Part shown: in pieces, positions 1 through 64,000 of the stretch
Position numbering within the stretch: position 1 is the stretch's first letter
Layout: each line of letters opens with the position of its first letter
Program-made: the position numbers and the translations under genes
The notes under the pieces: generated by a model
Databases searched by the model: none
Told to the model about the DNA's origin: nothing
The model's input: only the letters and a program-made list of their open reading frames with translations
NCBI RefSeq assembly: GCF_003576595.1
Contig: NZ_NQOU01000001.1
Span: 808,337 to 872,336 of the forward strand
From: Neopusillimonas maritima
GTDB taxonomy: Bacteria > Pseudomonadota > Gammaproteobacteria > Burkholderiales > Burkholderiaceae_B
Direction of reading: 5' to 3'
DNA length: 64,000 nucleotides

Positions 1-226
1 GTTTGGCGTGCGGGTGATGTCTGTGGCACCCGGCATTTTCTTAACGCCGTTGCTCTATACCGCCAGCCCGGAAGTACAGGAATCATTGGCAAAATCCATT
101 CCGTTCCCGCCGCGCCTGGGCCAACCCGACGAATTCGCCGATCTTGTTCAGCATATTATTGGCAACCGATACCTGAATGGTGAGGTTATCCGTCTGGATG
201 GGGCAACGCGTCTGGCTCCACGCTAA
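1..226 (+). CDS. Short-chain dehydrogenase/reductase, C-terminal end (partial)
   Basis: This is the last ~74 codons of an NAD(P)-dependent short-chain dehydrogenase; the reading frame is already open at the window edge, so the true start lies upstream. The visible part contains the post-catalytic segment with VAPGIF..TPL, the usual 'PG..xTP' turn of SDR enzymes, then a [11 protein letters not shown] segment and the C-terminal [12 protein letters not shown] strand. This tail is closest to the HSD17B10-like / 3-hydroxy-2-methylbutyryl-CoA dehydrogenase group of SDRs, which act in branched-chain acyl-CoA degradation. The catalytic Ser-Tyr-Lys and the Rossmann glycines are outside the window, so the subfamily is an inference from the tail only. 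The next gene is convergent. Confidence 0.8.
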
Positions 227-274
227 GAAGGTCGGTACGGGACGAATAAAACCCCGCCCCGCCCCAACACGCAT

Positions 275-682
275 TTATTTTTGGAAATAAGCCTTGAATT
301 CAGGGGCCACGGAGGCACCCTTTATGCCGCCTTCCGGTGTGTACACTGCCCAGGCGCGCTTTTCAAAGCCGGTAGCCACCAGCCGCTCGCCGCACTTCAC
401 TGTATAGGCAATACGAAACCGGCGTTCGGCCCACTCCTCAACTTCCGCATAAACCGTAATGACATCATCGTAAGTGACGGGAGACTTGAAAGTCGCACCG
501 ACATCCACCAACGGCGTTACAGCACCAAAGCGCGACCGCACTTCACGTTGATTCAGGCCCACACTGCGCACCATTGCTTGAAAAGTGCTGTCGAACCAGT
601 AGAAGAAGTTGGGATAGAAAACGATGCCGGCATCGTCGCAGTCGCCCCACTCAACAGTGAAGTCGCGTTTAAACGTCGTCAT
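275..682 (-). CDS. Hot-dog-fold acyl-CoA thioesterase (4-hydroxybenzoyl-CoA thioesterase-like)
   Basis: A 135-residue single-domain hot-dog protein, the usual length of the 4-HBT/YbgC family, which hydrolyses acyl- or aroyl-CoA thioesters in the cytoplasm. The start is placed at the ATG whose protein begins MTTFKRDF. The open frame runs 39 codons further upstream, but that extension has no family resemblance. Near the N-terminus the motif VEWGDCDDAGIVFYPNFF carries the conserved acidic residue followed by a G-hydrophobic-x-Y/F stretch typical of the catalytic helix. A later RRFRIAYTVKCGE segment forms the expected central strand. It converges with the SDR gene, and the two could belong to related acyl-CoA metabolism. 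The substrate cannot be told from sequence. Confidence 0.8.
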   Translation of the reverse strand: MTTFKRDFTVEWGDCDDAGIVFYPNFFYWFDSTFQAMVRSVGLNQREVRSRFGAVTPLVDVGATFKSPVTYDDVITVYAEVEEWAERRFRIAYTVKCGERLVATGFEKRAWAVYTPEGGIKGASVAPEFKAYFQK

Positions 683-990
683 TATTATTGGCTCCAATCG
701 GTAAAAAGTATGATCATACCGGTTTCCCAACAATTGCACCTTCCCATGTAAATTACTTTTTGATACAAATAGACGGGATGCGCAGAAACCTCCTTTCATT
801 GAAAGCGTTAACCGAAATTAAATGAAACATAATCAAACTTAAGCCTAAATAGAAACTTTTTAACGCAATGAAACCCTATTTTTAACTTGCCGCCAACGCC
901 CCGCCTCCTTAACATAGCGCTCTAAATACACTTTTGTTTCCTGGTCGCCCACGGCGCCTTCTAATATTCACTTCAAAGTATCGAACAACC
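683..990. other. Intergenic region between thioesterase and bioB
   Basis: About 308 bases between two divergent genes. The middle (about 800-890) is AT-rich and is the likely place for both promoters. I looked for a clear BirA-type operator upstream of bioB and did not see a convincing long palindrome. No small gene is supported here. Confidence 0.4.
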
Positions 991-1983
991 ATGCACGCCC
1001 TTGTTGAAACACTCGTCGAGAACACCTCAGAGCACGACACCGAAAAATGGACCATCAAGCGCATTCTGGCGCTCTACGAACTTCCATTCCCGGAACTGAT
1101 GTTTCAGGCGCAAACAGCGCACAGGGAACACCACAACCCCAACAGCGTGCAACTATCCAGTTTGCTTTCAATTAAAACCGGCGGCTGCCCGGAAGATTGC
1201 TCCTACTGCCCTCAATCAGCACGCTATGACACAGGGGTTGAAAAGGAAGCATTAATGCCCATAGAGGAAGTGCTCGAGGCGGCGAAACAAGCGAAAGCAG
1301 GCGGTGCGCAGCGCTTTTGCATGGGGGCCGCATGGCGCTCACCCAAACCACACCAAATTGAGGCCGTGGCGCAAATGATTCGCGAAGTAAAAGCACTGGG
1401 TCTGGAAACCTGTGTCACACTGGGCATGCTAAAAGACGGCCAGGCAGAGCAATTAAAAGAGGCGGGTCTCGATTACTACAACCACAACCTGGACACGTCG
1501 CCCGAGTTCTATGGGGAAATCATTTCCACCCGAACTTACCAAGACCGCCTTGAGACGCTTGAACGGGTTCGTAATGCCGGTGTGAATGTGTGCTGCGGCG
1601 GCATTGTCGGCCTGGGCGAATCACGCCGCGAACGGGCTGGGCTGATTGCCCAATTGGCAAATATGTCGCCCTACCCCGACTCAGTCCCCATTAACAATCT
1701 GGTTAAAGTGGAAGGCACCCCATTATTCGGCACTGACGACATTGACCCGTTGGAGTTTGTTCGTACCATTGCCGTTGCCCGCATTACCATGCCACGTACT
1801 TTCGTGCGCCTTTCCGCCGGGCGCGAGGAAATGAGCGACACCATGCAAACACTGTGCTTCCTGGCGGGCGCCAACTCCATTTTTTACGGCGAGAAATTGC
1901 TGACTACCGGCAATCCGCAGTTTGTTGAAGACCAAAAACTATTCGAACGCCTGGGCCTGCAAGCGCATAACAGCAGCCACTAA
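991..1983 (+). CDS. bioB: Biotin synthase
   Basis: BioB inserts sulfur into dethiobiotin, the last step of biotin synthesis. It is a radical-SAM enzyme with a [4Fe-4S] cluster bound by CxxxCxxC and a sacrificial [2Fe-2S] cluster. From the ATG at 991 the protein is 330 residues, in the normal 320-350 range. The radical-SAM triad is C66, C70 and C73 in [16 protein letters not shown], and the family motifs [22 protein letters not shown] and SAGREE follow in order. An in-frame ATG at 934 would add 19 residues not typical of the family. The gene stands alone: bioA, bioD and bioF are not in the window. A strong terminator follows directly. Confidence 0.97.
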
Positions 1984-2008
1984 CGAACTTTCTTAGGAAC
2001 ACCAGCAA

Positions 2009-2040
2009 GGGCCGCCTCGAGCTTTCAGGCGGCCCTCTTT
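2009..2040 (+). terminator. Rho-independent terminator after bioB
   Basis: A perfect 8-bp GC-rich stem, GGGCCGCC at 2009-2016 and GGCGGCCC at 2028-2035, with an 11-base loop and followed by TCTTT. It lies 26 bases after the bioB stop and just before the next start codon, so it separates bioB from the transporter gene. Confidence 0.85.
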
Positions 2041-2047
2041 CCTTCAC

Positions 2048-2902
2048 ATGTACGTCCTTTTGCTAAGCATAGGCTGCAGCGTAGCCGTTTCGGTGCTGCT
2101 TAAATTGGCACGATCCAGACGATTCGATCTGGGTCAAGCTATCGCCGTGAACTATATCGCCGCTACAATACTGACGCTGGGCCTGTTGCAACCGCAACCG
2201 CAAACCCTGCTGAACAACCCCGACGCCTGGGGGCTACTGAGCGCACTCGGTTTGCTTTTACCGACTGTCTTTCTCGTTATGGCAATGGCCGTGCGCCATG
2301 CGGGCATTGTCTTAAGCGATGCCGCACAACGCCTTTCCCTGCTGATACCGCTACTTGCTGCGTTCCTGTTTTTTAACGAAGTTTTAACGACTCAGAAGTT
2401 ACTGGGGATGGCACTGGCGTTCGCTGCCCTGATCTGTTTGTTGATAAAGAAAAAAAACCTTAACCCAAGTCAACCACGCGCTTTTCTAACCCCGCTTGCG
2501 CTTATCGGTGTATGGCTGGGCTATGGCGTTATCGACATTCTGTTTAAGCAACTGGCGCGGACCGGCAGTCAATTCGCCACCAGTTTGCTGGGGGCTTTTG
2601 TGCTGGCCGGCGGCTTCATGCTACTGATTCTAGTGTTCAAAAAAACGCCGTGGACAGCAAGAAATGTCATAGCAGGCTTGCTGTTAGGTGTGCTTAACTT
2701 CGGCAATATTTATTTTTATATCCGCGCCCACCAACTGTTCCCGGAAAATCCCAGCCTGGTTTTTGCCGCAATGAATATAGGTGTTATTTGCACCGGCACA
2801 CTTATTGGCGCTGTTATTTTCCGCGAGCGTTTGGGAAAGGTGAACGTCATTGGCATCGCTTTGGCCATTGCCGCAATGCTGCTATTGTTCAACGCCATAT
2901 AA
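2048..2902 (+). CDS. EamA/DMT-superfamily membrane transporter
   Basis: A 284-residue, strongly hydrophobic protein with about ten predicted membrane segments arranged as two EamA-like halves, typical of drug/metabolite transporters. A conserved acidic residue followed by a final helix (VIFRERLGKVNVIGIALAIAAM) resembles the C-terminal EamA repeat, and a lysine-rich linker (LIKKKNLN) separates the halves. Proteins of this superfamily export metabolites, amino acids or drugs; the substrate cannot be predicted. The start codon lies 8 bases beyond the bioB terminator T-run with no good Shine-Dalgarno, so translation may depend on a short leader. It converges with the MFS gene. Confidence 0.75.
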   Translation: MYVLLLSIGCSVAVSVLLKLARSRRFDLGQAIAVNYIAATILTLGLLQPQPQTLLNNPDAWGLLSALGLLLPTVFLVMAMAVRHAGIVLSDAAQRLSLLIPLLAAFLFFNEVLTTQKLLGMALAFAALICLLIKKKNLNPSQPRAFLTPLALIGVWLGYGVIDILFKQLARTGSQFATSLLGAFVLAGGFMLLILVFKKTPWTARNVIAGLLLGVLNFGNIYFYIRAHQLFPENPSLVFAAMNIGVICTGTLIGAVIFRERLGKVNVIGIALAIAAMLLLFNAI

Positions 2903-2993
2903 AGCATTCTGTCTGCTAATTAATTAGAACGAAACTCACTTTTTCCAGGCCCAACCCAGGCTTTTTACCAGGACCATTTCCCGATGACCCTTA

Positions 2994-4319
2994 CTAACCG
3001 GAGCCTGAAGGTATCCGGCCGTCGTCCGAATTTTGTATTGCGTCTTGCTCTTCTTCCATGGGATCGACGTTGTGCGATATATCCGTCTCGGGGTCTACAC
3101 GAGGATCCATTTCCGCCACCACCGGAGTAGTTTGAATTTCGGTCATGGGCACAAAGTGGGTAGGCGCATCCTGACTCAGATTTTCGCCTGTGACACGCTC
3201 CGGTCGGACATAAGCCACCAATAATGCTGCACAAACCGCCGCAAAGATAAACAATGTGCCAGCCTGCAGTTCACGCATAATCACGCCCACAAGCAATGGC
3301 CCCAGACATGCTCCAAAACCATACACCATGAGCAACACAGCACTTAAGCCAACTCGCCGCTCTGGGTCAACGTTATCGTTGGCAAAAGCAGCCCCAATGG
3401 GATACAGCGTAAACTGCAGCACCCCCAGCCCGCACGACAGCACCAACAAAGCCCAATATGGCAAATCCAGCCAACCCCAAAGCGGCACGGTGATCATGAA
3501 CAACAATAAAGCATTGATACGAATGAGGCCGGCCCGATCGACACGGTCGGCCAACCACCCGAGCGGCCACTGCGACACGAGCCCGGCTGCCACTGCAGCC
3601 GCTACAAAAATAGCCACCTGATCACTGCTTAGGTTTTGTTTGTAGGCAAAAACCGGGCCCAACCCGTAGAAAGAGCCCGTTAACACGCCGCCAACAAGCA
3701 CAACGGCTAACGACATGGGTACGCGCTTCAAGTAATAAAACAACATAATGGGCGCGGGTTGCGGCACAGTGGGGTGCAGCCTGCGCGTTAGCGCCACCGG
3801 AATCAAACACAAAATGGAACAAATACCCGCGAATACCAGGGGCCGGAAATCGAGCTCGGGGAAAAGGGTTAGAGACAACTGCCCCAGAACCGTACCCAAC
3901 CCTGAAAACACCATGTAGAAGGCCAATACACGCCCACGTGAGGTGTTGTCAGTTTGTTCGTTCAACCAGCTTTCAATGGAAATGAACTGCGTCACCATTG
4001 CCAGGCCGGCCATAAAACGCAGAAAGGTCCACACCCACAAATTATCAACCAATGCCTGAACCAGGACCGCCACAGTAACGACCGCGGCAGTGGCCGTGTA
4101 AGCGCGAATATGCCCGACACTGGCAATCAAACGATGACCTGTTCGCGCGCCCAGCACCAACCCAAGGTAGTACACCGCAATCAGCGTCCCCACCCAGATT
4201 TCCGAAACCTGAGCCTCCGCTAAACTAATGCCCAAGTACGTATTGATGAGCCCTGTTCCCAGGAGCAACAACAACGTGGCAAAGTACAACGAAGAAAAGG
4301 ACGCAACTGCGCTAAGCAT
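2994..4319 (-). CDS. MFS transporter, YcaD-like
   Basis: A 441-residue major-facilitator protein with twelve predicted membrane helices. The cytoplasmic loop between helices 2 and 3 reads GARTGHRLIASVGHIR, a variant of the MFS signature, and helix 5 is followed by SIESWLNEQTDNTSRGRVLAFYM, a stretch characteristic of the YcaD / COG0477 subgroup. After the last helix there is a ~65-residue hydrophilic acidic tail rich in D, E and P, longer than in most relatives. The substrate is unknown. It is preceded by no other minus-strand gene within 39 bases except peroxiredoxin (4359-4862), so the two could be cotranscribed. Confidence 0.8.
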   Translation of the reverse strand: MLSAVASFSSLYFATLLLLLGTGLINTYLGISLAEAQVSEIWVGTLIAVYYLGLVLGARTGHRLIASVGHIRAYTATAAVVTVAVLVQALVDNLWVWTFLRFMAGLAMVTQFISIESWLNEQTDNTSRGRVLAFYMVFSGLGTVLGQLSLTLFPELDFRPLVFAGICSILCLIPVALTRRLHPTVPQPAPIMLFYYLKRVPMSLAVVLVGGVLTGSFYGLGPVFAYKQNLSSDQVAIFVAAAVAAGLVSQWPLGWLADRVDRAGLIRINALLLFMITVPLWGWLDLPYWALLVLSCGLGVLQFTLYPIGAAFANDNVDPERRVGLSAVLLMVYGFGACLGPLLVGVIMRELQAGTLFIFAAVCAALLVAYVRPERVTGENLSQDAPTHFVPMTEIQTTPVVAEMDPRVDPETDISHNVDPMEEEQDAIQNSDDGRIPSGSG

Positions 4320-4341
4320 TCAACCTCGCTAAATTTAATGG

Positions 4342-4373
4342 GTTAGAGTTACTTCAAGTTAGAGTTGCTTCAA
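4342..4373. repeat. Tandem 16-bp repeat across the peroxiredoxin stop codon
   Basis: Two adjacent 16-base units, GTTAGAGTTACTTCAA (4342-4357) and GTTAGAGTTGCTTCAA (4358-4373), differ at one base. The second unit includes the last codons and the stop of the peroxiredoxin gene on the minus strand; the first lies just beyond. It looks like a local slippage duplication. Confidence 0.8.
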
Positions 4374-4862
4374 CATTGTTTCGGCATCACTGACTTCATA
4401 ACCGCCGCCTTGCTCAAGATTCAGCTGCGTCACGACGCCGTTATCAATCACCATGGAATAACGCTGCGAACGCACACCCAGGCCGCGCTCGGTTAAATCA
4501 AGCTCCAGACCCAATTGCTTGGTCCACAAACCGCTGCCGTCGGCCATCATGCGAATGCGCCCATTCACTTTCTGGTCGCGCCCCCAGGCGCCCATGACGA
4601 ATGCATCATTCACTGCCACACACCAGATTTCGTCGATGCCCGCTGCCTTCAAAGCATCGTAATGCTCAAGATAGCTGGGAACGTGCTTGGCCGAGCAGGT
4701 AGGCGTAAAGGCGCCCGGCACCGCAAAAACCGCAATTTTTTTGCCTTTCACCAAATCGGCCACCTTGAACGCGTTAGGCCCGAGCGAACACCCTTCTGTT
4801 TCAACTTCCACAAATTCCGTTAACGTTCCGTCTGGAATCTGGTCACCTTTCTGAATTGCCAT
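4359..4862 (-). CDS. Peroxiredoxin, Prx5 type
   Basis: A 167-residue thiol peroxidase that reduces hydrogen peroxide and organic hydroperoxides in the cytoplasm. The active-site motif PGAFTPTCS places the peroxidatic cysteine at residue 56 with the conserved Pro and Thr before it; the downstream GAWGRDQ and RSQRYSMV segments are typical of the Prx5/AHP-E group. No glutaredoxin domain is fused. A second cysteine lies at residue 25, and whether it acts as resolving cysteine cannot be judged here. The region upstream (4863-4972) is divergent with moaC. Its last codons overlap a tandem duplication. Confidence 0.92.
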   Translation of the reverse strand: MAIQKGDQIPDGTLTEFVEVETEGCSLGPNAFKVADLVKGKKIAVFAVPGAFTPTCSAKHVPSYLEHYDALKAAGIDEIWCVAVNDAFVMGAWGRDQKVNGRIRMMADGSGLWTKQLGLELDLTERGLGVRSQRYSMVIDNGVVTQLNLEQGGGYEVSDAETMLKQL

Positions 4863-4972
4863 TTCGTTTCTCCACCTGTTTAAGTATGAACCCGCATTTT
4901 ATACCCTGGGGATAACCCCAATAAAGGACTTATTACGTATATCATTGTTCTTTTAAGTTGATATTTCCGACT

Positions 4973-5470
4973 ATGAGTTCCTCAAATGACCCCGATCTTA
5001 CCCTAAGCCACCTGGATGAAGGCGGTCAAATCCGCATGGTGGATGTCGGTAGCAAACACGCCACCCAACGCAGCGCTACTGCGCAGGGCATCGTGCGCAT
5101 GAGCCAACAGGCTTTTGCTTTGCTCACCGCGAAAGACAACGCCAAGGGCGACGTATTGAATACCGCGCGCGTGGCCGGCATTCTGGCCGCCAAACGATGT
5201 GCCGAATTAATTCCCCTGTGCCATAGCCTGCCGCTGAGCTTTGCCGGGATCGATTTTGAACTGAATGAAGAGAACCACAGCATTACTGTTCGCTCCATCT
5301 GCCGCACCGATGCCAAAACCGGTGTGGAAATGGAGGCCATGACCGCCTGCAGTGTCGCCGCACTCACCATCTACGATATGTGCAAAGCGGCCGATAAAGG
5401 CATTATCATTGAACAGATCAAGCTGAAACATAAGTCGGGAGGTAAAAGTGGAGAATGGCACAGTGATTAA
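4973..5470 (+). CDS. moaC: Cyclic pyranopterin monophosphate synthase accessory protein MoaC
   Basis: MoaC works after MoaA to convert 3',8-cyclo-GTP to cyclic pyranopterin monophosphate, the first stable intermediate of molybdenum cofactor synthesis. The protein is 165 residues from the ATG at 4973 (MSSSNDPDL). An in-frame ATG 15 bases upstream is possible but adds only five residues. Family motifs are clear: HLDEGGQIRMVDVGSK at the start, the substrate-binding LIPLCHSLPLS, and the active-site EMEAMTACSVAALTIYDMCK near the C-terminus. It is the first gene of the moaC-moaD-moaE-moaB-moeA run, and its end overlaps moaD by 23 bases. Confidence 0.96.
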   Translation: MSSSNDPDLTLSHLDEGGQIRMVDVGSKHATQRSATAQGIVRMSQQAFALLTAKDNAKGDVLNTARVAGILAAKRCAELIPLCHSLPLSFAGIDFELNEENHSITVRSICRTDAKTGVEMEAMTACSVAALTIYDMCKAADKGIIIEQIKLKHKSGGKSGEWHSD

Positions 5471-5702
5471 CGTTCTGTACTTCGCCCAGGTTGCCGAGCT
5501 TACCGGCACCCGGCTGGAAAACTGGCCGCTGAACGAACCCATTACCGGCGAACAGTGGCTCAATGCCCTGGAACAGAAATACCCGCAACTGGCGCCCACG
5601 CGCCGTCTGAAACTGGCGGTGAATCAGTTTCATGTCAAGCCAAGCGCCGTTATTAATCCGGGTGATGAAGTGGCAGTATTTGAACCCGTTACCGGAGGCT
5701 GA
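5448..5702 (+). CDS. moaD: Molybdopterin synthase small subunit MoaD
   Basis: MoaD is the ubiquitin-like sulfur carrier of molybdopterin synthase; its C-terminal glycine is converted to a thiocarboxylate that supplies the dithiolene sulfur. This 84-residue protein ends in ..VTGG, the required double glycine, and shows the beta-grasp pattern NVLYFAQVAELTG at the start and NPGDEVAVFEPVTGG at the end. It begins with GTG inside the end of moaC, preceded by GGGAGGT at a good distance, which supports this start and suggests translational coupling. The stop at 5700-5702 is one base away from the moaE start. Confidence 0.94.
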   Translation: MENGTVINVLYFAQVAELTGTRLENWPLNEPITGEQWLNALEQKYPQLAPTRRLKLAVNQFHVKPSAVINPGDEVAVFEPVTGG

Positions 5703-5703
5703 C

Positions 5704-6171
5704 ATGGTTGTTGTACAAACTGAAGACTTCAACAGCGCCGAGCTCACCGCCGATTTGCGCGAGCGCACAGCCAAACATGCCGGTGCACTGGTTACCTTCA
5801 CAGGTTATGTGCGTGATTACGCCGGCGAAAAAGAAACACATACGTTGTTTCTTGAGCATTATCCAGGCATGTGTGAACGTGAAATAGGCGATATTTGCCA
5901 ACAAGCGCAATCACGCTGGAACACGGCGGAGCCGGTTGTCGTGCATCGCGTGGGCGAAATGCATAACGGTGAGCAGATTGTGTTTGTCGGTGTGGCCAGT
6001 GCGCACCGGGGCGATGCATTTCGCGCTTGTGAATTCATTATCGACGCGCTGAAAACACGCGCGCCATTCTGGAAACGTGAAACACTGGCAAACGGCGAGC
6101 AATTCTGGGTACAGCAACGCGAGTCGGACGCCCGGAAAACCCAGGAATGGGAAACCAAGCAAGCATCGTAA
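5704..6171 (+). CDS. moaE: Molybdopterin synthase catalytic subunit MoaE
   Basis: MoaE pairs with MoaD to form the heterotetrameric molybdopterin synthase. The chosen ATG at 5704 follows moaD by one base and gives 155 residues, the usual size; the open frame extends 24 codons upstream but lies inside moaD. Conserved elements are GALVTFTGYVRDY near residue 40, LEHYPGMCEREI, HRVGEMHNGEQIVFVGVASAHRGDAF and the C-terminal FWKRETL with the catalytic lysine region. The tight spacing indicates coupled translation with moaD, which suits the need for equal amounts of the two subunits. Confidence 0.95.
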   Translation: MVVVQTEDFNSAELTADLRERTAKHAGALVTFTGYVRDYAGEKETHTLFLEHYPGMCEREIGDICQQAQSRWNTAEPVVVHRVGEMHNGEQIVFVGVASAHRGDAFRACEFIIDALKTRAPFWKRETLANGEQFWVQQRESDARKTQEWETKQAS

Positions 6172-6189
6172 AAAGAAGGACCTCAGAAC

Positions 6190-6723
6190 GTGACGAAAGC
6201 CACTTCCAACACGCCAAAGGTCGCGCTTAATTGCGCGGTACTCACTATTTCCGACACCCGAACTGCGGCCAACGACACATCGGGCGACTACCTGGCCCAG
6301 GCTGTTGCCCAGGCGGGCCATCAGTGCGTGCGTCGCGATATTAGCAGCGGCAATGTGTATCACATTCGCAAAGTCATCAGCGACTGGGTTGCCGACCCCA
6401 ATGTACACATTATCCTCACCAACGGCGGCACAGGTTTCTCGCATCAGAAATCCACCGGCGCTGCCGTTACGCCTTTGCTCGACATGACCATTGCCGGTTT
6501 TGGTGAATTATTCCGCCATCTTTCATTTCTTGAAATTGGCAGTTCAACCTTACAATCAGACGCCTTCGCAGGCGCCGCCAACAACACACTAATTTTCTGC
6601 ATGCCCGGCTCCACCAACGCGTGCCGTACGGCATGGGAGCGCATTATTAAAGAACAGCTCGACAGCACGCACCGCCCGTGCAATTTCGCCACGCATTATT
6701 TGAAAACACTGAAAACGGACTAA
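6190..6723 (+). CDS. moaB: Molybdenum cofactor biosynthesis protein MoaB
   Basis: A 177-residue MoaB/MogA-fold protein. MoaB-type enzymes bind molybdopterin and in organisms without MogA adenylylate it before molybdate insertion; no mogA is seen in the window. The fold signature is the TISDTRTAANDTSGDYL start and the LTNGGTGFSHQKSTGAA loop, followed by CMPGSTNACRTAW, the 'PGS' substrate loop. The start is GTG at 6190, 18 bases after moaE, with an AGAAGGAC ribosome site. The protein has a short hydrophilic N-terminal extension (TKATSNTPK), as is common in betaproteobacterial MoaB. It is followed two bases later by moeA. Confidence 0.93.
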   Translation: MTKATSNTPKVALNCAVLTISDTRTAANDTSGDYLAQAVAQAGHQCVRRDISSGNVYHIRKVISDWVADPNVHIILTNGGTGFSHQKSTGAAVTPLLDMTIAGFGELFRHLSFLEIGSSTLQSDAFAGAANNTLIFCMPGSTNACRTAWERIIKEQLDSTHRPCNFATHYLKTLKTD

Positions 6724-6725
6724 CC

Positions 6726-7931
6726 ATGCTTGATTTCGATACCGCTCAGGAACACCTGGCCCAGGCAGCCACTGCCCCTACGCGCAAGGAAACCTGCTCG
6801 CTGGAAGAGGCTCAGGGTCGTGTGTTGGCAACGGCTTTAAGCGCTCAAGTTGACCTTCCCCCGGCCGACAACAGTGCCATGGATGGTTACGCCATTCGAC
6901 TGGCCGACTATGAAGCAGGCACAACGTTACCCATACAGCAACGCTGCTTTGCAGGTGAACCGCCCGAGCCATTGAAACCGGGCCACACCATTCGCCTGTT
7001 CACCGGCAGCTTGATGCCCGAAGGCGCTGACACCGTTGTCATGCAGGAAGACACCACGGAAACCGACAACGCCATCGTCATCAACACGCCGCCGGTTGCC
7101 GGTGCGCACGTGCGCAAAAAAGGCGAAGATGTTGAGAAAGAACAGGAATTACTGCAACCCGGTACCGTACTTGGGCCGGCTCAAATCGGCTTACTGGCCT
7201 CCCAGGGAATTCATCAGGTTGAAGTATGGGCACGTCTGAAAGTGGGTATTCTTACCACCGGCGATGAACTGGTTAGCCCTGGTCAAGCACTTGGCCCGGC
7301 GCAACTGTACAACTCCAACGGTGCCATGCTGGCCGCCCTGGTGGCAAAACTGGGCGCCACGGTGGTGCACCAGTTACATGCCACCGACACGCATGAATCA
7401 ATTGAGTCGGCATTCAAAACACTGCTGCAGGATTGCGACCTGGTCCTGACCGTAGGCGGTGTTTCGGTTGGCGAGAAAGACCTGGTGAAGCCCACTATTG
7501 AATTATTAGGCGGCAAACTCGATTTGTGGAAAGTGGCCATGAAACCCGGTAAGCCGGTGGCACTGGCCCAGGCACAGGGCACCCCTATTGTGTGCCTGCC
7601 CGGCAACCCCGTATCGGCATTTGTGGTTTGCGCCTTGCTGGTCTCGCCCCTGATTCGGGCGATGCAAGGTCGCACCGAAACCCGCCCGCGTGTCATGTAT
7701 GGTCGTTTGCGGTCGAACCGTCAGTTCAATGAAACGCGCGAAGAATTTTTGCGTGTACAAACCAAATCGAATAACAACGGCGAGTTGTCACTGGTTCCCT
7801 ACGAGTTGCAAGGCTCGGCCATTATCAGCTCGCTGCCATGGGCTTCGGGGCTGGCGCGCATCCCGGCCAATACTGTCGTGAAAGACGAGGATATTGTTCG
7901 GTACTACGCATTTGCCGATTGGCTGGTTTAG
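6726..7931 (+). CDS. moeA: Molybdopterin molybdenumtransferase MoeA
   Basis: MoeA inserts molybdate into adenylylated molybdopterin. The 401-residue product from the ATG at 6726 matches the family length of about 400. Domain order is the N-terminal helical segment, the LPPADNSAMDGYAIR motif with the conserved Asp-Asn-Ser-Ala-Met-Asp-Gly, the TGSLMPEGADTVVMQED segment, the molybdopterin-binding LTTGDELV and GGVSVGEKD loops, KPGKPVALA and the LPGNPVSAFV loop, then the small C-terminal beta domain. It closes the plus-strand moa run and is separated from the convergent mobA by 9 bases with no visible terminator. Confidence 0.96.
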   Translation: MLDFDTAQEHLAQAATAPTRKETCSLEEAQGRVLATALSAQVDLPPADNSAMDGYAIRLADYEAGTTLPIQQRCFAGEPPEPLKPGHTIRLFTGSLMPEGADTVVMQEDTTETDNAIVINTPPVAGAHVRKKGEDVEKEQELLQPGTVLGPAQIGLLASQGIHQVEVWARLKVGILTTGDELVSPGQALGPAQLYNSNGAMLAALVAKLGATVVHQLHATDTHESIESAFKTLLQDCDLVLTVGGVSVGEKDLVKPTIELLGGKLDLWKVAMKPGKPVALAQAQGTPIVCLPGNPVSAFVVCALLVSPLIRAMQGRTETRPRVMYGRLRSNRQFNETREEFLRVQTKSNNNGELSLVPYELQGSAIISSLPWASGLARIPANTVVKDEDIVRYYAFADWLV

Positions 7932-7940
7932 TTACGCTAG

Positions 7941-8546
7941 TTACTCACCCAAACGGTGTCGCGCCCAGGCCAAATCTTCCGGCGTATTCAAATTGGCAAA
8001 CAGCGCTTCGTCGTCGGTGAACGTTACCGGCACAGCCTGTTGCGCATGAAGCCACAGCAACACTTTGCGATCGCCACCCAGCAAATAATGGTGTAAAGAC
8101 GCGGCCAGGCTTTGATGCACCAGCATACATAAGGGGTGGTCTCTGTCGTTCGTGCGGGCATACGCCACTTTTGCCGGCGTTGACCCCACCGCATCGACCA
8201 GGCGAACATGCAAATCGTCTGGCAACCAGGGAATATCAACCGGCAACGTTAAAAGCCATGGTGTTGTCAGTGCTGCCAGCGCCGTGGCCACACCCGCCAA
8301 CGGCCCCGCCTGGGCGCCGTAAACCGGGTCATCGGCCAACACTTGCGCAAATAAATGCCCTTGCTGGGTTTGGTTGGCACTTAACCAAACCTGGCCTGTA
8401 CGCGCAGCAAGGTAACGCTGCGCGCGGGCTGCCAGTGTTTCACCACCCAGTTCCAACGCCGCCTTATCTGCCCCCATGCGGCTGCCCCGCCCGCCGGCCA
8501 GGACCAAACCGGTAATTTGATCAGCAGAAATCACCTGCGTAGTCAT
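7941..8546 (-). CDS. mobA: Molybdenum cofactor guanylyltransferase MobA
   Basis: MobA joins GMP to molybdopterin to make the guanine dinucleotide form used by DMSO-reductase-family enzymes such as formate dehydrogenase. The 201-residue protein begins with the nucleotide-binding motif GLVLAGGRGSRMGADKAALELGG, and later has the LADDPVYGAQAGPLAGVATAL segment and LLTLPVDIPWLP, the metal/GTP site. Its presence with FdsA is functionally coherent, since FdsA needs the bis-MGD cofactor. It is the last gene of the minus-strand regulator-moaA-mobA set, 55 bases after moaA. Confidence 0.94.
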   Translation of the reverse strand: MTTQVISADQITGLVLAGGRGSRMGADKAALELGGETLAARAQRYLAARTGQVWLSANQTQQGHLFAQVLADDPVYGAQAGPLAGVATALAALTTPWLLTLPVDIPWLPDDLHVRLVDAVGSTPAKVAYARTNDRDHPLCMLVHQSLAASLHHYLLGGDRKVLLWLHAQQAVPVTFTDDEALFANLNTPEDLAWARHRLGE

Positions 8547-8601
8547 GCATTAACCGAGTGAGCAATAATTATTCGTGCGTGTTTATTCGTGATTCGCGCG
8601 C

Positions 8602-9699
8602 TCATCCGCCGATATAACTCATTTCAATCTTGCGACGCGAAACCGTTTCCTTACCGCGCTGCTCGGAATAGCGGTCGGTTCGGCCTTGCCAGATTCCGGC
8701 CAAATGAGCGGCCAGTTCCTCGTTGGACGCACCACCGCGCAAAACGGCGCGCAAGTCGTAGCCCTGGTCGGCAAACAAACATAAATACAGGCGGCCCTCG
8801 GGTGACATGCGGGCGCGGGAGCAATCGCCGCAGAACGGATGCGACACACTGGTGATAACGCCAATTTCTCCACTGCCGTCTTGATAGCGCCAACGCTCGG
8901 CCACTTCCCCGGCGTAATCCGCCTGCACCGGCTCAAGTGGATACTGCGCACCAATAAGGGACAGAATTTCTTTGCCGGTCACCACTTCGTCCAGGTTCCA
9001 GCCGTTCGTGGAACCCACGTCCATATACTCAATGAAACGCAGCACGTGGCCGGAATTCCGGAAGTATTCAGCCATAGGTAAGATCTGGCTGTCGTTCAAA
9101 CCCTTGCGAACCACCATATTGACCTTAACCGGCGCCAGCCCCACTTCAGCAGCGGCCTGTATGCCGTCAAGCACTGTGTCTACGGCCACTTGGCTATCGC
9201 TCATTTGCTCGAACAATACCGGGTCGAGTGCATCGAGGCTAACCGTCACTCGATTCAAACCCGCCTCTTTCAAGGCGGCCGCTTTTTTACGCAACAAGGT
9301 GGCATTGGTGGTTAATGTGAGTTCCACCGGGTCACCCTGCGGTGTGCGCAGTTCCGCCAGCATGGCCACCAGTTTTTCAATATCTTTACGCAACAGGGGT
9401 TCGCCGCCGGTTAAGCGAATTTTTTGCACGCCCTGGCTAACCGCCACCGAAGCAAGCCGCGTAATTTCTTCAAACGACAACAACGACGCATGCGGCATGA
9501 AAGGATAATTCGCGTCGAACACTTCACGCGGCATGCAATACGTGCAGCGAAAATTGCAACGGTCGGTGACTGAAATGCGTAAATCGCGTAGCGGACGCTT
9601 GCGCGTATCCAGCAGCGGCTCACCTTTTTGCCATTGCCCGGTTTGCAGCTCCACATCGCTTGCGCGCCCTTCCGGCGCCATGTAAAAAACTTTGCTCAT
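8602..9699 (-). CDS. moaA: GTP 3',8-cyclase MoaA
   Basis: MoaA is a radical-SAM enzyme that converts GTP to 3',8-cyclo-GTP, the first step of molybdenum cofactor synthesis. The N-terminal cluster motif CNFRCTYC gives cysteines 48, 52 and 55; the second cluster is formed by the C-terminal [20 protein letters not shown] set. The protein ends in ..SYIGG, the conserved double glycine required for activity. Length is 365 residues, slightly above the common 325-370 range because of a ~35-residue N-terminal lead. It lies 26 bases downstream of the ModE-like regulator and is probably cotranscribed with it and with mobA. Confidence 0.96.
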
Positions 9700-9725
9700 T
9701 GCTTTTTGCCAAACTTGCGCGGCAT

Positions 9726-10832
9726 CTACGCCACCTTCATTTTCGTTGCACCCAAAGGAAAGGCTTCCTCGAGTGCCAATACTTGCCCCATATTACGCGA
9801 TTCATAGCCCGCCAGCCCTGCAACGTAATCACGATATGCGTTGCCCGTCAGCAAGGCCAGTAACTGCTGCATTTGCGGTGTTTCCAGGCTGTCGCGATTC
9901 ACCGCAAAGAAATAGCGCTCTTTAGCCAGGGGTATAAAAGCCAACCCACAACGCCAGGCCGCCGTTTCCACACCGATACCCACATCGGCCATACCGCTGG
10001 CAACGTGCGCCGCGATCGCCATATGGGTAAATTCGCTACTGTCGTAACCCACCACTTGCGCCGTATCGATACCTAACCGGGACAGCATCAAACCAACCAA
10101 CAAACGCGTACTGGAACCGGTTTGCCGGTTCACGAAACGCACATCGGGCTTAACCAGATCGGCAATGGTATGAATGCCTTTGGGGTTATCGGGGTGAACA
10201 AACATGCCGGTATCGCGCTGCGCCAGGTACACCAGGCAATGACGATCCGTATCGAGCCAAGGGTTGTAATGCGCCAGAATCGGTTGCTCGAACTCTCCTG
10301 TAGGCACCTGAAAGCCCGCTAAATCGCACTCGCCCCGATTCAATGAAGCCAAAGCCTCGATGGCGGTGCGGTAACGCAACTCGATAGAAAGCGTGTCGTG
10401 CTGCCCCGCCTGCTGAATGAGCCCTTCTACCGCAAAACCATGGCTGGCGTGCAAACGCAAGCGAGGCCGGCTTTCCGGATACAGACTGTCGAGCTCTTCC
10501 TGCAATTCCGACGACATGCTTTGTAAAGTAGGCGCCAAACGCGCATCAACGCGCCGGTTTGCCCATAACAAATGCTGGGCAAACGGTGTTAAACGGGTAC
10601 CCTGACGGCGACTGGTTTCCAGTAAACTGGTGTCGAACTCTTTCTCGGCCCGGCGCAACAAGCCCCAGCCATGCCGATACGACAAACCGCTTTCACGGCA
10701 CGCACCGGCAATGTGGCCCAAGGTATCAATGGCCGACAACAGGCGCAGAATATCGCCCAGGGCGAATGTCTCGCCACCTGGCTTTTCGAGCACCCATTCA
10801 GATCGCAGTCGTGCCTGGAACTTATATGTCAT
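9726..10832 (-). CDS. ModE-like winged-helix regulator with PBP-like sensor domain
   Basis: A 368-residue protein of two parts. Residues ~1-110 resemble the ModE N-terminal winged helix ([20 protein letters not shown], then [13 protein letters not shown]). Residues ~130-345 resemble a periplasmic-binding-protein fold of the type found in molybdate/tungstate sensors ([49 protein letters not shown]). No signal peptide is present, so it acts in the cytoplasm. It is divergent from fdsG and heads the moaA-mobA set, suggesting that it senses molybdate, formate or a cofactor state and controls both directions. The ligand is an inference. Candidate operators lie between 10845 and 10952. Confidence 0.8.
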
Positions 10833-10844
10833 TTAGTTCATATT

Positions 10845-10860
10845 GAAACCAAGTGGTTTC
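10845..10860. promoter_or_regulatory. Palindrome next to the regulator start
   Basis: A perfect inverted repeat GAAACCA-AG-TGGTTTC, 12 bases upstream of the regulator start codon. Its position suits autorepression, but it has not been tied to a known consensus. Confidence 0.45.
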
Positions 10861-10883
10861 CGCAGTAGATTATGGCTATACAA

Positions 10884-10917
10884 GACTTTTATTATGCACG
10901 TATACACATAATAAGTC
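10884..10917. promoter_or_regulatory. Long inverted repeat in the fdsG / regulator divergent promoter
   Basis: TTATTATG (10889-10896) and CATAATAA (10907-10914) form a perfect 8-bp inverted repeat with a 10-base spacer. GACT/AGTC extends it outward to 10884-10917, with the left extension offset by a two-base bulge. AT-rich palindromic half sites are what ModE-family proteins bind, so this is the best operator candidate for the divergent regulator. It lies 54 to 87 bases upstream of fdsG. Confidence 0.5.
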
Positions 10918-10935
10918 ATCAATTCAGACGTACTT

Positions 10936-10952
10936 CAGGTTTCGCGAACCTG
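10936..10952. promoter_or_regulatory. Short inverted repeat in the fdsG leader
   Basis: CAGGTT (10936-10941) and AACCTG (10947-10952) with a five-base spacer, 18 bases before fdsG. It could be an operator half or a small leader hairpin. Confidence 0.3.
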
Positions 10953-10970
10953 GCTTAACAAGGATTTTCC

Positions 10971-11468
10971 ATGACCACCCCAGCCTCTCCTGCCGCGGCG
11001 CAGCCCGCTTCAGACGCTGTGAAACAGGCCGCCCTCAATGCGGTTAACCGCTACGCCGGCCAAAAAGGCAACCTGCTTCCCGTATTGCACGATATCCAAC
11101 ACACGTTGGGTTACATCCCCGACGATGCCGTGCCCGTGCTGTCGGAAGCCTTGCAGTTGTCGCGCGCGGAAATTCATGGGGTGATTACTTTTTACCCCCA
11201 CTTCCACCCGAAACCCATGGCGCCCACCGTACTGGAAATGTGCCGTGCGGAATCCTGTCAGGCCATGGGCGCAAACCGCCTTATCGACCACGCCCGACAA
11301 AAACTGGGGTGCGATTTTCACGAAACCAGCCAAAACGGGCAGGTTTCCCTTGAACCTGTTTATTGTCTGGGCTTGTGCGCGCAATCACCCGCCGTCATGG
11401 TGAACGGGCAGCCACATGCACGTGTGACCCCCGCCAAACTCGACAAATTGCTGGATAAGGGGGCCTGA
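10971..11468 (+). CDS. fdsG: NAD-dependent formate dehydrogenase gamma subunit FdsG
   Basis: FdsG is the NuoE-like [2Fe-2S] subunit of the soluble, oxygen-tolerant NAD-dependent formate dehydrogenase. The 165-residue protein carries the thioredoxin-like [2Fe-2S] ligands C91 and C96 (EMCRAESCQ) and C132 and C136 (YCLGLCAQSPAV), in the spacing seen in NuoE. It starts at an ATG preceded by AAGGATTTTCC and leads the fdsG-fdsB-fdsA-fdhD-fdsD operon. The gene ends two bases before fdsB. Expression is probably set by the ModE-like regulator encoded divergently. Confidence 0.96.
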   Translation: MTTPASPAAAQPASDAVKQAALNAVNRYAGQKGNLLPVLHDIQHTLGYIPDDAVPVLSEALQLSRAEIHGVITFYPHFHPKPMAPTVLEMCRAESCQAMGANRLIDHARQKLGCDFHETSQNGQVSLEPVYCLGLCAQSPAVMVNGQPHARVTPAKLDKLLDKGA

Positions 11469-11470
11469 TC

Positions 11471-13036
11471 ATGACAAACATCACTTTTTACGTTCCCCAA
11501 GATGCAGCCGCATTGGCGGTAGGCGCAAACGACGTCGCTGCCGCCATTCAGGCCGAAGCCAAGAAGCGTCAGCTTATCGTGAACATTATTCGCAATGGCT
11601 CACGCGGCATGCTGTGGCTGGAAACCCTGGTAGAGGTGGTTACCCCTGAAGGGCGGGTTGCTTACGGTCCGGTCGAGGCTGACGACGTTCCAGGTCTGTT
11701 CGATGCGGGCTGGCACGAAGGCAAGCCCGAACACTCGCTTTACCATGGTCTTACTGAAGAAATTCCTTACCTGAAAAAGCAGCAGCGCCTAACCTTCGCA
11801 CGCGTTGGCATCATTAACCCGCTAAGCCTGGAAGACTACCAGGCGCACGGGGGCTATGAAGGTCTGAAAAAAGCCTTGGCCATGACACCGGAAAAAATCG
11901 TGGAAGAGGTTACCGAGTCGGGCTTGCGGGGTCGGGGCGGTGCAGCTTTCCCCACCGGCATCAAATGGAATACCGTCCTGAAAGCCCAGGCCGATCAGAA
12001 GTACATTGCCTGTAACGCCGACGAAGGCGATTCCGGCACGTTTTCCGATCGCATGGTCATGGAAGGCGACCCCTTTACGTTAATCGAAGGGATGACCATC
12101 GCCGGTGTTGCGGTAGGCGCAACCTATGGCTATATCTACTTGCGGTCGGAATATCCCCAGGCCGCCGACGTCCTGAACAGGGCCATCGCCATCGCACGCG
12201 AAACGGGTTGGCTGGGCAACGATATTCAAGGTAGCGGCCAAGCATTCGACCTGGAAGTGCGTATTGGCGCCGGTGCGTATATTTGCGGTGAAGAAACCTC
12301 CATGCTTGACAGCCTGGAAGGCAAGCGGGGCCAGGTGCGCTACAAGCCTCCCCTGCCCGCCCTGAAGGGTTTGTTTGGCAAGCCCACCGTCATCAACAAC
12401 GTCATTTCACTGGCTTCAGTACCCATTATTCTGGCCAAAGGCGGCGACTATTACCGTGATTTCGGCATGGGCCGCTCCAAAGGGACGCTCCCCTTCCAAC
12501 TGGCGGGCAACCTGAAACAAGGCGGCCTGGTCGAGCTGGCCTTCGGCGTAACCTTGCGCGAATTGTTGTACGACTTTGGTGGCGGCAGCGCCTCGGGGCG
12601 CCCCTTGCGGGCCGTGCAGGTTGGCGGGCCGCTGGGTGCCTATCTGCCGGAATCCCAATGGGACATCCCGCTGGATTACGAGTCGTACATGAAGGTGAGT
12701 GCCATGGTGGGCCACGGCGGCATCGTGGCCTTCGACGACACCGTCGACATGGCACACATGGCCGAGTACGCCATGGAGTTCTGTGCGGTCGAATCCTGTG
12801 GCAAATGTACGCCCTGTCGTATCGGCGCCGTTCGCGGCACCGAAGTCATTCAGAAAATCCGTCAGGATCACCAACGCGAACAACAGGTTCACCTGCTGCG
12901 CGACCTATGCGACACTATGTTAAGCGGGTCTTTATGTGCCCTGGGCGGCATGACCCCTTACCCCGTGCTGTCGGCACTTGAACACTTCCCGCAGGACTTC
13001 GGCCTTGAAGCCGCCCCTGCCGCCAGCCAAGCCTGA
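11471..13036 (+). CDS. fdsB: NAD-dependent formate dehydrogenase beta subunit FdsB
   Basis: FdsB is the NuoF-like diaphorase subunit that binds FMN, NAD and one [4Fe-4S] cluster and passes electrons from formate to NAD+. The 521-residue protein has an N-terminal thioredoxin-like stretch, then the FMN/NADH motif GLRGRGGAAFPTGIKW, the CNADEGDSGTFSDR loop, GAGAYICGEETSML with the conserved glycines, and the C-terminal cluster motif ESCGKCTPCRIG followed by a distal cysteine in LSGSLCALGG. It follows fdsG by two bases and precedes fdsA by 14 bases with a GGAGCCC ribosome site. Confidence 0.97.
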   Translation: MTNITFYVPQDAAALAVGANDVAAAIQAEAKKRQLIVNIIRNGSRGMLWLETLVEVVTPEGRVAYGPVEADDVPGLFDAGWHEGKPEHSLYHGLTEEIPYLKKQQRLTFARVGIINPLSLEDYQAHGGYEGLKKALAMTPEKIVEEVTESGLRGRGGAAFPTGIKWNTVLKAQADQKYIACNADEGDSGTFSDRMVMEGDPFTLIEGMTIAGVAVGATYGYIYLRSEYPQAADVLNRAIAIARETGWLGNDIQGSGQAFDLEVRIGAGAYICGEETSMLDSLEGKRGQVRYKPPLPALKGLFGKPTVINNVISLASVPIILAKGGDYYRDFGMGRSKGTLPFQLAGNLKQGGLVELAFGVTLRELLYDFGGGSASGRPLRAVQVGGPLGAYLPESQWDIPLDYESYMKVSAMVGHGGIVAFDDTVDMAHMAEYAMEFCAVESCGKCTPCRIGAVRGTEVIQKIRQDHQREQQVHLLRDLCDTMLSGSLCALGGMTPYPVLSALEHFPQDFGLEAAPAASQA

Positions 13037-13050
13037 TTCCGGAGCCCATT

Positions 13051-15918
13051 ATGTTAGAAACTATCGCCAAACGTGAACGTGATTTCGGCACCCCCGCCCG
13101 GGTCAGCGCCGAAATGATTAATGTCACCATCGACGGCAATGCCTATCAAGTTCCTGTCGGCACGTCCGTTATGCGGGCTGCCGCCGAAATGGGCATTAAC
13201 ATTCCCAAACTCTGCGCCACCGACAGCCTGGAAGCTTTTGGCTCCTGTCGCCTGTGCCTGGTGGAAATTGAGGGCCGCCGTGGCTATCCGGCGTCGTGCA
13301 CCACGCCGGTGGAAGAAGGGATGGTTATCCGTACGGAAACCCCCAAGTTGCACGACCTGCGTCGCAACGTCATGGAACTGTACATTTCCGACCACCCGCT
13401 CGACTGCCTGACCTGCCCCGCCAACGGCGACTGCGAATTGCAGGATATGGCCGGCGTGGTGGGCTTGCGCAACGTACGCTATGGCTACGAAGGCCAGAAC
13501 CATCTGAATGACGCGACCGACGAGTCGAACCCCTATTTCTCTTACGACCCCTCGAAATGCATTGTATGCAGCCGCTGTGTGCGCGCGTGCGAAGACATTC
13601 AGGGTACGTTTGCCCTCACCATCGACGGCAAAGGCTTCGAGTCGCGTATTGCCGCCGGGCAAAACGAAGACTTTCTGGGCAGCGAATGCGTTTCATGCGG
13701 GGCCTGTGTTCAAGCCTGCCCCACCAGCACGCTAACCGAAAAAACCGTCATCATGATGGGCCAGCCTGAACACTCGGTTGTTACCACTTGCGCCTACTGC
13801 GGTGTGGGTTGCGGCTTTAAAGCCGACATGAAAGGCGAAGAAGTCGTGCGTATGGTGCCCTGGAAAGACGGCAAAGCCAATCGCGGCCATTCTTGCGTGA
13901 AAGGCCGTTTTGCCTGGGGTTACGCCACGCACAAAGATCGCGTGCTCAAGCCCATGATTCGCAAGAAAATTACCGACCCCTGGCAAGAAGTCAGCTGGGA
14001 CGAAGCCATTAACTACGCCGCGGGTGAAATCAAACGCATTCAGGAGCAATACGGTCGTGATGCGGTAGGGGGTATTACCTCTTCGCGCTGCACGAACGAA
14101 GAAACCTACCTGGTTCAAAAGCTGGTGCGCGCCGCATTCGGTACTAACAACGTTGACACCTGCGCGCGGGTTTGCCACTCTCCCACCGGCTATGGCCTGA
14201 AAACCACGCTGGGTGAGTCGGCCGGGACACAAACCTTCGATTCGGTCATGCACAGCGACGTCATTATCGTGATGGGCGCCAACCCCAGCGCCGCGCACCC
14301 GGTTTTTGCCTCACGTATGAAGCAGCGCTTGCGCGAAGGTGCCAAGCTTATCGTAATTGACCCGCGCCAAATCGAACTGGTGAGCTCGGCGCATATCAAG
14401 GCCGATTACCACCTGCCTGTGCGCCCCGGGACCAACACCGCCTTACTGACCTCGATGGCGCACGTCATTGCCACAGAGAACCTGATCGACGAACAGTTCG
14501 TTGCCGAGCGCTGCGAAGAAAAAGCATTCCGCGAATGGCGCGAATTTGTTTCTTTGCCGGAAAACTCACCCGAGGCCATGGAATCAGTCACCGGTGTACC
14601 CGCTGCCGACTTGCGCGGCGCCGCACGCCTGTATGCCACGCAAGGCAATGGTGCCATTTACTACGGTTTAGGTGTCACAGAACACAGCCAGGGTTCCACC
14701 ACCGTTATGGCGATTGCCAACCTGGCCATGGCCACAGGTAACGTAGGCCGCGAAGGTGTGGGCGTGAACCCGTTACGGGGCCAAAACAACGTGCAAGGTT
14801 CCTGCGATATGGGCTCTTTCCCGCACGAACTGCCCGGCTATCGTCATATTTCCGATGTGGCCACCCGCACCGAGTTCGAACAGGCCTGGGGCGTAACGTT
14901 ACAACCTGAGCCCGGCCTGCGTATTCCCAACATGTTCGACGCCGCGCTAGACGGCTCGTTCAAAGCCTTGTACTGCCAAGGTGAAGACATTGTTCAGTCG
15001 GATCCCAACACGCAGCATGTTATTGCCGCCATGAGCGCAATGGAATGCGTCATTGTGCAAGACATCTTCCTGAACGAAACCGCCAAGTACGCCCATGTGT
15101 TCCTGCCCGGCTCTTCATTCCTGGAAAAAGACGGTACGTTCACGAATGCCGAGCGCCGTATTTCCCGTGTTCGCAAAGTCATGGAGCCCAAAGCCGGTAT
15201 GGGCGACTGGGAAGCCACTTGCGCGTTGTCCAACGCACTGGGCTACCCCATGAACTACAAGCACCCCAGCGAGATCATGGACGAAATCGCCCGCCTGACG
15301 CCTACGTTCAAAGGCGTTTCGTTCAAGAAGATCGACGAGTTGGGCAGTATTCAATGGCCATGCAACGATGAAGCCCCCGAGGGCACCCCAACCATGCACG
15401 TGAATGAATTTGTGCGCGGCAAGGGTAAATTCGTGATTACCAAATATGTTCCAAGCGACGAGCGCAGCACGCGCAAATTCCCGCTGTTACTCACCACAGG
15501 TCGTATCCTGTCGCAGTACAACGTGGGGGCGCAAACCCGTCGCACCGAGAACGTGGTTTGGCACAATGAAGACGTATTGGAAATTCACCCGCAAGACGCC
15601 GAAGATCGCGGCGTCAGTACGGGCGATTGGGTGGCTATTCAAAGCCGCGCAGGTGAAACTGTCTTACGTGCCGACGTAACAGACCGTGTTCAGCCCGGCG
15701 TCATCTACACCACCTTCCACTTCCCGGAGTCGGGTGCAAACGTCGTTACAACCGACTCTTCCGACTGGGCCACTAACTGCCCGGAATACAAGGTCACGGC
15801 AGTTCAGGTGAAACGCGTTACGCAGCCTTCTGAGTGGCAAGCCAACTGGGCGGCGTTTTCCGACATGCAGCACAAGTTGCTCGACGAACGGATTCAGGAC
15901 ACCGCAACAGAAAACTGA
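13051..15918 (+). CDS. fdsA: NAD-dependent formate dehydrogenase catalytic subunit FdsA
   Basis: FdsA oxidises formate to CO2 at a bis-MGD molybdenum site. The 955 residues fit the fds family. In order: a NuoG-like [2Fe-2S] domain (C55, C66, C69, C83), a His/Cys cluster site (H115, C119, C122, C128), two ferredoxin-type [4Fe-4S] motifs (C170-C180 and C213-C223), the proximal [4Fe-4S] site C247, C250, C254 and C282, then the molybdopterin domains. The molybdenum ligand is a normal cysteine, C375 followed by H376 in CARVCHSPTGYG, so no selenocysteine is needed. The C-terminal cofactor-binding domain contains LLLTTGRILSQYN. All cluster ligands are present, so the enzyme should be functional. Confidence 0.97.
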   Translation: MLETIAKRERDFGTPARVSAEMINVTIDGNAYQVPVGTSVMRAAAEMGINIPKLCATDSLEAFGSCRLCLVEIEGRRGYPASCTTPVEEGMVIRTETPKLHDLRRNVMELYISDHPLDCLTCPANGDCELQDMAGVVGLRNVRYGYEGQNHLNDATDESNPYFSYDPSKCIVCSRCVRACEDIQGTFALTIDGKGFESRIAAGQNEDFLGSECVSCGACVQACPTSTLTEKTVIMMGQPEHSVVTTCAYCGVGCGFKADMKGEEVVRMVPWKDGKANRGHSCVKGRFAWGYATHKDRVLKPMIRKKITDPWQEVSWDEAINYAAGEIKRIQEQYGRDAVGGITSSRCTNEETYLVQKLVRAAFGTNNVDTCARVCHSPTGYGLKTTLGESAGTQTFDSVMHSDVIIVMGANPSAAHPVFASRMKQRLREGAKLIVIDPRQIELVSSAHIKADYHLPVRPGTNTALLTSMAHVIATENLIDEQFVAERCEEKAFREWREFVSLPENSPEAMESVTGVPAADLRGAARLYATQGNGAIYYGLGVTEHSQGSTTVMAIANLAMATGNVGREGVGVNPLRGQNNVQGSCDMGSFPHELPGYRHISDVATRTEFEQAWGVTLQPEPGLRIPNMFDAALDGSFKALYCQGEDIVQSDPNTQHVIAAMSAMECVIVQDIFLNETAKYAHVFLPGSSFLEKDGTFTNAERRISRVRKVMEPKAGMGDWEATCALSNALGYPMNYKHPSEIMDEIARLTPTFKGVSFKKIDELGSIQWPCNDEAPEGTPTMHVNEFVRGKGKFVITKYVPSDERSTRKFPLLLTTGRILSQYNVGAQTRRTENVVWHNEDVLEIHPQDAEDRGVSTGDWVAIQSRAGETVLRADVTDRVQPGVIYTTFHFPESGANVVTTDSSDWATNCPEYKVTAVQVKRVTQPSEWQANWAAFSDMQHKLLDERIQDTATEN

Positions 15919-15928
15919 TCAGCCCTTT

Positions 15929-16789
15929 ATGGCGTCGTTGAAATCCGCCCCCTCCTGGTGTCCGGCCGAACTATCAGCCGGACACCTTCGCGCGACTGTC
16001 TGGCGCCGGCACCCCGACAGTCATGTTCTATTGGCGGAACCCGACGAACTGGTCAACGAAGTGCCGGTTGCCCTGGAATACAACGGCATCGCACATGCCA
16101 CATTATTGGCGACCCCCAACGACCTGGAAGACTTCGCTTATGGCTTTTCGTATACCGAAGGCCTGATTCGCTCGGCGTCCGATGTTTATGATATTGAGCT
16201 GAAAGAAACGGAAAACGGAATTATTGTGGCGGTGACCATTGCCAGTGCGTGTTTAGACAGCCTGAAGCGCAGACGGCGCGCCATGGCAGGACGCACCGGT
16301 TGTGGTTTGTGCGGCATTGAAAACCTGGAAGAAGTGGTTCGCCCGCTTCAACCCGTTGCCGCGCGACACGAGCGCCTTGCAACGTTTGCCATTATTCGGG
16401 CCGCGCAACAGTTGCGCAACGCGCAGCCTGTGCACAGTACAACCGGTGCATCTCATGCGGCGGCTTGGGCTGACGCCGACGGAACCCTGAAAGCGGTACG
16501 AGAAGACGTCGGTCGACACAACGCGTTGGACAAACTCATCGGCAGCCTGATTCGCAAACCTTTCGATCCGCAATGTGGATTTGCCGTTATTTCAAGCCGC
16601 GCCAGTTTTGAAATGGTGCAAAAATCGGCGGCAGCCGGTATTAACGCCCTGATCGCCGTGTCGGCCCCTACGGCTTACGCGGCACGTATGGCACAGAATT
16701 TAAATCTTTTTTTAGCGGGCTTCATGCGAGGTGAGTCTTTCACCGTCTACGCCCACCCGGAATATCTCAGCAAGGAAATATCGTCGTGA
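15929..16789 (+). CDS. fdhD: Formate dehydrogenase sulfur transferase FdhD (FdsC)
   Basis: FdhD carries sulfur from IscS to the molybdenum cofactor before insertion into formate dehydrogenase; in fds operons it is also called FdsC. The 286-residue product has the key GRTGCGLCG motif with cysteines 125 and 128, the conserved DLEDFAYGFSYTEGL segment, the STTGASHAA loop, REDVGRHNALDKLIG and ISSRASFEMVQK, all family hallmarks. It starts 11 bases after fdsA. Its stop overlaps the fdsD start. A proline- and alanine-containing N-terminal stretch of about 30 residues is less conserved. Confidence 0.95.
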   Translation: MASLKSAPSWCPAELSAGHLRATVWRRHPDSHVLLAEPDELVNEVPVALEYNGIAHATLLATPNDLEDFAYGFSYTEGLIRSASDVYDIELKETENGIIVAVTIASACLDSLKRRRRAMAGRTGCGLCGIENLEEVVRPLQPVAARHERLATFAIIRAAQQLRNAQPVHSTTGASHAAAWADADGTLKAVREDVGRHNALDKLIGSLIRKPFDPQCGFAVISSRASFEMVQKSAAAGINALIAVSAPTAYAARMAQNLNLFLAGFMRGESFTVYAHPEYLSKEISS

Positions 16790-17034
16790 ATATCGATCAA
16801 CTCATTCATTTGGCCAACCGCATCGGAGACTTTTTCGACGCCATGCCCAACCGGGCAGAAGGTGTTGAAGGTGTCGCCAACCATATCGAGAAATTCTGGG
16901 AGCCCCGTATGCGGCGCCAAATACTTGAGTTTCTGGTAAGCAACCCCGAAGGCCGTACGGCCGAATCGGAACTTAGCCCGATTACGCTGGAGGCCCTGAA
17001 TCAACATCGGGATCGCTTAATGCCCAAAACTTAA
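16786..17034 (+). CDS. fdsD: Formate dehydrogenase delta subunit FdsD
   Basis: FdsD is the small accessory subunit of NAD-dependent formate dehydrogenases; it has no cofactor and may help cofactor insertion together with FdhD. The 82-residue protein is typical: LIHLANRIGDFFDAMPNR at the start, then VANHIEKFWEPRMRRQIL, the conserved core of the family. It begins with GTG that overlaps the fdhD stop (GTGA), implying coupled translation. Its stop codon overlaps by four bases the stop of the convergent universal stress gene, so transcription from the two sides must meet here without room for a normal terminator. Confidence 0.93.
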   Translation: MNIDQLIHLANRIGDFFDAMPNRAEGVEGVANHIEKFWEPRMRRQILEFLVSNPEGRTAESELSPITLEALNQHRDRLMPKT

Positions 17035-17498
17035 GCGTCTTTTTCTTCCTTCACGCGGTACACCAATACCGCCGTTTTAGCCAGGCTCAATACTTTGGCC
17101 GTGACACTACCCAGAAGCAACCGGGACAGACCACTGCGACCATGACTGCCGATAAAAATCAAATCGCAATCATGCTCTTCCGCTGCCTGAACAACGCCAT
17201 CCGCCACATTGAAATTGGTTGCTGAAACGGCATGTGCCTTCACACCCGCGGTTTCAGCGCGATCGGTAACCGCTTTCAAATACTTGTGGGCTTGTTCAGC
17301 GGCTGTCTTATCATAGTCTTCATCGGTGATGGCATAAGCCGCAGCCATACCGTCGAAGCCGACCGTTGCTGCAAAGGGTTGCGTAACGTGCAAGGCCACC
17401 ACTTCAGCACCGACCTTTTTGGCAAAACAAATACCTTTGTTTGCAGACTGGGTGGACAGTACGGAACCATCGGTAGGAATAAGAACTTTTTTAAACAT
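17031..17498 (-). CDS. Universal stress protein, UspA family
   Basis: A 155-residue single Usp domain. It starts MFKKVLIPTDGSVLSTQSANKG and ends with the ATP-binding signature IFIGSHGRSGLSRLLLGSVTAKVL, i.e. G-x2-G-x9-G(S/T), so it is of the ATP-binding subclass. Such proteins help cells through starvation or oxidative and energy stress; a specific role cannot be named. It is alone on the minus strand with about 90 bases to the next gene upstream, and converges with the fds operon. Confidence 0.92.
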   Translation of the reverse strand: MFKKVLIPTDGSVLSTQSANKGICFAKKVGAEVVALHVTQPFAATVGFDGMAAAYAITDEDYDKTAAEQAHKYLKAVTDRAETAGVKAHAVSATNFNVADGVVQAAEEHDCDLIFIGSHGRSGLSRLLLGSVTAKVLSLAKTAVLVYRVKEEKDA

Positions 17499-17588
17499 GA
17501 TTTTTAAGCCTCTGGTTTATGGTTAACGTAATGCTACGCATACCCTGTAAAAAAATAAAGCCTGTTTGCGACGCTTGTTTGCGTTACA

Positions 17589-17930
17589 TCAAGAAATGCT
17601 CGCAGCCTGAAACAATTGTGTGCACCGCGCACCGCTGCGGCAATACGCCAAAATAGGTTTTGGCATAGTTTTGAGTAACTCGGCGAACTGAGTGACGTCT
17701 TGAGCGGTAATGGCACCGCTAACCACAGGCTGATAAACCACTTCCAGGCCGGCCGCCTTCGCCGCCGTTATAACTTCGCTCGAGGCAGGCTGATCGGGGC
17801 CGCCTTCGAAGTCGGGCCGGTTAATAATCACGCTTTTATACCCTGCCTGAGCCACTGCCGACATATCGCCGGCAGACAACTGAGGGGCAACAGAAAAAGA
17901 GTCGGTTAAAGGATTAACAGGAACCGCCAT
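17589..17930 (-). CDS. DUF442 / TIGR01244 phosphatase- or sulfurtransferase-like protein
   Basis: A 113-residue protein of the TIGR01244 (DUF442) family, which has a protein-tyrosine-phosphatase-like fold and occurs fused to sulfur-handling enzymes in sulfide-stress (Blh) proteins. The start at 17930 is preceded by GGAGACTCAA and gives MAVPVNPLTDSFSVAPQL, the usual beginning. The phosphatase-like loop is AYCRSGARC, with a cysteine and arginine in the expected CxxGxR arrangement. An open frame continues 13 codons upstream without support. Activity has rarely been shown for this family, so 'phosphatase' is a fold-based label only. Confidence 0.8.
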   Translation of the reverse strand: MAVPVNPLTDSFSVAPQLSAGDMSAVAQAGYKSVIINRPDFEGGPDQPASSEVITAAKAAGLEVVYQPVVSGAITAQDVTQFAELLKTMPKPILAYCRSGARCTQLFQAASIS

Positions 17931-17983
17931 TTGAGTCTCCGCAATAAGGCGCCGGGCGCTGCCCAACATATTAACTTGATGTC

Positions 17984-18000
17984 TACAGTGTACTACTGTA
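17984..18000. promoter_or_regulatory. Inverted repeat upstream of the DUF442 gene
   Basis: TACAGT (17984-17989) and ACTGTA (17995-18000) with a five-base spacer, about 54 bases upstream of the DUF442 start and abutting the end of the deacetylase gene. It is positioned to be an operator; no known consensus is claimed. Confidence 0.3.
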
Positions 18001-18795
18001 CTACCCCAGGCGAATTGAATTTGCCTCTAACCACGCCGTAAAGTCGTGGCTACTTAACACATGGTACTCGGCGCAGCGTTGGGCATCCCGGGCCTCGTCT
18101 CCGCACTCAGGGTGGCACATCAACACATCGCCGTCCTGCACAGCACCCAACCAGGCTTGCATATACTTCGAATAAGCCGACTCGCCACCCGTAAACCCAT
18201 ACACCCCTAAAAATCCGGCATTGGTCGCAAAGCGCTTTGCGGCAGCAAGACGAACCAGCTTTGCCGAACCCAGCGCTTGAATAGTCCTGGCTTTTAAAGC
18301 TAACCGAGTGGGAAGCCCCGGCGCATTTCTGAATCGGGTATTGCGCAGCCATGGTTGTGTCGACATACGCCCATACCGCTTGGTCATCTCTGCCAGCAGA
18401 GCATCACGAATAATGGGTAGCTGATGAACATGCAAGTGTCCGTCAATGTAGTCGGGCGTACGCCCCATCAGGTTTTCAAAACGATCCAGCTGACGCGCCA
18501 CGGCAGTTTGAACAACCGACACCTTCAGCCGATGCAAATAAGCCGCTAAAACGAGTTGATTAATAGGCATGACTGAATCGGGTTGGCCAAAATCATCAGT
18601 GAAATTAAGGTGCAGGCCCGTTTGCAGTTGCGTTGCATGCAACAAAGAAACATCGCGGCCAAAGGTCGGGCCGTCAACCAGGCAACTGGTGGCGCTTAAA
18701 CGCCCGCATTGCGCGAGCGCTAGAATAGCCGCATTTGCCGCCGAGTTTGCACCAAAGTCGTCGGCGCACAGAATCAAGGTTTTGTTTTTTTCCAT
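18001..18795 (-). CDS. ChbG/HpnK (YdjC) family deacetylase
   Basis: A 264-residue YdjC-fold protein. This family removes acetyl groups from N-acetylated sugars such as chitooligosaccharides (ChbG) or acts in hopanoid maturation (HpnK). The metal-binding motif is clear: LILCADDFGAN near the start (Asp-Asp) and DGHLHVHQLP in the middle (H-x-H). The start is put at the ATG at 18795; one at 18816 would overlap the divergent gtrA start. Neighbours are a GtrA flippase and a broken GtrB-like glycosyltransferase, pointing to membrane or surface glycan modification rather than chitin use. This link is inference. Confidence 0.82.
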   Translation of the reverse strand: MEKNKTLILCADDFGANSAANAAILALAQCGRLSATSCLVDGPTFGRDVSLLHATQLQTGLHLNFTDDFGQPDSVMPINQLVLAAYLHRLKVSVVQTAVARQLDRFENLMGRTPDYIDGHLHVHQLPIIRDALLAEMTKRYGRMSTQPWLRNTRFRNAPGLPTRLALKARTIQALGSAKLVRLAAAKRFATNAGFLGVYGFTGGESAYSKYMQAWLGAVQDGDVLMCHPECGDEARDAQRCAEYHVLSSHDFTAWLEANSIRLG

Positions 18796-18814
18796 TGAAC
18801 CCGCATTGTGAAGC

Positions 18815-19216
18815 ATGATGAAAAATACCTTAAAGCAACTCGCCTGTTTTATTGGAGTGGGCTGCGGTGCCGCCGCCACACATTGGCTGGTTGTCGTTGC
18901 GCTTGTTTCCACTTTGCACATCGCCCCGCTTTTTGCCAATGTCCTGGGTTGGCTCGTTGCATTCGTCGTTTCATTTACAGGCCACTTTCAACTCACTTTT
19001 CGCCACCAGCATGCCCCCATGTGGCGGGCGGCAAGACGTTTTTTTCTTGTGTCGGCCCTGGGTTTTGCCGTTAACGAAGTAAGTTATGCCTTGCTTTTAG
19101 CAACCACGACAATTCGCTACGATATTTTATTGGGTTCGATATTAATTGCGATTGCAGTCATGACATTTATTCTTGGCCGCTTCTGGGCATTTCGCGGGGC
19201 GACTCAGCGAGGGTAG
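18815..19216 (+). CDS. GtrA-family membrane protein (putative lipid-linked sugar flippase)
   Basis: A 133-residue protein with four predicted membrane helices, the GtrA fold. It has the usual [19 protein letters not shown] first helix, a second helix ending [17 protein letters not shown], and a basic loop (WRAARRFF) before helix three. GtrA proteins are thought to flip bactoprenol-linked glucose across the inner membrane, with GtrB making the lipid-linked sugar. The convergent gene is a GtrB-like glycosyltransferase, and the two 3' ends overlap by about 50 bases. Because that partner is frameshifted, GtrA may now lack its substrate. Confidence 0.88.
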
Positions 19217-20194
19217 GTTTATTTGACTCTGTCACGGACTCAAGCCCACGGCCCGCTTGTTTTCGCACAATATATACCGGCCGCCCTTTTACTTCACCAA
19301 AAATACGGCCAATGTACTCACCCAGCACGCCAACCGAAATCAAATTCACCCCGGCAAAAACAAAATAACCGTGGCCAGCGTGGTAAAACCCTGAACCGGA
19401 TCACCGTACAGCAAATGCTTAATAACGGTGAAAAGACCATACGCAAAGGAAAGCAATGAAATAATAATGCCGACCACGCTTAACAAGCGCAACGGCCACG
19501 TTGTAAAGGCAGTTAACCCATCGATGGCGAAACCAAATAGTTTGAAAGGATGGAAGCTGGTCCTTCCATGCAAACGTTCGGGTGGGTGGTAATACAAAGG
19601 CTCCGACCTAAACCCCACCCAAGCAAACAAGCCCTTCATAAAGCGGTTCCGCTCTGGAAGCATCATCAGGGCGTCGACTACCGCACGATCCATTAAACGA
19701 AAATCGCCCGCGTTCTCCGGCACGCGCACCCCACCCGGCGTGCGCATAAGCTGATAAAAAAGCTTGCTGCCGAATCGCTTGAAAGCGGATTCATCGTTGC
19801 GACTGGCCCGGACGGCATAAACCATGTCGGCCCCTTCCTCCCAACGCAGCAACATCTCAGATATTAAGGCGGGGGGATGTTGGAGGTCGGCATCCATACT
19901 GACCACCACCTGACCTTTGGCCGCAGCCAAGCCCGCACTTAAGGCCGCTTCCTTGCCGAAATTACGCGATAGTTGCAAATAAACAATTTCAGGGTGATCG
20001 TTTGCCCAACCCGACAGCAGACCGGCAGTGCCATCGGTACTACCATCATCGACCACGATGATTTCGCACGCGGGGGCCAATTTTTTCAGAACAGCCAGCA
20101 AACCTGGGAGCAACACCCCCAGATTCGCTTCTTCATTCAGGCACGGCACCACGCAGCTTATTGACTGTAAACGAGACTTCATTTGCAATGACAT
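19167..20194 (-). pseudogene. GtrB/ArnC-like family 2 glycosyltransferase, interrupted by one frameshift
   Basis: A bactoprenol-phosphate glycosyltransferase of the DPM1/GtrB/ArnC type. The first 282 codons (from 20194) contain the GT2 motifs SCVVPCLNEEANL, VVDDGSTDG, SMDADLQHPP and two C-terminal membrane helices, then stop early after [10 protein letters not shown]. The remaining conserved tail, [25 protein letters not shown], continues in another frame from about 19349 down to 19167. Relatives read ..FLxGVxLISLGxLGEY, and adding one G (TTG-GCC for TTGCC at about 19352) restores one continuous ~340-residue frame. So one base has been lost, or the assembly has an error. If real, the third helix and the cytoplasmic tail are lost. 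Confidence 0.82.
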
Positions 20195-20296
20195 GACACA
20201 TTACCGCGCTGGGTGACCCCGGCGCTGCGCTTGTCTCCAAAAAATTGTCAGGAAATTGTTCGGAGTGTACCTGCTATCGGAATACTTAAAAACCGA

Positions 20297-20326
20297 TTGA
20301 CAACGCTATGGAACAATTAATAAGAT
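20297..20326 (+). promoter_or_regulatory. Sigma-70-like promoter of the haemoglobin-nnrS unit
   Basis: A perfect TTGACA at 20297-20302 and TAAGAT at 20321-20326, separated by 18 bases, 33 bases upstream of the globin start. The -10 overlaps the NsrR-type palindrome, as expected for repression. Confidence 0.55.
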
Positions 20327-20344
20327 ATTAATAATATATATCTT
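20322..20344. promoter_or_regulatory. NsrR-type operator
   Basis: A 23-base imperfect palindrome: half site AAGATATTAAT (20322-20332), one central base, and ATATATATCTT (20334-20344). Nine of eleven positions pair. This has the 11-1-11 architecture and AAGAT/ATCTT ends of the known NsrR site. It overlaps the -10 element of the globin promoter, and nsrR itself is encoded 1.7 kb downstream. Confidence 0.7.
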
Positions 20345-20358
20345 TAAGGGAGTACGTC

Positions 20359-20766
20359 ATGACGGCGCGAGAAAACCTGGGAACCGTCGACGAAATACGC
20401 GACTTTGTTTATCGTTTCTACGATCGCGTGCGTGACGACGAACAACTGGGGCCCATTTTCAATAGCCATATTCAAAATTGGGACACCCACCTCGAGAAAA
20501 TGGTGCAGTTTTGGTCGTCGATGCTGCTGGGTACCGGCACCTACAACGGCACGCCTATGCCCAAACACGTTGCCTTACCCAGTTTAAGCGGGGAGCTGTT
20601 CGGGCGTTGGCTTAAGCTTTTCAATGAAACAATGAACACATTGGAAAACCAGGCGCTGGCACAACGGGCAGACATGTTTGCCCAACGTATCGCCCGCAGC
20701 CTCTGGTATGGATATCAATTGCATCACAACCCCGACAAACCCCTTACCGAGGTTGTCCATGGCTAA
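20359..20766 (+). CDS. Group III truncated haemoglobin
   Basis: A 135-residue globin of the trHb3 class, to which Campylobacter Ctb belongs; these proteins bind O2 or NO and act in nitrosative-stress responses. The sequence shows the helix-B Phe-Tyr pair F20-Y21 (VYRFYDRV), the LGPIF and FWSSMLLG segments, the probable proximal histidine H70 in PMPKHVALP, and the conserved helix-G tryptophan W84 (FGRWLKLF). It starts at an ATG after AAGGGAGT. Its end overlaps nnrS by eight bases, so the two are one unit under the NsrR-type operator. Confidence 0.92.
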   Translation: MTARENLGTVDEIRDFVYRFYDRVRDDEQLGPIFNSHIQNWDTHLEKMVQFWSSMLLGTGTYNGTPMPKHVALPSLSGELFGRWLKLFNETMNTLENQALAQRADMFAQRIARSLWYGYQLHHNPDKPLTEVVHG

Positions 20767-21967
20767 CGTCATGTTCATTCAGGAGCCGGGAAAGCAAAAA
20801 CCCGCCAAACCCAGCATGCGCGCATTCCTGGAACTGGGTTTTCGCCCCTTGTACATTGCGGGATGTGCCTGGGCGCTTATCTCCGTAGCGCTCTGGGTTT
20901 TCACGCCGCAATGGCTCAATATGCACATGGGCGCATTGGCCTGGCACGCCCATGAAATGCTGTGGGGGTTTATTGCCACTATTGCCGTTGGCTTTCTGCT
21001 CACCGCCAGCGCCACCTGGACCGGGCTTAACCCTATTAAGGGCACTCCGCTGGCAGTACTGGCGCTGCTATGGGCAACGGCTCGATTGCTTTACCTTTTC
21101 AGCGAACCAGTGCTGTTCATATTAGCGGGCGCCGCTGAAACCCTGTTTTTTTTATCGACATTTATCGCTCTTTGGCGCGTTATCAACCGTACGCAAAATC
21201 GGCGCAACTATGGGCTACCCTGGCTGGCCCTGGGCTTGGGTATAGCCAACGTATTCTATCTGTACGCAGCCTGGCACCAAGACTACGCCGCCTTAATGCA
21301 TTATTTCACTATCGGGCTTATTGGCATGGCCATTATCGCCCTTCTGGTTGCACGCCGGGTTATACCCTTTTTTGCCATGCGCGCCCTGCCGGGTTTGTCG
21401 CTACCCATGCTAACCGGCTGGGGGCAAGCCCAATTGGGCCTGGGTTTGCTTGCCATTGCCACGGGGCTGGTGAATCTGCCGCGCCTGACAGCCCTTTTAC
21501 TGGCTGCCGCAGGGCTCATTAGCCTGTATCAGGTTATACGCTGGAAGCCTGGCGCAGTATTAAGCGAACCCATACTTTGGATTCTCTATTTGGGTTATGC
21601 GTTTCTGGGTTTGGGTTTGGTGATTGCCGGCCTGTGGCTGGCCGGCTGGACACCCAATATCTTATCGCGCACCGCGTTGCCTGCGCACGTGATCGGCATG
21701 GGTGGGTTTGCCCTCTTGATTATTGGCATGGTTACCCGCACGGCTCTCGGGCATTTGGGGCGGCCGCTTAAGCTTGATCACAGTATGATCGCAAGCTACT
21801 GGCTTATGGTTTTTGCCGTTGTTTTTCGAATGACTGCGTTATGGCCCAGTTCGCTTGTTCCGTTTCTTGTGCATGCCGCAGCCGCTTGCTGGGTATTGAG
21901 CCTTGCACTCTATCTGTGGCGCTTTGTTCCCATGTTGATACGCCCCCGCCCCAATGCCATACCTTAA
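20759..21967 (+). CDS. nnrS: NnrS family membrane protein
   Basis: NnrS is a haem- and copper-containing inner-membrane protein that relieves nitrosative stress, probably by limiting NO-driven damage to iron complexes. The 402-residue product has about twelve hydrophobic segments. It opens with FLELGFRPLYIAGCAWALISV, followed by MHMGALAWHAHEMLWGF, the conserved His-rich motif, and later HVIGMGGFALLIIGMVTRTALGHLGRPL, another family block with histidines. The start at 20759 lies inside the end of the globin gene, so translation is coupled. An in-frame ATG further upstream (20678) is entirely within the globin and unlikely. Confidence 0.93.
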   Translation: MANVMFIQEPGKQKPAKPSMRAFLELGFRPLYIAGCAWALISVALWVFTPQWLNMHMGALAWHAHEMLWGFIATIAVGFLLTASATWTGLNPIKGTPLAVLALLWATARLLYLFSEPVLFILAGAAETLFFLSTFIALWRVINRTQNRRNYGLPWLALGLGIANVFYLYAAWHQDYAALMHYFTIGLIGMAIIALLVARRVIPFFAMRALPGLSLPMLTGWGQAQLGLGLLAIATGLVNLPRLTALLLAAAGLISLYQVIRWKPGAVLSEPILWILYLGYAFLGLGLVIAGLWLAGWTPNILSRTALPAHVIGMGGFALLIIGMVTRTALGHLGRPLKLDHSMIASYWLMVFAVVFRMTALWPSSLVPFLVHAAAACWVLSLALYLWRFVPMLIRPRPNAIP

Positions 21968-22015
21968 TTTTTAGGGTAAAACCGTGTTTATCCTTTTACC
22001 GTTATTATTTGCGTC

Positions 22016-22459
22016 ATGCGCTTAACCACCCTAACCGATTACGCCATGCGCCTGCTTATGTATGTAGGCCAGAACCCCGATCGCCTCTGCACAATCGCCG
22101 AGATCGCGTCAGCCTACAACATTTCCGAACCACACTTGATGAAGGTCACGCACCGACTTAGCGTAAAAGGTTGGCTCACTACCGTACGGGGGAAAAACGG
22201 CGGCATGAAACTTTCCAAATCGCCGTCTGAAATCAACCTTGGCGCGGTGGTGCGCGATACGGAAAACGATTTCCACGTGGTTGAATGCCTGGGCACTGAA
22301 AGCGCCTGCACACTAGGCGGCTATTGCGCCCTGACAGGCATCATGGAAGGGGCGCTGCAGCAGTTTCTTCAGCACCTCGATCAGTACACACTGGCCGACA
22401 TTCTGCCGGCCAGTGAAAAAGTCATCATGTTGATGCAATCTGATCGCATCGAATCGTAA
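22016..22459 (+). CDS. nsrR: Rrf2-family nitric-oxide-sensing repressor NsrR
   Basis: A 147-residue Rrf2 regulator. The N-terminal winged helix is MRLTTLTDYAMRLLMYVG, with recognition helix around YNISEPHLMKVTHRLS, and the Fe-S ligands are C91, C98 and C104 (ECLGTESACTLGGYC). This three-cysteine spacing matches NsrR rather than IscR. NsrR holds a NO-sensitive Fe-S cluster; nitrosylation releases its operators. It lies 48 bases after nnrS and may be read through from it, giving feedback. Its last 35 bases overlap the end of the convergent serA gene. Confidence 0.92.
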   Translation: MRLTTLTDYAMRLLMYVGQNPDRLCTIAEIASAYNISEPHLMKVTHRLSVKGWLTTVRGKNGGMKLSKSPSEINLGAVVRDTENDFHVVECLGTESACTLGGYCALTGIMEGALQQFLQHLDQYTLADILPASEKVIMLMQSDRIES

Positions 22460-23633
22460 TTGGGTCCTGTCGCAAAGCCTGCATGACCGCCTCGTTTACT
22501 TCGCCCTCAACATCGGAAATAACGTAGCCTACCGGCCCTTTGGTTTGCAATTGTTGTCGCACAATATTCAAACCATGTCGCGCCATCAAGCTGCTTAATG
22601 CGCCCATTGCCCCAGGCTCATTGCGATGAACGTGCAAAATACGTGTTGCGCCGGCAGCGTCTTGATACGGTACTTCGGGGAAATTCACCGCGCCTTTGGT
22701 TGTACCGCTTAAAGCAAAGCGCACCAGTTTCTCGGCGACTTCACGCCCGATGTTCTCTTGCGATTCCTGGGTACTGCCACCAATATGTGGCGTAAGGATG
22801 ACGTTTCGCATTCCAATCAAAGGACTCTGCAAGGGCTCATCCCGACCCTTAGGCTCGCTCGGGAATACGTCGATCGCGGCACCCGACAAATGCGACATCT
22901 GTAACGCATCGTGCAAGGCATCGATATCCACCACTGTGCCGCGCGAGGCATTAATAAGTATCGCCCCTTTTTTCATGTAGGAAAGTGTCTTGGCGTTGAT
23001 TATGTTTTCAGTGGCGCGGCCACCCGGCACATGCAGTGTAACCACGTCGGATTGCTCGAGTAATTGCTTTAACGAGGTGCATGGGCGCGCATTACCCAAG
23101 GGCAATTTGGCCTCAAGATCGTGAAAAACCACCCGCATGCCGGCGGCCTCCGCCAAAATTCCCACTTGTGAGCCAATATTGCCATACCCCACGATACCTA
23201 ACGTTTTGCCACGCGCCTCATAAGCCCCTTCGGCTGTTTTATCCCAGTGGCCATGATGCACGCGATCATTTTTCTCGGGAATGCGACGCAACAATAATAT
23301 GGTTTCACCCAGCACCAGCTCTGCCACCGAACGCGTGTTGGAAAACGGCGCATTGAATACCGGAATGCCCCTGAGCATGGCGGTTTCCAGGTCAACCTGA
23401 TTGGTGCCGATACAAAAGCATCCCACCGCACGCAAAGACGACGCACTGGAAAGCACCGTTTCGTCGAGGTGCGTACGAGACCGAATGCCCAGCAACTCAA
23501 CCCCTTCAAGCGCCTCTCGCAACTGATTGGGGGGCAACGCCGATGCATAAGTTGTCACGTCAGTTAAACCTGCAGCCTCGAATACTTCCAGGGCACTGGG
23601 ATGAATATTCTCGAACAAAACAATACGCGTCAT
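22425..23633 (-). CDS. serA: D-3-phosphoglycerate dehydrogenase
   Basis: SerA oxidises 3-phosphoglycerate to 3-phosphohydroxypyruvate, the first step of serine synthesis, using NAD+. The start at 23633 has a GGAAGA ribosome site and gives 402 residues, close to the E. coli-type enzyme (410). Visible elements are the NAD-binding GIVGYGNIGSQVG, the catalytic-side LHVPGG, INASRGTVVDIDAL, the H/E pair segment with ILTPHIGGSTQESQENIG, and a C-terminal ACT domain (RILHVHRNEPGAMGALSSL) for serine feedback. An open frame of 22 more codons upstream is not supported. The 3' end overlaps nsrR. Confidence 0.95.
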   Translation of the reverse strand: MTRIVLFENIHPSALEVFEAAGLTDVTTYASALPPNQLREALEGVELLGIRSRTHLDETVLSSASSLRAVGCFCIGTNQVDLETAMLRGIPVFNAPFSNTRSVAELVLGETILLLRRIPEKNDRVHHGHWDKTAEGAYEARGKTLGIVGYGNIGSQVGILAEAAGMRVVFHDLEAKLPLGNARPCTSLKQLLEQSDVVTLHVPGGRATENIINAKTLSYMKKGAILINASRGTVVDIDALHDALQMSHLSGAAIDVFPSEPKGRDEPLQSPLIGMRNVILTPHIGGSTQESQENIGREVAEKLVRFALSGTTKGAVNFPEVPYQDAAGATRILHVHRNEPGAMGALSSLMARHGLNIVRQQLQTKGPVGYVISDVEGEVNEAVMQALRQDPITIRCDQIAST

Positions 23634-23751
23634 CGTGTCTTCCAATACGAACAAGTGCAAAACCGCATTGTGACTCAAGCTGGGGAAATACGTTGGCACA
23701 GCCCTGCTATCGATAGGGGTAAACCCGATATCAAAACTGGCATGAAGTTTG

Positions 23752-23763
23752 CTTCATATGAAG
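23752..23763. promoter_or_regulatory. Palindrome in the serA / small-ORF divergent region
   Basis: CTTCATATGAAG is a perfect 12-bp palindrome. Two further CATGAAG copies lie on each side (near 23741 and 23770). It could be an operator for either divergent gene; nothing known is matched. Confidence 0.3.
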
Positions 23764-23813
23764 AGAAGGCATGAAGCCCGAATGCATTTTCTTTTCTAAA
23801 AGGAAGCAAGGTC

Positions 23814-24005
23814 ATGAAAAGCGCTTATTATTCTTATCGCCGCATCAACACTCACCAGGTCGCGCCGCAGTTCGCTACGCAGCACAGCGCCGCGCCCGTG
23901 CTGCCCTCGCTTATGAATTGTTATTTACCGGCGCAAACGGAATCGAGCCTGCGTTTTACACTGCGTCGACTGCTCAAAAAACTGCCACGCATTGCCTCAC
24001 ATTGA
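23814..24005 (+). CDS. Small hypothetical protein (63 residues)
   Basis: I do not recognise this protein. The reading frame opens at an ATG preceded by AAGGAAGCAAGGTC, a good ribosome site, and ends just before a hairpin at 24010-24038. The 63-residue product is basic toward the C-terminus (TLRRLLKKLPRIASH) with no membrane segment and no clear motif; it begins MKSAYYSYRRINTHQ. It lies alone between two minus-strand genes, in a 415-base space that has no other coding candidate. It is plausible but unproven; only conservation in relatives would settle it. Confidence 0.4.
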   Translation: MKSAYYSYRRINTHQVAPQFATQHSAAPVLPSLMNCYLPAQTESSLRFTLRRLLKKLPRIASH

Positions 24006-24009
24006 TGCA

Positions 24010-24038
24010 TTTTGGGTGCACCGCAAATGCACCCAAAA
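24010..24038. terminator. Terminator-like hairpin between small ORF and dnaQ
   Basis: TTTTGGGTGCA (24010-24020) and TGCACCCAAAA (24028-24038) make a perfect 11-bp stem with a seven-base loop. It lies downstream of dnaQ on one strand and of the small ORF on the other, so it could end both. The T tract is part of the stem rather than after it, so it is not a classical terminator. Confidence 0.5.
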
Positions 24039-24048
24039 ACATGAACCC

Positions 24049-24777
24049 CTATTCCTTGCCGGAGGTGCCGGTCGTTTCATACTGACGCCAGACACAAGGC
24101 CCGCCTGAGGTTTTATCAAGTGCCTCAAGATATTCACGATGTCGCTCAGCTTCTTCCGGTCCCGCAAGCAATACTTTCAAAGACGAGGCGTCGAATGAGG
24201 TATTGCCGGCGATGCCTGCAGCCGAAAATGATTTGTCATCGATATCCATTAACAGGCTGTCTTGCCCCCGCGTCATCGATAACCAAACTTCGGCTAACAA
24301 TTCGGAATCAAGCAAGGCCCCGTGCAGCGTGCGGTGCGCGTTGGATATACCGTAGCGCTCGCATAAAGCGTCCAGCGAGTTGCGTTTACCGGGGTGCAAT
24401 TCGCGGGCATACAGCAACGAATCGGTAATCTTCTCGCACAGCGTACCGAACCGAGGGAGCCCGGCCCGCTCAAGTTCGGCATTCAGAAATTTCACATCGA
24501 ATGCCGCATTGTGAATAATGACCTCGGCACCACGCACGTACTCGACCAGTTGATCCGCCACCTCATGAAAGCGGGGATGCGAAGTCAAAAAATCGGTAGT
24601 GAGCCCGTGAACCGCGAGCGCCTCAGGGTCGGAGTCGCGATCCGGATTCAAATATAAATGCAAATGGCGTCCGGTAAGGCTGCGGTTCACCATTTCAACG
24701 CAGGCCAATTCAACCACCCTGTGCCCTTGCGCAGGGTCCAGGCCGGTGGTTTCCGTATCTAAAATAATTTGACGCAT
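24049..24777 (-). CDS. dnaQ: DNA polymerase III epsilon subunit (proofreading 3'-5' exonuclease)
   Basis: DnaQ is the proofreading subunit of the replicative polymerase. The 242-residue protein has the DEDDh exonuclease residues: D7 and E9 in ILDTETTG, an aspartate in HNAAFDVKFLNAEL, and the His/Asp pair in TLHGALLDSELLAEV. Family length is about 240. In most betaproteobacteria dnaQ directly follows rnhA; here an RND efflux pair of about 4.2 kb lies between them, and dnaQ starts only three bases after the permease stop. Confidence 0.95.
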   Translation of the reverse strand: MRQIILDTETTGLDPAQGHRVVELACVEMVNRSLTGRHLHLYLNPDRDSDPEALAVHGLTTDFLTSHPRFHEVADQLVEYVRGAEVIIHNAAFDVKFLNAELERAGLPRFGTLCEKITDSLLYARELHPGKRNSLDALCERYGISNAHRTLHGALLDSELLAEVWLSMTRGQDSLLMDIDDKSFSAAGIAGNTSFDASSLKVLLAGPEEAERHREYLEALDKTSGGPCVWRQYETTGTSGKE

Positions 24778-24780
24778 CGC

Positions 24781-27700
24781 TTATCCGTGTTCGTGCGTTG
24801 GTTGAGTATGCTCTGTGGAATTGCCCGCAACTGAGCGCTTGGCAATTAAAGAATACGCAACCGGTACGACATATAAAGTGAGTAATGTACCAAACGTTAA
24901 TCCGCCAACCAGCACCCACCCGATTTGTTCACGCGATTCAGCCCCGGCGCCGGTTGCCAGCGCCAGCGGCACGGCCCCCAGCACCATGGCACCCGTCGTC
25001 ATCAAAATGGGGCGTAACCGCAACACACTGGCTTCCATGACGGCCTCCATCACATTGAGCCCCTGACGCCTGAGCTGCGTGGCAAACTCAACAATCAGAA
25101 TACCGTGCTTGGTAATAAGCCCTACCAAGGTAATTAAGCCAATCTGGCTGTAAATAGAAAGCGTGCCTCCGCTTAACCATAATGCCAAAAGCGCGCCGGT
25201 AATGGCCAACGGCACCGACAGCATGATTACAAAGGGATTGCGCCAACTCTCAAACTGAGCCGCCAGCACAAGATAAATAAATACCAGCGCCATCACGAAA
25301 ACCAGATAAATGCTGCTGGACGATTCACGGAACTCGCGCGATTGCCCATCCAGATCGGTTTGCACCGTAGGCGGCAAGACCTCAAGCGCAACGGCGCTCA
25401 TGTGCTCAAGAACCTCACCCAATGCATAACCGGGCGCCACCGACGCCTCAACTTCAACCGCCCTTAAACGATTGAAATGGTTCAATGATTGCGGTGCCAC
25501 GCTTTCGGTTACATCGAGGAAGTTGGCTAACTGCACCATGCCGCCCTGATCCGTTCTGATATAAATATTGGAAATATCAGCAGGTTCGGCGCGATCTTGT
25601 TTGTCGACCTGTACGATCACGTCGTATTGCTCACCACTATCGCGGAATCGCGTCACCTGACGCCCCCCCAGCATCGACTCAAGTGTGCGCCCGACAGTAC
25701 CGACATCCACACCAACATCGGCCAGTTTGTCGCGGTTCACCGATACTGTTAACTCGGGGGTGTTCAAGCGTAAATCCGTTTCAATATTCTGCAAACCGGG
25801 ATAATCGGACAAGCGTTCTACAAAGGTGTCCACCAACTTGCCGATTTCTTCATAAGGCGCCTGACTCATAATGACAAACTCTACCGGCTTTGAAGTGGCA
25901 CGTAACCCAAACGACGGAGGGTTGGTTGGGAACGCTCGCACCCCCGGCAAAGCCCGGAATTGAGACTGCAACGAAGCGGCAATGCTCTGTTGAGTTCGAT
26001 CACGCTCATCCCACGGCTTCAAACGCAAAATGGCAAAAGCATCGGTTACCGTGGGAAAGCCAACAACCGATTGGTTACCGCTGGCCTCAGAGATATTGGC
26101 ATACATGGCTTCTATCTCTTTCACGCTATCAAGGGTGTAGTCGAGCGTTGCTCCATCGGGGGCGGAAACCACACCAAACACCACGCCACGATCCTCAAGT
26201 GGTGCGAGCTCGCTTTTAATCGTGCTGAACAACGCGCCACTGCCCAGGGCGACCACCACACCCAGCAACACCACCAGCCATCGGGCACGCAAAGCCATCG
26301 CCAGGCTGCGCCGATAGGCACCGGTAAGCCAGACCAAAAAATTTTCAATAAGACGATACAGCCAACCATGCGAAGACTGATGGCGCAACAAGGTTGAACA
26401 CATCATGGGAGTTAGCGTTAGGGCCACAAAACCGGATACCAGCACCGCGCCGGCAAGCGTCAGCGCAAACTCAATAAACAACCTGCCCGTGCGACCCGTG
26501 GCAAACGCCAATGGTGCGTACACTGCCACCAGGGTAAGCGTCATTGCGATGACCGGAAAAGCGATTTCACGAATGCCGATAAACGATGCCTCAAGACGCG
26601 ACTTGCCCTCTTCAATGTGTCGGTAAATGTTTTCCAGCACCACGATTGCATCGTCAACCACCAGGCCAATAGCCAGCACCATGGCCAGCAAAGTCAATGT
26701 GTTAATGGAAAAACCGAACAAAAACATAATGCCGAACGCCCCGATGAGCGAAACCGGGATCGTGACAATCGGTATCAAACTGGCTCTGACACTGCGCAGA
26801 AAAAAGAAAATCACCAACACCACCAGAACCAGGGCTTCCAGAATGGTGTAGTAAACGGAATTAATCGACTCTTGAATAAAAACCGAACTGTCGTAAGCAA
26901 CCGTCAGACGCATGCCGGCAGGCAGGTTTTGGTTGATCTGCTCCACTTCCGCACGCACCGCCTTCGATAAATCCAGCGGATTGGCCGTAGACTGCTTGGT
27001 TACCCCGATGTTCAGGCCGTCCTGTCCGTTATAGCGCGACAAAATTCTTTCGTTGGCCGGGCCTATTTCCACACGGGCAACGTCACTTAAACGTACCGAG
27101 TAACCATTCACGCTGGCCACAATGACGTCGCGAAACTGATCGACCGATTGAAGGTCGGTTGTGGATACCACTGAAAACTCACGCATCGCCGACTCAATGC
27201 GGCCGGCCGGGATAAGCACGTTTTGCTGTCGCAATGCGTTTTCAACGTCTTGAACGGTAAGCTGATATGCCGCCAACTTGTTGCGATCCACATATACCCG
27301 CATCGCCGGTTGGCGCTCGCCAAAAATACGAATTTCGGCCGCCCCTGGCAACACCGACAAACGTGTTTTGACGTAGCGATTAATGTAGTCGGAGGCCTCC
27401 ATGGTGTTCAGGCTACCGGCCTGCACGGCGATATACATGATGGGGGTTGCGTCGGCCTCCACCTTGCTGACGACGGGTTCGTCAATTTCATCCGGCATGA
27501 AACGACGCGCACGCGAGACCTTATCGCGCACCTCGGCGGCAGCGGCGTCCGGGTCGCGATCCATATTGAATTTAATGCTGATCCAGCTGCGCTCCGAGCG
27601 GCTGCGCGACGTCATGACATCGACGCCCTCGATTCCGGAAAGTTGATCTTCCAAAGGCTTGGTGACCTGCGACTCAACCACCTCGGGCGAAGCCCCTTTG

Positions 27701-27852
27701 TATTCCGTCAAGACCGAAACGACGGGCTCGTCGATGGCGGGATATTCTCGAACCGTTAAACGGTCGTACGAAATAAGACCAACCAACACCACAAGTAACG
27801 ACAACACCGTGGCGAAGACAGGACGCTTGATGCAGATTTCGGAAAGAACCAT
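24781..27852 (-). CDS. RND efflux permease, HAE1 type
   Basis: A 1023-residue inner-membrane proton/drug antiporter of the AcrB/MexB group, working with a periplasmic adaptor and an outer-membrane channel. It begins MVLSEICIKRPVFATVLSLLV, has the large periplasmic loops after helices 1 and 7, and the proton-relay motif GLVVDDAIVVLENIYRHIEEG in helix 4. Helices 10-12 include GLITKHGILIVEF. The sequence resembles the MexW/MdtB-like branch with adaptor directly upstream and no outer-membrane gene adjacent, so a TolC-type channel must be encoded elsewhere. It starts 15 bases after the adaptor and is followed at once by dnaQ. Confidence 0.93.
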   Translation of the reverse strand: MVLSEICIKRPVFATVLSLLVVLVGLISYDRLTVREYPAIDEPVVSVLTEYKGASPEVVESQVTKPLEDQLSGIEGVDVMTSRSRSERSWISIKFNMDRDPDAAAAEVRDKVSRARRFMPDEIDEPVVSKVEADATPIMYIAVQAGSLNTMEASDYINRYVKTRLSVLPGAAEIRIFGERQPAMRVYVDRNKLAAYQLTVQDVENALRQQNVLIPAGRIESAMREFSVVSTTDLQSVDQFRDVIVASVNGYSVRLSDVARVEIGPANERILSRYNGQDGLNIGVTKQSTANPLDLSKAVRAEVEQINQNLPAGMRLTVAYDSSVFIQESINSVYYTILEALVLVVLVIFFFLRSVRASLIPIVTIPVSLIGAFGIMFLFGFSINTLTLLAMVLAIGLVVDDAIVVLENIYRHIEEGKSRLEASFIGIREIAFPVIAMTLTLVAVYAPLAFATGRTGRLFIEFALTLAGAVLVSGFVALTLTPMMCSTLLRHQSSHGWLYRLIENFLVWLTGAYRRSLAMALRARWLVVLLGVVVALGSGALFSTIKSELAPLEDRGVVFGVVSAPDGATLDYTLDSVKEIEAMYANISEASGNQSVVGFPTVTDAFAILRLKPWDERDRTQQSIAASLQSQFRALPGVRAFPTNPPSFGLRATSKPVEFVIMSQAPYEEIGKLVDTFVERLSDYPGLQNIETDLRLNTPELTVSVNRDKLADVGVDVGTVGRTLESMLGGRQVTRFRDSGEQYDVIVQVDKQDRAEPADISNIYIRTDQGGMVQLANFLDVTESVAPQSLNHFNRLRAVEVEASVAPGYALGEVLEHMSAVALEVLPPTVQTDLDGQSREFRESSSSIYLVFVMALVFIYLVLAAQFESWRNPFVIMLSVPLAITGALLALWLSGGTLSIYSQIGLITLVGLITKHGILIVEFATQLRRQGLNVMEAVMEASVLRLRPILMTTGAMVLGAVPLALATGAGAESREQIGWVLVGGLTFGTLLTLYVVPVAYSLIAKRSVAGNSTEHTQPTHEHG

Positions 27853-27867
27853 GACACCGCCCCGGGG

Positions 27868-28983
27868 TTAAGAAGCACTATTACCTGCGGCAGGCAACAC
27901 CCGGACAGGCGTACCATCATTAATTTTTTGCAAGCCGGCGATAACCACCTGGTCACCTTGCGCCAGACCCGACACCACTTCAACCGTGCCCGCGCGACGC
28001 TGACCGATTTCCACGACAACCCGCCTCACTACACCGTTTTCAAGGCGAAAAACATACCGCTCGGCCCCCGCCGACTGCAAAGCCGTTTCCGGTATCACCA
28101 ATGCTTGCGCATCCGTCAGTTGCAGGCGAACACGAGCAAACATGCCAGGACGCAAAGCCAAATCGGCATTCGGGATATCGGCACGCAATAAAACCGACCG
28201 CCCCCCTACATCAACCTGAGGGCTAATCGCTTTAACCTGACCCTGACGCGACTGGCCCGGCATAGCGTCAAACTCCACCGATATCGGCATGCCCGGATCC
28301 AACGCCCCCACAAAACTCTCGGGCACGCGAAAATCAACCTGCAAGGGATCAATGGATTCAATCGGCACCAAATCAGCCCCCGGGCTCACGTAGTCGCCCA
28401 GTGATACTTGCCGCAAACCAATCAAACCATCGAAAGGCGCCAAAATAGCCGTTTTTTCCAGCTGGGCCTGCGCCAGCGCGACGGCTGCCTGTTGCACTTT
28501 CAACTGATTAAACGCCTCGTCGCGGGCCTGTCCACTAATAAACCCTTCTTTGGTCAATTGTTCCGAGCGACGATACTGACTTTGCGCCAGCGCCAGATTT
28601 GCCTGCGCCTGTTGCAATTGAGCGCGTGTGACGCCATCGTCGAGCCTGACCAGTAAATCGCCTTGTTTAACCCGCCCCCCTTCCTCGAAGCGAATCTCAG
28701 CAATACGGCCGGTAATTTCAGGCCGCAACATCACAGCACTTTCCGAACGCAGCGTTCCAACTGCCGAAACCACCCGGGGCATGGCAACCAATTGCACCGG
28801 AGCAACCTCGACGCCGACCCCCTGAGGCTTGGCGGCAGGCGGAGCTACAGAGGCGGCACCCCCAAGGGCTGACGGTACCGAAGAGCCCGCACCAAACCAC
28901 TGGTCAGGCAGCCAGCGCGATGCAACAACCCCCAGCAGCACACCGACGATCAGGACCAGCGGCCATAACACTCGATTCTTCAT
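27868..28983 (-). CDS. RND efflux periplasmic adaptor subunit
   Basis: A 371-residue membrane-fusion protein linking the RND permease to an outer-membrane channel. It has an N-terminal hydrophobic anchor (VLWPLVLIVGVLLGVVASRWL), a biotinyl-lipoyl-like half around ITGRIAEIRFEEGGRVKQGDLLVRLDD, an alpha-helical hairpin rich in Q and A (QAQANLALAQSQYRRSEQL), the second lipoyl half ILAPFDGLIGLR, and the beta-barrel with PGMFARVRLQL. No lipobox cysteine is visible, so it is anchored by its helix. It lies 67 bases downstream of rnhA and 15 bases before the permease. Confidence 0.92.
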   Translation of the reverse strand: MKNRVLWPLVLIVGVLLGVVASRWLPDQWFGAGSSVPSALGGAASVAPPAAKPQGVGVEVAPVQLVAMPRVVSAVGTLRSESAVMLRPEITGRIAEIRFEEGGRVKQGDLLVRLDDGVTRAQLQQAQANLALAQSQYRRSEQLTKEGFISGQARDEAFNQLKVQQAAVALAQAQLEKTAILAPFDGLIGLRQVSLGDYVSPGADLVPIESIDPLQVDFRVPESFVGALDPGMPISVEFDAMPGQSRQGQVKAISPQVDVGGRSVLLRADIPNADLALRPGMFARVRLQLTDAQALVIPETALQSAGAERYVFRLENGVVRRVVVEIGQRRAGTVEVVSGLAQGDQVVIAGLQKINDGTPVRVLPAAGNSAS

Positions 28984-29050
28984 TACTCTTCCGTCATTGA
29001 CTTATTGATGTATTGCCGCAAATTTACCCTAAAGTGTCGCCACATGGGGC

Positions 29051-29500
29051 TTAAGCCACTGATTCCACACCCTGATTGGCAAGCGCGTCGGCGCGCTCAT
29101 TTCCCGGGTCACCGGAATGACCCCTTACCCATTGCCAACTCACATTGTGCGCCTGCGTTAAAGAATCCAGGGTCTGCCACAAGTCGGCATTTTTCACCGG
29201 CTTTCGGTCGGCCGTTTTCCAGCCGCGCTGTTTCCAGCCTGGCAACCATTCCGTCATCCCTTTTTGTACATACTGGGAGTCTGTGTGAATAACGACATCG
29301 CAAGGGCGCTTCAACGCCTGCAACGCCTGTATCACAGCCATCAGTTCCATACGGTTGTTGGTTGTTTCAAGTTCACCGCCACACAAGCTTTTCTCGTGCC
29401 GACCCTGTTTCAGAAATGCGCCCCAGCCACCCCGACCAGGATTACCCTTGCACGCACCATCCGTCCAGATATGCACCGTTTTTGTCACACTTTGGCCCAT
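29051..29500 (-). CDS. rnhA: Ribonuclease HI
   Basis: RNase HI cuts the RNA strand of RNA-DNA hybrids, such as primers and R-loops. The 149-residue protein has all four catalytic acids in the expected positions: D14 ([12 protein letters not shown]), E52 ([10 protein letters not shown]), D74 (IHTDSQYV) and D138 (NERADALAN), plus the conserved H128 in [12 protein letters not shown]. The basic handle helix ([20 protein letters not shown]) is present. It follows the methyltransferase gene by 47 bases. Confidence 0.96.
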
Positions 29501-29547
29501 TCAATCAATATCCACTTATTATTCAACGCAAACCACACAACCAAAAC

Positions 29548-30321
29548 TCACCAAGGTGATGATCGGCGCGGACTTGCAGCCACCGCCGCCCGCCGCACCC
29601 GCTTTTTGTCTTTTTCCTTCCATGCAGGACCCACCAGACGCACGGCAGCCACACGCTTTACGGCCGCAACAACATAAGCTGCGCCGCAAACCGGCCACCA
29701 ACGATCGCCGGCAGACTCCATAAACGACCAGCGATCCAGCCAGCGCTGGGAAAAACAAGGTGGCGCATAACAACCGAAATGACCGCGATCAATTTCCAGC
29801 GCCAGTAACTTGAACCAGTCTTTCAAACGCGGCAAAGATACTTGTAACGGTGCAGGAACCGGCGTAACAGGATCCAACGCCGGCAATCTGCCGTGCGCAC
29901 CCCACAAACTCCATGGGTTAAAGCCCGAAATCACGAGCCGCCCTTCGGGAACCAGCACCCGCTCTGCTTCGCGCAAGACTAAATGCGGGTTGTTGGAACA
30001 CTCCAGCACATGCGGTAATATCAAAAGATCAACCGACTGACTTTCGAACGGCAAATATTCTGGTTCGGCGTAAAGTGAAAGGGTCCCACCTGAAGAAGAT
30101 ACGCCCTCAAGGCTTTGATGCGTAAAAATTTTATGGGGTATCCGGTTCGCCTCAAGCAAGTTCCATTGTGGCAAACCAAGCTGAACAGCATGATAGCCGA
30201 ACGCATTGGCAACCATGGCGCTTATTTTTTGCTGTTCCCAGTTTCGCACATACTGGCCAACCGGCGTTTCCAGCCAATCGGCCAGTTCGAAAATCAGGGG
30301 TTGGTCAGATGATCCAAGCAC
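29548..30321 (-). CDS. Class I SAM-dependent methyltransferase
   Basis: A 257-residue methyltransferase of the type always found beside gloB and rnhA in proteobacteria (YafS-like). The recognisable half is residues 70-165: YAEPEYLPFESQSVDLLILPHVLECSNNP is the motif-II/III region of the ubiE/Methyltransf_11 fold, and VLVPEGRLVISGFNPWSLWG the post-motif strand. The SAM-binding glycine motif is weak, which is common in this group. The C-terminal 40 residues are basic. The target is unknown. It is divergent from gloB with only 28 bases between start codons, so the two promoters must overlap neighbouring coding sequence. Confidence 0.82.
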   Translation of the reverse strand: MLGSSDQPLIFELADWLETPVGQYVRNWEQQKISAMVANAFGYHAVQLGLPQWNLLEANRIPHKIFTHQSLEGVSSSGGTLSLYAEPEYLPFESQSVDLLILPHVLECSNNPHLVLREAERVLVPEGRLVISGFNPWSLWGAHGRLPALDPVTPVPAPLQVSLPRLKDWFKLLALEIDRGHFGCYAPPCFSQRWLDRWSFMESAGDRWWPVCGAAYVVAAVKRVAAVRLVGPAWKEKDKKRVRRAAVAASPRRSSPW

Positions 30322-30349
30322 ATAAACTCCTTAATGGGTGGCTTAAGTT

Positions 30350-31153
30350 ATGACTACGCACGCTGATTCCGGTTCAACGCGGCTCATTCCCGTTCCAGCC
30401 TTTTCCGACAACTATATCTGGTTATTGCGAAAAGGAAACCATGCCGTTGTGGTCGACCCCGGCGACGCGAAGCCGATTCTTGAACAATTGAAAAAACACC
30501 AGCTCACGCTCGACGCCATTCTTGTTACGCATCACCACCCCGATCACGTTGGCGGTGTGCAAGCGCTAAAAGACGCGACCGGCGCAACAGTTTACGGCCC
30601 ATTGGGTGAAAAAATACCCGCATGCGACATCCGCCTGAAAGAAGGCGACGAAGCGCCGTTAGACAAGCTTAACCTTACTTTGTCAGTCCTTGATATCCCC
30701 GGCCACACCGCCGGCCATATTGCCTATTTCGGCTATCTCGACAACGACCAGCCGGTGGTTTTCTGTGGTGATACACTCTTTGCTGCCGGTTGCGGACGAC
30801 TGTTCGAAGGCACGCCCTCGGAAATGGTGAATTCATTAGCCAAGCTTCAGGCGCTTCCCCTGAACACGTTGGTTTGTTGCGCGCATGAATATACGCTGTC
30901 GAACCTGAAATGGGCGCTGGAGGTGGAACCGGGTAATGCGGTTCTTAAAAAGCGATGGGAAACCTGTCGGCAGCAACGCGAGCAAGGTCAGCCAACCTTG
31001 CCTTCCACTATCGGCATAGAAATGGAAACCAATCCTTTCCTGCGGCCTTTGCAACAGCCTGTTATCGACTCGGCGCAACGCTATGCCGGTAAACCACTGA
31101 GCTCAGCGGTTAACGTCTTCGCGTCGCTGCGGGAATGGAAAAATAATTTTTAG
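30350..31153 (+). CDS. gloB: Hydroxyacylglutathione hydrolase (glyoxalase II)
   Basis: GloB hydrolyses S-lactoylglutathione to lactate and glutathione, finishing methylglyoxal detoxification. The 267-residue metallo-beta-lactamase-fold protein has the metal motif VTHHHPDHVGG (H-x-H-x-D-H), then DIPGHTAGHI, FCGDTLFAAGCGRLFEG, and the C-terminal glutathione-binding helical domain with CAHEYTLSNLKWAL and ETNPFLR. It is followed nine bases later by the transglycosylase gene. Confidence 0.95.
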   Translation: MTTHADSGSTRLIPVPAFSDNYIWLLRKGNHAVVVDPGDAKPILEQLKKHQLTLDAILVTHHHPDHVGGVQALKDATGATVYGPLGEKIPACDIRLKEGDEAPLDKLNLTLSVLDIPGHTAGHIAYFGYLDNDQPVVFCGDTLFAAGCGRLFEGTPSEMVNSLAKLQALPLNTLVCCAHEYTLSNLKWALEVEPGNAVLKKRWETCRQQREQGQPTLPSTIGIEMETNPFLRPLQQPVIDSAQRYAGKPLSSAVNVFASLREWKNNF

Positions 31154-31162
31154 TTTTGACTC

Positions 31163-32434
31163 ATGAATTTTCTGCGCCTCTTTGTGCTTCTGCTGGTTAC
31201 GCTGGTTGCCGGATGTGCCACGCAAAACGCCAACAAGGACGCAGGTCGCAATCCTTACGCGGCAGTTGATACGTCGCGTACCATCGACCTGACTCATCCT
31301 GCTCACGATATTTGGGACCGCATCCGACGGGGATTCGCCATTCCCAACCTGCAAGACCCTTTGGTTGACGAATGGACCCAATACTACGCATCACACCCCG
31401 AATCGATGTACCGCATGAGCGAGCGGGCCAAGCGATACCTTTATTTCGTGCTCGATGAGCTGGAGCGCAATCAACTGCCCACCGAGCTTGCGTTGCTGCC
31501 CTTCGTGGAAAGTGCCTATGACCCACAGGCCTTATCGCGCTCACGCGCCTCGGGTTTATGGCAATTTATTCCCAGTACGGGGCGCCATTTCAACCTGAAA
31601 CAGGATGCCTCGCTTGACCAGCGCCGCGACCCCATTGCATCAACGCGGGCTGCCGTGGAGTACCTGTCGTATTTGTACGATTTTCAGGGTGACTGGTACC
31701 TTGCTTTGGCCTCGTATAACTGGGGTGAAGGGTCGGTAAAGCGCGCGATGGAACGCAATGAAGACGCCGGCATCCCCACCGACTACCTGTCGTTGAAACT
31801 ACCAGACGAAACCCGCAACTACGTGCCAAAACTGCAGGCCATCAAAAATATTATTGCCGACCCAAAACGATATGGGGTGAAGCTCCCTCCGGTCAGCAAT
31901 ACACCTTACTTCACCGCCATCCGTAAAACGCACCCACTGGAAGTAGCGGTTGCCGCAAAACTGGCGGAAATACCCATTGAAGAATTCAAGGCCCTGAATG
32001 CAGCGGTCAATCACCCTGTCATGATGCCGGAAATTGTGCCCACAATTCTGCTGCCGGCCAACCGGGTCGATATTTTTAAAGCCAATCTTGAAGCTTATTT
32101 GAAGGGGAAAAACGGGCCGGGGTCGGGCAGCGAGCCCGGCTTGCATCTGGTGGCAATGGAACTGGACCCAACCAGTGCAACCACTTCCGCCAACGCAACA
32201 ACAGCAGCACCAACCCGGCTGCGCACCCGCACCAACGCAACAACCCGCGACGTTATCGTGCGCCGGGGTCCTAATTTACGCACCCATGTCGTTCGAAAAG
32301 GCGATACGCTATACGATCTGGCCCGACGTTATAGTACGTCGGTAGGGGAATTGCGACGCCTCAACAATTTAAAAAGCACTCACCTTAAGCTCGGTCAACG
32401 CCTGCGGGTTCCCGGTACCGATGTTCAGGGTTAA
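31163..32434 (+). CDS. mltD: Membrane-bound lytic murein transglycosylase D-like lipoprotein
   Basis: A 423-residue lipoprotein that cleaves peptidoglycan glycan strands. A signal peptide ends in a lipobox (VTLVAGC, cysteine 18). The SLT domain of family 1 contains LALLPFVESAYDPQA with the catalytic glutamate, then SRSRASGLWQFIPSTGRHF and LALASYNWGEGSVKRA. The C-terminal part has a low-complexity T/A/N linker and one LysM repeat (VVRKGDTLYDLARRYSTSV). E. coli MltD has two LysM repeats, so this one is shorter. It lies nine bases after gloB and 34 bases before fabI. Confidence 0.9.
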   Translation: MNFLRLFVLLLVTLVAGCATQNANKDAGRNPYAAVDTSRTIDLTHPAHDIWDRIRRGFAIPNLQDPLVDEWTQYYASHPESMYRMSERAKRYLYFVLDELERNQLPTELALLPFVESAYDPQALSRSRASGLWQFIPSTGRHFNLKQDASLDQRRDPIASTRAAVEYLSYLYDFQGDWYLALASYNWGEGSVKRAMERNEDAGIPTDYLSLKLPDETRNYVPKLQAIKNIIADPKRYGVKLPPVSNTPYFTAIRKTHPLEVAVAAKLAEIPIEEFKALNAAVNHPVMMPEIVPTILLPANRVDIFKANLEAYLKGKNGPGSGSEPGLHLVAMELDPTSATTSANATTAAPTRLRTRTNATTRDVIVRRGPNLRTHVVRKGDTLYDLARRYSTSVGELRRLNNLKSTHLKLGQRLRVPGTDVQG

Positions 32435-32468
32435 TGTCTAAACTTATTGCTCAAACAAGGTTAAAAAA

Positions 32469-33251
32469 ATGGGTTTTTTGAAAAACAAACGCATCCTGAT
32501 TACCGGTGTTCTTTCTAACCGGTCAATCGCCTACGGCATTGCCAAAGCGTGTCACGAACAAGGTGCCGAACTGGCATTTACCTATGTTGGCGATCGCTTC
32601 AAAGACCGCATTACCGGCTTTGCCGACGATTTCGGCAGCAAAATCATTATTCCCTGCGATGTGGGTGAAGACGCCCAAATCGACGGTGCCATTACGGAAT
32701 TGCAAAAGCACTGGGACAGCCTCGATGGTCTGGTTCATGCCATTGGGTTCGCCCCGCGTGAAGCCATTGCCGGCGACTTCCTCGAAGGGATGTCACGCGA
32801 AGGCTTTCGCATTGCTCACGACATTTCCGCCTATAGCTTCCCGGCACTGGCCAAGGCCGCCTTCCCCATGATGAAAGACCGCAACGCGTCTTTACTCACG
32901 TTAACATACCTGGGCGCGGAAAAAGTAGTGCCCAACTACAACACCATGGGCCTGGCAAAAGCATCGCTGGAAGCCAGCGTGCGCTATCTGGCCAATTCTC
33001 TGGGGCCGCACGGCATTCGCGCCAACGGCATTTCAGCCGGACCCATTAAAACACTGGCGGCCAGTGGCATTAAAGACTTTGGTTCAATTTTGAAATTTGT
33101 AGAAGCGCATGCGCCACTGCGTCGCAACGTAACCATTAACGACGTCGGTAACGTGGCTGCTTTTCTGTTGTCGGATCTGGCTGCCGGTGTTACCGGCGAG
33201 ATCACGCATGTTGATGCCGGTTTCTCAACCGTCATTCCCGGGATGGAGTAA
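32469..33251 (+). CDS. fabI: Enoyl-[acyl-carrier-protein] reductase [NADH] FabI
   Basis: FabI performs the last reduction in each cycle of fatty-acid elongation and is the triclosan target. The 260-residue protein has the FabI-specific cofactor motif [15 protein letters not shown], the AIGFAPR segment with G93, and the catalytic Y157 and K164 ([13 protein letters not shown]), i.e. Y-x6-K, in place of the Y-x3-K of ordinary SDR proteins. The start follows GGTTAAAAAA, a rather weak ribosome site. It converges with the GST gene after a 13-base gap. Confidence 0.96.
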
Positions 33252-33264
33252 ACGGCAACTCGCT

Positions 33265-33933
33265 TTAGGAGGGCTCGGATGGGGCTGGAAACACAACCGG
33301 CGGGTCCCCTTCCTCCCATGGCTTGTACTTATGCATAATTTGCATGAACAACGGCGACTCAAGCCACGCGCTCAACCAGGCGTTAACGCGTGTTAAAGGT
33401 TGAGCGTTGAACCAGCCCATGTCGGTACGCGCGAACTGACGCACAAACGGCATAATGGCCGTATCGGCCAAACACGGCCTTTCACCAAACAAGTAACGCG
33501 ACGACTGCAAACGGGTTTCAAGTTGCTCCAACCAGGCCACACCGGCCTGCCCATGGGGCGCAGACTCGGTATCTTCATAACGCTGGGGATATTTGTAGCG
33601 ATCAAGGTGATACTTGAATACCTGATCACATGACGCAATTAACGCCATCATTGTTTCAACATCTTCACGTTCAGGCCGAAGCCACTGGCCGGGGTCTTTT
33701 TGCCGCAACGCCCACAACATAATATCGAAGCTTTCGTCAACAACTTCGTTATCGGGCAAAACAAGAACCGGTACCGTTCCTTTCGGTGAAGCGTCAAGCA
33801 TCGGCTGCGGCTTGTTGCGCAACACCACTTCGCGTAATTGACACGACAACCCGCTGGCCGCCACTGCCAAACGTGCCCGCATGGCATACGGACAACGTCG
33901 GAACGAATACAAAATAGGTAAGAAATCAGTCAC
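33265..33933 (-). CDS. Glutathione S-transferase family protein
   Basis: A 222-residue GST with a thioredoxin-like N-terminal half and an all-helical C-terminal half. It starts with ILYSFRRCPYAMRARLAVAASG; the CPYAMRAR motif carries a cysteine where most GSTs have Tyr or Ser, as in omega- or glutaredoxin-2-like GSTs, which have thiol-transferase activity. PKGTVPVLVLPDNEVVDESFDIM is the usual glutathione-binding region. It lies five bases downstream of trhO and is probably cotranscribed with it. The physiological substrate is not evident. Confidence 0.88.
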   Translation of the reverse strand: MTDFLPILYSFRRCPYAMRARLAVAASGLSCQLREVVLRNKPQPMLDASPKGTVPVLVLPDNEVVDESFDIMLWALRQKDPGQWLRPEREDVETMMALIASCDQVFKYHLDRYKYPQRYEDTESAPHGQAGVAWLEQLETRLQSSRYLFGERPCLADTAIMPFVRQFARTDMGWFNAQPLTRVNAWLSAWLESPLFMQIMHKYKPWEEGDPPVVFPAPSEPS

Positions 33934-33938
33934 AACAC

Positions 33939-34958
33939 TTAGGCCTGTTTTTTAGTCACTACCTGCGCCTGACGAGCCAACGCGGCTTGTCGCGCCTTCT
34001 CTTTCATTGCCTGTTTAGCCGCCTTTTGCTCCTCAATGGGCGCCCCAATATGGCGTTCGCGACGTTTGCGCGCCAATTCAATTTGCTTTTGACGCTCACG
34101 GAACCGTCCAATTTGCTCCGGCGTATGTTGGTCGTGACAATGCGGGCAACTGACTCCCAGCTCGAAATAAACGGATGTTTTATCTTCCGGCGCCAAAGGT
34201 TGGCGACACGCACGGCACAACTCGTACTCACCAGGCGTTAAGCCATGGCCCACCGAAACACGTTCGTCGAACACAAAACACTCACCTTTCCACAAACTTT
34301 TCTCCGGCGGAACCGTTTCCAGGTATTTGAGAATGCCGCCTTCCAAATGATAAACCTCGTCAAAACCCTGCGAGCGCAAATAGGCTGTGGATTTTTCACA
34401 GCGAATGCCGCCGGTGCAGAACATTGCCACTTTTTTCTTTTTGCGTAAAAGGCCTGTGTCGGAGGACTGCGCCTGAACCCACTCGGGAAACTCGGTAAAA
34501 CTTTCCGTCTTGGGATTCACAGCCCCTTGAAAACTGCCAATAGTCACTTCGTAATCGTTACGCACGTCGACAACGACCACCTCCGGATCGGAAATCAGAT
34601 CATTCCATTTCTCGGGCGTAACATACTGGCCGGCCATGGTTTCCGGATCGATATCCGGAACACCCATGGTGACAATTTCACGTTTCAGTTTCACCTTGAG
34701 CCGGTAGAACGGCATAGTGTCGGCCCAAGATTCTTTATGCGTGAGCGTAGCCAGGCGGGCATCAGAACGTAAATAGTCGAGCACGGCCCGAATACCCGCT
34801 GCCGAGCCGGCAATGGTGCCATTGATTCCCTCTTTGGCCAACAGTAACGTACCCATCACACCGTGGCTTTCACACACCTGCTGAATAGGCGCCTGCAGGG
34901 CCTGGAAATCATCCAGGCGAACAAACTTGTAAAGCGCCGCAACCAAAATCTGAGACAT
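33939..34958 (-). CDS. trhO: tRNA uridine(34) hydroxylase TrhO (rhodanese-related)
   Basis: TrhO hydroxylates uridine-34 of some tRNAs in an oxygen-dependent way to make 5-hydroxyuridine. The 339-residue protein has the N-terminal alpha/beta domain ([30 protein letters not shown]), a rhodanese domain with the active-site loop [16 protein letters not shown], and a C-terminal region with cysteines in CRACRQPL and SCPHCHDQH, probably a zinc-type site. The last 60 residues are basic and lysine/glutamate-rich. It appears to head a two-gene unit with the GST. Confidence 0.92.
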
Positions 34959-35055
34959 AAACTTTCAACAAAAAATAAATTTAATCTTTAATTTTAACGC
35001 TTTACCCAATGCCAATCATCGTGCCGCCAACCATAACCCTAAAAATAGCGCCCAC

Positions 35056-35084
35056 AAAAAAGCCAGGCTCGAGACCTGGCTTTT
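35056..35084 (-). terminator. Rho-independent terminator for the 52-residue small gene
   Basis: A perfect AGCCAGG (35061-35067) and CCTGGCT (35075-35081) stem extended by AAA/TTT, with a seven-base loop and a T tract on the minus strand after the stem. It follows the end of the small ORF at 35106 by about 25 bases on the same strand. Confidence 0.8.
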
Positions 35085-35105
35085 CGATATTGGAAACGCT
35101 GTGAA

Positions 35106-35264
35106 TCAGCTGTCGCGTTTTCTCCCGTAACGATCGTTGCCAATGCTGCCAATACTGATAATGCGTTTGGCGGATGCCTGTTTGGCGCGCTCGTGATTGA
35201 CCATTAGCTGCGAGCTGGCCTTGAAAGGACGGAATGGAGCGGGAGTACGCGGTTTCACCAACAT
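35106..35264 (-). CDS. Small basic hypothetical protein (52 residues)
   Basis: I do not recognise a named family. The frame begins at ATG 35264, preceded by AAGAGGTTATACAAG, and ends just before a strong terminator, so it looks like a self-contained gene. The 52-residue product starts MLVKPRTPAPFRPFK and is very basic (many K and R), with no membrane helix or cysteine. This profile suits a nucleic-acid- or ribosome-binding small protein, but that is only an inference. A longer frame (from 35342) and an overlapping 111-residue frame in another phase exist, but neither begins behind a ribosome site. It could also be a small RNA with a fortuitous frame. Confidence 0.55.
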   Translation of the reverse strand: MLVKPRTPAPFRPFKASSQLMVNHERAKQASAKRIISIGSIGNDRYGRKRDS

Positions 35265-35431
35265 CTTGTATAACCTCTTGAAAGTTACGGTTAGCACAAA
35301 AGTTCTGTACTGCACCAAGAGCGTACCCCAAAAACAAGTCAAAGAGATGACACTTCGCTGAATTTAGGGGTTATTCCCGATAATTTATGAGCATGTTGGC
35401 AAAAAATATGCGAAATTCGCTTAATTTCGCC

Positions 35432-36631
35432 CTATTTCAGCACTGCAGCAAAAGCATGCGCCACACGATCTACATTGGCGTCATTCAAACCCGCCACACA
35501 AATGCGGCCCGACTCAATGATATAAACCGCATGTTCATTTCTTAAACGCATCATGTGTTGCGCCAAAACCGGTGCATAACCGAACATGCCTTTCTGGGCC
35601 ATTAGAAACGCCCAGTCAACGTCCGGTTGTTGCACACACAAGCCCTCGTAGAGTCGTGACCGCATCGTTTGGATGCGCGTGCGCATTTCAGCCAATTCGC
35701 TGCGCCACAGCGCCGCCAGTTCAGCATCGTTCAAAACGGTTTCCACCAGGCTTGCCCCAAACGCCGGTGGGCTGGAGTAATTACGACGTACCGCCTGTTG
35801 CATTTGGCCAAGCGCACGGCCCGCTTCATCGGCATTTGCGCACACCATGCTTAACGACCCACAACGTTCGCCGTAAAGTGAGAACGTTTTGGAATACGAA
35901 TTCGCCACCAGGAACGATGCATTCGCACGAACCAGCGCGCGAACCAGATAAGCATCGTCATCAAGGCCATCGCCGAAGCCCTGGTATGCCATATCCAAAA
36001 AAGCAATTAAGCGGCGGCTCACCACAATATCTACGACCTGATCCCACTGCGCCTGACTTAAATCCGCACCAGTCGGGTTATGGCAACTGGGGTGAAACAA
36101 TACAACCGTTTCTTGCTGCAACGCTTTCAAATCCGCCACCATGCGATCAAAATCCAGGCGTTGCGTGTCACGATTGAAATAGGGATAGGTTTCAACCACA
36201 AACCCCGCCCCTTCCAGAATGGCACGGTGATTATCCCAACTGGGGTCGCTGATACGTGCCTGGGATCCCGGGAAAAATTTACGAAGAACGTCGGCTCCTA
36301 CTTTCAACGCACCCGAACCGCCGACGGTTTGAATGGTAGCGATACGACCTTCATGCAATGCGGGGGCGTCGGCCCCGAATACCAGGACCTGACTCGCCTT
36401 GCAGTAGGCGGGGTTTCCGCTCATGGGCAAATACATACTGGGATCTGTAGAACGCAACACCCGTTCCCGTGCCTGCTGCACCGAGTTTAGGCGAGGGATA
36501 CGCCCTTGATCGTCGTAATACAAACCGATACTTAAATTGGTTTTCTCGGGGCGGGCGTCATCGCGGTACGCCAGTTGCATGGACAAAATAGGGTCGCCGG
36601 CATAGGCGGACAGTACATTGAACAAGAGCAT
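35432..36631 (-). CDS. Aromatic/aspartate aminotransferase (fold type I)
   Basis: A 399-residue PLP enzyme of the AspC/TyrB subfamily Ia, which transfers amino groups between aromatic or acidic amino acids and 2-oxoglutarate. The PLP lysine is in SYSKTFSLYGERCGSLS; the partner motifs HPSCHNPTGADLS, DMAYQGFGDGLDDDAY and the substrate-binding arginine near ESGRICVAGLN are present. The start MLLFNVLSAYAGDPIL matches the family's beginning. Substrate preference (TyrB or AspC) cannot be fixed. It stands alone, with about 90 bases to the small gene downstream. Confidence 0.92.
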   Translation of the reverse strand: MLLFNVLSAYAGDPILSMQLAYRDDARPEKTNLSIGLYYDDQGRIPRLNSVQQARERVLRSTDPSMYLPMSGNPAYCKASQVLVFGADAPALHEGRIATIQTVGGSGALKVGADVLRKFFPGSQARISDPSWDNHRAILEGAGFVVETYPYFNRDTQRLDFDRMVADLKALQQETVVLFHPSCHNPTGADLSQAQWDQVVDIVVSRRLIAFLDMAYQGFGDGLDDDAYLVRALVRANASFLVANSYSKTFSLYGERCGSLSMVCANADEAGRALGQMQQAVRRNYSSPPAFGASLVETVLNDAELAALWRSELAEMRTRIQTMRSRLYEGLCVQQPDVDWAFLMAQKGMFGYAPVLAQHMMRLRNEHAVYIIESGRICVAGLNDANVDRVAHAFAAVLK

Positions 36632-36785
36632 TCCTTTAGCGCCCCCGACGCATGCACGGGCGGCAAGAAGTTGAATGAAAAGTGCATTTTAACGCGCCCG
36701 GCGACCCGGAAAAACGCAGCCCCACGCACCGCAAATGCAAGACGCCTGTGGTAGTATCAGGCGACTTCAAAACGCGACACTCCCC

Positions 36786-37829
36786 ATGGACTCAGTTACG
36801 CAAGCGGTACTAGGCGCAAGTGTTACCGGTGTGATGCTGGGGCGCTTTCACGGTCGCAAAGCCTATGTGGCCGGCGCCGTTCTGGCCACCCTGCCCGATC
36901 TAGACGTTATTATTGATTACGGCAATCCCATTGCCAACATGATCTATCACCGTGGGTTTTCCCATTCGGTGTTCGTCCTTACCCTGTTTTCCTTATTGCT
37001 GACCTGGCTGTTCCGGCTTTGGCCGCCGACGCATCAATACAGCAAAGGACGCCTGTTTTTAACCCTCTGGTTAATCTTCATGACGCACGTCCTTCTGGAT
37101 GCGCTCACCAGCTACGGCACCCAACTGTTCTGGCCCTGGCACCCCACCCCCACCAGTGTGTCCAGCATATTTATTATCGACCCTTTCTTTACGCTTCCCC
37201 TGCTGATTGCCGCTATTGCGGGCATTGCGGCGGGTGCACGCCCCGGCGTGCAGCGTTTCAATGGCTGGGTTCTGGGTTATTGCGCGCTTTATTTAGCAGC
37301 GTCGGTGATCGCCAAAAACGTCACTGAAGCCCGCGTGCGCGCCGAATTCGCAGAATCGAATATTGAAATCACCGACATGTTCTCAACACCCGCGCCCTTC
37401 AATATTTTGCTTTGGCGCGTGATGGCAAAAACCCCTGATGATCATTACTATGAAATGATCACGGGCTTTCTAGACGACAAGCCCGGGGAACGAATTCGTT
37501 TACCGCTGAATAGCAAGCCCGCTCACAAGTTAACGGACAATCCAATGCTTGATGGTTTACGCTGGTTCAGCGGCGATTGGTTGCGTTACGATGAAATCGA
37601 CAACCAACTTGTTGCCACTGATTTACGCATGGGCCTGGGCACCGGCTATTACTCCTTCCGGTTCAAAGTCGCGCAGCGCGACCCGGTTACCGGGCAATGG
37701 CGCTCCACCCCGCCGGAAAGGTGGCGTTCAGAGCGCGGCGTTGATGCACTGGGTAACGTGCTTACCCGCATCATTCATCAGAACCCTCCCTTGCCCCTTG
37801 CCATTTGGGAAACGCGCATGACGCGCTGA
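36786..37829 (+). CDS. YdjM-like membrane-bound metal-dependent hydrolase
   Basis: A 347-residue protein of the DUF457/YdjM family, with an N-terminal membrane domain and a hydrophilic C-terminal half. The conserved N-terminal core starts MDSVTQAVLGASVTGVMLG and contains LATLPDLDVIIDYG, YHRGFSHSVFV and MTHVLLDALTSYGTQLFWP, whose Asp and His residues are the putative metal ligands. E. coli YdjM is LexA-controlled, but no SOS box was seen here. The start at 36786 is chosen over an upstream ATG because family members begin at this residue. The last 52 bases overlap the convergent LysR gene. Confidence 0.88.
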   Translation: MDSVTQAVLGASVTGVMLGRFHGRKAYVAGAVLATLPDLDVIIDYGNPIANMIYHRGFSHSVFVLTLFSLLLTWLFRLWPPTHQYSKGRLFLTLWLIFMTHVLLDALTSYGTQLFWPWHPTPTSVSSIFIIDPFFTLPLLIAAIAGIAAGARPGVQRFNGWVLGYCALYLAASVIAKNVTEARVRAEFAESNIEITDMFSTPAPFNILLWRVMAKTPDDHYYEMITGFLDDKPGERIRLPLNSKPAHKLTDNPMLDGLRWFSGDWLRYDEIDNQLVATDLRMGLGTGYYSFRFKVAQRDPVTGQWRSTPPERWRSERGVDALGNVLTRIIHQNPPLPLAIWETRMTR

Positions 37830-38677
37830 AGCAAAGGATGTGCATCACTGCGACGGTGGCGAACGGCATAAATATCCTCATGCACGCCTATGCATTGCCC
37901 CAAACGGCGTAGCCGGGGTAATAGATCCCAATCCGACGCCCCCAACCTGCTTGTTGGAAAGACGCCCATTCCTTTCGCTCCGAACACCGCCATTAATGCA
38001 CTGTCTTCGAACTCGCCCACAACGTTGGGTTTAATGCCGCACGTTTCAAACCAACGATCCAGCGACAAACGCAACATAGAGTGCCGAGTGGGCAACAAGA
38101 CGGGAAGCGTGGCCAGAATCTCGGGGAATGCCTGTTGCGCCTCTTTACTAACCCATTTCCTGGGACCAAACCAATCAATCTCACTGGAAGCAATCCGGTC
38201 GGACAACAGGCGCAGATTAGGGTTCGGTGGCGCGGGCTGACTGGCCAACACAACATCAAGCCGATATTGCGCCAGCTCCGACAGCAACGCCTCCAACTCT
38301 CCCTCATGGCATAAAAGCTGCAGGCCACTTTCTTCCAAAACGGGTTGCAACAAGGTATGGGCAGCCAACTTCGACAACCCGTCAGAAAGGCCAACGGAAA
38401 ATCGCATCAACGGACGCGAAGCTATCTGTGCAACCTCATCTTGCAATACTTTACCCAACTGAAAGATTTCATCGGCACGAACCAGCGCACGCCGGCCGGC
38501 ATCGGTTAGAACCACACCGCGGCCATCCGGCTTGAGCAACTCATGCCCCAAATCCTTTTCCAGCGCCCGCACTTGCGCAGATACGGTCTGCACCGCTACT
38601 CCCAGGCGACTCGCCGCACGTGCAAAGCCCCCTTCCTTACCCACAATCCAAAAATAATAAAGATGGCGATAATTCAT
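37778..38677 (-). CDS. LysR-family regulator (NhaR-like)
   Basis: A 299-residue LysR regulator. The N-terminal winged helix starts MNYRHLYYFWIVGKEGGFARAASRLGVAVQTVSAQVR, strongly like NhaR, the sodium-responsive activator; the C-terminal part is a substrate-binding-like sensor domain (SVGLSDGLSKLAAHTLLQPVL, RLDVVLASQPAP). In NhaR the target is the antiporter gene nhaA. Here the divergent gene is a TerC-type membrane protein, which may be its target, or NhaR-like control could act elsewhere. Its end overlaps the hydrolase gene by 52 bases. Confidence 0.88.
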   Translation of the reverse strand: MNYRHLYYFWIVGKEGGFARAASRLGVAVQTVSAQVRALEKDLGHELLKPDGRGVVLTDAGRRALVRADEIFQLGKVLQDEVAQIASRPLMRFSVGLSDGLSKLAAHTLLQPVLEESGLQLLCHEGELEALLSELAQYRLDVVLASQPAPPNPNLRLLSDRIASSEIDWFGPRKWVSKEAQQAFPEILATLPVLLPTRHSMLRLSLDRWFETCGIKPNVVGEFEDSALMAVFGAKGMGVFPTSRLGASDWDLLPRLRRLGQCIGVHEDIYAVRHRRSDAHPLLQRVMRVSQMARGKGGF

Positions 38678-38705
38678 TTGAACGCCCTGTGCCGTCTAAG
38701 CCAAA

Positions 38706-38724
38706 ACTTCGTTTTTTTCGAAGT
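38706..38724. promoter_or_regulatory. Candidate LysR-type operator between lysR and terC
   Basis: ACTTCG (38706-38711) and CGAAGT (38719-38724) flank a run of seven T, forming a perfect 6-bp inverted repeat 29 bases upstream of the LysR start. The arrangement suits a LysR-type binding site for autoregulation and for the divergent terC. Confidence 0.45.
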
Positions 38725-38816
38725 ATTAGTCAGTTTATTCAGTATTTATACATATTGAAAGAAAAGGCATGATAGCGTCGTTTCAACATTCACCCTTTTT
38801 ACGGAATCGCATTGCC

Positions 38817-39797
38817 ATGAATGGATTTGATTTTCTGTTTCAAACCGTCGCGGGCGTGCCGGCGTGGACCTGGGTCGTTTTTTTTGTTGTTGTGATCTCG
38901 TTACTGGCATTCGACCTGGGCGTACTTCATAAAGAAGAACGCGAAATCGGCATCCGTGAGAGCCTTTTTCTTTCCGCCGGCTACATTCTGGCTGCCGTCA
39001 TTTTTGGCGGCTGGGTCTGGTGGTTCTTCGGACCTGAAGACGGCATGCATTACTACACCGGGTTTCTTATTGAAAAATCCCTGTCGATGGACAATATTTT
39101 TGTCATTGCGCTGATCTTTACGTTTTTCGCCATTCCACGCAAATATCAACACCGGGTTCTGTTCTGGGGCATCATGGGCGTGATCGTGCTGCGTGCCATC
39201 ATGATTGGTGTGGGCGCAGGCCTGATTCACGAATTCGAATGGATACTCTACATATTCGGCGCTTTCCTGGTGTTTACCGGCGTCAAAATGTGGTTTATGG
39301 TCGACCACACCCCCGACATTTCCAAAAACCTGTTGCTGAAAATTCTAAAGCGCTACATCCCGTTCACTGACGGTTTGCGCGGCAATGCTTTCTGGGTGAA
39401 AGAGTCCGACCCACAATCGGGGCGCGTAATGCGAAAAGCCACCCCCCTGTTTTTGGCGCTCATTCTGGTGGAATTCACCGACGTGGTATTTGCAGTTGAC
39501 TCCATTCCAGCCATTTTCGCCATCACGACCGATCCATTTATTGTTTACACCAGCAATATTTTCGCTATTCTGGGGCTGCGCGCACTGTATTTCGCCCTGG
39601 CCGCAATCATTCACCGTTTCCATTATCTGAAATACGCACTGGCCTTGATCCTTGTGTTCATTGGCGGCAAGGTGTTCCTGGTCAATATAATCGGCAAGGT
39701 TCCTCCCTCCATCTCGTTGGGCGTCACGATCACGCTTCTTGCCGGCGGGGTTATCTTGTCGTTGTATAAAACGGCGGGGACTAAAACCCAGGCATAA
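38817..39797 (+). CDS. TerC-family membrane protein
   Basis: A 326-residue integral membrane protein with about nine hydrophobic segments. TerC/Alx proteins are linked to manganese export, pH response and, in some bacteria, metalation of secreted proteins. Family motifs are AFDLGVLHKEEREIGIRESL, FFGPEDGMHYYTGFLIEKSLSMDNIFVIALIF and ILVEFTDVVFAVDSIPAIFAITTDPFIVYTSNIFAILGLRALYF, containing the conserved acidic residues. I chose the ATG at 38817, the usual family start; an upstream ATG at 38769 adds 16 residues. No yybP-ykoY manganese riboswitch was recognised in the 139-base leader. Confidence 0.92.
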   Translation: MNGFDFLFQTVAGVPAWTWVVFFVVVISLLAFDLGVLHKEEREIGIRESLFLSAGYILAAVIFGGWVWWFFGPEDGMHYYTGFLIEKSLSMDNIFVIALIFTFFAIPRKYQHRVLFWGIMGVIVLRAIMIGVGAGLIHEFEWILYIFGAFLVFTGVKMWFMVDHTPDISKNLLLKILKRYIPFTDGLRGNAFWVKESDPQSGRVMRKATPLFLALILVEFTDVVFAVDSIPAIFAITTDPFIVYTSNIFAILGLRALYFALAAIIHRFHYLKYALALILVFIGGKVFLVNIIGKVPPSISLGVTITLLAGGVILSLYKTAGTKTQA

Positions 39798-39803
39798 GAA
39801 TGC

Positions 39804-39840
39804 GGTACGATCTCGCTGATCATCATCACGAGAACGTACC
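39804..39840 (+). promoter_or_regulatory. Imperfect inverted repeat abutting the RND adaptor start codon
   Basis: GGTACGATCTCG (39804-39815) and CGAGAACGTACC (39829-39840) pair at 10 of 12 positions across a 13-base gap. It fills nearly all of the space between the terC stop and the adaptor ATG, so it covers the ribosome-binding region. It may be a repressor operator or an RNA hairpin that limits translation. Confidence 0.55.
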
Positions 39841-40899
39841 ATGCGCGCATTTGTTGCTTGCTTTGCCACGGCTACAGCGTTGTTGCTTACCGGATGCAAC
39901 AACGCCGCCACTTCCACGTCTCAATCGCAAGCGCCCATCGTCAAGCCATGGGTATTGGAAACAGACAACCAGTCTTCAATAAGCTTGTCCGGCATCGTAC
40001 GTGCGCGTACCGAGTCTCCCCTGGCTTTTCAAATAGCCGGCCGGATTGCCAAGCGTTTCGTTGATGCAGGGCAAACCGTTACCCAGGGACAACCCTTGCT
40101 CGAGCTGGACCCTCGTGACTTTCAGGAACGCGTTCAAGGTGCCCAGGCCGATTTAGCCGCCGCAAACGCCGCCTTGCGCATTGCGCAGGCAGATCTGACT
40201 CGACACCAGGAATTATTGCGGCACAACGCAGTGAGCAAACAAGCGGCGGAACAGGCCGAATTAATGTTGCGCGAAGCACGTGCACGACGCGAAGTGGCGC
40301 AAACACAACTGAGCCAGGCAAAGAATGCGCTGGATTACGCGCAACTTAATGCCCCTGCCAACGGCGTATTAATTGAGGTTAGCGCTGACGAAGGGCAAGT
40401 CGTGGCGTCGGGCTATACCGTGGCCCGCTTGGCCCACGCCGGCAAACGAGAAGTCGAAGTATATTTCCCCGAAAGCACGACACCGCCTGAAAAGGGCGCG
40501 CTGCTGCTTAACGAACAATCGCTTGCGTTAACGCTGCGGGAAACCGCCGGCGCGGTCGACCCGCAAAGCCGCACACTGCGTGCGCGCTACGCCCTCGTTG
40601 AACAAGATGGCAATAATTCTGACCTGCAGTTAGGCAGTGTGGTGCGTACCCGGTTTAACGCCCCCCCATCAAATGAAACGTCTTTTGTCGTGCCGCTGGG
40701 CGCAATCAACGAGCGGGGTAACGGCCCCCAGGTGTGGCGGATTCAAGAGGGAAAAGTCAACCCTGTACCCGTCTCCATTATCAGCATTGAAACGGAAACC
40801 GCTCATGTGAACGGACCGCTTGAAAGCGGCGAACAGATTGTTGCAGTCGGCACACACCTGTTGCAAAACGACATGTCCGTTCGGGTGCAAGACGAATGA
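39841..40899 (+). CDS. RND efflux periplasmic adaptor lipoprotein
   Basis: A 352-residue membrane-fusion protein. The signal peptide ends in the lipobox LLLTGC, so it should be lipid-anchored to the inner membrane. It then shows VRARTESPLAFQIAGRIAKRFVDAGQTVTQGQPLLELDPRDF (lipoyl half), an alanine/glutamine-rich helical hairpin, LNAPANGVLIEVSADEGQVV (second half) and the barrel domain. The type resembles adaptors of pumps with 'AcrB-like, divergent' permeases of ~1030 residues, such as the next gene. It overlaps the permease by four bases (ATGA). Confidence 0.92.
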   Translation: MRAFVACFATATALLLTGCNNAATSTSQSQAPIVKPWVLETDNQSSISLSGIVRARTESPLAFQIAGRIAKRFVDAGQTVTQGQPLLELDPRDFQERVQGAQADLAAANAALRIAQADLTRHQELLRHNAVSKQAAEQAELMLREARARREVAQTQLSQAKNALDYAQLNAPANGVLIEVSADEGQVVASGYTVARLAHAGKREVEVYFPESTTPPEKGALLLNEQSLALTLRETAGAVDPQSRTLRARYALVEQDGNNSDLQLGSVVRTRFNAPPSNETSFVVPLGAINERGNGPQVWRIQEGKVNPVPVSIISIETETAHVNGPLESGEQIVAVGTHLLQNDMSVRVQDE

Positions 40900-43800
40900 G
40901 CTTTCCAAACCTGTCGGCGCTGGCGGTTAAGGAACGCGCCATTACCCTGTTTTTTCTTATTCTGGCGGTTATTGCGGGCATCTATGCTTTTTTGTCGTTA
41001 GGCCGCGCCGAAGACCCTCCCTTCACGGTCCGCGCGCTCGTGGTCTCGGCCAACTGGCCCGGAGCCACGCCGCAGGAAATGCAAGAACAGGTGGCGGACC
41101 GACTGGAAAAACGCATTCAGGAAGTGCCCCACCTGCACGAAATTGAAACCACCGTGCGTCCCGGGCAGGCCAACCTAATGGTGGAGTTTCAAGACAACAC
41201 ACCCAAAGAAATCGTACCGGACCTGTTTTACGAAGTGCGCAAACGCATGCAGGAAGAGGCCGGCAGCCTGCCTGAAGGGGTCATCGGCCCAATTGTGAAT
41301 GATGATTTTGCCGACGTTTACTTCAACCTGATTGCCCTGACCGCGCCCGGCCTGCCCATGCGCCTGATCACACGAGACGCGGAAAACATTCGCGACCGTA
41401 TCCACCAAGTGCCGGGCGTGCGTAAAGCTTTGATACTGGGCGAACGCAGCGAACGTGTGTTCATCGAGTTCGATCCGATACGCCTGAATAACCTGGGGCT
41501 CTCACCCACGGCAATTTTCGAAGCCATCGACGCGCATAACCGCCTGGTGCCGGCCGGGCGCATTGAAACCGAGGGGCCGCGTCTGTACTTGCGCCTGGAC
41601 AGCGACCTGTCTGAGCCGGAAGAACTCGCGAACGTTCCATTACGCATTGGCGATCGCCTGATTCGTCTGGCCGATATCGCTACGGTTCACCGGGGCTACG
41701 AAGACCCGCCCAGTTACCTGGTTCGCTCAAAAGGGGAAGACGCCGTTTTAATTGGCGTTGTCATGGAAAGCGGCGTGAACGGCCTGGAACTGGGTGAACG
41801 GCTGGAAAATTTTATTGAGGAAGAACGTACGCGTTTACCGCTTGGCATGTCGTTGAATGTGTTAACCAATCAAGCCGACGCGATTGCCGGCGCAGTGAAT
41901 CTGTTTCAAATCAAATTTTTTATCGCTGTGGCTGTCGTTGTTGCCGTCAGCATACTCGCCATCGGCTTACGTGCAGGCCTTATCGTAGGCATTGCCGTGC
42001 CCGTTACGCTGGGCATTACCTTTTTGATCATGCTTATGATGCGTATCAATCTGGATCGCGTGACCTTGGGCGCCCTGATTCTGGCTCTGGGTTTATTGGT
42101 GGACGACGCGATCATCTCGGTTGAGATGATGCTGGTAAAAATGGAGGAAGGATGGGACCGCGTTAAAGCTGCGGCGCATGCCTGGACAGTAACCGCTGCG
42201 CCTATGCTGTTCGGCACGCTAGTCACCGTTGCCGGCTTCATCCCCATTGGTTTTGCGCAGTCGGCCGTAGGCGAATACACGGGCAACATTTTCTGGGTGC
42301 TGGGCATTTCACTCATCGTATCGTGGCTGGTTGCCGTCATTTTCGTGCCGTACCTGGGCGTTAAGATGCTGCCGGCCCAACACAAGACCCATACGCAGGG
42401 CCAAGACCCGGCACAATCAAACCATCAGCCCTATCAGTCTTCACGATATCAACGCCTGCGTTCACTCATTTCCTGGTGTGTCGTCCACCGCAAAACCGTT
42501 GTGTTTATCACGATTGGGCTACTGCTTTTGGCTATTGCAGGCATGGCCACCGTAGTGCAGAAACAATTCTTTCCCACGTCCGACCGACCCGAGGTGCTGA
42601 TTAGCGTTTACATGCCGCAAGGTACCAGTATCGAAGCCACGGATCGCACCGTTCAAAAACTTGAGGAATTGTTAACGCCCATGGAGGAAATTGAATCGTT
42701 GTCGGCTTACATTGGTGCAGGCGCCCCGCGATTCTTCATTTCCGCCAGCCCCGAAATGCCCGACCCAGGGTTTGCTAAATTGATTGCTGTAGCAACGGAC
42801 GCACAAGCACGCGACCGAATCATCGAGCAGGTGAACCAGGCTATTGATCGTGGCCGCTTCCCCGAAGCTCGTGTACGGGCAACAGGCTTGTTGTATGGCC
42901 CACCTGTTACGTGGCCGGTTGCCTTTCGTATCTTGGGGCCTAATCCAGATACGCTGCGCAGCATTGCCTACGATATCCGCAACGTAATGGAACAAAACCC
43001 GCATGTTCGCGGCGCCCACCTCGACTGGAATGAACGTGCCCCCATTCTGCATCTGAACATGGATAAAGAGCGTCTGCGCCTACTGGGCATGACGCCGCTC
43101 GACGTTTCGCGCCAGCTTCAATTCCAACTGGAAGGCGTCACCGTCACCCAGCTTCGTCAGGACATTCGCAGTGTGAACGTCGTCGCGCGCATGGCGGGAT
43201 TGAACCACGACGCACGCAGCAATGCCGACATACTGAGTCGCATTGAAATTGTCACGCCAGAAGGGCGCAAACTCCCCTTTTCACAATTGGGGGAAATAGA
43301 AACCCGCTTTGAAGAGCCCGTTATTAAAAGACACAATCGCGAACGCGTGCTGATGGTGCAGGGCGATGTTGAAGGCGCGCAACCCAATGATGTTAGCCTG
43401 GCCTTGTGGGACAACCTTAAAACGTTACGCAGCAACCTGCCCCCGGGATATCATCTGGAGTTGGCCGGTTCGGTTGAGGAATCGACCAAAGGCGAGTCCT
43501 CCATTCAAAAAATGCAACCCATTATGTTTGCAGTGATGTTGATTTTCATCATGCTGCAAATGCGTTCTTTCTCCGGCACATTTATGGTCATCGCCACCGC
43601 CCCTCTTGGGCTTATTGGCGCGGTACTGGCTTTACTGATGTTCCAGCAGCCTTTTGGCTTTGTCGCCCTGCTTGGGCTCACCGGTCTGGCAGGCATTCTC
43701 ATGCGCAACACACTGATTCTTACGCAACAAGTGACCGACAACTTCAAAGCCGGCATGAGTCAATTTGAAGGCGTTGTAGAGGCGGCCGTGCAACGTGCAC

Positions 43801-43985
43801 GTCCGGTCATACTCACCGCGTTGGCCGCGGTATTTGCATTTGTGCCGTTAACCCTGGACACCTTCTGGGGGCCACTTGCCTTCGTACTCATCGGAGGGGT
43901 AGCCGTAGGCACCGCTATTACTCTATTATTTGTACCAGCCCTTTACGGGCTTTGGTTCCGAATCAAGCCACAGGAAAGCGAATGA
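40896..43985 (+). CDS. RND efflux permease
   Basis: A 1029-residue RND permease of the AcrB/MdtF superfamily, only distantly like the HAE1 pump at 24781. It starts MSFPNLSALAVKERAITLFFLIL and carries the proton-relay motif GLLVDDAIISVEMMLVKMEEGWDR in helix 4, ending in PALYGLWFRIK. The large periplasmic loops are of normal size. The gene begins within the adaptor stop (ATGA) and ends within the start of the dehydrogenase (ATGA), so three proteins are translationally linked. No outer-membrane factor is adjacent. Its substrate may be a sugar-acid or an aldehyde related to the next gene, but that is only inference. Confidence 0.93.
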   Translation: MSFPNLSALAVKERAITLFFLILAVIAGIYAFLSLGRAEDPPFTVRALVVSANWPGATPQEMQEQVADRLEKRIQEVPHLHEIETTVRPGQANLMVEFQDNTPKEIVPDLFYEVRKRMQEEAGSLPEGVIGPIVNDDFADVYFNLIALTAPGLPMRLITRDAENIRDRIHQVPGVRKALILGERSERVFIEFDPIRLNNLGLSPTAIFEAIDAHNRLVPAGRIETEGPRLYLRLDSDLSEPEELANVPLRIGDRLIRLADIATVHRGYEDPPSYLVRSKGEDAVLIGVVMESGVNGLELGERLENFIEEERTRLPLGMSLNVLTNQADAIAGAVNLFQIKFFIAVAVVVAVSILAIGLRAGLIVGIAVPVTLGITFLIMLMMRINLDRVTLGALILALGLLVDDAIISVEMMLVKMEEGWDRVKAAAHAWTVTAAPMLFGTLVTVAGFIPIGFAQSAVGEYTGNIFWVLGISLIVSWLVAVIFVPYLGVKMLPAQHKTHTQGQDPAQSNHQPYQSSRYQRLRSLISWCVVHRKTVVFITIGLLLLAIAGMATVVQKQFFPTSDRPEVLISVYMPQGTSIEATDRTVQKLEELLTPMEEIESLSAYIGAGAPRFFISASPEMPDPGFAKLIAVATDAQARDRIIEQVNQAIDRGRFPEARVRATGLLYGPPVTWPVAFRILGPNPDTLRSIAYDIRNVMEQNPHVRGAHLDWNERAPILHLNMDKERLRLLGMTPLDVSRQLQFQLEGVTVTQLRQDIRSVNVVARMAGLNHDARSNADILSRIEIVTPEGRKLPFSQLGEIETRFEEPVIKRHNRERVLMVQGDVEGAQPNDVSLALWDNLKTLRSNLPPGYHLELAGSVEESTKGESSIQKMQPIMFAVMLIFIMLQMRSFSGTFMVIATAPLGLIGAVLALLMFQQPFGFVALLGLTGLAGILMRNTLILTQQVTDNFKAGMSQFEGVVEAAVQRARPVILTALAAVFAFVPLTLDTFWGPLAFVLIGGVAVGTAITLLFVPALYGLWFRIKPQESE

Positions 43986-46345
43986 ACTTAACCAGACGCC
44001 CGTTACTTCTTACCTTTACCGCATTTGTGCTGTTACTGGCCGGGTTAGCGTTATCAGCCGGCGGGCTCTGGCTTTTCATACTGGGCGACACCCCACTTTA
44101 TATCGCTTTTGGCTTGGCATTAATGCTCGTCGCCGTTCTGCTGTTCAAGCAAAAAGCCCTGGCTTTTTTCTGGTACGCCTTACTGCTGGGCGGCTTGCTA
44201 TGGTGGTCTATTCACGAACAAGGGTTCGATTGGTGGCCACTGGCGGCAAGGGTCGGGCTGTTTTTCGTGGTGGGCTTATGGCTGCTGGTGCCATGGGTTA
44301 ACCGGTCGCTGCAAGGCGCACCTGGGCTGAACAAAGGCTTGCTGTGGCTGGCGTTGCTGGGCACACTGGTTGTGTCCGCCGCCAGCTGGATCAACGACCC
44401 GCATCGCATCGATGGCACACTTGCCATGCGCACCACACCCGACACCTATCGCGGACCCAACGTCCCCAAAGAAGAGTGGCAGGCCTATGGCCGTACCGGC
44501 TTTGGTCAACGTTATTCACCGCTGGAACAAATTACACCGGAGAACATCGGGCAGTTGGAAGTGGCCTGGCACTATAAAACAGGCGATATGCGTGGGCAAC
44601 CAGGCGACCCGGTTGAAACCACCTTCCAGGTCACGCCCCTGAACGTGGGCAACCGTTTGTTCCTGTGCACCCCACACCAGAACGTGATTGCACTGGATGC
44701 CACCTCGGGTGAAGAGCTCTGGCGCTTCGACCCGGAAATCGAAGGCGATATGGCCTTGCAACACCTTACCTGCCGCGGTGTTTCATATCAGGCCGAAGTA
44801 GATAAAACGGTGCTGGAAGGGTTTACCGACAACTGCAGTTCACGTTTATTCATGCCTACTTCCGATGGCCGCATTATTGCGCTGAACCCCGAAAACGGCG
44901 AGGTCTGCTCTGCCTTCGGACAAGGTAAAGGTGAAATCGATCTGTGGAAAAACATGCCCAACAAACGCGTGGGCGGCTATTACTCAACTTCGCCGGCAGT
45001 AGTCACTGACGATCTGCTAATTGTGGGTGGCACCGTACTCGACAATGTCTCCACCAGCGAACCCTCAGGCGTTATTCGTGCTTTCAATGTCAATACCGGC
45101 GAACTGGTCTGGAATTGGGATGCCGCCAACCCCGAACAAACCGAACCGATAGCACCAGGCGAAACCTACACGCCGAATTCGCCCAATAGCTGGAGCATCA
45201 GCAGTGTAGACGAAGAGTTTGGGCTAATTTACGTTCCCATGGGCAACCAGCCACCCGACCAGTGGGGTGGTAACCGCAGCCCTGAAGTCGAGAAATATTC
45301 CACCTCGATTGTCGCACTGGAACTGGATACTGGCCGGGTTCGCTGGCACTACCAAACCGTTCATCACGACTTGTGGGATTACGATGTACCCTCGCAACCC
45401 AGCTTGCTGGACCTGACGGTTAACGGCGAAACCGTGCCCGCACTGGTTCAACCCACCAAACAAGGTGAACTGTTTGTGCTGAACCGGCTTACCGGCGAAC
45501 CTATTTTGCCGATTAAAGAAGAACCCGCCCCCCAAGGCGCCGTACCAGGCGACTTCACCGCCCCCACCCAACCTGTTTCAAAACTGTCGTTCAACCCACC
45601 AGAACTTACGGGTGCCGACATGTGGGGGGCCACCCTGTTCGACCAACTGGCCTGCCGCATCCAGTTCCATCGTTATCGTTATGATGGCCGGTTCACCCCG
45701 CCGTCGCTGGAAGGGTCTCTTATTTACCCGGGCAATTTTGGCGTATTCAATTGGGGCAGCATCGCGGTTGACCCTCAACGTCAGGTTGCTTTCACCACAC
45801 CAACGTACCTTGCCTTTGTATCGCAACTTATTCCCCGTAACGACGATACCTCATTGGTGGTTAACAAAGCACCACCAGAGCACGGCTTACCCGCACTGAA
45901 CGAAAACTTTGGCGCGCCCTACGCGGTTAAACTCTTTCCCTTCTTGTCGTTGCTGGGCATACCGTGCCAGGCCCCGCCATGGGGTTATGTGGCCGGCGCC
46001 GACCTGGTCACCGGCGAGATTGTCTGGAAACACAAAAACGGCACCGTTATCGACAGTTCACCGTTGCCGCTTCCCTTCAAAATGGGTGTTCCCAATCTTG
46101 GAGGCCCGCTCATGACAGCGGGCGGCGTCGCTTTCCTTTCGGGCACTATCGATAATTACGTACGCGGATACGATGTTTCTACCGGCAAACAACTGTGGGA
46201 GCAGCGCTTGCCCGCAGGTGGTCAGGCTACACCCATGAGTTTCATGGGTAAAAACGGCAAGCAGTATCTGGTGGTCGTTGCAGGCGGCCATGGTTCACTG
46301 GACACCACCGCAGGTGATGATGTCATTGCATATACGTTGCCCTAA
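43982..46345 (+). CDS. PQQ-dependent membrane-bound dehydrogenase (glucose/quinate type)
   Basis: A 787-residue quinoprotein. The first ~135 residues form five membrane helices, as in membrane-bound glucose dehydrogenase; the rest is an eight-bladed propeller with PQQ contacts such as LTCRGVSYQ, LFMPTSDGRIIALNPENG, VHHDLWDYDVPSQPSLLDL (catalytic aspartate region), PTKQGELFVLNRLTG (PQQ-binding lysine) and LPAGGQATPMSF near the end. It oxidises glucose or quinate-type substrates in the periplasm and reduces ubiquinone. Glucose (gcd) and quinate (quiA) dehydrogenases share this layout and I cannot separate them by eye. It is joined to the RND permease by ATGA. PQQ synthesis genes are not in the window. 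Confidence 0.9.
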   Translation: MNLTRRPLLLTFTAFVLLLAGLALSAGGLWLFILGDTPLYIAFGLALMLVAVLLFKQKALAFFWYALLLGGLLWWSIHEQGFDWWPLAARVGLFFVVGLWLLVPWVNRSLQGAPGLNKGLLWLALLGTLVVSAASWINDPHRIDGTLAMRTTPDTYRGPNVPKEEWQAYGRTGFGQRYSPLEQITPENIGQLEVAWHYKTGDMRGQPGDPVETTFQVTPLNVGNRLFLCTPHQNVIALDATSGEELWRFDPEIEGDMALQHLTCRGVSYQAEVDKTVLEGFTDNCSSRLFMPTSDGRIIALNPENGEVCSAFGQGKGEIDLWKNMPNKRVGGYYSTSPAVVTDDLLIVGGTVLDNVSTSEPSGVIRAFNVNTGELVWNWDAANPEQTEPIAPGETYTPNSPNSWSISSVDEEFGLIYVPMGNQPPDQWGGNRSPEVEKYSTSIVALELDTGRVRWHYQTVHHDLWDYDVPSQPSLLDLTVNGETVPALVQPTKQGELFVLNRLTGEPILPIKEEPAPQGAVPGDFTAPTQPVSKLSFNPPELTGADMWGATLFDQLACRIQFHRYRYDGRFTPPSLEGSLIYPGNFGVFNWGSIAVDPQRQVAFTTPTYLAFVSQLIPRNDDTSLVVNKAPPEHGLPALNENFGAPYAVKLFPFLSLLGIPCQAPPWGYVAGADLVTGEIVWKHKNGTVIDSSPLPLPFKMGVPNLGGPLMTAGGVAFLSGTIDNYVRGYDVSTGKQLWEQRLPAGGQATPMSFMGKNGKQYLVVVAGGHGSLDTTAGDDVIAYTLP

Positions 46346-46364
46346 TTCTTAAAGGAGTCGGACG

Positions 46365-46910
46365 ATGTCAGACCACCCCATTCAACAACTTGTTGACGAC
46401 CATCGCTATATTCTGATGGTTGTAAATCATTTAAACAGCCTTGCGCCTGGTATTGCCGGCTCCGAACCCGTTAATGCATCCGTCCTGCGCCAAGCCGTTC
46501 AATTCATGCGGGAATTTGCCGACCACTGCCATCACGGCAAAGAGGAAGACCTGCTCTTTCCCGCACTGGTCGACGCCAATGTCCCGGAAAGCGGGTGCCC
46601 CATTGGTGGTTTAAAAGGCGAACACGTGAAAGGACGAAAACTGGTCGGCCAATTGGAAGAGGGGATTAACTTATTAGGCGAAAATGAAACACAAGCCCGT
46701 CAAACCATTTGCGAAGCCATTCGGGGCATTGCCCTTCTTTACCCCGACCACATCTGGAAAGAAGACGCCATGGTGTTCCCCATGGCGGAACGCTTATTAA
46801 GTGATGCACAAGTCAATGCGCTGAAAGTGGGCTTTGCAGAGGTCGAGCGAATCCACGCCCACCACCATCAGCACCATATGCAATTTGCCCTGAGCCTGCA
46901 AACAGCCTAA
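46365..46910 (+). CDS. Haemerythrin-domain protein
   Basis: A 181-residue cytoplasmic protein with a haemerythrin fold that may bind a di-iron centre. The metal ligands fit the HHE pattern: DDHRYI near residue 13, HCHHGKEEDLLFP around residue 55, and H in LYPDHIWKEDAMVFP, with a late His-rich tail (HAHHHQHH). Relatives in the YtfE/HHE group handle oxygen, nitric oxide or iron. It follows the dehydrogenase by 19 bases behind an AAAGGAGT site and is closed by a terminator, so it seems to belong to the same operon. Confidence 0.88.
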   Translation: MSDHPIQQLVDDHRYILMVVNHLNSLAPGIAGSEPVNASVLRQAVQFMREFADHCHHGKEEDLLFPALVDANVPESGCPIGGLKGEHVKGRKLVGQLEEGINLLGENETQARQTICEAIRGIALLYPDHIWKEDAMVFPMAERLLSDAQVNALKVGFAEVERIHAHHHQHHMQFALSLQTA

Positions 46911-46937
46911 TCCGCAATAACGGTTAAAATACACCCC

Positions 46938-46965
46938 GCCCATGCATGCAACACATGGGCTTTTT
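46938..46965 (+). terminator. Rho-independent terminator after the haemerythrin gene
   Basis: GCCCATG (46938-46944) pairs perfectly with CATGGGC (46954-46960) across a nine-base loop, followed by TTTTT at 46961-46965. It closes the adaptor-permease-dehydrogenase-haemerythrin unit and separates it from the phosphate transporter. Confidence 0.85.
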
Positions 46966-47060
46966 CATGTGCGAAATATGACAAAAAAAAGAAATCTCAT
47001 AATTTGCACTGTTTATTTAAACGCTGTTTTCCTTAACCCAGAACAAGCCCTAATTTACCC

Positions 47061-48626
47061 ATGAAGCTCCAAAACGTGAACGACCTGCAACAAGGTACCA
47101 AACGCAGCCGACGCGAGTTCTTCCGCTACGGACTGGCACTACTGTTTGTTGCCGGCATCATGATTTACTCTTCTCTAGGCTTGGGTATCACCGGGCAACA
47201 AGGCATCTTGCTGGTGGTTGCCGCCATGATTGGTGGTTACATGGCCATGAATATTGGTGCCAACGATGTCGCCAACAATGTCGGTCCTGCCGTGGGGTCT
47301 CAATCTATCTCCATGGGGTGGGCCATTGTCATTGCGGCCATATTCGAAATGGCCGGCGCCATCATCGCGGGGGGCGACGTCATTTCCACGGTACGCGGTG
47401 ACATTATCGACATGTCGTATGTACCCGACAGCGACCATTTCATCGCACTCATGACGGCGGCGCTACTTGCCGGCGCACTCTGGCTGAACCTTGCGACCGC
47501 GTTAGGTGCCCCGGTCTCCACCACCCACTCTATTGTGGGTGCCGTTCTGGGCGCAGGCCTGGCTGCCGGTGGTTTCGCCGCCGCCAACTGGCCCGTTATG
47601 GGAAAAATCGCTGCCAGTTGGGTCATCTCACCCGTCATGGGTGGGCTCATTGCCGCCGGCTTCCTGCTATGGATTAAACGCGCTATTACCTATAAAACCG
47701 ACATGGTGGAAGCCGCCCGCCGCACGGTACCAATCCTTATTGGTGTGATGGCATTTTCGTTTACCACTTACCTGATGCTGAAAGGGTTAAGCAAGGTATG
47801 GAAGGTTGATTTCTACACCGCAGCGGCCATTGGCCTTGTTATGGGCCTGGTGTTATGGCTACTCATGCGTAAGTTACTTACACGCCGGGCCAGCCAGCTG
47901 AACAACACCAAGAAGGCCATCAATTCGCTGTTTATTGTTCCCCTTATTTTTGCAGCCGCGTTGTTAAGTTTCGCCCACGGCGCCAACGATGTTGCCAATG
48001 CTATCGGCCCGTTGGCCGCCATTGCCGACACTGTTCTACGCGGCGGTGTATCCGACCAGGCCGGTATTCCATTATGGGTATTGTTAATCGGCGCATTCGG
48101 TATTGCGCTGGGTCTGGCCTTATACGGCCCCAAACTGATTCGTACCGTAGGCGGCGAAATTACCGACCTCGACCAAATGCGCGCGTTTTCAGTGGCAATG
48201 GCTGCCGCCATTACCGTTATTATCGCTTCGCAGTTAGGCTTGCCGGTCAGCTCCACCCATATTGCCATTGGTGGCATTTTTGGCGTGGGCTTCCTGCGTG
48301 AACGTTTGAAATCTAACTACTCACGCATGCTGGAAGAAATAAAGCACCACCACTCCGGTGCCGACAAGGAAATTGTTGAAGCCTTCCTCGACCGCTTTGC
48401 GGCCGCCGACGTCGCCACCAAACAAACCATGCTGAAAGAGCTGAAAGCCCATGAAGCCGACATTGAACTGAGCAAAAAAGAATATAAGAAGATTCGAAAG
48501 GTTTACAAAAACGAACTGGTGAAGCGTACTGCCGTTACCAAGATCGTAGCTGCCTGGATTATTACCGTGCCCGCATCGGCACTACTTGCCGCTATTATTT
48601 ACTGGTTGATGGCGTCGTTGTTGTAA
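47061..48626 (+). CDS. pitA: Inorganic phosphate transporter, Pit family
   Basis: A 521-residue symporter that takes up phosphate with divalent cations. Two internally similar halves carry the Pit signature: GANDVANNVGPAVGSQSI with APVSTTHSIVGAVLGAG in the first and HGANDVANAIGPLAAI with LGLPVSSTHIAIGGIFGVG in the second. About ten membrane helices are visible. A hydrophilic helical insertion (about residues 415-490), rich in K, E and H, precedes the last helix, as in the larger Pit subgroup. No PhoU-like partner is adjacent. It converges with the DTW gene after seven bases. Confidence 0.93.
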   Translation: MKLQNVNDLQQGTKRSRREFFRYGLALLFVAGIMIYSSLGLGITGQQGILLVVAAMIGGYMAMNIGANDVANNVGPAVGSQSISMGWAIVIAAIFEMAGAIIAGGDVISTVRGDIIDMSYVPDSDHFIALMTAALLAGALWLNLATALGAPVSTTHSIVGAVLGAGLAAGGFAAANWPVMGKIAASWVISPVMGGLIAAGFLLWIKRAITYKTDMVEAARRTVPILIGVMAFSFTTYLMLKGLSKVWKVDFYTAAAIGLVMGLVLWLLMRKLLTRRASQLNNTKKAINSLFIVPLIFAAALLSFAHGANDVANAIGPLAAIADTVLRGGVSDQAGIPLWVLLIGAFGIALGLALYGPKLIRTVGGEITDLDQMRAFSVAMAAAITVIIASQLGLPVSSTHIAIGGIFGVGFLRERLKSNYSRMLEEIKHHHSGADKEIVEAFLDRFAAADVATKQTMLKELKAHEADIELSKKEYKKIRKVYKNELVKRTAVTKIVAAWIITVPASALLAAIIYWLMASLL

Positions 48627-48633
48627 TAGGCGT

Positions 48634-49230
48634 TTAACTATTTGGGGGTGTCGAGGTTTTCCGCAAAGGACGCTTTGCCAGTTGCTGTTCCACCAACACC
48701 TCAAACGGTTTTAAAACCGGCAAGAAATCACGCTCGGGCTCCCAAACTTCCAAGGTGCGCACAATTGCTTCGATGGTCGCGACGGCTTCGGGTTTTGGCG
48801 CTTTGCGAATGCGATAACGCGAAGGGTTACCCGGCCCCAACTTAACGCGCGGCAAACTTTCAAGCTCCGGGTTTGCATAAAGAATCTTACCGGCTTTCCG
48901 CCAAGTACCGTCCGGCACTATTAATAAAGTTGGCTTGTCGGCTACGTGTTCAGCCAACGTCGGGGGCGTTTTTGCCGATTCGCCGGGAAACAACAAATAC
49001 ACAGATGAAAACTTTGCCAGCTCTGCGCTAAGACCAGAAAACTGTTCACCTACCCAAAGATCGCAATTCTTCAGGCTTAATGCAGCCAGGCGGCCGGTAT
49101 TAAACGGGTGTCGATCTTCCTCCGGATGCTGCAAAATAAGAACCCGCGTGGTGCTGGTTACCTTTGTAATGTACTGGCAAACGCAGTACGGTTCGGGACG
49201 CCGACATTGTGGGCAATTGATGCGAAACAT
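48634..49230 (-). CDS. tapT: DTW-domain tRNA-uridine aminocarboxypropyltransferase
   Basis: A 198-residue DTW protein. The family transfers the aminocarboxypropyl group from SAM to uridine in tRNA (TapT makes acp3U47 in E. coli). The N-terminal zinc-type cysteines are in RINCPQCRRPEPYCVC, then HPEEDRHPFNTGRLAAL, and the name motif appears as LLIVPDGTWRKAGKILYANP. The usual Asp-Thr-Trp here reads D-G-T-W, a common variant. The C-terminal LEVWEPERDF segment is typical. It lies five bases downstream of the LysR gene, which shares its strand. Confidence 0.85.
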   Translation of the reverse strand: MFRINCPQCRRPEPYCVCQYITKVTSTTRVLILQHPEEDRHPFNTGRLAALSLKNCDLWVGEQFSGLSAELAKFSSVYLLFPGESAKTPPTLAEHVADKPTLLIVPDGTWRKAGKILYANPELESLPRVKLGPGNPSRYRIRKAPKPEAVATIEAIVRTLEVWEPERDFLPVLKPFEVLVEQQLAKRPLRKTSTPPNS

Positions 49231-49235
49231 AAACG

Positions 49236-50147
49236 TTATTTTAATTGGCTATTCACAACCTCACGGGCCTCTTGCATGAAAGCCTCAAGCAGGTCTTGTG
49301 CCGGCAGGCTTAGGGGCGCGTCGCTGCGCGAGACCGCATAAATTGTGGTGATGGGCAAAGGGTCTTCAATCGGTAAAGACACCAGACCTGCCCGGCGGCC
49401 GTGACGGCTAAGAAAACTGCGCGGCATAATGCCAATGACGTCTTGTGTAGGCATCAGGCTGAGCAGAGAAAAAAAAGATTCACACTCAAGGGGCACCTTG
49501 GGTGGTGGCATGCCGCGCTCTTCCAGGTGCAGATGCTGGGGGTCACCCGGCCCACGCGCCGGCCCAACCAGTATCCATGAAGCATCAGACAAATCCTTCA
49601 ATTTACGCACCTTGGCCAGTGGGTGACCTCGTCTTGCTCCGATCACCTCCTGGCTGTGAAACAGCACCTGACAAAGCAGGTCAGCCCCAACCCCGGTTGC
49701 CGGTACCGGCCCTAAGACAAAATCCAAATCACCACGCCGCAGCTGATGCAAAGCTTGCGGATACAGTACATCGCGGATGCAAACCCTGGCATGGGGCCAG
49801 CGCCTGCGAATGCGCGCTACCGCCCCCGGCGAAAAAAGCACCGCCACCGCAGGTGATAACCCAACCGTAACCCGACCGGTTGTATTCCCCAGGTGTGAGG
49901 AAACGTCTTCATGCGCGCGTGCCACTTCCCGTATAACGGTGACCGCCCGGGCGGCCAGAAGCTCGCCAACCTGCGTCAGCCGAACCCCTTTGGCGCTGCG
50001 CTGCACTAACGCGGCACCAAACTCTTCTTCCAGTCGGCGTAGTGACTTGCTTAAAGCAGGTTGAGTGATGTTCAGCACTTCCGCCGCAGCCCGAAGACTA
50101 CCCTGCTCGGCCAGGGTAACCAACAGTTCAAGTTGCTGTAGACGCAT
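49236..50147 (-). CDS. LysR-family regulator of the sulfatase/TRAP locus
   Basis: A 303-residue LysR regulator. The N-terminal helix-turn-helix is MRLQQLELLVTLAEQGSLRAAAEVLNITQPALSKSLRRLEEEFG; the C-terminal domain is substrate-binding-like. It is similar to GbpR/CbbR-type regulators of aromatic or sugar-acid catabolism. Divergent from the sulfatase-cupin-TRAP genes, it is their likely activator. A T-N11-A palindrome lies 20 bases upstream of its start. The inducer is probably the molecule imported or cleaved by the neighbours, which is inference. Confidence 0.9.
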   Translation of the reverse strand: MRLQQLELLVTLAEQGSLRAAAEVLNITQPALSKSLRRLEEEFGAALVQRSAKGVRLTQVGELLAARAVTVIREVARAHEDVSSHLGNTTGRVTVGLSPAVAVLFSPGAVARIRRRWPHARVCIRDVLYPQALHQLRRGDLDFVLGPVPATGVGADLLCQVLFHSQEVIGARRGHPLAKVRKLKDLSDASWILVGPARGPGDPQHLHLEERGMPPPKVPLECESFFSLLSLMPTQDVIGIMPRSFLSRHGRRAGLVSLPIEDPLPITTIYAVSRSDAPLSLPAQDLLEAFMQEAREVVNSQLK

Positions 50148-50166
50148 ACGTTAACTCCATTCGAGC

Positions 50167-50183
50167 GATAACCAATGGTAATC
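50167..50183. promoter_or_regulatory. LysR-type operator (T-N11-A)
   Basis: GATAACCA-A-TGGTAATC at 50167-50183 is an inverted repeat with 7 of 8 positions paired. It contains the T-N11-A core typical of LysR-family sites and sits in the divergent region between the regulator and the sulfatase gene. Confidence 0.6.
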
Positions 50184-50278
50184 GACATGAAAAGAAAGCA
50201 CTACTCGAATAAATGACGGCTCCCTAGAATTGGTTTACAGAATTATTAATCCCCATGACACAAGTATCAGGAGGAGAC

Positions 50279-51967
50279 ATGAGTAAGCGCAAAGTGAAGA
50301 ACATCCTCTTCATTATGTGTGACCAACTGCGCGCCGATTATCTGTCGTGCTTTGGCCACCCCACTTTGAAAACCCCCAATCTCGACGCACTGGCCGCGAA
50401 AGGCGTTTTATTTGAGCGTGCCTATGTGCAATCGCCGGTCTGCGGCCCATCCCGCATGAGCTATTACACCGGCCGGTATGTTCATTCACACGGTGCCAGC
50501 TGGAATTTTGTTCCGCTCAAAGTCGGCGAAATGACCATAGGTGATCACCTGCGTCCACTTGGCGTGCAGTCGGCCATTGTGGGTAAAACCCACATGAGGG
50601 CCGACCTTTCCGGCATGGCCAGATTGGGCATTGACCCGAACTCGAAAATCGGACGCCGTATTGGCGAATGTGGTTTCGACCCCTACGAGCGAGACGACGG
50701 TATTCACCCCTATTCGGGTCATGACCCCGAACCTGCCTATAACCAATATTTAAGGGAGCAGGGTTTTGAAGGTGATAACCCCTGGGAAGAGTGGGCAAAT
50801 GCAACCGTCGATGATGAAGGGAATATTCGATCGGGCTGGTTTCTGAAATATTCAAACAAGGCGGCCCGCATACCCGACGAACACTCGGAAACGCCCTACA
50901 TTACCCGCCGCGCCATGGACTTTATCAACGAAGCCGGTAATCAGCCGTGGTGCATGCACTTGTCTTACATCAAGCCCCATTGGCCTTATATTGCACCCGA
51001 GCCTTATGCCGGCATGTTCAAGCCGTCGGATGCCTTGCCGGTGGTGCGATCGGAAGAAGAAAAACACAACCCTCACCCCGTTTATGAAGCCATGATGCAT
51101 CATCGCGTTTCACAGACATTCTCGCGCGACGAGGTACGCGAAACGGTGCTCTGCGGTTACATGGGCCTCATTAAACAAATCGACGACCAGTTGGGTCTGC
51201 TGTTCTCATTCATGGAAGAGCGCGACCTGATGGACAACACCATGATCGTCTTCACCTCAGACCATGGCGATTACATGGGCGACCATTGGATGGGTGAAAA
51301 AGACCTTTTCCACGAACCGGTGATCCGCGTGCCGCTGATTGTGTACGACCCGGACCCCAGGGCCGATTGCACCCGCAACACACGCAACAAAGCACTGGTT
51401 GAGGCGGTAGATTTGGCCCCCACTTTTCTTGATGCTTACGGCGGCCCCGCCGTGCCCCACATTATGGATGGACGTTCTTTGCGCCCCCTGCTTTTTGGCG
51501 AGCAACCGAAAGACTGGCGCCAGACAGTCATTTGCGAGTACGACTACGCCTTCCAGGATTCTCGTATTGAACTGAACACGAAGGCGCGCCAGGCCTGGAT
51601 GCGCATGATTTTTGATGGGCGTTGGAAGTACGTCTTGTTTGAAAACTATCGTCCGATGCTTTTTGACCTGCAAAAGGATCCCAACGAATTTCATGATTTG
51701 GGTGAGTCTCAAGAACACGAACACATTGAAGCGCGTGCGCGGCTTCACGAAGCGCTGTTCCAGTGGGCCAGGGCGCCGCGTCAACGCGTCACCGTTACCG
51801 ACGATGCGATCGAGTCGGTCGAGGTGCAGCCACGCATTTCAGAAGGGGGCATCTTGATTGGTTACTGGGACGAGGAAGAGTTGGCAACGGCTCGACAAGG
51901 ATTCAAGCCCAGATTTGCTTCCACCAACCCCTTAGTGAAATCCACTTTAGACCGCCTAACGGCGTAA
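50279..51967 (+). CDS. Sulfatase-family hydrolase (sulfatase / phosphonate monoester hydrolase)
   Basis: A 562-residue alkaline-phosphatase-superfamily enzyme. The metal site begins with LFIMCDQLRADYL. The formylglycine motif CGPSR (cysteine 55) is intact, so the enzyme should be active after maturation by a formylglycine-generating enzyme or by an alternative route; none is encoded here. FTSDHGDYMGDHWMGEKDLFHEP supplies the other ligands. The CGPSRMSYYTGRY context is close to phosphonate-monoester hydrolases and arylsulfatases, which often act on both ester types. No signal peptide is visible. The start at 50279 has an AGGAGGAGAC site. It leads the sulfatase-cupin-TRAP set. Confidence 0.88.
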   Translation: MSKRKVKNILFIMCDQLRADYLSCFGHPTLKTPNLDALAAKGVLFERAYVQSPVCGPSRMSYYTGRYVHSHGASWNFVPLKVGEMTIGDHLRPLGVQSAIVGKTHMRADLSGMARLGIDPNSKIGRRIGECGFDPYERDDGIHPYSGHDPEPAYNQYLREQGFEGDNPWEEWANATVDDEGNIRSGWFLKYSNKAARIPDEHSETPYITRRAMDFINEAGNQPWCMHLSYIKPHWPYIAPEPYAGMFKPSDALPVVRSEEEKHNPHPVYEAMMHHRVSQTFSRDEVRETVLCGYMGLIKQIDDQLGLLFSFMEERDLMDNTMIVFTSDHGDYMGDHWMGEKDLFHEPVIRVPLIVYDPDPRADCTRNTRNKALVEAVDLAPTFLDAYGGPAVPHIMDGRSLRPLLFGEQPKDWRQTVICEYDYAFQDSRIELNTKARQAWMRMIFDGRWKYVLFENYRPMLFDLQKDPNEFHDLGESQEHEHIEARARLHEALFQWARAPRQRVTVTDDAIESVEVQPRISEGGILIGYWDEEELATARQGFKPRFASTNPLVKSTLDRLTA

Positions 51968-51983
51968 CCAGGAGCCATTCATC

Positions 51984-52484
51984 ATGACTGAGACTTCATC
52001 CACCACCCTTGAACTCCCCGATATCACCCCGGCCAATGTTGGCCTGGATGGTGTGGCGTGGAATGTGATGGGACAAGTTTATGTCCCTAAACAAGTAAGT
52101 GAAGAGAGCATCGCGTGGCATGCAACGTTTCCCATTGAAACGTTTGTTCCACCGCATACACACCCGTTTCAGGACGAATATATTTTTGTTATTGACGGCC
52201 GTATCGACCTGCTGCTGGACGGCAAAAAAAGAACCGCCTCCAGTGGCGACCTGGTGCGCATGCCGCGAGGCTTGCCCCATGCCTTCTTTAATAACTCAGG
52301 TGAAGCCGTCACAGCCCTGTTCTGGGCCGCCCCGGCCGGAAAACTACTAGAGCTTTATCAGCGTTTGCACAACGTCACCAACCCGGCAGAGGCGACTCGA
52401 ATCGCGCGTGACTACGACGTTATTTTCGCGCCGCCGGTATCGTCGGCTTCCACAACAAGAGCAGAGCCCAAACCTGCCGCATAA
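51984..52484 (+). CDS. Cupin-domain protein
   Basis: A 166-residue single cupin. Metal-ligand candidates are in VPPHTHPFQDEYIFVI (H-x-H-x5-E-like pattern) and PRGLPHAFFNNS, the second cupin motif. Such small cupins act as dioxygenases, isomerases or ligand sensors; the role here is unknown. The last ~20 residues are low-complexity (SSASTTRAEPKPAA). It starts 17 bases after the sulfatase behind an AGGAG site and is followed by the TRAP binding protein, so it may act on the compound released by the sulfatase or imported by the transporter. Confidence 0.82.
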   Translation: MTETSSTTLELPDITPANVGLDGVAWNVMGQVYVPKQVSEESIAWHATFPIETFVPPHTHPFQDEYIFVIDGRIDLLLDGKKRTASSGDLVRMPRGLPHAFFNNSGEAVTALFWAAPAGKLLELYQRLHNVTNPAEATRIARDYDVIFAPPVSSASTTRAEPKPAA

Positions 52485-52530
52485 CTGCCCAAGCAGTTTC
52501 AAAATATACAAACACCAAAGGAGACAAATC

Positions 52531-53550
52531 ATGAATATCAAGAACTTGCTGGGTGCTGGCGTACTGGCACTCGCGGCTGTCGGAACGGCCGCTCAAGCGG
52601 AAACCAAACTACTGTTTAATATGTTCATGGCACCGCAAGACCCATTCAACACCCTGGTGTTGAAACCTTGGGCGGAGGACGTCATCAAGGCAACCGATGG
52701 GCGTGTCAAAATTGATTTCGCCCCGGCCAGTATGGCCTCACCCCAGGCGCAGATGGATGCGGTTGAAAAAGGGGTTTTTGACGGCGCCTACATGTACCAC
52801 GGCTTTCTGCAAGGCAGGGTAAAGCTTTCCCAAATCGCGCATCTACCATTCATTAACGTCAACGCAAAGGGCAGTTCCATTGCCCTATGGCGCACCTACG
52901 AGAAATACTTCGCCGACGCCAACGAATATAAAGACGTTCAGTTGCTGTCGCTTTTCACCTTTCCGGGTGGGCCCATTTACGGCATGAGTGACCCCGTCAA
53001 ATCCACCGCCGACCTTGACGGCATCAAAATTTATTCTGTTGCCGGTAATGTGGCCGACATGCTAACCGCAACCGGCGCAGGTGTCGTGGTTGCGCCGGCC
53101 GCCCGCAGTTACGAAATTATCTCGGGTGGCACGGTCGATGCGTTTGCAGGCTACCCGCTCTATAGCGCTACCGCGTTTCACACCGCCCAGTACGCCAAAG
53201 CCGTTACCGACATACCGGGGCAAATGTCGGCGCCCAGCTTTGCGCTGTTCGTCAACAAAAAACGCTGGCAAGCCATTTCCGAGGCCGATCGAAAGATCGT
53301 CATGGATTTATCCGGCGAGGCTTTTGCCGCTCGCCTGGAAGCCATTGATCAGCTTGAAGCCAAATTACGCAAAGATGTTGCAGACCAAGGCATACCGTTC
53401 ATCGAGGCAGACGAAAGTTTGATGACTGCTTTTCGTACTTACGGCAAGAAGTTGCGCGGTGACTGGATAACGACAGCCGCTGAGTTGGACGTCGACGGTG
53501 AGGCTGCACTTAAGTTCTACGAGCAGGAAGCCAAAGCGAACGCGCAGTAA
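52531..53550 (+). CDS. TRAP transporter substrate-binding protein (DctP type)
   Basis: A 339-residue periplasmic binding protein. A signal peptide with the pattern MNIKNLLGAGVLALAAVGTAAQA is cleaved before ETK. The mature protein has the DctP features: PWAEDVIKATDGRVKIDFAP, AQMDAVEKGVFDGAYMYHG, LDGIKIYSVAGNVADMLTATGAG and ALFVNKKRWQAIS. The open frame starts further upstream (52408), inside the end of the cupin, but the Shine-Dalgarno AAAGGAGACAAATC supports 52531. Binding residues such as the arginine of carboxylate-binding TRAP proteins are not certain, so the ligand is unknown. Confidence 0.93.
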   Translation: MNIKNLLGAGVLALAAVGTAAQAETKLLFNMFMAPQDPFNTLVLKPWAEDVIKATDGRVKIDFAPASMASPQAQMDAVEKGVFDGAYMYHGFLQGRVKLSQIAHLPFINVNAKGSSIALWRTYEKYFADANEYKDVQLLSLFTFPGGPIYGMSDPVKSTADLDGIKIYSVAGNVADMLTATGAGVVVAPAARSYEIISGGTVDAFAGYPLYSATAFHTAQYAKAVTDIPGQMSAPSFALFVNKKRWQAISEADRKIVMDLSGEAFAARLEAIDQLEAKLRKDVADQGIPFIEADESLMTAFRTYGKKLRGDWITTAAELDVDGEAALKFYEQEAKANAQ

Positions 53551-53567
53551 ACCAACCGGACACGACC

Positions 53568-54071
53568 ATGACTACAAGAGCATTTGGTTTCAGCTATTTT
53601 GCTCGCGTATTGGGTTACGTCAGTGCATTGCCTTTGGCATTAATTGTTGTGCTGACGTTCTCCGACGTATTTGCCCGTTACGTTTTCGCTCATCCTATTC
53701 CGGGTGCTTCGGAAATTATCCAGTTCGCGATGGCAATGGCCATTTTTACAGCCCTGCCGCTGGTTACCCAGGCCGGCGGCCACATAACCGTTGATCTTTT
53801 TACCAGTGGTGTCAGCAACCGCAGGAAAGCCTGTTTGCAAGTGCCGGCTGAACTGCTTAGTGGCGTTGCACTGGCCGTTATAGCCTGGCGATTGTGGGTA
53901 CAGGCCGGTGAATACGCAGGAAACAACACCGCAACAATCGTACTCGACTTAAACATGGCGCCTCTGGCCTATGCAATGTCGATTTTCTCGGCGGTGTCCG
54001 TTGTCGTTGCCGGCGTGCGCACCATTGAAGCCATGCGGGCCGTCGCAACGCCAACGGAGGTCCCCCAATGA
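53568..54071 (+). CDS. TRAP transporter small permease (DctQ type)
   Basis: A 167-residue four-helix membrane protein, the small subunit of a TRAP transporter. It begins MTTRAFGFSYFARVLGYVSA, has FARYVFAHPIPGASEIIQFAMAMAIFTALPLVTQAGGHITVDLF as the conserved core, and ends just inside the large permease start with a four-base overlap (ATGA). It follows the binding protein by 17 bases. Confidence 0.92.
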   Translation: MTTRAFGFSYFARVLGYVSALPLALIVVLTFSDVFARYVFAHPIPGASEIIQFAMAMAIFTALPLVTQAGGHITVDLFTSGVSNRRKACLQVPAELLSGVALAVIAWRLWVQAGEYAGNNTATIVLDLNMAPLAYAMSIFSAVSVVVAGVRTIEAMRAVATPTEVPQ

Positions 54072-55360
54072 TTGCATCTCTGATTGGCTTCGGCATCCTG
54101 TTTTTGTTGGCCTTCGCGGGGGTACCGCTTGCTTTCGCAATGTTAATCGTTGGCACGATTGGCTTTGCGCTGCTGCGCGGCAGCTTCGAGTCGGCTTATT
54201 CCATGCTGGCACAACAGGTTGTCGATGCATCTGCCAACGACGGCATGGCGGTTCTGCCCATGTTTATTTTAATGGGCTTATTCGTGCACAAGTCAGACCT
54301 GTCGGAAGATTTGTACAAAGCGGCCAATGCCTGGCTAGGTCATCTTCGTGGCGGTTTGGCGCATGCAACGGTTGCAGCGTGCGCGATATTTGCTGCGATC
54401 TCGGGCAGCTCTATTGCCACGGCCGCCACCATGAGCAAAGTTGCTATTCCTCCCATGCGCCGCCTGGGCTACCACGATGCGCTGTCGTGCGGCTCCGTCG
54501 CTTCGGCGGGCGTGCTTGGCGTTTTAATACCGCCCTCTGTGCCGTTGGTGGTTTACGGACTGTTAACCAACACCGACATTCGACAATTGTTTATTGCCGC
54601 CATTGTGCCAGGCCTGATGCTGGCTCTGCTGTTCGTTATTGCGGTTGTAGGCGTTGTTACGCTGCGTCCTGAATGGGGCCCCACCGGAGAGCGCAAAAGC
54701 TGGCAAGAACGGTTCGCGTCGTTGAAAAGTGTGTGGATGGTTCTTGTGTTGTTCGTCGCTATTATTGGTGGTTTGTACGCCGGAATTTTCACGGCAACCG
54801 AATCTGCCGGTATCGGGGCAAGCGGCGCCTTATTAATCGGCGTGCTCAGACGCAAAATGACCTGGCCGACCCTGTTCGAATGCCTGAAAGACACGGCCCG
54901 TACCACCGCAATGATCTTCACCATTGTGTTCGGTGCATTCGTGTTCGCAAATTTCATCACGTTATCCGGCCTTACTGCAGCATTGATCGACATGCTTCAG
55001 CAACAGAATATGGGTACGCTTGGATTGCTGTTGATGATGATGGTGATCTACCTGATATTGGGTGCGCTAATGGAAAGTCTGAGCTTGTTGATTCTGACTG
55101 CACCCATTTTTCATGCCATTGCAACGTCTGTCGGCATCCACCCGATTTGGTTTGGTATTTTTGTGGTGATGATGATTGAAATCGGCCTGTTAACACCCCC
55201 GGTCGGCATGAATGTTTTCACGGTGAAAACGATGAACCCGGATGTTCCGATTCGCACGATTTTCAAAGGCAGCATGCCTTTCGTAGCGGCAAATATGGTG
55301 GGGGTTGGCGTATTTATTGCATTCCCGATTATCGGCGTGTTTCTACTGCGCTGGTTTTAG
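54068..55360 (+). CDS. TRAP transporter large permease (DctM type)
   Basis: A 430-residue permease with about twelve hydrophobic segments. Typical motifs are LAGVPLAFAMLIVGTIGF, NDGMAVLPMFILMGLFVHKS, AAISGSSIATAATMSKVAIPPMRRLGYHDALSCGSVASAGVLGVLIPPSVPLVVYG and GLLTPPVGMNVF. Together with the preceding two genes it forms a complete sodium-coupled TRAP system. Its stop is at 55358-55360; directly beyond, the DNA changes to the scarred cytochrome/helicase islet, so the original 3' flank of this operon may have been lost. The antisense cytochrome remnant runs 32 bases into it. Confidence 0.93.
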   Translation: MIASLIGFGILFLLAFAGVPLAFAMLIVGTIGFALLRGSFESAYSMLAQQVVDASANDGMAVLPMFILMGLFVHKSDLSEDLYKAANAWLGHLRGGLAHATVAACAIFAAISGSSIATAATMSKVAIPPMRRLGYHDALSCGSVASAGVLGVLIPPSVPLVVYGLLTNTDIRQLFIAAIVPGLMLALLFVIAVVGVVTLRPEWGPTGERKSWQERFASLKSVWMVLVLFVAIIGGLYAGIFTATESAGIGASGALLIGVLRRKMTWPTLFECLKDTARTTAMIFTIVFGAFVFANFITLSGLTAALIDMLQQQNMGTLGLLLMMMVIYLILGALMESLSLLILTAPIFHAIATSVGIHPIWFGIFVVMMIEIGLLTPPVGMNVFTVKTMNPDVPIRTIFKGSMPFVAANMVGVGVFIAFPIIGVFLLRWF

Positions 55361-55361
55361 G

Positions 55362-55793
55362 GTAGGTTTCACCATTTAAAAAATCAGGCATCGCGTACAT
55401 ACGTTGCCCATTCGCAAACACCTGAGTGGGGATACCCTCGCCTTTTGCACCGTGGCAACCAGCACATGCAGAGGCATAAGTGAAGCGCCCGACAGTGCGA
55501 TCAGACTGGTCCGCGTCGGGTGATGTACCGTTACTTGGCGCGGAGGCACCCGGTAACGGCTGCGGTGCCGGCGCCGCCGGGGCAATCTTGCCATTAGGCC
55601 CGGTTAACAAGTACGTAGCAATAGCTTCAATGTCGGTCGACTGCATGGCGCTGGTAGAAAAATGCACCACGGTATACATATCGGCATAGGCCGTACCCTG
55701 AGGCGCCATGCCGGTACTTAAATACTGGCTTAATGTCGCCACGTTAAAACCGCGTTCACTTAATGCTTGCGCAGTAATATCGGGGCGCTTCAA
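55362..55793 (-). pseudogene. Cytochrome c remnant (PQQ- or gluconate-dehydrogenase type)
   Basis: A reading frame on the minus strand contains the middle of a multihaem cytochrome c: RPDITAQALSERGFNVATLSQYLSTGMAPQGTAYADMYT, HFSTSAMQSTDIEAIATYLL and a haem site ACAGCHGAKGEGIP, followed too soon by TQVFANGQRMYAMPDF. Relatives are ~450-residue periplasmic cytochromes that take electrons from PQQ dehydrogenases. The 5' part (first two haem domains) is missing and is replaced at about 55790 by helicase sequence; the 3' part ends in the TRAP gene. Only one CxxCH remains. The space between it and the MPxF methionine motif is about 20 residues rather than 60-80, so an internal deletion is likely. 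Confidence 0.75.
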
Positions 55794-56705
55794 TACCGAC
55801 CATTCACTAAGCAATGGATGTATTACAACCGTCACTTGAATGAGCGGGTGTACCAGATGCCGCGCATCTTCCCGGAAGCGCGGGCGGAGAATTTGGTGAT
55901 TCAGGCTACAGGGGTCGGCGCAAAGTCCTTCTCGGTCCTCATATCTGATAAGTTGCCCTGTTTGGACAACATTGAAAAGGGCCAGTGTTTCCCGCTGTAC
56001 CTCTATGACGAAGCCGCCCAGCAATCCGAAGCAGCTGACCTATTTACTAAACAGGGTGCCGCCTCCACCAAAGGGCTGCGCCGCCGTGATGCCATCACCG
56101 GCAAAGGTTTAGCACACTTCCAGGAAGCCCATCCCAACGAGCAAATCAGCAAGGAAGATCTCTTCTACTACGTCTACGGGCTACTGCACTCGGAAGACTA
56201 CCGCGAGAAATACTCCGACAACCTTTCCAAAGAACTGCCGCGCATTCCCCGCGTCAAAACCGCGACTGACTTCTGGGCGTTCAGCAAAGCTGGCCGTGCG
56301 CTGGCTGACCTTCATCTGAACTACGAAACCGTGGACATGTACCCGGCCACCATTGTCGGCAATCCTTCAACCGACGATGACTACCGCGTCGAAAAGAAGA
56401 AGTACGGGGCGGAGAAAGACCGGACCACACTGCACTACAACAGCAAGATCACCATCAAGGGCATCCCGCTGGAAGCCTATGAATACGTCGTGAATGGTAA
56501 GCCGGCACTGGATTGGGTGGTGGAACGTCAGGCAGTCACAACCCACAAGGCTAGTGGCATCATCAACGATGCCAACGACTGGGCTATCGAAACGATGCAC
56601 AACCCTAAGTATCCTCTCGAACTCTTCCTGCGCGAGATTACGGTCAGCCTCGAAACAATGAAAATCGTGCGATCACTGCCGAGCCTCGTGCTGCTGGACT
56701 CATAA
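55791..56705 (+). pseudogene. C-terminal fragment of a large helicase / type ISP-like restriction enzyme
   Basis: About 305 codons that match the C-terminal end of very large (~1500-1650 residue) helicase/methyltransferase proteins of the type ISP or COG4889 group: YRPFTKQWMYYNRHLNERVYQMPRIF, TGVGAKSFSVLISDKLPCL, KGQCFPLYLYDE, DLFYYVYGLLHSEDYREKYSDNL, KIPLEAYEYVVNGKPALDWVVERQ-like and the final FLREITVSLETMKIV. The helicase, nuclease and methylase domains, which make up the first four fifths of such proteins, are absent, and no start codon or ribosome site lies before the conserved segment. It directly abuts the truncated cytochrome. The C-terminus seems natural, so the break is at the left. 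Confidence 0.8.
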
Positions 56706-56890
56706 GGATGTCGCCAGGACGAATATCCGTAGCGGGGTTGAAACGGCGCTGGCGGCGACGTTAACAAAATGGAAATGCTCTCACGCCGTGCGTATGGGTA
56801 TTGACTGCCAGTGGCCACCATCTTGGCGATGTAAGGTTTGCTAGTCACATCCTCCCACTTTTGATTGACAAGGATATTTGACCTCGCTTC

Positions 56891-56918
56891 GTTAACGACA
56901 AGTTAGATTGTCGTTAAC
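56891..56918. repeat. Perfect 11-bp inverted repeat upstream of fic
   Basis: GTTAACGACAA (56891-56901) and TTGTCGTTAAC (56908-56918), spacer GTTAGA. It lies about 150 bases upstream of the Fic gene and could be an operator for a helix-turn-helix protein, perhaps the Fic protein's own winged-helix tail. Confidence 0.6.
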
Positions 56919-57009
56919 CTTTAGGACAATTTGAGAAACAACGGGCTTTGAAGTGCATGGATGATACATAAACGCTGTTGTTCATCAAATTACTAAATTT
57001 ATTGCTGAC

Positions 57010-57035
57010 AATTAATTTTGATATTAAAATTAATT
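57010..57035. repeat. Perfect 10-bp AT-rich inverted repeat before fic
   Basis: AATTAATTTT (57010-57019) and AAAATTAATT (57026-57035) with spacer GATATT. It lies 33 bases upstream of the Fic start codon, within the probable promoter. Confidence 0.55.
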
Positions 57036-57067
57036 AAATTATTCACAACAAAACTAGCGCAAACGCC

Positions 57068-58204
57068 ATGCAAGCTCAAGCCTCGGGACTCAACCTCGAC
57101 AACGCTGTGAACTATCACTACGGCGAGTTCCCTCCAAATTCTATCAACTATGCATCTTTAGTTGCTCAACTGGTCAGTGCCACCGATGCCCTAGCCAGGT
57201 ACGACCAAATGCTAAAGAACATGCACAACAGTGAGATTCTACTGGCTCCGCTGCGGAACCAAGAGGCAGTCATTTCATCCCGAATGGAAGGCACAGTAAG
57301 CACAATGGATGAGATTTTAAAGTACGAGGCTGATTTCGAAGCTGAGGGAGTTGGGGCGCCTAACGCTAGGTCAGAGGTCGTCGAAACATTCTTATATCAG
57401 CGTGCGCTGAAAGGGGCCCAGCAAGCAATTGAATCTGGGCAACCCTTAAGTCAACAATTAATCAGAATGGCCCATCAAACATTGTTGTCTTGGGGCCGGG
57501 GAGCAACCAAATCGCCAGGTCAATTCAAGACAGAACAGAACTACCTTGCCGACCGTCAGAAAAAGAACATTCTGTTCGTTCCAATCAGCCCGGAACGGCT
57601 ACAAGACGGCATGGATTTATTGTTCGATTATATTGAGAACAGTAAGGATGTGCCCCTGATAAAAGCAGCTTTATCGCATGTCGAGTTTGAAGCCCTCCAC
57701 CCTTTCAAGGATGGAAACGGCCGTATAGGACGCATGATTATCACCCTACTTCTGTGGCGCTCGGAAGTTATATCCGCGCCACATTTCTACATTAGTGGTT
57801 TCCTGGAAGAGCATAAAGACGAGTATATAGACAGGCTACGGGATGTATCGAAGAGCGGAGAGTGGACCGGGTGGTGCGCATTCTTTCTTGAAGCGGTTGA
57901 GAAGCAAGCCTACAGAAACCTGGAGATCTCCGAGAACATACGCACTCTCTACGAAACTATGAAACAGGAGTTCAGTGAGGTACTTGCATCGAAGTGGAGC
58001 GTCAATGCCCTAGACTTCGTTTTCACAAACCCAGTATTTCGAAACAGCCGATTCACCCGAACAAGCGGTATACCTTCGGCCACTGCCGCGCGGTTTACTC
58101 GGGTACTAGTGGAGAAAAATCTTCTTAGCGTCATTGAGGAACCAGCTGGGCGCCGCCCGGCCCTGTATGCATTCGAGCCATTACTCAAACTGGTACGCGT
58201 GTAG
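57068..58204 (+). CDS. Fic-family AMPylase, class II (SoFic-like)
   Basis: A 378-residue Fic protein that attaches AMP or another nucleotide moiety to target hydroxyl groups. The N-terminal helical domain carries the class II inhibitory motif (S/T)xxxE(G/N) at residues 70-75 (SSRMEG), the catalytic Fic motif is HPFKDGNGRIGR at 211-222, with intact histidine and the phosphate-binding loop, and the flap region precedes it. The C-terminal ~80 residues look like a winged helix (SATAARFTRVLVEKNLLSVIEE), as in Shewanella SoFic. Together these suggest a self-inhibited enzyme. No antitoxin-like partner is adjacent. The start has no good ribosome site and codon use is plainer than in neighbours, consistent with transfer. 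Confidence 0.92.
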   Translation: MQAQASGLNLDNAVNYHYGEFPPNSINYASLVAQLVSATDALARYDQMLKNMHNSEILLAPLRNQEAVISSRMEGTVSTMDEILKYEADFEAEGVGAPNARSEVVETFLYQRALKGAQQAIESGQPLSQQLIRMAHQTLLSWGRGATKSPGQFKTEQNYLADRQKKNILFVPISPERLQDGMDLLFDYIENSKDVPLIKAALSHVEFEALHPFKDGNGRIGRMIITLLLWRSEVISAPHFYISGFLEEHKDEYIDRLRDVSKSGEWTGWCAFFLEAVEKQAYRNLEISENIRTLYETMKQEFSEVLASKWSVNALDFVFTNPVFRNSRFTRTSGIPSATAARFTRVLVEKNLLSVIEEPAGRRPALYAFEPLLKLVRV

Positions 58205-58210
58205 GTACGA

Positions 58211-58245
58211 TAAAAAAGCCCTTGGTTCCTAAAAACCAAGGGCTT
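58211..58245 (-). terminator. Rho-independent terminator after tRNA-Ser
   Basis: AAGCCCTTGGTT (58216-58227) pairs with AACCAAGGGCTT (58234-58245) across a short loop; on the minus strand it is followed by a T tract. It ends the tRNA transcript and may also stop the convergent Fic transcript. Confidence 0.85.
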
Positions 58246-58251
58246 ATATCC

Positions 58252-58342
58252 TGGCGGACAGAGGGGGATTCGAACCCCCGATACGCTTTGAACGTATACA
58301 CGCTTTCCAGGCGTGCGCCTTCAACCACTCGGCCACCTGTCC
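58252..58342 (-). tRNA. tRNA-Ser (anticodon GGA)
   Basis: The minus strand folds into a 91-nt class II tRNA: acceptor GGACAGG pairing with TCTGTCC (last pair G-T), D-loop ..GAGTGGTTGAAGGC, anticodon stem-loop CGCCTGGAAAGCG with GGA reading serine UCC/UCU, a long variable arm, T-arm GGGGGTTCGAATCCCCC, and an encoded CCA end. Its 3' end faces the accessory islet, the side on which tRNA-linked elements integrate. Confidence 0.95.
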
Positions 58343-58405
58343 TTTTTCACTATCAACCACCAAAGTGAAGTCCGCCATTCTAACAGAAAAATGACTTCTG
58401 CTGCA

Positions 58406-59032
58406 TCAGCCGGCCTTCTGAACGCTTAACATCCGCTCAACATAACGGGCAATGGTATCCACTTCCAGGTTCACCGAATAGCCCGGTTTCAGGTGCTTTA
58501 ACGTGGTGACCTGCACCGTATGCGGAATTAAATTAATACTAATCCGGCATCCGCCTTGGGCGTCGTCTTGCACGCTGTTCACCGTTAAGCTCACGCCGTT
58601 AACGGTAATTGAACCTTTATAGGCCAAATACTTTGCCAGGTGCGGGGGCACGTCAATGCGCAAATCCCACGACTCGCCCACCGGGGAAAACTTTGCCACA
58701 GTACCCAGGCCGTCTACATGGCCGGACACCAGGTGGCCGTCCAACGAATCGCCCACGCGCAAAGCGTGTTCCAGGTTCACTTCACCCGGTTTGTCCAACC
58801 CGGCTGTTTTATTCAAACTTTCACGAGACACATCCACGTCGAAGCTACTGTCGGTTAAAGACACCACCGTCATGCACGCGCCTTGAATGGCAATGGAATC
58901 GCCCAGCTTGGTTTCTTTCAACGGTAAGTCACCGGCGGAAATAGTTAGCCGCACACCCGCATTTTCATTACCTTCCTGCAACGGGGTTACCTGGGTAATG
59001 GCCCCAACAGCGGCCACAATGCCTGTAAACAT
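58406..59032 (-). CDS. ribE: Riboflavin synthase alpha subunit
   Basis: RibE joins two molecules of 6,7-dimethyl-8-ribityllumazine to make riboflavin. The 208-residue protein has two lumazine-binding repeats, each with a conserved G-x-S/H-L-x-x-H-L motif: it begins MFTGIVAAVGAI, then HLVSGHVDGLG in the first and TVNGVSLTVNSV and NLIPHTVQVTTL in the second. The start is supported by AGGAG. It lies 52 bases after ribD on the same strand. No FMN riboswitch is seen before it or before ribD. Confidence 0.95.
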   Translation of the reverse strand: MFTGIVAAVGAITQVTPLQEGNENAGVRLTISAGDLPLKETKLGDSIAIQGACMTVVSLTDSSFDVDVSRESLNKTAGLDKPGEVNLEHALRVGDSLDGHLVSGHVDGLGTVAKFSPVGESWDLRIDVPPHLAKYLAYKGSITVNGVSLTVNSVQDDAQGGCRISINLIPHTVQVTTLKHLKPGYSVNLEVDTIARYVERMLSVQKAG

Positions 59033-59084
59033 AACTACTCCTGTTACCTGCTAACGAAACGGTGTCGTTAGCTTTACGGTTAAT

Positions 59085-60257
59085 CTAAGTTTGTGGAACT
59101 TGGGAAACGCTATGCACCAAGGCCTGCCAGTGCCCCTGGTGCCGCAAACGCAGGCGGATGTCGTCACCCAACGCCGCCTGCTCTACAAACCGGAAATCAT
59201 CTTGATCGGCTAACGATTGACGCATGGGAATGGTAAACATCCCGCGCCCAGCTCCCAGAATTTTTGGGGCCATATACACCAGCAACTCATCGGCCAGCCC
59301 GGCTTCCAGCAACGCACCATGCAAACTGGCACCGCCTTCCACATGCACTTCATTCACGTCGTTATGCCCCATCCATTGCAGCACCGCGGCCAAATCAACA
59401 CGGCCGTCACGCTCGGGCATCACAACTGTTTGCACTTGCCGCTCGGCTAAACGTTGCGCCTTGTCGGCATCGTGGTGACACGTAAAAATCCAGGTGGGTG
59501 AACCGTTTAGAATACGTGCCGTTTCAGGTATTTCGAAACGGGTGTCCACAACGGCACGGATGGGTTGACGTGGGGTTTCAACATCGCGCACCGTCATTTG
59601 CGGGTCGTCGGCCAGCACGGTGCGCAAGCCGGTTAACACCACGCTGCTTCGCGCACGCCAATGGTGGCCGTCGGCCCGTGCCTGCGGCCCGGTAATCCAT
59701 TGCGACAGCCCGTTGGCCAAAGCAATTTGCCCGTCTATCGAAACGGCCGACTTCAACCATACCCAAGGCCTGTTGCGCGTCATGCGCGACACAAACCCTG
59801 GGTTCACCTCAAGCGCCTGTTCTGCGCATATAGGCGCTTGCACCTGTATGCCCGCTTCACGCAAGCGACCAAAGCCCTGCCCTGCCACCAGCGGGTTGGG
59901 ATCCGGCATAGCCACGACCACGCGCGCCGGCTGAGCCTGAACGAGCGCATCCACACAAGGCGGGGTACGACCATAATGACTGCAGGGTTCCAGCGTAACG
60001 TAAATGGTGGTACCGGCCACGTTGTGCCCGCGTGTTTGAGCCTGACGCAACGCCATGACCTCGGCATGGGGCCCACCGGCCTGCTGCGTCACACCCGCAG
60101 CAAGCAGTTGGTTGTCTTTAACAATTAAACACGCCACACGGGGGTTGGGGGCGGTTAAGTACAACACCTCACGACTTAGCTCAATAGCCAGCAGCATCCA
60201 ATAGGCGTCGTCGGCGCCGGGGGGGGCCTGATGTTCGGTAAGGGAAGGCTCAACCAT
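59085..60257 (-). CDS. ribD: Bifunctional riboflavin-biosynthesis deaminase/reductase
   Basis: RibD deaminates 2,5-diamino-6-ribosylamino-4-pyrimidinone phosphate and then reduces the ribosyl chain. The N-terminal deaminase domain has the zinc site GPHAEVMAL (His-Ala-Glu) and LEPCSHYGRTPPCVDAL (two cysteines); the C-terminal reductase domain includes SAVSIDGQIAL, VVDTRFEIP and VEGGASLHGALLEAG. Length is 390 residues, slightly long because of an N-terminal lead. It lies 20 bases downstream of nrdR. Confidence 0.94.
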   Translation of the reverse strand: MVEPSLTEHQAPPGADDAYWMLLAIELSREVLYLTAPNPRVACLIVKDNQLLAAGVTQQAGGPHAEVMALRQAQTRGHNVAGTTIYVTLEPCSHYGRTPPCVDALVQAQPARVVVAMPDPNPLVAGQGFGRLREAGIQVQAPICAEQALEVNPGFVSRMTRNRPWVWLKSAVSIDGQIALANGLSQWITGPQARADGHHWRARSSVVLTGLRTVLADDPQMTVRDVETPRQPIRAVVDTRFEIPETARILNGSPTWIFTCHHDADKAQRLAERQVQTVVMPERDGRVDLAAVLQWMGHNDVNEVHVEGGASLHGALLEAGLADELLVYMAPKILGAGRGMFTIPMRQSLADQDDFRFVEQAALGDDIRLRLRHQGHWQALVHSVSQVPQT

Positions 60258-60277
60258 AGTGCAAGACGGTACCGGAA

Positions 60278-60727
60278 TTAGCCTTTGATTTCATCAATGG
60301 CTTTTACGAATTCGTTAATGTCTTCAAAGCTCTTGTACACCGACGCAAAACGCACGTAAGCAACCTGGTCCAATTTAATTAGTTCATTCATGACCAGTTC
60401 ACCCAGGAAACCCGAGGGTACTTCACGCTTGCCGCTGGTGAGCAAAGATTCTTCAATACGGGCTACCGCTGCATCAACCTCTTCGGTGCTAACCGGCCGT
60501 TTGCGTAAAGCCAGCTTCAAGCTGGCCCGCAACTTTTCAATATCGAATTCCGACCTTGTACCGTTGCGTTTCACCACGGCCGGCATGGTGAGCTCCACCC
60601 GCTCATAAGTGGTAAAACGACGGTCACAGGCCGAACAACGGCGACGCCGACGGATGGTGTCGCCTTCTTCCGAAACACGGGAGTCAATAACCTGTGTGTC
60701 GGCGCTGTGACAGAACGGGCATTTCAT
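60278..60727 (-). CDS. nrdR: Transcriptional repressor NrdR
   Basis: NrdR represses ribonucleotide reductase genes in response to ATP/dATP. The 149-residue protein has a zinc ribbon [37 protein letters not shown] (cysteines 3, 6, 31 and 34) and an ATP-cone domain [28 protein letters not shown]. The usual betaproteobacterial order glyA-nrdR-ribD-ribE is kept here. Confidence 0.96.
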
Positions 60728-60780
60728 GGTGTGTAACGGCTTGCCCTACCCGCAACAAGCCGACCTTTCCTTGATAAGGT

Positions 60781-62025
60781 TTAACGATAAACCGGCAAAC
60801 GCGCAGTAAGCTCGTTCACACGGGCACGTACGTCGGAAATAACGGTTTCATTTTCGGGGTTGTCGAGCACATCGGCAATTAAATGGCCGGTGAGTTCGGC
60901 TTCGGCTTCTTTGAAACCACGGGTGGTCATCGCCGGTGTGCCCAGACGAACACCGCTGGTCACAAAAGGTTTTTCCGGATCGTTCGGAATGGCATTCTTG
61001 TTAACCGTAATATGCGCTTCGCCCAAAGCTGCCTCAGCCAGTTTGCCGGTAATGCCTTTGGCACGCAAATCAACCAGCATGACATGACTTTCGGTACGGC
61101 CGGACACAATACGCAGACCACGTTCCACCAGGGTTTTCGCCAGCACATCGGCGTTTTTCACAACCTGGGCGGCATACGTTTTGAATTCCGGTTGCAAGGC
61201 TTCCTGGAAAGCCACTGCCTTACCGGCAATAACGTGCATCAGCGGGCCGCCTTGAATGCCGGGGAAAATGGCCGAATTGATGATTTTTTCGTACTCGGCC
61301 TTCATCATAATGACGCCGCCACGAGGACCGCGCAGCGATTTATGCGTGGTTGAGGTGACGAAGTCGGCATGAGGGCACGGGTTGGGATACGCGCCACCGG
61401 CCACCAAACCGGCGTAATGGGCAATGTCGACCATGAACAAAGCGCCGTTGTCGTGTGCGATACGCGCCATGCGCTCGAAATCGATACGCAAAGCATAAGC
61501 CGACGCGCCACCAACCAGCAACTTGGGTTTATGTTCTTTGGCCAGCGCTTCCAGCTTGTCGTAGTCGATTTCCTCTTTTTCATTCAAACCATAAGGAATG
61601 AAGTTATACAGCTTGCCCGACGCATTCACCGGTGAACCATGGGTTAGGTGACCCCCTTCCGCCAAATTCATACCCAGCACGGTATCACCGGGTTTAAGCA
61701 CCGCCATGTACACACCCTGGTTGGCCTGCGAGCCGGAGTTGGGCTGTACGTTTGCCGCTTCCGCACCGAACAGCGCTTTCAGCCGGTCGATGGCCATTTG
61801 CTCCACGATGTCAACATACTCGCAACCGCCGTAATAGCGCTTGCCCGGGTAACCCTCAGCATATTTATTGGTCAGCTGCGAACCCTGCGCCTGCATGACG
61901 GCCGGGCTGGTGTAGTTCTCGGAAGCGATCAGCTCGATATGCTGTTCCTGACGAACATTCTCTTTTTGAATCGCGGCCCACAAATCGGGGTCAACTTGAT
62001 CAAGCGTACGGGAGCGGTCAAACAT
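60781..62025 (-). CDS. glyA: Serine hydroxymethyltransferase
   Basis: GlyA converts serine and tetrahydrofolate to glycine and methylene-tetrahydrofolate, linking serine (see serA) to one-carbon metabolism. The 414-residue protein matches family length and carries the PLP lysine in [14 protein letters not shown], the [18 protein letters not shown] start, and [14 protein letters not shown]. It lies 54 bases upstream of nrdR on the same strand. Confidence 0.97.
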
Positions 62026-62092
62026 GAATCAATCCTAAAGGCGCGCAATAAATTGCGATCAGTAAAAGCCGAAATTGTACCGTGGTTTGGCT

Positions 62093-62731
62093 TTAAGCCG
62101 CCGCCTCACGTAACTTCGGGTTAAGGCTGTACAGACCTGTCGTGCTGGCTTTGCCAAGCACATGGCCCTCAATGGCCTGCAGAACGTCGGGACCGGTAAA
62201 AGCGTTATCAACCGGAACGGTTTCGATATCCAGCGCGTACACGGTAAAAACATAACGATGCACAATAGCATCGTTCCAGGGCGGGCAAGGGCCGTCGTAA
62301 CCAAAGTAGTCGCCATTCATGTCACGGTCTTCCGCGAACCATTGCGTGTAGTTATTGGTACCCTGACGTGTATTGTTCGGCGCCACGGGGCCGCCTTTAC
62401 CGCGCGGTGTAATGCTGTCGCAATACTCCCCCTCTTTAATCTCGCGCACGTTCGAAGCAATATCCACCAACACCCAATGGTAGAAATCAACGCGCGGCAA
62501 ATCGGCCGGCACTTCGCGGCCTTCCTGATTGACGTCGTCGGGTTTGCTGGGTACGTCGGGGTCGTGACAAATTAAAACAAAAGAACGCGTACCTTCAGGT
62601 ACATCGGCCCACGCCAACTGCGGATTAACATTGTCGGACAGCGCAATGGGGGCGTTGCTATCGACCTTGCAAAAGGCGTAACGCTCGGGAATCCACTTTT
62701 GATCGGCAAATGATGTGCTGCTCAGTTTCAT
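62093..62731 (-). CDS. YbhB/YbcL family PEBP-like protein
   Basis: A 212-residue protein of the phosphatidylethanolamine-binding (Raf-kinase-inhibitor-like) family. The ligand-binding pattern is visible: LICHDPDVPS (D-x-D region), VDFYHWVLVDI and GPCPPWNDAIVHRYVFTVYAL, the last containing the conserved H-R-Y. Bacterial members have no settled role. No signal peptide is seen, so it is cytoplasmic. The protein starts with MKLSSTSFADQKWIPERYAF behind an AGGAGG site. Confidence 0.9.
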   Translation of the reverse strand: MKLSSTSFADQKWIPERYAFCKVDSNAPIALSDNVNPQLAWADVPEGTRSFVLICHDPDVPSKPDDVNQEGREVPADLPRVDFYHWVLVDIASNVREIKEGEYCDSITPRGKGGPVAPNNTRQGTNNYTQWFAEDRDMNGDYFGYDGPCPPWNDAIVHRYVFTVYALDIETVPVDNAFTGPDVLQAIEGHVLGKASTTGLYSLNPKLREAAA

Positions 62732-62764
62732 GCAAACCTCCTTGCTTTTGTACCTTGCTTCAGA

Positions 62765-63991
62765 TTAAGCCAGGGTAACGCGTGCGAACTTGCGCTTACC
62801 TACTTGAATAACATATGTGCCGGCGCTCAGTTGTAAGGCTTTGTCGTCCACGCGGCTACCGTCAACCTTCACGCCGCCTTGCTCAACATTGCGCTGGGCC
62901 TCCGACCCCGATGCCACCAAACCAGCTTCACGCAATACCTTCAAAATACCTTTGGGCGCCCCATCCAGACCCACCTCCGGCATATCGTCGGGTATGACGC
63001 CGTCTCGAAAGCGCGCCTCGAAGCGGGCGAGCGCTTCGTGTGCATCCGTTTGCGTGTGAAAGCGGGTCACAATTTCCTGCGCCAGCATCACCTTTATATT
63101 GCGCGGATTGGCGCCTTCTTCAACCTGTTTTTGCAACAAACTGATTTCGTCTTCAGAGCGGAAAGACAATAATTCAAAATAACGCCACATAAGGGTGTCG
63201 GAAATCGACATAAGCTTGCCGAACATGGAGTCGGGTGATTCAGAAATACCAATGTAATTCCCTTTGGATTTCGACATCTTGTCGACACCATCGGTTCCTT
63301 CCAGCAAAGGCATGGTGAGAATGCATTGGGCCTCTTGCCCATACTCTTTCTGCAACTCGCGACCCACCAACAGGTTGAACTTCTGATCGGTGCCCCCCAA
63401 TTCCAGATCGGCCTTCAACGCCACCGAATCATAGCCCTGCATCAGCGGGTACAAAAATTCGTGCACGGAAATGGGAATACCCGATTTGAACCGCCGGGTG
63501 AAGTCTTCCCGTTCCATCATCCGGGCTACGGTATAGCGCGAGGCAAGCTGAATCATGCCGCGCGCACCCAACGGATCGCACCATTCAGAGTTGTAGCGAA
63601 CTTCCGTGCGCTCCGGGTCCAGCACCAGGCTGGCCTGGGCGTAATAAGTTTGGGCGTTTTCCTGAATTTGCTCGGCCGTTAGAGGCGGGCGGGTGGCATT
63701 GCGACCACTGGGATCGCCAATCATGGACGTAAAGTCGCCAATGAGAAAAATAACGGTGTGCCCCAAGTCTTGCAACTGGCGAAGTTTATTCAAGACCACT
63801 GTATGGCCCAGGTGAATATCAGGTGCGGTGGGGTCCAAACCTAACTTGATCCGTAATGGCTGGCCCGTTTCACGACTGCGTGCCAATTTTTTTACAAATT
63901 CGCTTTCTACCAACAACTCATCGCATCCTCGCTTAACTACGCGCAAATCTTCTTCTAATTCAGGGGATAAAGTGACTTCTGTGGATGACAT
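62765..63991 (-). CDS. tyrS: Tyrosyl-tRNA synthetase
   Basis: TyrS charges tRNA-Tyr. The 408-residue class I enzyme has the HIGH motif as HLGHTVV, the KMSKS motif intact ([12 protein letters not shown]), and a C-terminal S4-like RNA-binding domain ([38 protein letters not shown]). It resembles the TyrZ-like subgroup of about 400-410 residues rather than the E. coli type of 424. It ends the window and lies 33 bases upstream of the PEBP gene. Confidence 0.96.
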
Positions 63992-64000
63992 GACGTTACC

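What the first reader, a model, noticed from the sequence alone, without database searches (positions are those of the whole stretch)
39841..46965. RND efflux pump translationally joined to a PQQ dehydrogenase and a haemerythrin
Adaptor, permease and PQQ-dependent dehydrogenase overlap by ATGA pairs, the haemerythrin follows 19 bases later and a terminator closes the set. I know of no described unit that combines these. One model: the dehydrogenase oxidises a periplasmic aldehyde, alcohol or sugar whose acid or reactive product is then pumped out, while the haemerythrin handles oxygen or iron. The permease is of the distant AcrB group and has no outer-membrane gene adjacent.
Basis: partly seen in the sequence, partly recalled or inferred. 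Interest (0 to 1): 0.68.

Follow-up and report, generated by a model that had tools for sequence, protein, structure and literature searches.

The report
Efflux operon with added sugar oxidase
A bacterial drug-pump gene pair is followed, in one tight run, by a sugar-oxidising enzyme gene and a small iron-protein gene; the run is real, but it was found in only two closely related species, and nothing yet shows that the parts work as one machine.

Summary
Adaptor, permease and PQQ dehydrogenase overlap by ATGA, a haemerythrin-domain gene follows after 19 bases, and a hairpin plus five T closes the set. The permease belongs to the MexK/TriC branch, where lacking an outer-membrane gene is ordinary (MexJK borrows OprM or OpmH). 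The dehydrogenase is Gcd-type, 49% identical to E. coli Gcd. The genome has no PqqC match and no PqqE over cut-off, but an intact PQQ importer (PqqU), so the cofactor is probably scavenged. The haemerythrin-domain protein keeps its iron ligands and is rare. The seven genes compared between the two species that share the order are under purifying selection (dN/dS 0.03-0.11).

The order is lineage-limited: 2 of 5 genus genomes. The other three have the permease but no such dehydrogenase. None of the other dehydrogenase loci examined (80 named, 41 unnamed, several cut by contig ends) has a pump directly beside it. Most likely it arose by accretion downstream of an older pump pair, giving co-transcription of separately working parts. 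The parts are ordinary; the combination is a local variant not found in the papers searched.

The parts
38769..39797 (+). TerC/Alx family membrane protein; same strand, 43 bases upstream of the adaptor; possible first gene of the run (an internal ATG would give 326 aa)
   Evidence: TIGR03718 404.8 bits, cut-off 246.4; same neighbour in G019, not in G055/G082
39804..39840 (+). Inverted repeat GGTACG-A-TCTCG / CGAGA-A-CGTACC directly before the adaptor start codon, covering its ribosome-binding region; possible operator or RNA hairpin
   Evidence: fold of 39795-39860 -22.5 kcal/mol, z -2.62, 2 of 200 shuffles as good; TerC-adaptor gap identical 43 of 43 bases in G019
39841..40899 (+). RND periplasmic adaptor, 352 aa (lipoprotein-like start, judged by eye)
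   Evidence: TIGR01730 200.6 bits, cut-off 94.9; best solved relatives the adaptor chain of 6vej 224 bits and MexJ 124 bits
40896..43985 (+). RND permease of the MexK/TriC branch, 1029 aa
   Evidence: PF00873 506.5 bits; MexK 849 bits, 6vej permease (TriC, name recalled) 766, best MexB 187, best AcrB 173; no NCBIfam RND subfamily reaches its cut-off
43982..46345 (+). Membrane-bound PQQ-dependent dehydrogenase, Gcd type, 787 aa
   Evidence: TIGR03074 1081.9 bits; 48.9% identical to E. coli Gcd over 775 columns
46365..46910 (+). Haemerythrin HHE-domain protein, 181 aa, His-rich tail
   Evidence: PF01814 68.4 bits; H13, H56, H57, E60, H87, H129, E133 invariant in the 9 aligned sequences
46938..46965 (+). 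Terminator-like hairpin (7 pairs, 9-base loop) and T5
   Evidence: sequence, fold; same sequence in G019

Best explanation
This is a lineage-limited operon made by accretion. An older RND adaptor-permease pair of the MexK/TriC branch, shared by the genus, carries two downstream genes in two of its species: a Gcd-type PQQ dehydrogenase and an HHE di-iron protein. They are read on one message (inferred), with translational coupling at the two ATGA joints (inferred). Each part probably does its family's job. PQQ is scavenged through PqqU (inferred from genes), and the dehydrogenase oxidises an aldose or similar substrate on the outer face of the inner membrane and passes electrons to ubiquinone (family knowledge, recalled). 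That respiration feeds the proton gradient on which the pump runs. The pump exports amphiphilic compounds through one of the outer-membrane channels encoded elsewhere. The HHE protein acts in the cytosol on oxygen, nitric oxide or iron. The shared benefit, if any, is joint expression under one signal, not hand-over of a substrate.
For: Joints, frames and terminator-like hairpin. Same order in G019, with dN/dS adaptor 0.066, PQQ dehydrogenase 0.056, HHE 0.080 and permease 0.070. Permease in 5 of 5 genomes of the genus, PQQ dehydrogenase in 2 of 5, HHE relative at E 1e-10 in the same 2 of 5. Adaptor-permease ATGA joint already present in G055 and G082. MexK best match; 18 OEP half-matches, which pair up into nine outer-membrane channel proteins, all outside the window. 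No PqqC match in any of the 5 genus genomes, no PqqE over cut-off in G000, intact PqqU at 54% and 53% in G000 and G019. Six of ten Gcd positions looked at are identical, including the supposed catalytic D466 and PQQ-contacting K493 (roles recalled); HHE ligands kept. No + strand promoter-like site between adaptor start and HHE.
Against: No transcript data, so one message is inferred; the promoter scan finds 5 sites against 5.7 in shuffles and decides nothing. Gain of the two genes is not proved over loss in congeners: a tree with the dehydrogenase inside its own family is not rejected (p-AU 0.112), its third-position G+C (61.4%) equals the permease's (61.5%), and a pqqU in two frames in G055 could be a relic of an earlier PQQ enzyme, although a PQQ sugar-dehydrogenase-like ORF lies beside it. 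Four Gcd positions differ (R201 K, T424 P, N607 T, E742 K). The strict conservation of the joints between two species could also mean real coupling.
Confidence: 0.62

Rival explanations
1. One reading: the dehydrogenase makes an acid or reactive product in the periplasm and the pump exports it, with the HHE protein handling oxygen or iron.
For: Translational overlap and conservation in G019; RND pumps can load from the periplasm (recalled).
Against: No other PQQ dehydrogenase locus looked at has a pump directly beside it: 0 of 80 named loci (one has a pump 6.5 kb away) and 0 of 41 unnamed loci besides the window and G019; at least one of the 41 (L024) is the same place as a named one (L099), and several are cut by contig ends. 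Three congeners keep the permease without the enzyme. Small sugar acids do not need an RND pump (recalled).
Confidence: 0.1
2. Energy coupling: the dehydrogenase is kept beside the pump because its electrons to ubiquinone recharge the proton gradient the pump uses under toxic stress, when carbon assimilation is slow; the HHE protein buffers oxygen or NO for the same condition.
For: No Edd over cut-off in G000 or G019 (2 of 9 genomes searched have it), so the phosphorylated route for gluconate is not evident and the enzyme may serve energy alone; Gcd feeds ubiquinone (recalled); a distant HHE relative sits next to norR and NO reductase in Desulfosarcina.
Against: No experiment; Edd-like proteins below cut-off could dehydrate gluconate; the Desulfosarcina HHE relative is only 28.5% identical, and other HHE relatives have quite different neighbours.
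Confidence: 0.18
3. Only neighbours: the dehydrogenase and HHE genes are transcribed separately, or merely by read-through, and adjacency has no function.
For: Order seen in two close species only; the promoter scan decides nothing.
Against: Two 4-base overlaps leave no intergenic space between adaptor, permease and dehydrogenase (a promoter could still lie inside a gene); no + strand promoter-like site inside them.
Confidence: 0.1

Closest known systems
MexJK of Pseudomonas aeruginosa (RND pump that borrows OprM or OpmH)
   Same: Two-gene adaptor-permease unit without its own outer-membrane gene; permease best match among solved structures is MexK, 849 bits; OprM/OpmH use seen in passages of PMC9323910
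   Different: No TetR-family gene among the eight proteins of 36735-48626 that were tested; two extra genes downstream; the adaptor matches the 6vej (Tri) adaptor chain better than MexJ (224 vs 124 bits)
Gcd, membrane-bound quinoprotein glucose dehydrogenase of E. coli
   Same: TIGR03074; 48.9% identity; equivalents of H262, W404, D466, K493, D730, H775 identical (residue roles recalled); PQQ probably not made but importable through PqqU
   Different: R201, T424, N607 and E742 positions are K, P, T and K; in E. coli the gene stands between cueO and hpt, here inside an RND operon
HHE-domain proteins beside NO reductase (Desulfosarcina ovata plasmid) and RIC/YtfE
   Same: PF01814 family and ligand pattern
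   Different: 28.5% identity to the Desulfosarcina protein; RIC model only 26 of the 204.7 bits needed

Membership tests
MexK/TriC-branch RND (HAE1) permease | Sequence closest to MexK/TriC, not to AcrB/MexB or CusA | tested here: met
   849 and 766 bits against 187 for MexB and 173 for AcrB; TIGR00914 CusA/CzcA 289 of 701 bits needed
MexJK operon proper | TetR-type repressor (MexL) gene next to the pair (adjacency recalled) | tested here: not met
   Neighbours are TerC, a LysR-family gene (NhaR model 181 of 219 bits), YdjM and a PHO4/Pit-type transporter; hence not filed as MexJK itself
MexJK operon proper | No outer-membrane factor in the operon | tested here: met
   Families of the eight proteins of 36735-48626; the OEP matches lie elsewhere
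Membrane-bound PQQ dehydrogenase (TIGR03074) | Whole-protein score over curated cut-off, membrane anchor plus propeller | tested here: met
   1081.9 of 832.65 bits, residues 12-787
Gcd (glucose dehydrogenase) | Oxidises D-glucose with PQQ, electrons to ubiquinone | not testable with these tools
   Six of ten positions looked at identical to E. coli Gcd, four differ; substrate unknown
Haemerythrin HHE domain (PF01814) | Conserved His/Glu di-iron ligands | tested here: met
   H13, H56/H57, E60, H87, H129, E133 invariant in 9 sequences; 68.4 bits
RIC/YtfE iron-sulfur repair protein | Score over the TIGR03652 cut-off | tested here: not met
   26.1 of 204.7 bits

The most novel reading that the evidence does not exclude
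A true periplasmic oxidise-and-export or energise-and-export unit: co-translation places a scavenged-PQQ dehydrogenase beside an RND pump so that substrate oxidation directly powers or feeds efflux, with an HHE protein as oxygen or NO partner.
Probability: 0.12. Interest if true: 0.6.

Novelty: new variant of a known kind. Interest (0 to 1): 0.27.

Why it matters
If one message is confirmed, it would be a natural case of a respiratory quinoprotein put under the control of an efflux promoter, and a simple test of whether extra periplasmic oxidation helps RND efflux. It also adds one more likely PQQ scavenger (PqqU plus a Gcd-type enzyme, no PQQ synthesis genes found), a way of life already described as widespread (PMC12124388). 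Taken alone, it is a local gene arrangement in one small clade.

Tried and rejected
Acquisition of the dehydrogenase from outside its family: in a quick tree of 80 of 109 collected rows the window pair falls outside the Burkholderiales cluster on a long branch, with support of 85-91 (not starred) on the forks that separate them. With 42 of the 109 rows, the AU test does not reject it inside its family (p 0.112) or inside the Burkholderiales set (p 0.392). Left open.

Loss in congeners shown by decay of pqqU: pqqU lies in two frames in G055, but an ORF that looks like a soluble PQQ sugar dehydrogenase (by eye, no family search) sits beside it, so pqqU may have served that enzyme. Left open. PqqU is also no strict mark of the enzyme: of eight other family genomes with the dehydrogenase that I searched, five have PqqU and three (G018, G002, G043) do not.

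A conserved neighbour that would reveal the substrate: of 93 loci given to my ORF caller, the dehydrogenase gene was kept in 75. The most frequent neighbour cluster (a UvrD-like helicase by eye) occurs at 13 of the 75, the next at 10, and none points to a pathway that I could name. Quinate or shikimate use was not tested further.

Rfam search of 37700-47200: no match up to E 1. HHE fold from the single sequence: mean pLDDT 49, too poor for a fold search, so none was made. dN/dS of TerC: not obtained (searches stopped at a stop codon, because the longer start is not open in G019).

Full report
WHAT IS THERE. Adaptor 39841-40899, permease 40896-43985 and PQQ dehydrogenase 43982-46345 overlap by ATGA. 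The haemerythrin-domain gene 46365-46910 follows after 19 bases with a good ribosome-binding site (AAAGGAG). A hairpin with T5 ends the run at 46965; its 9-base loop is beyond the limit of the terminator scan, but the fold shows it (21 of 200 shuffles fold as well). Upstream, a TerC/Alx gene on the same strand ends 43 bases before the adaptor. That gap holds an 11-pair inverted repeat with one A-A mismatch (39804-39840) that ends at the adaptor start codon (fold -22.5 kcal/mol, z -2.62). The gap is identical in a second species, 43 of 43 bases, within an alignment that is 94.7% identical over 14.4 kb.

FAMILIES. The adaptor is TIGR01730 and the permease ACR_tran; no NCBIfam RND permease subfamily reaches its cut-off (best 426 of 1250 bits). 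Among solved structures the permease is nearest to MexK (849 bits) and to the 6vej permease (766; TriC by recall), while MexB reaches 187 and AcrB 173. The adaptor is nearest to the 6vej adaptor chain (224) and MexJ (124). MexJK works with OprM or OpmH (PMC9323910, passages seen), so the missing outer-membrane gene is ordinary; the same paper reports no effect of MexJK on susceptibility in wild-type cells. The genome has 18 OEP half-matches that pair into nine channel proteins, all outside the window. The dehydrogenase passes TIGR03074 (1082 bits, cut-off 833) and is 48.9% identical to E. coli Gcd. Of ten Gcd positions looked at, H262, W404, D466, K493, D730 and H775 are identical; R201, T424, N607 and E742 are K, P, T and K (the roles of these residues are recalled). 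The HHE protein passes PF01814, fails RIC/YtfE (26 of 204.7 bits), and keeps H13, H56, H57, E60, H87, H129 and E133, invariant in the nine aligned sequences.

COFACTOR. In a sample of 121 genomes of the family, 20 have PqqC over the cut-off; none of the five genus members has any match. G000 has no PqqE over the cut-off (best 55.7 of 381 bits). G000 and G019 have an intact PqqU at 54% and 53% identity to the E. coli PQQ importer. G082 has none at E 1e-20, G104 only a 25% relative, and G055 has it in two frames. Of eight other family genomes with the dehydrogenase, five have PqqU and three do not. PqqU as PQQ importer: PMC12124388 (passages, and section 11). G000 has one match to the dehydrogenase at E 0.001. 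Soluble quinoproteins of other folds were not searched.

HOW WIDESPREAD. In the 121 family genomes, the dehydrogenase query matches 48 genomes at E 0.001, which includes weak matches to other quinoproteins. The permease, at E 1e-100 and with at most six candidates scored per genome, matches 42 genomes at 47 places. Comparing the two tables by eye, the two genes lie side by side only in G000 and G019. In the genus, 2 of 5 genomes have the dehydrogenase, while 5 of 5 have the permease (in G104 only a half at a contig end, followed by transporter-like ORFs). In 399 genomes of the order, 13 genomes have 16 dehydrogenase places at E 1e-120, with at most two candidates scored per genome. Of 43 unnamed dehydrogenase loci with about 1.5 kb flanks (L009-L038, L185-L197; some cut by contig ends), a pump lies beside the gene in 2, the window and G019. 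Eleven of these places were also read in stretches of 18-19 kb and hold no pump. Of 80 named loci with up to 10 kb flanks (some cut by contig ends), none has a pump next to the gene; one (L095, Azospirillum) has one 6.5 kb away. One named locus (L099) is the same place as an unnamed one (L024). Pumps were sought with the window permease and seven other RND permeases of the same genome. The HHE protein is rarer: 3 of 121 in the family and 7 of 398 in the phylum at E 1e-10, own genome included, the best outside the genus 36% identical.

HISTORY. In congeners G055 and G082 the adaptor-permease pair, with its ATGA joint, lies near TerC but in the opposite direction, with other genes between them, and without dehydrogenase or HHE. 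So the pump pair is older and the tail is the variable part. Gain or loss of the tail is not settled, and third-position G+C does not set the dehydrogenase apart (61.4% against 61.5% for the permease; HHE 54.4%). Between G000 and G019, dN/dS is 0.066 (adaptor), 0.056 (dehydrogenase), 0.080 (HHE), 0.028 (Pit-type transporter), 0.099 (LysR) and 0.107 (YdjM) and 0.070 (permease), so these seven proteins are under constraint. TerC was not obtained.

MECHANISM. Shown: gene order, joints, families, residues, genome content. Inferred: one message, translational coupling, PQQ import, electron flow to ubiquinone, pump partner in trans. The product-export model needs the pump to carry the dehydrogenase's product, and nothing found speaks for that. 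Joint expression of separately working parts is the simplest reading (0.62). Energy coupling is the better of the functional rivals (0.18): no Edd is found over the cut-off in G000, which leaves energy as a plausible use of the enzyme, though Edd-like proteins below the cut-off are present.

PRINT. Searches for the combination found nothing relevant: 5 terms, 0 papers; 'PQQ-dependent', 'hemerythrin', 'efflux', 1 review on methanotrophs (listing only); 'quinoprotein glucose dehydrogenase', 'efflux pump', 'operon', 'co-transcribed', 1 paper on a Serratia regulator (listing only); 'MexJK' with 'glucose dehydrogenase', 0. The library holds open-licence papers only, so this is no proof of absence from print.

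VERDICT. The parts belong to known kinds, and the combination is a conserved but local variant. Interest 0.27.

Noticed in passing
window 39804-39840: Near-perfect inverted repeat (GGTACG-A-TCTCG ... CGAGA-A-CGTACC) ending exactly at the adaptor start codon; CGGTACGAT also occurs upstream of the adaptor in G055 and G082. Possible operator or RNA hairpin over the ribosome-binding site.
   Followed up: partly
window 46854-46877: The HHE protein ends in a His-rich tail (HAHHHQHH) that the other sequences of the 9-row alignment lack, apart from the copy in G019.
   Followed up: no
L208 5491-8743 (G055): A pqqU gene in two frames lies next to an ORF that looks like a soluble PQQ sugar dehydrogenase (by eye, no family search).
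   Followed up: partly
L174 1-4552 (Desulfosarcina ovata plasmid): A distant HHE relative sits directly after a nitric-oxide reductase gene and its regulator norR, which hints at a nitric-oxide role for this HHE group.
   Followed up: no
L140, L141 (G055, G082): In these congeners the pump pair lies beside flavin mono-oxygenase-, luciferase- and isochorismatase-like genes (judged by eye from sequence), a different setting from the window.
   Followed up: no
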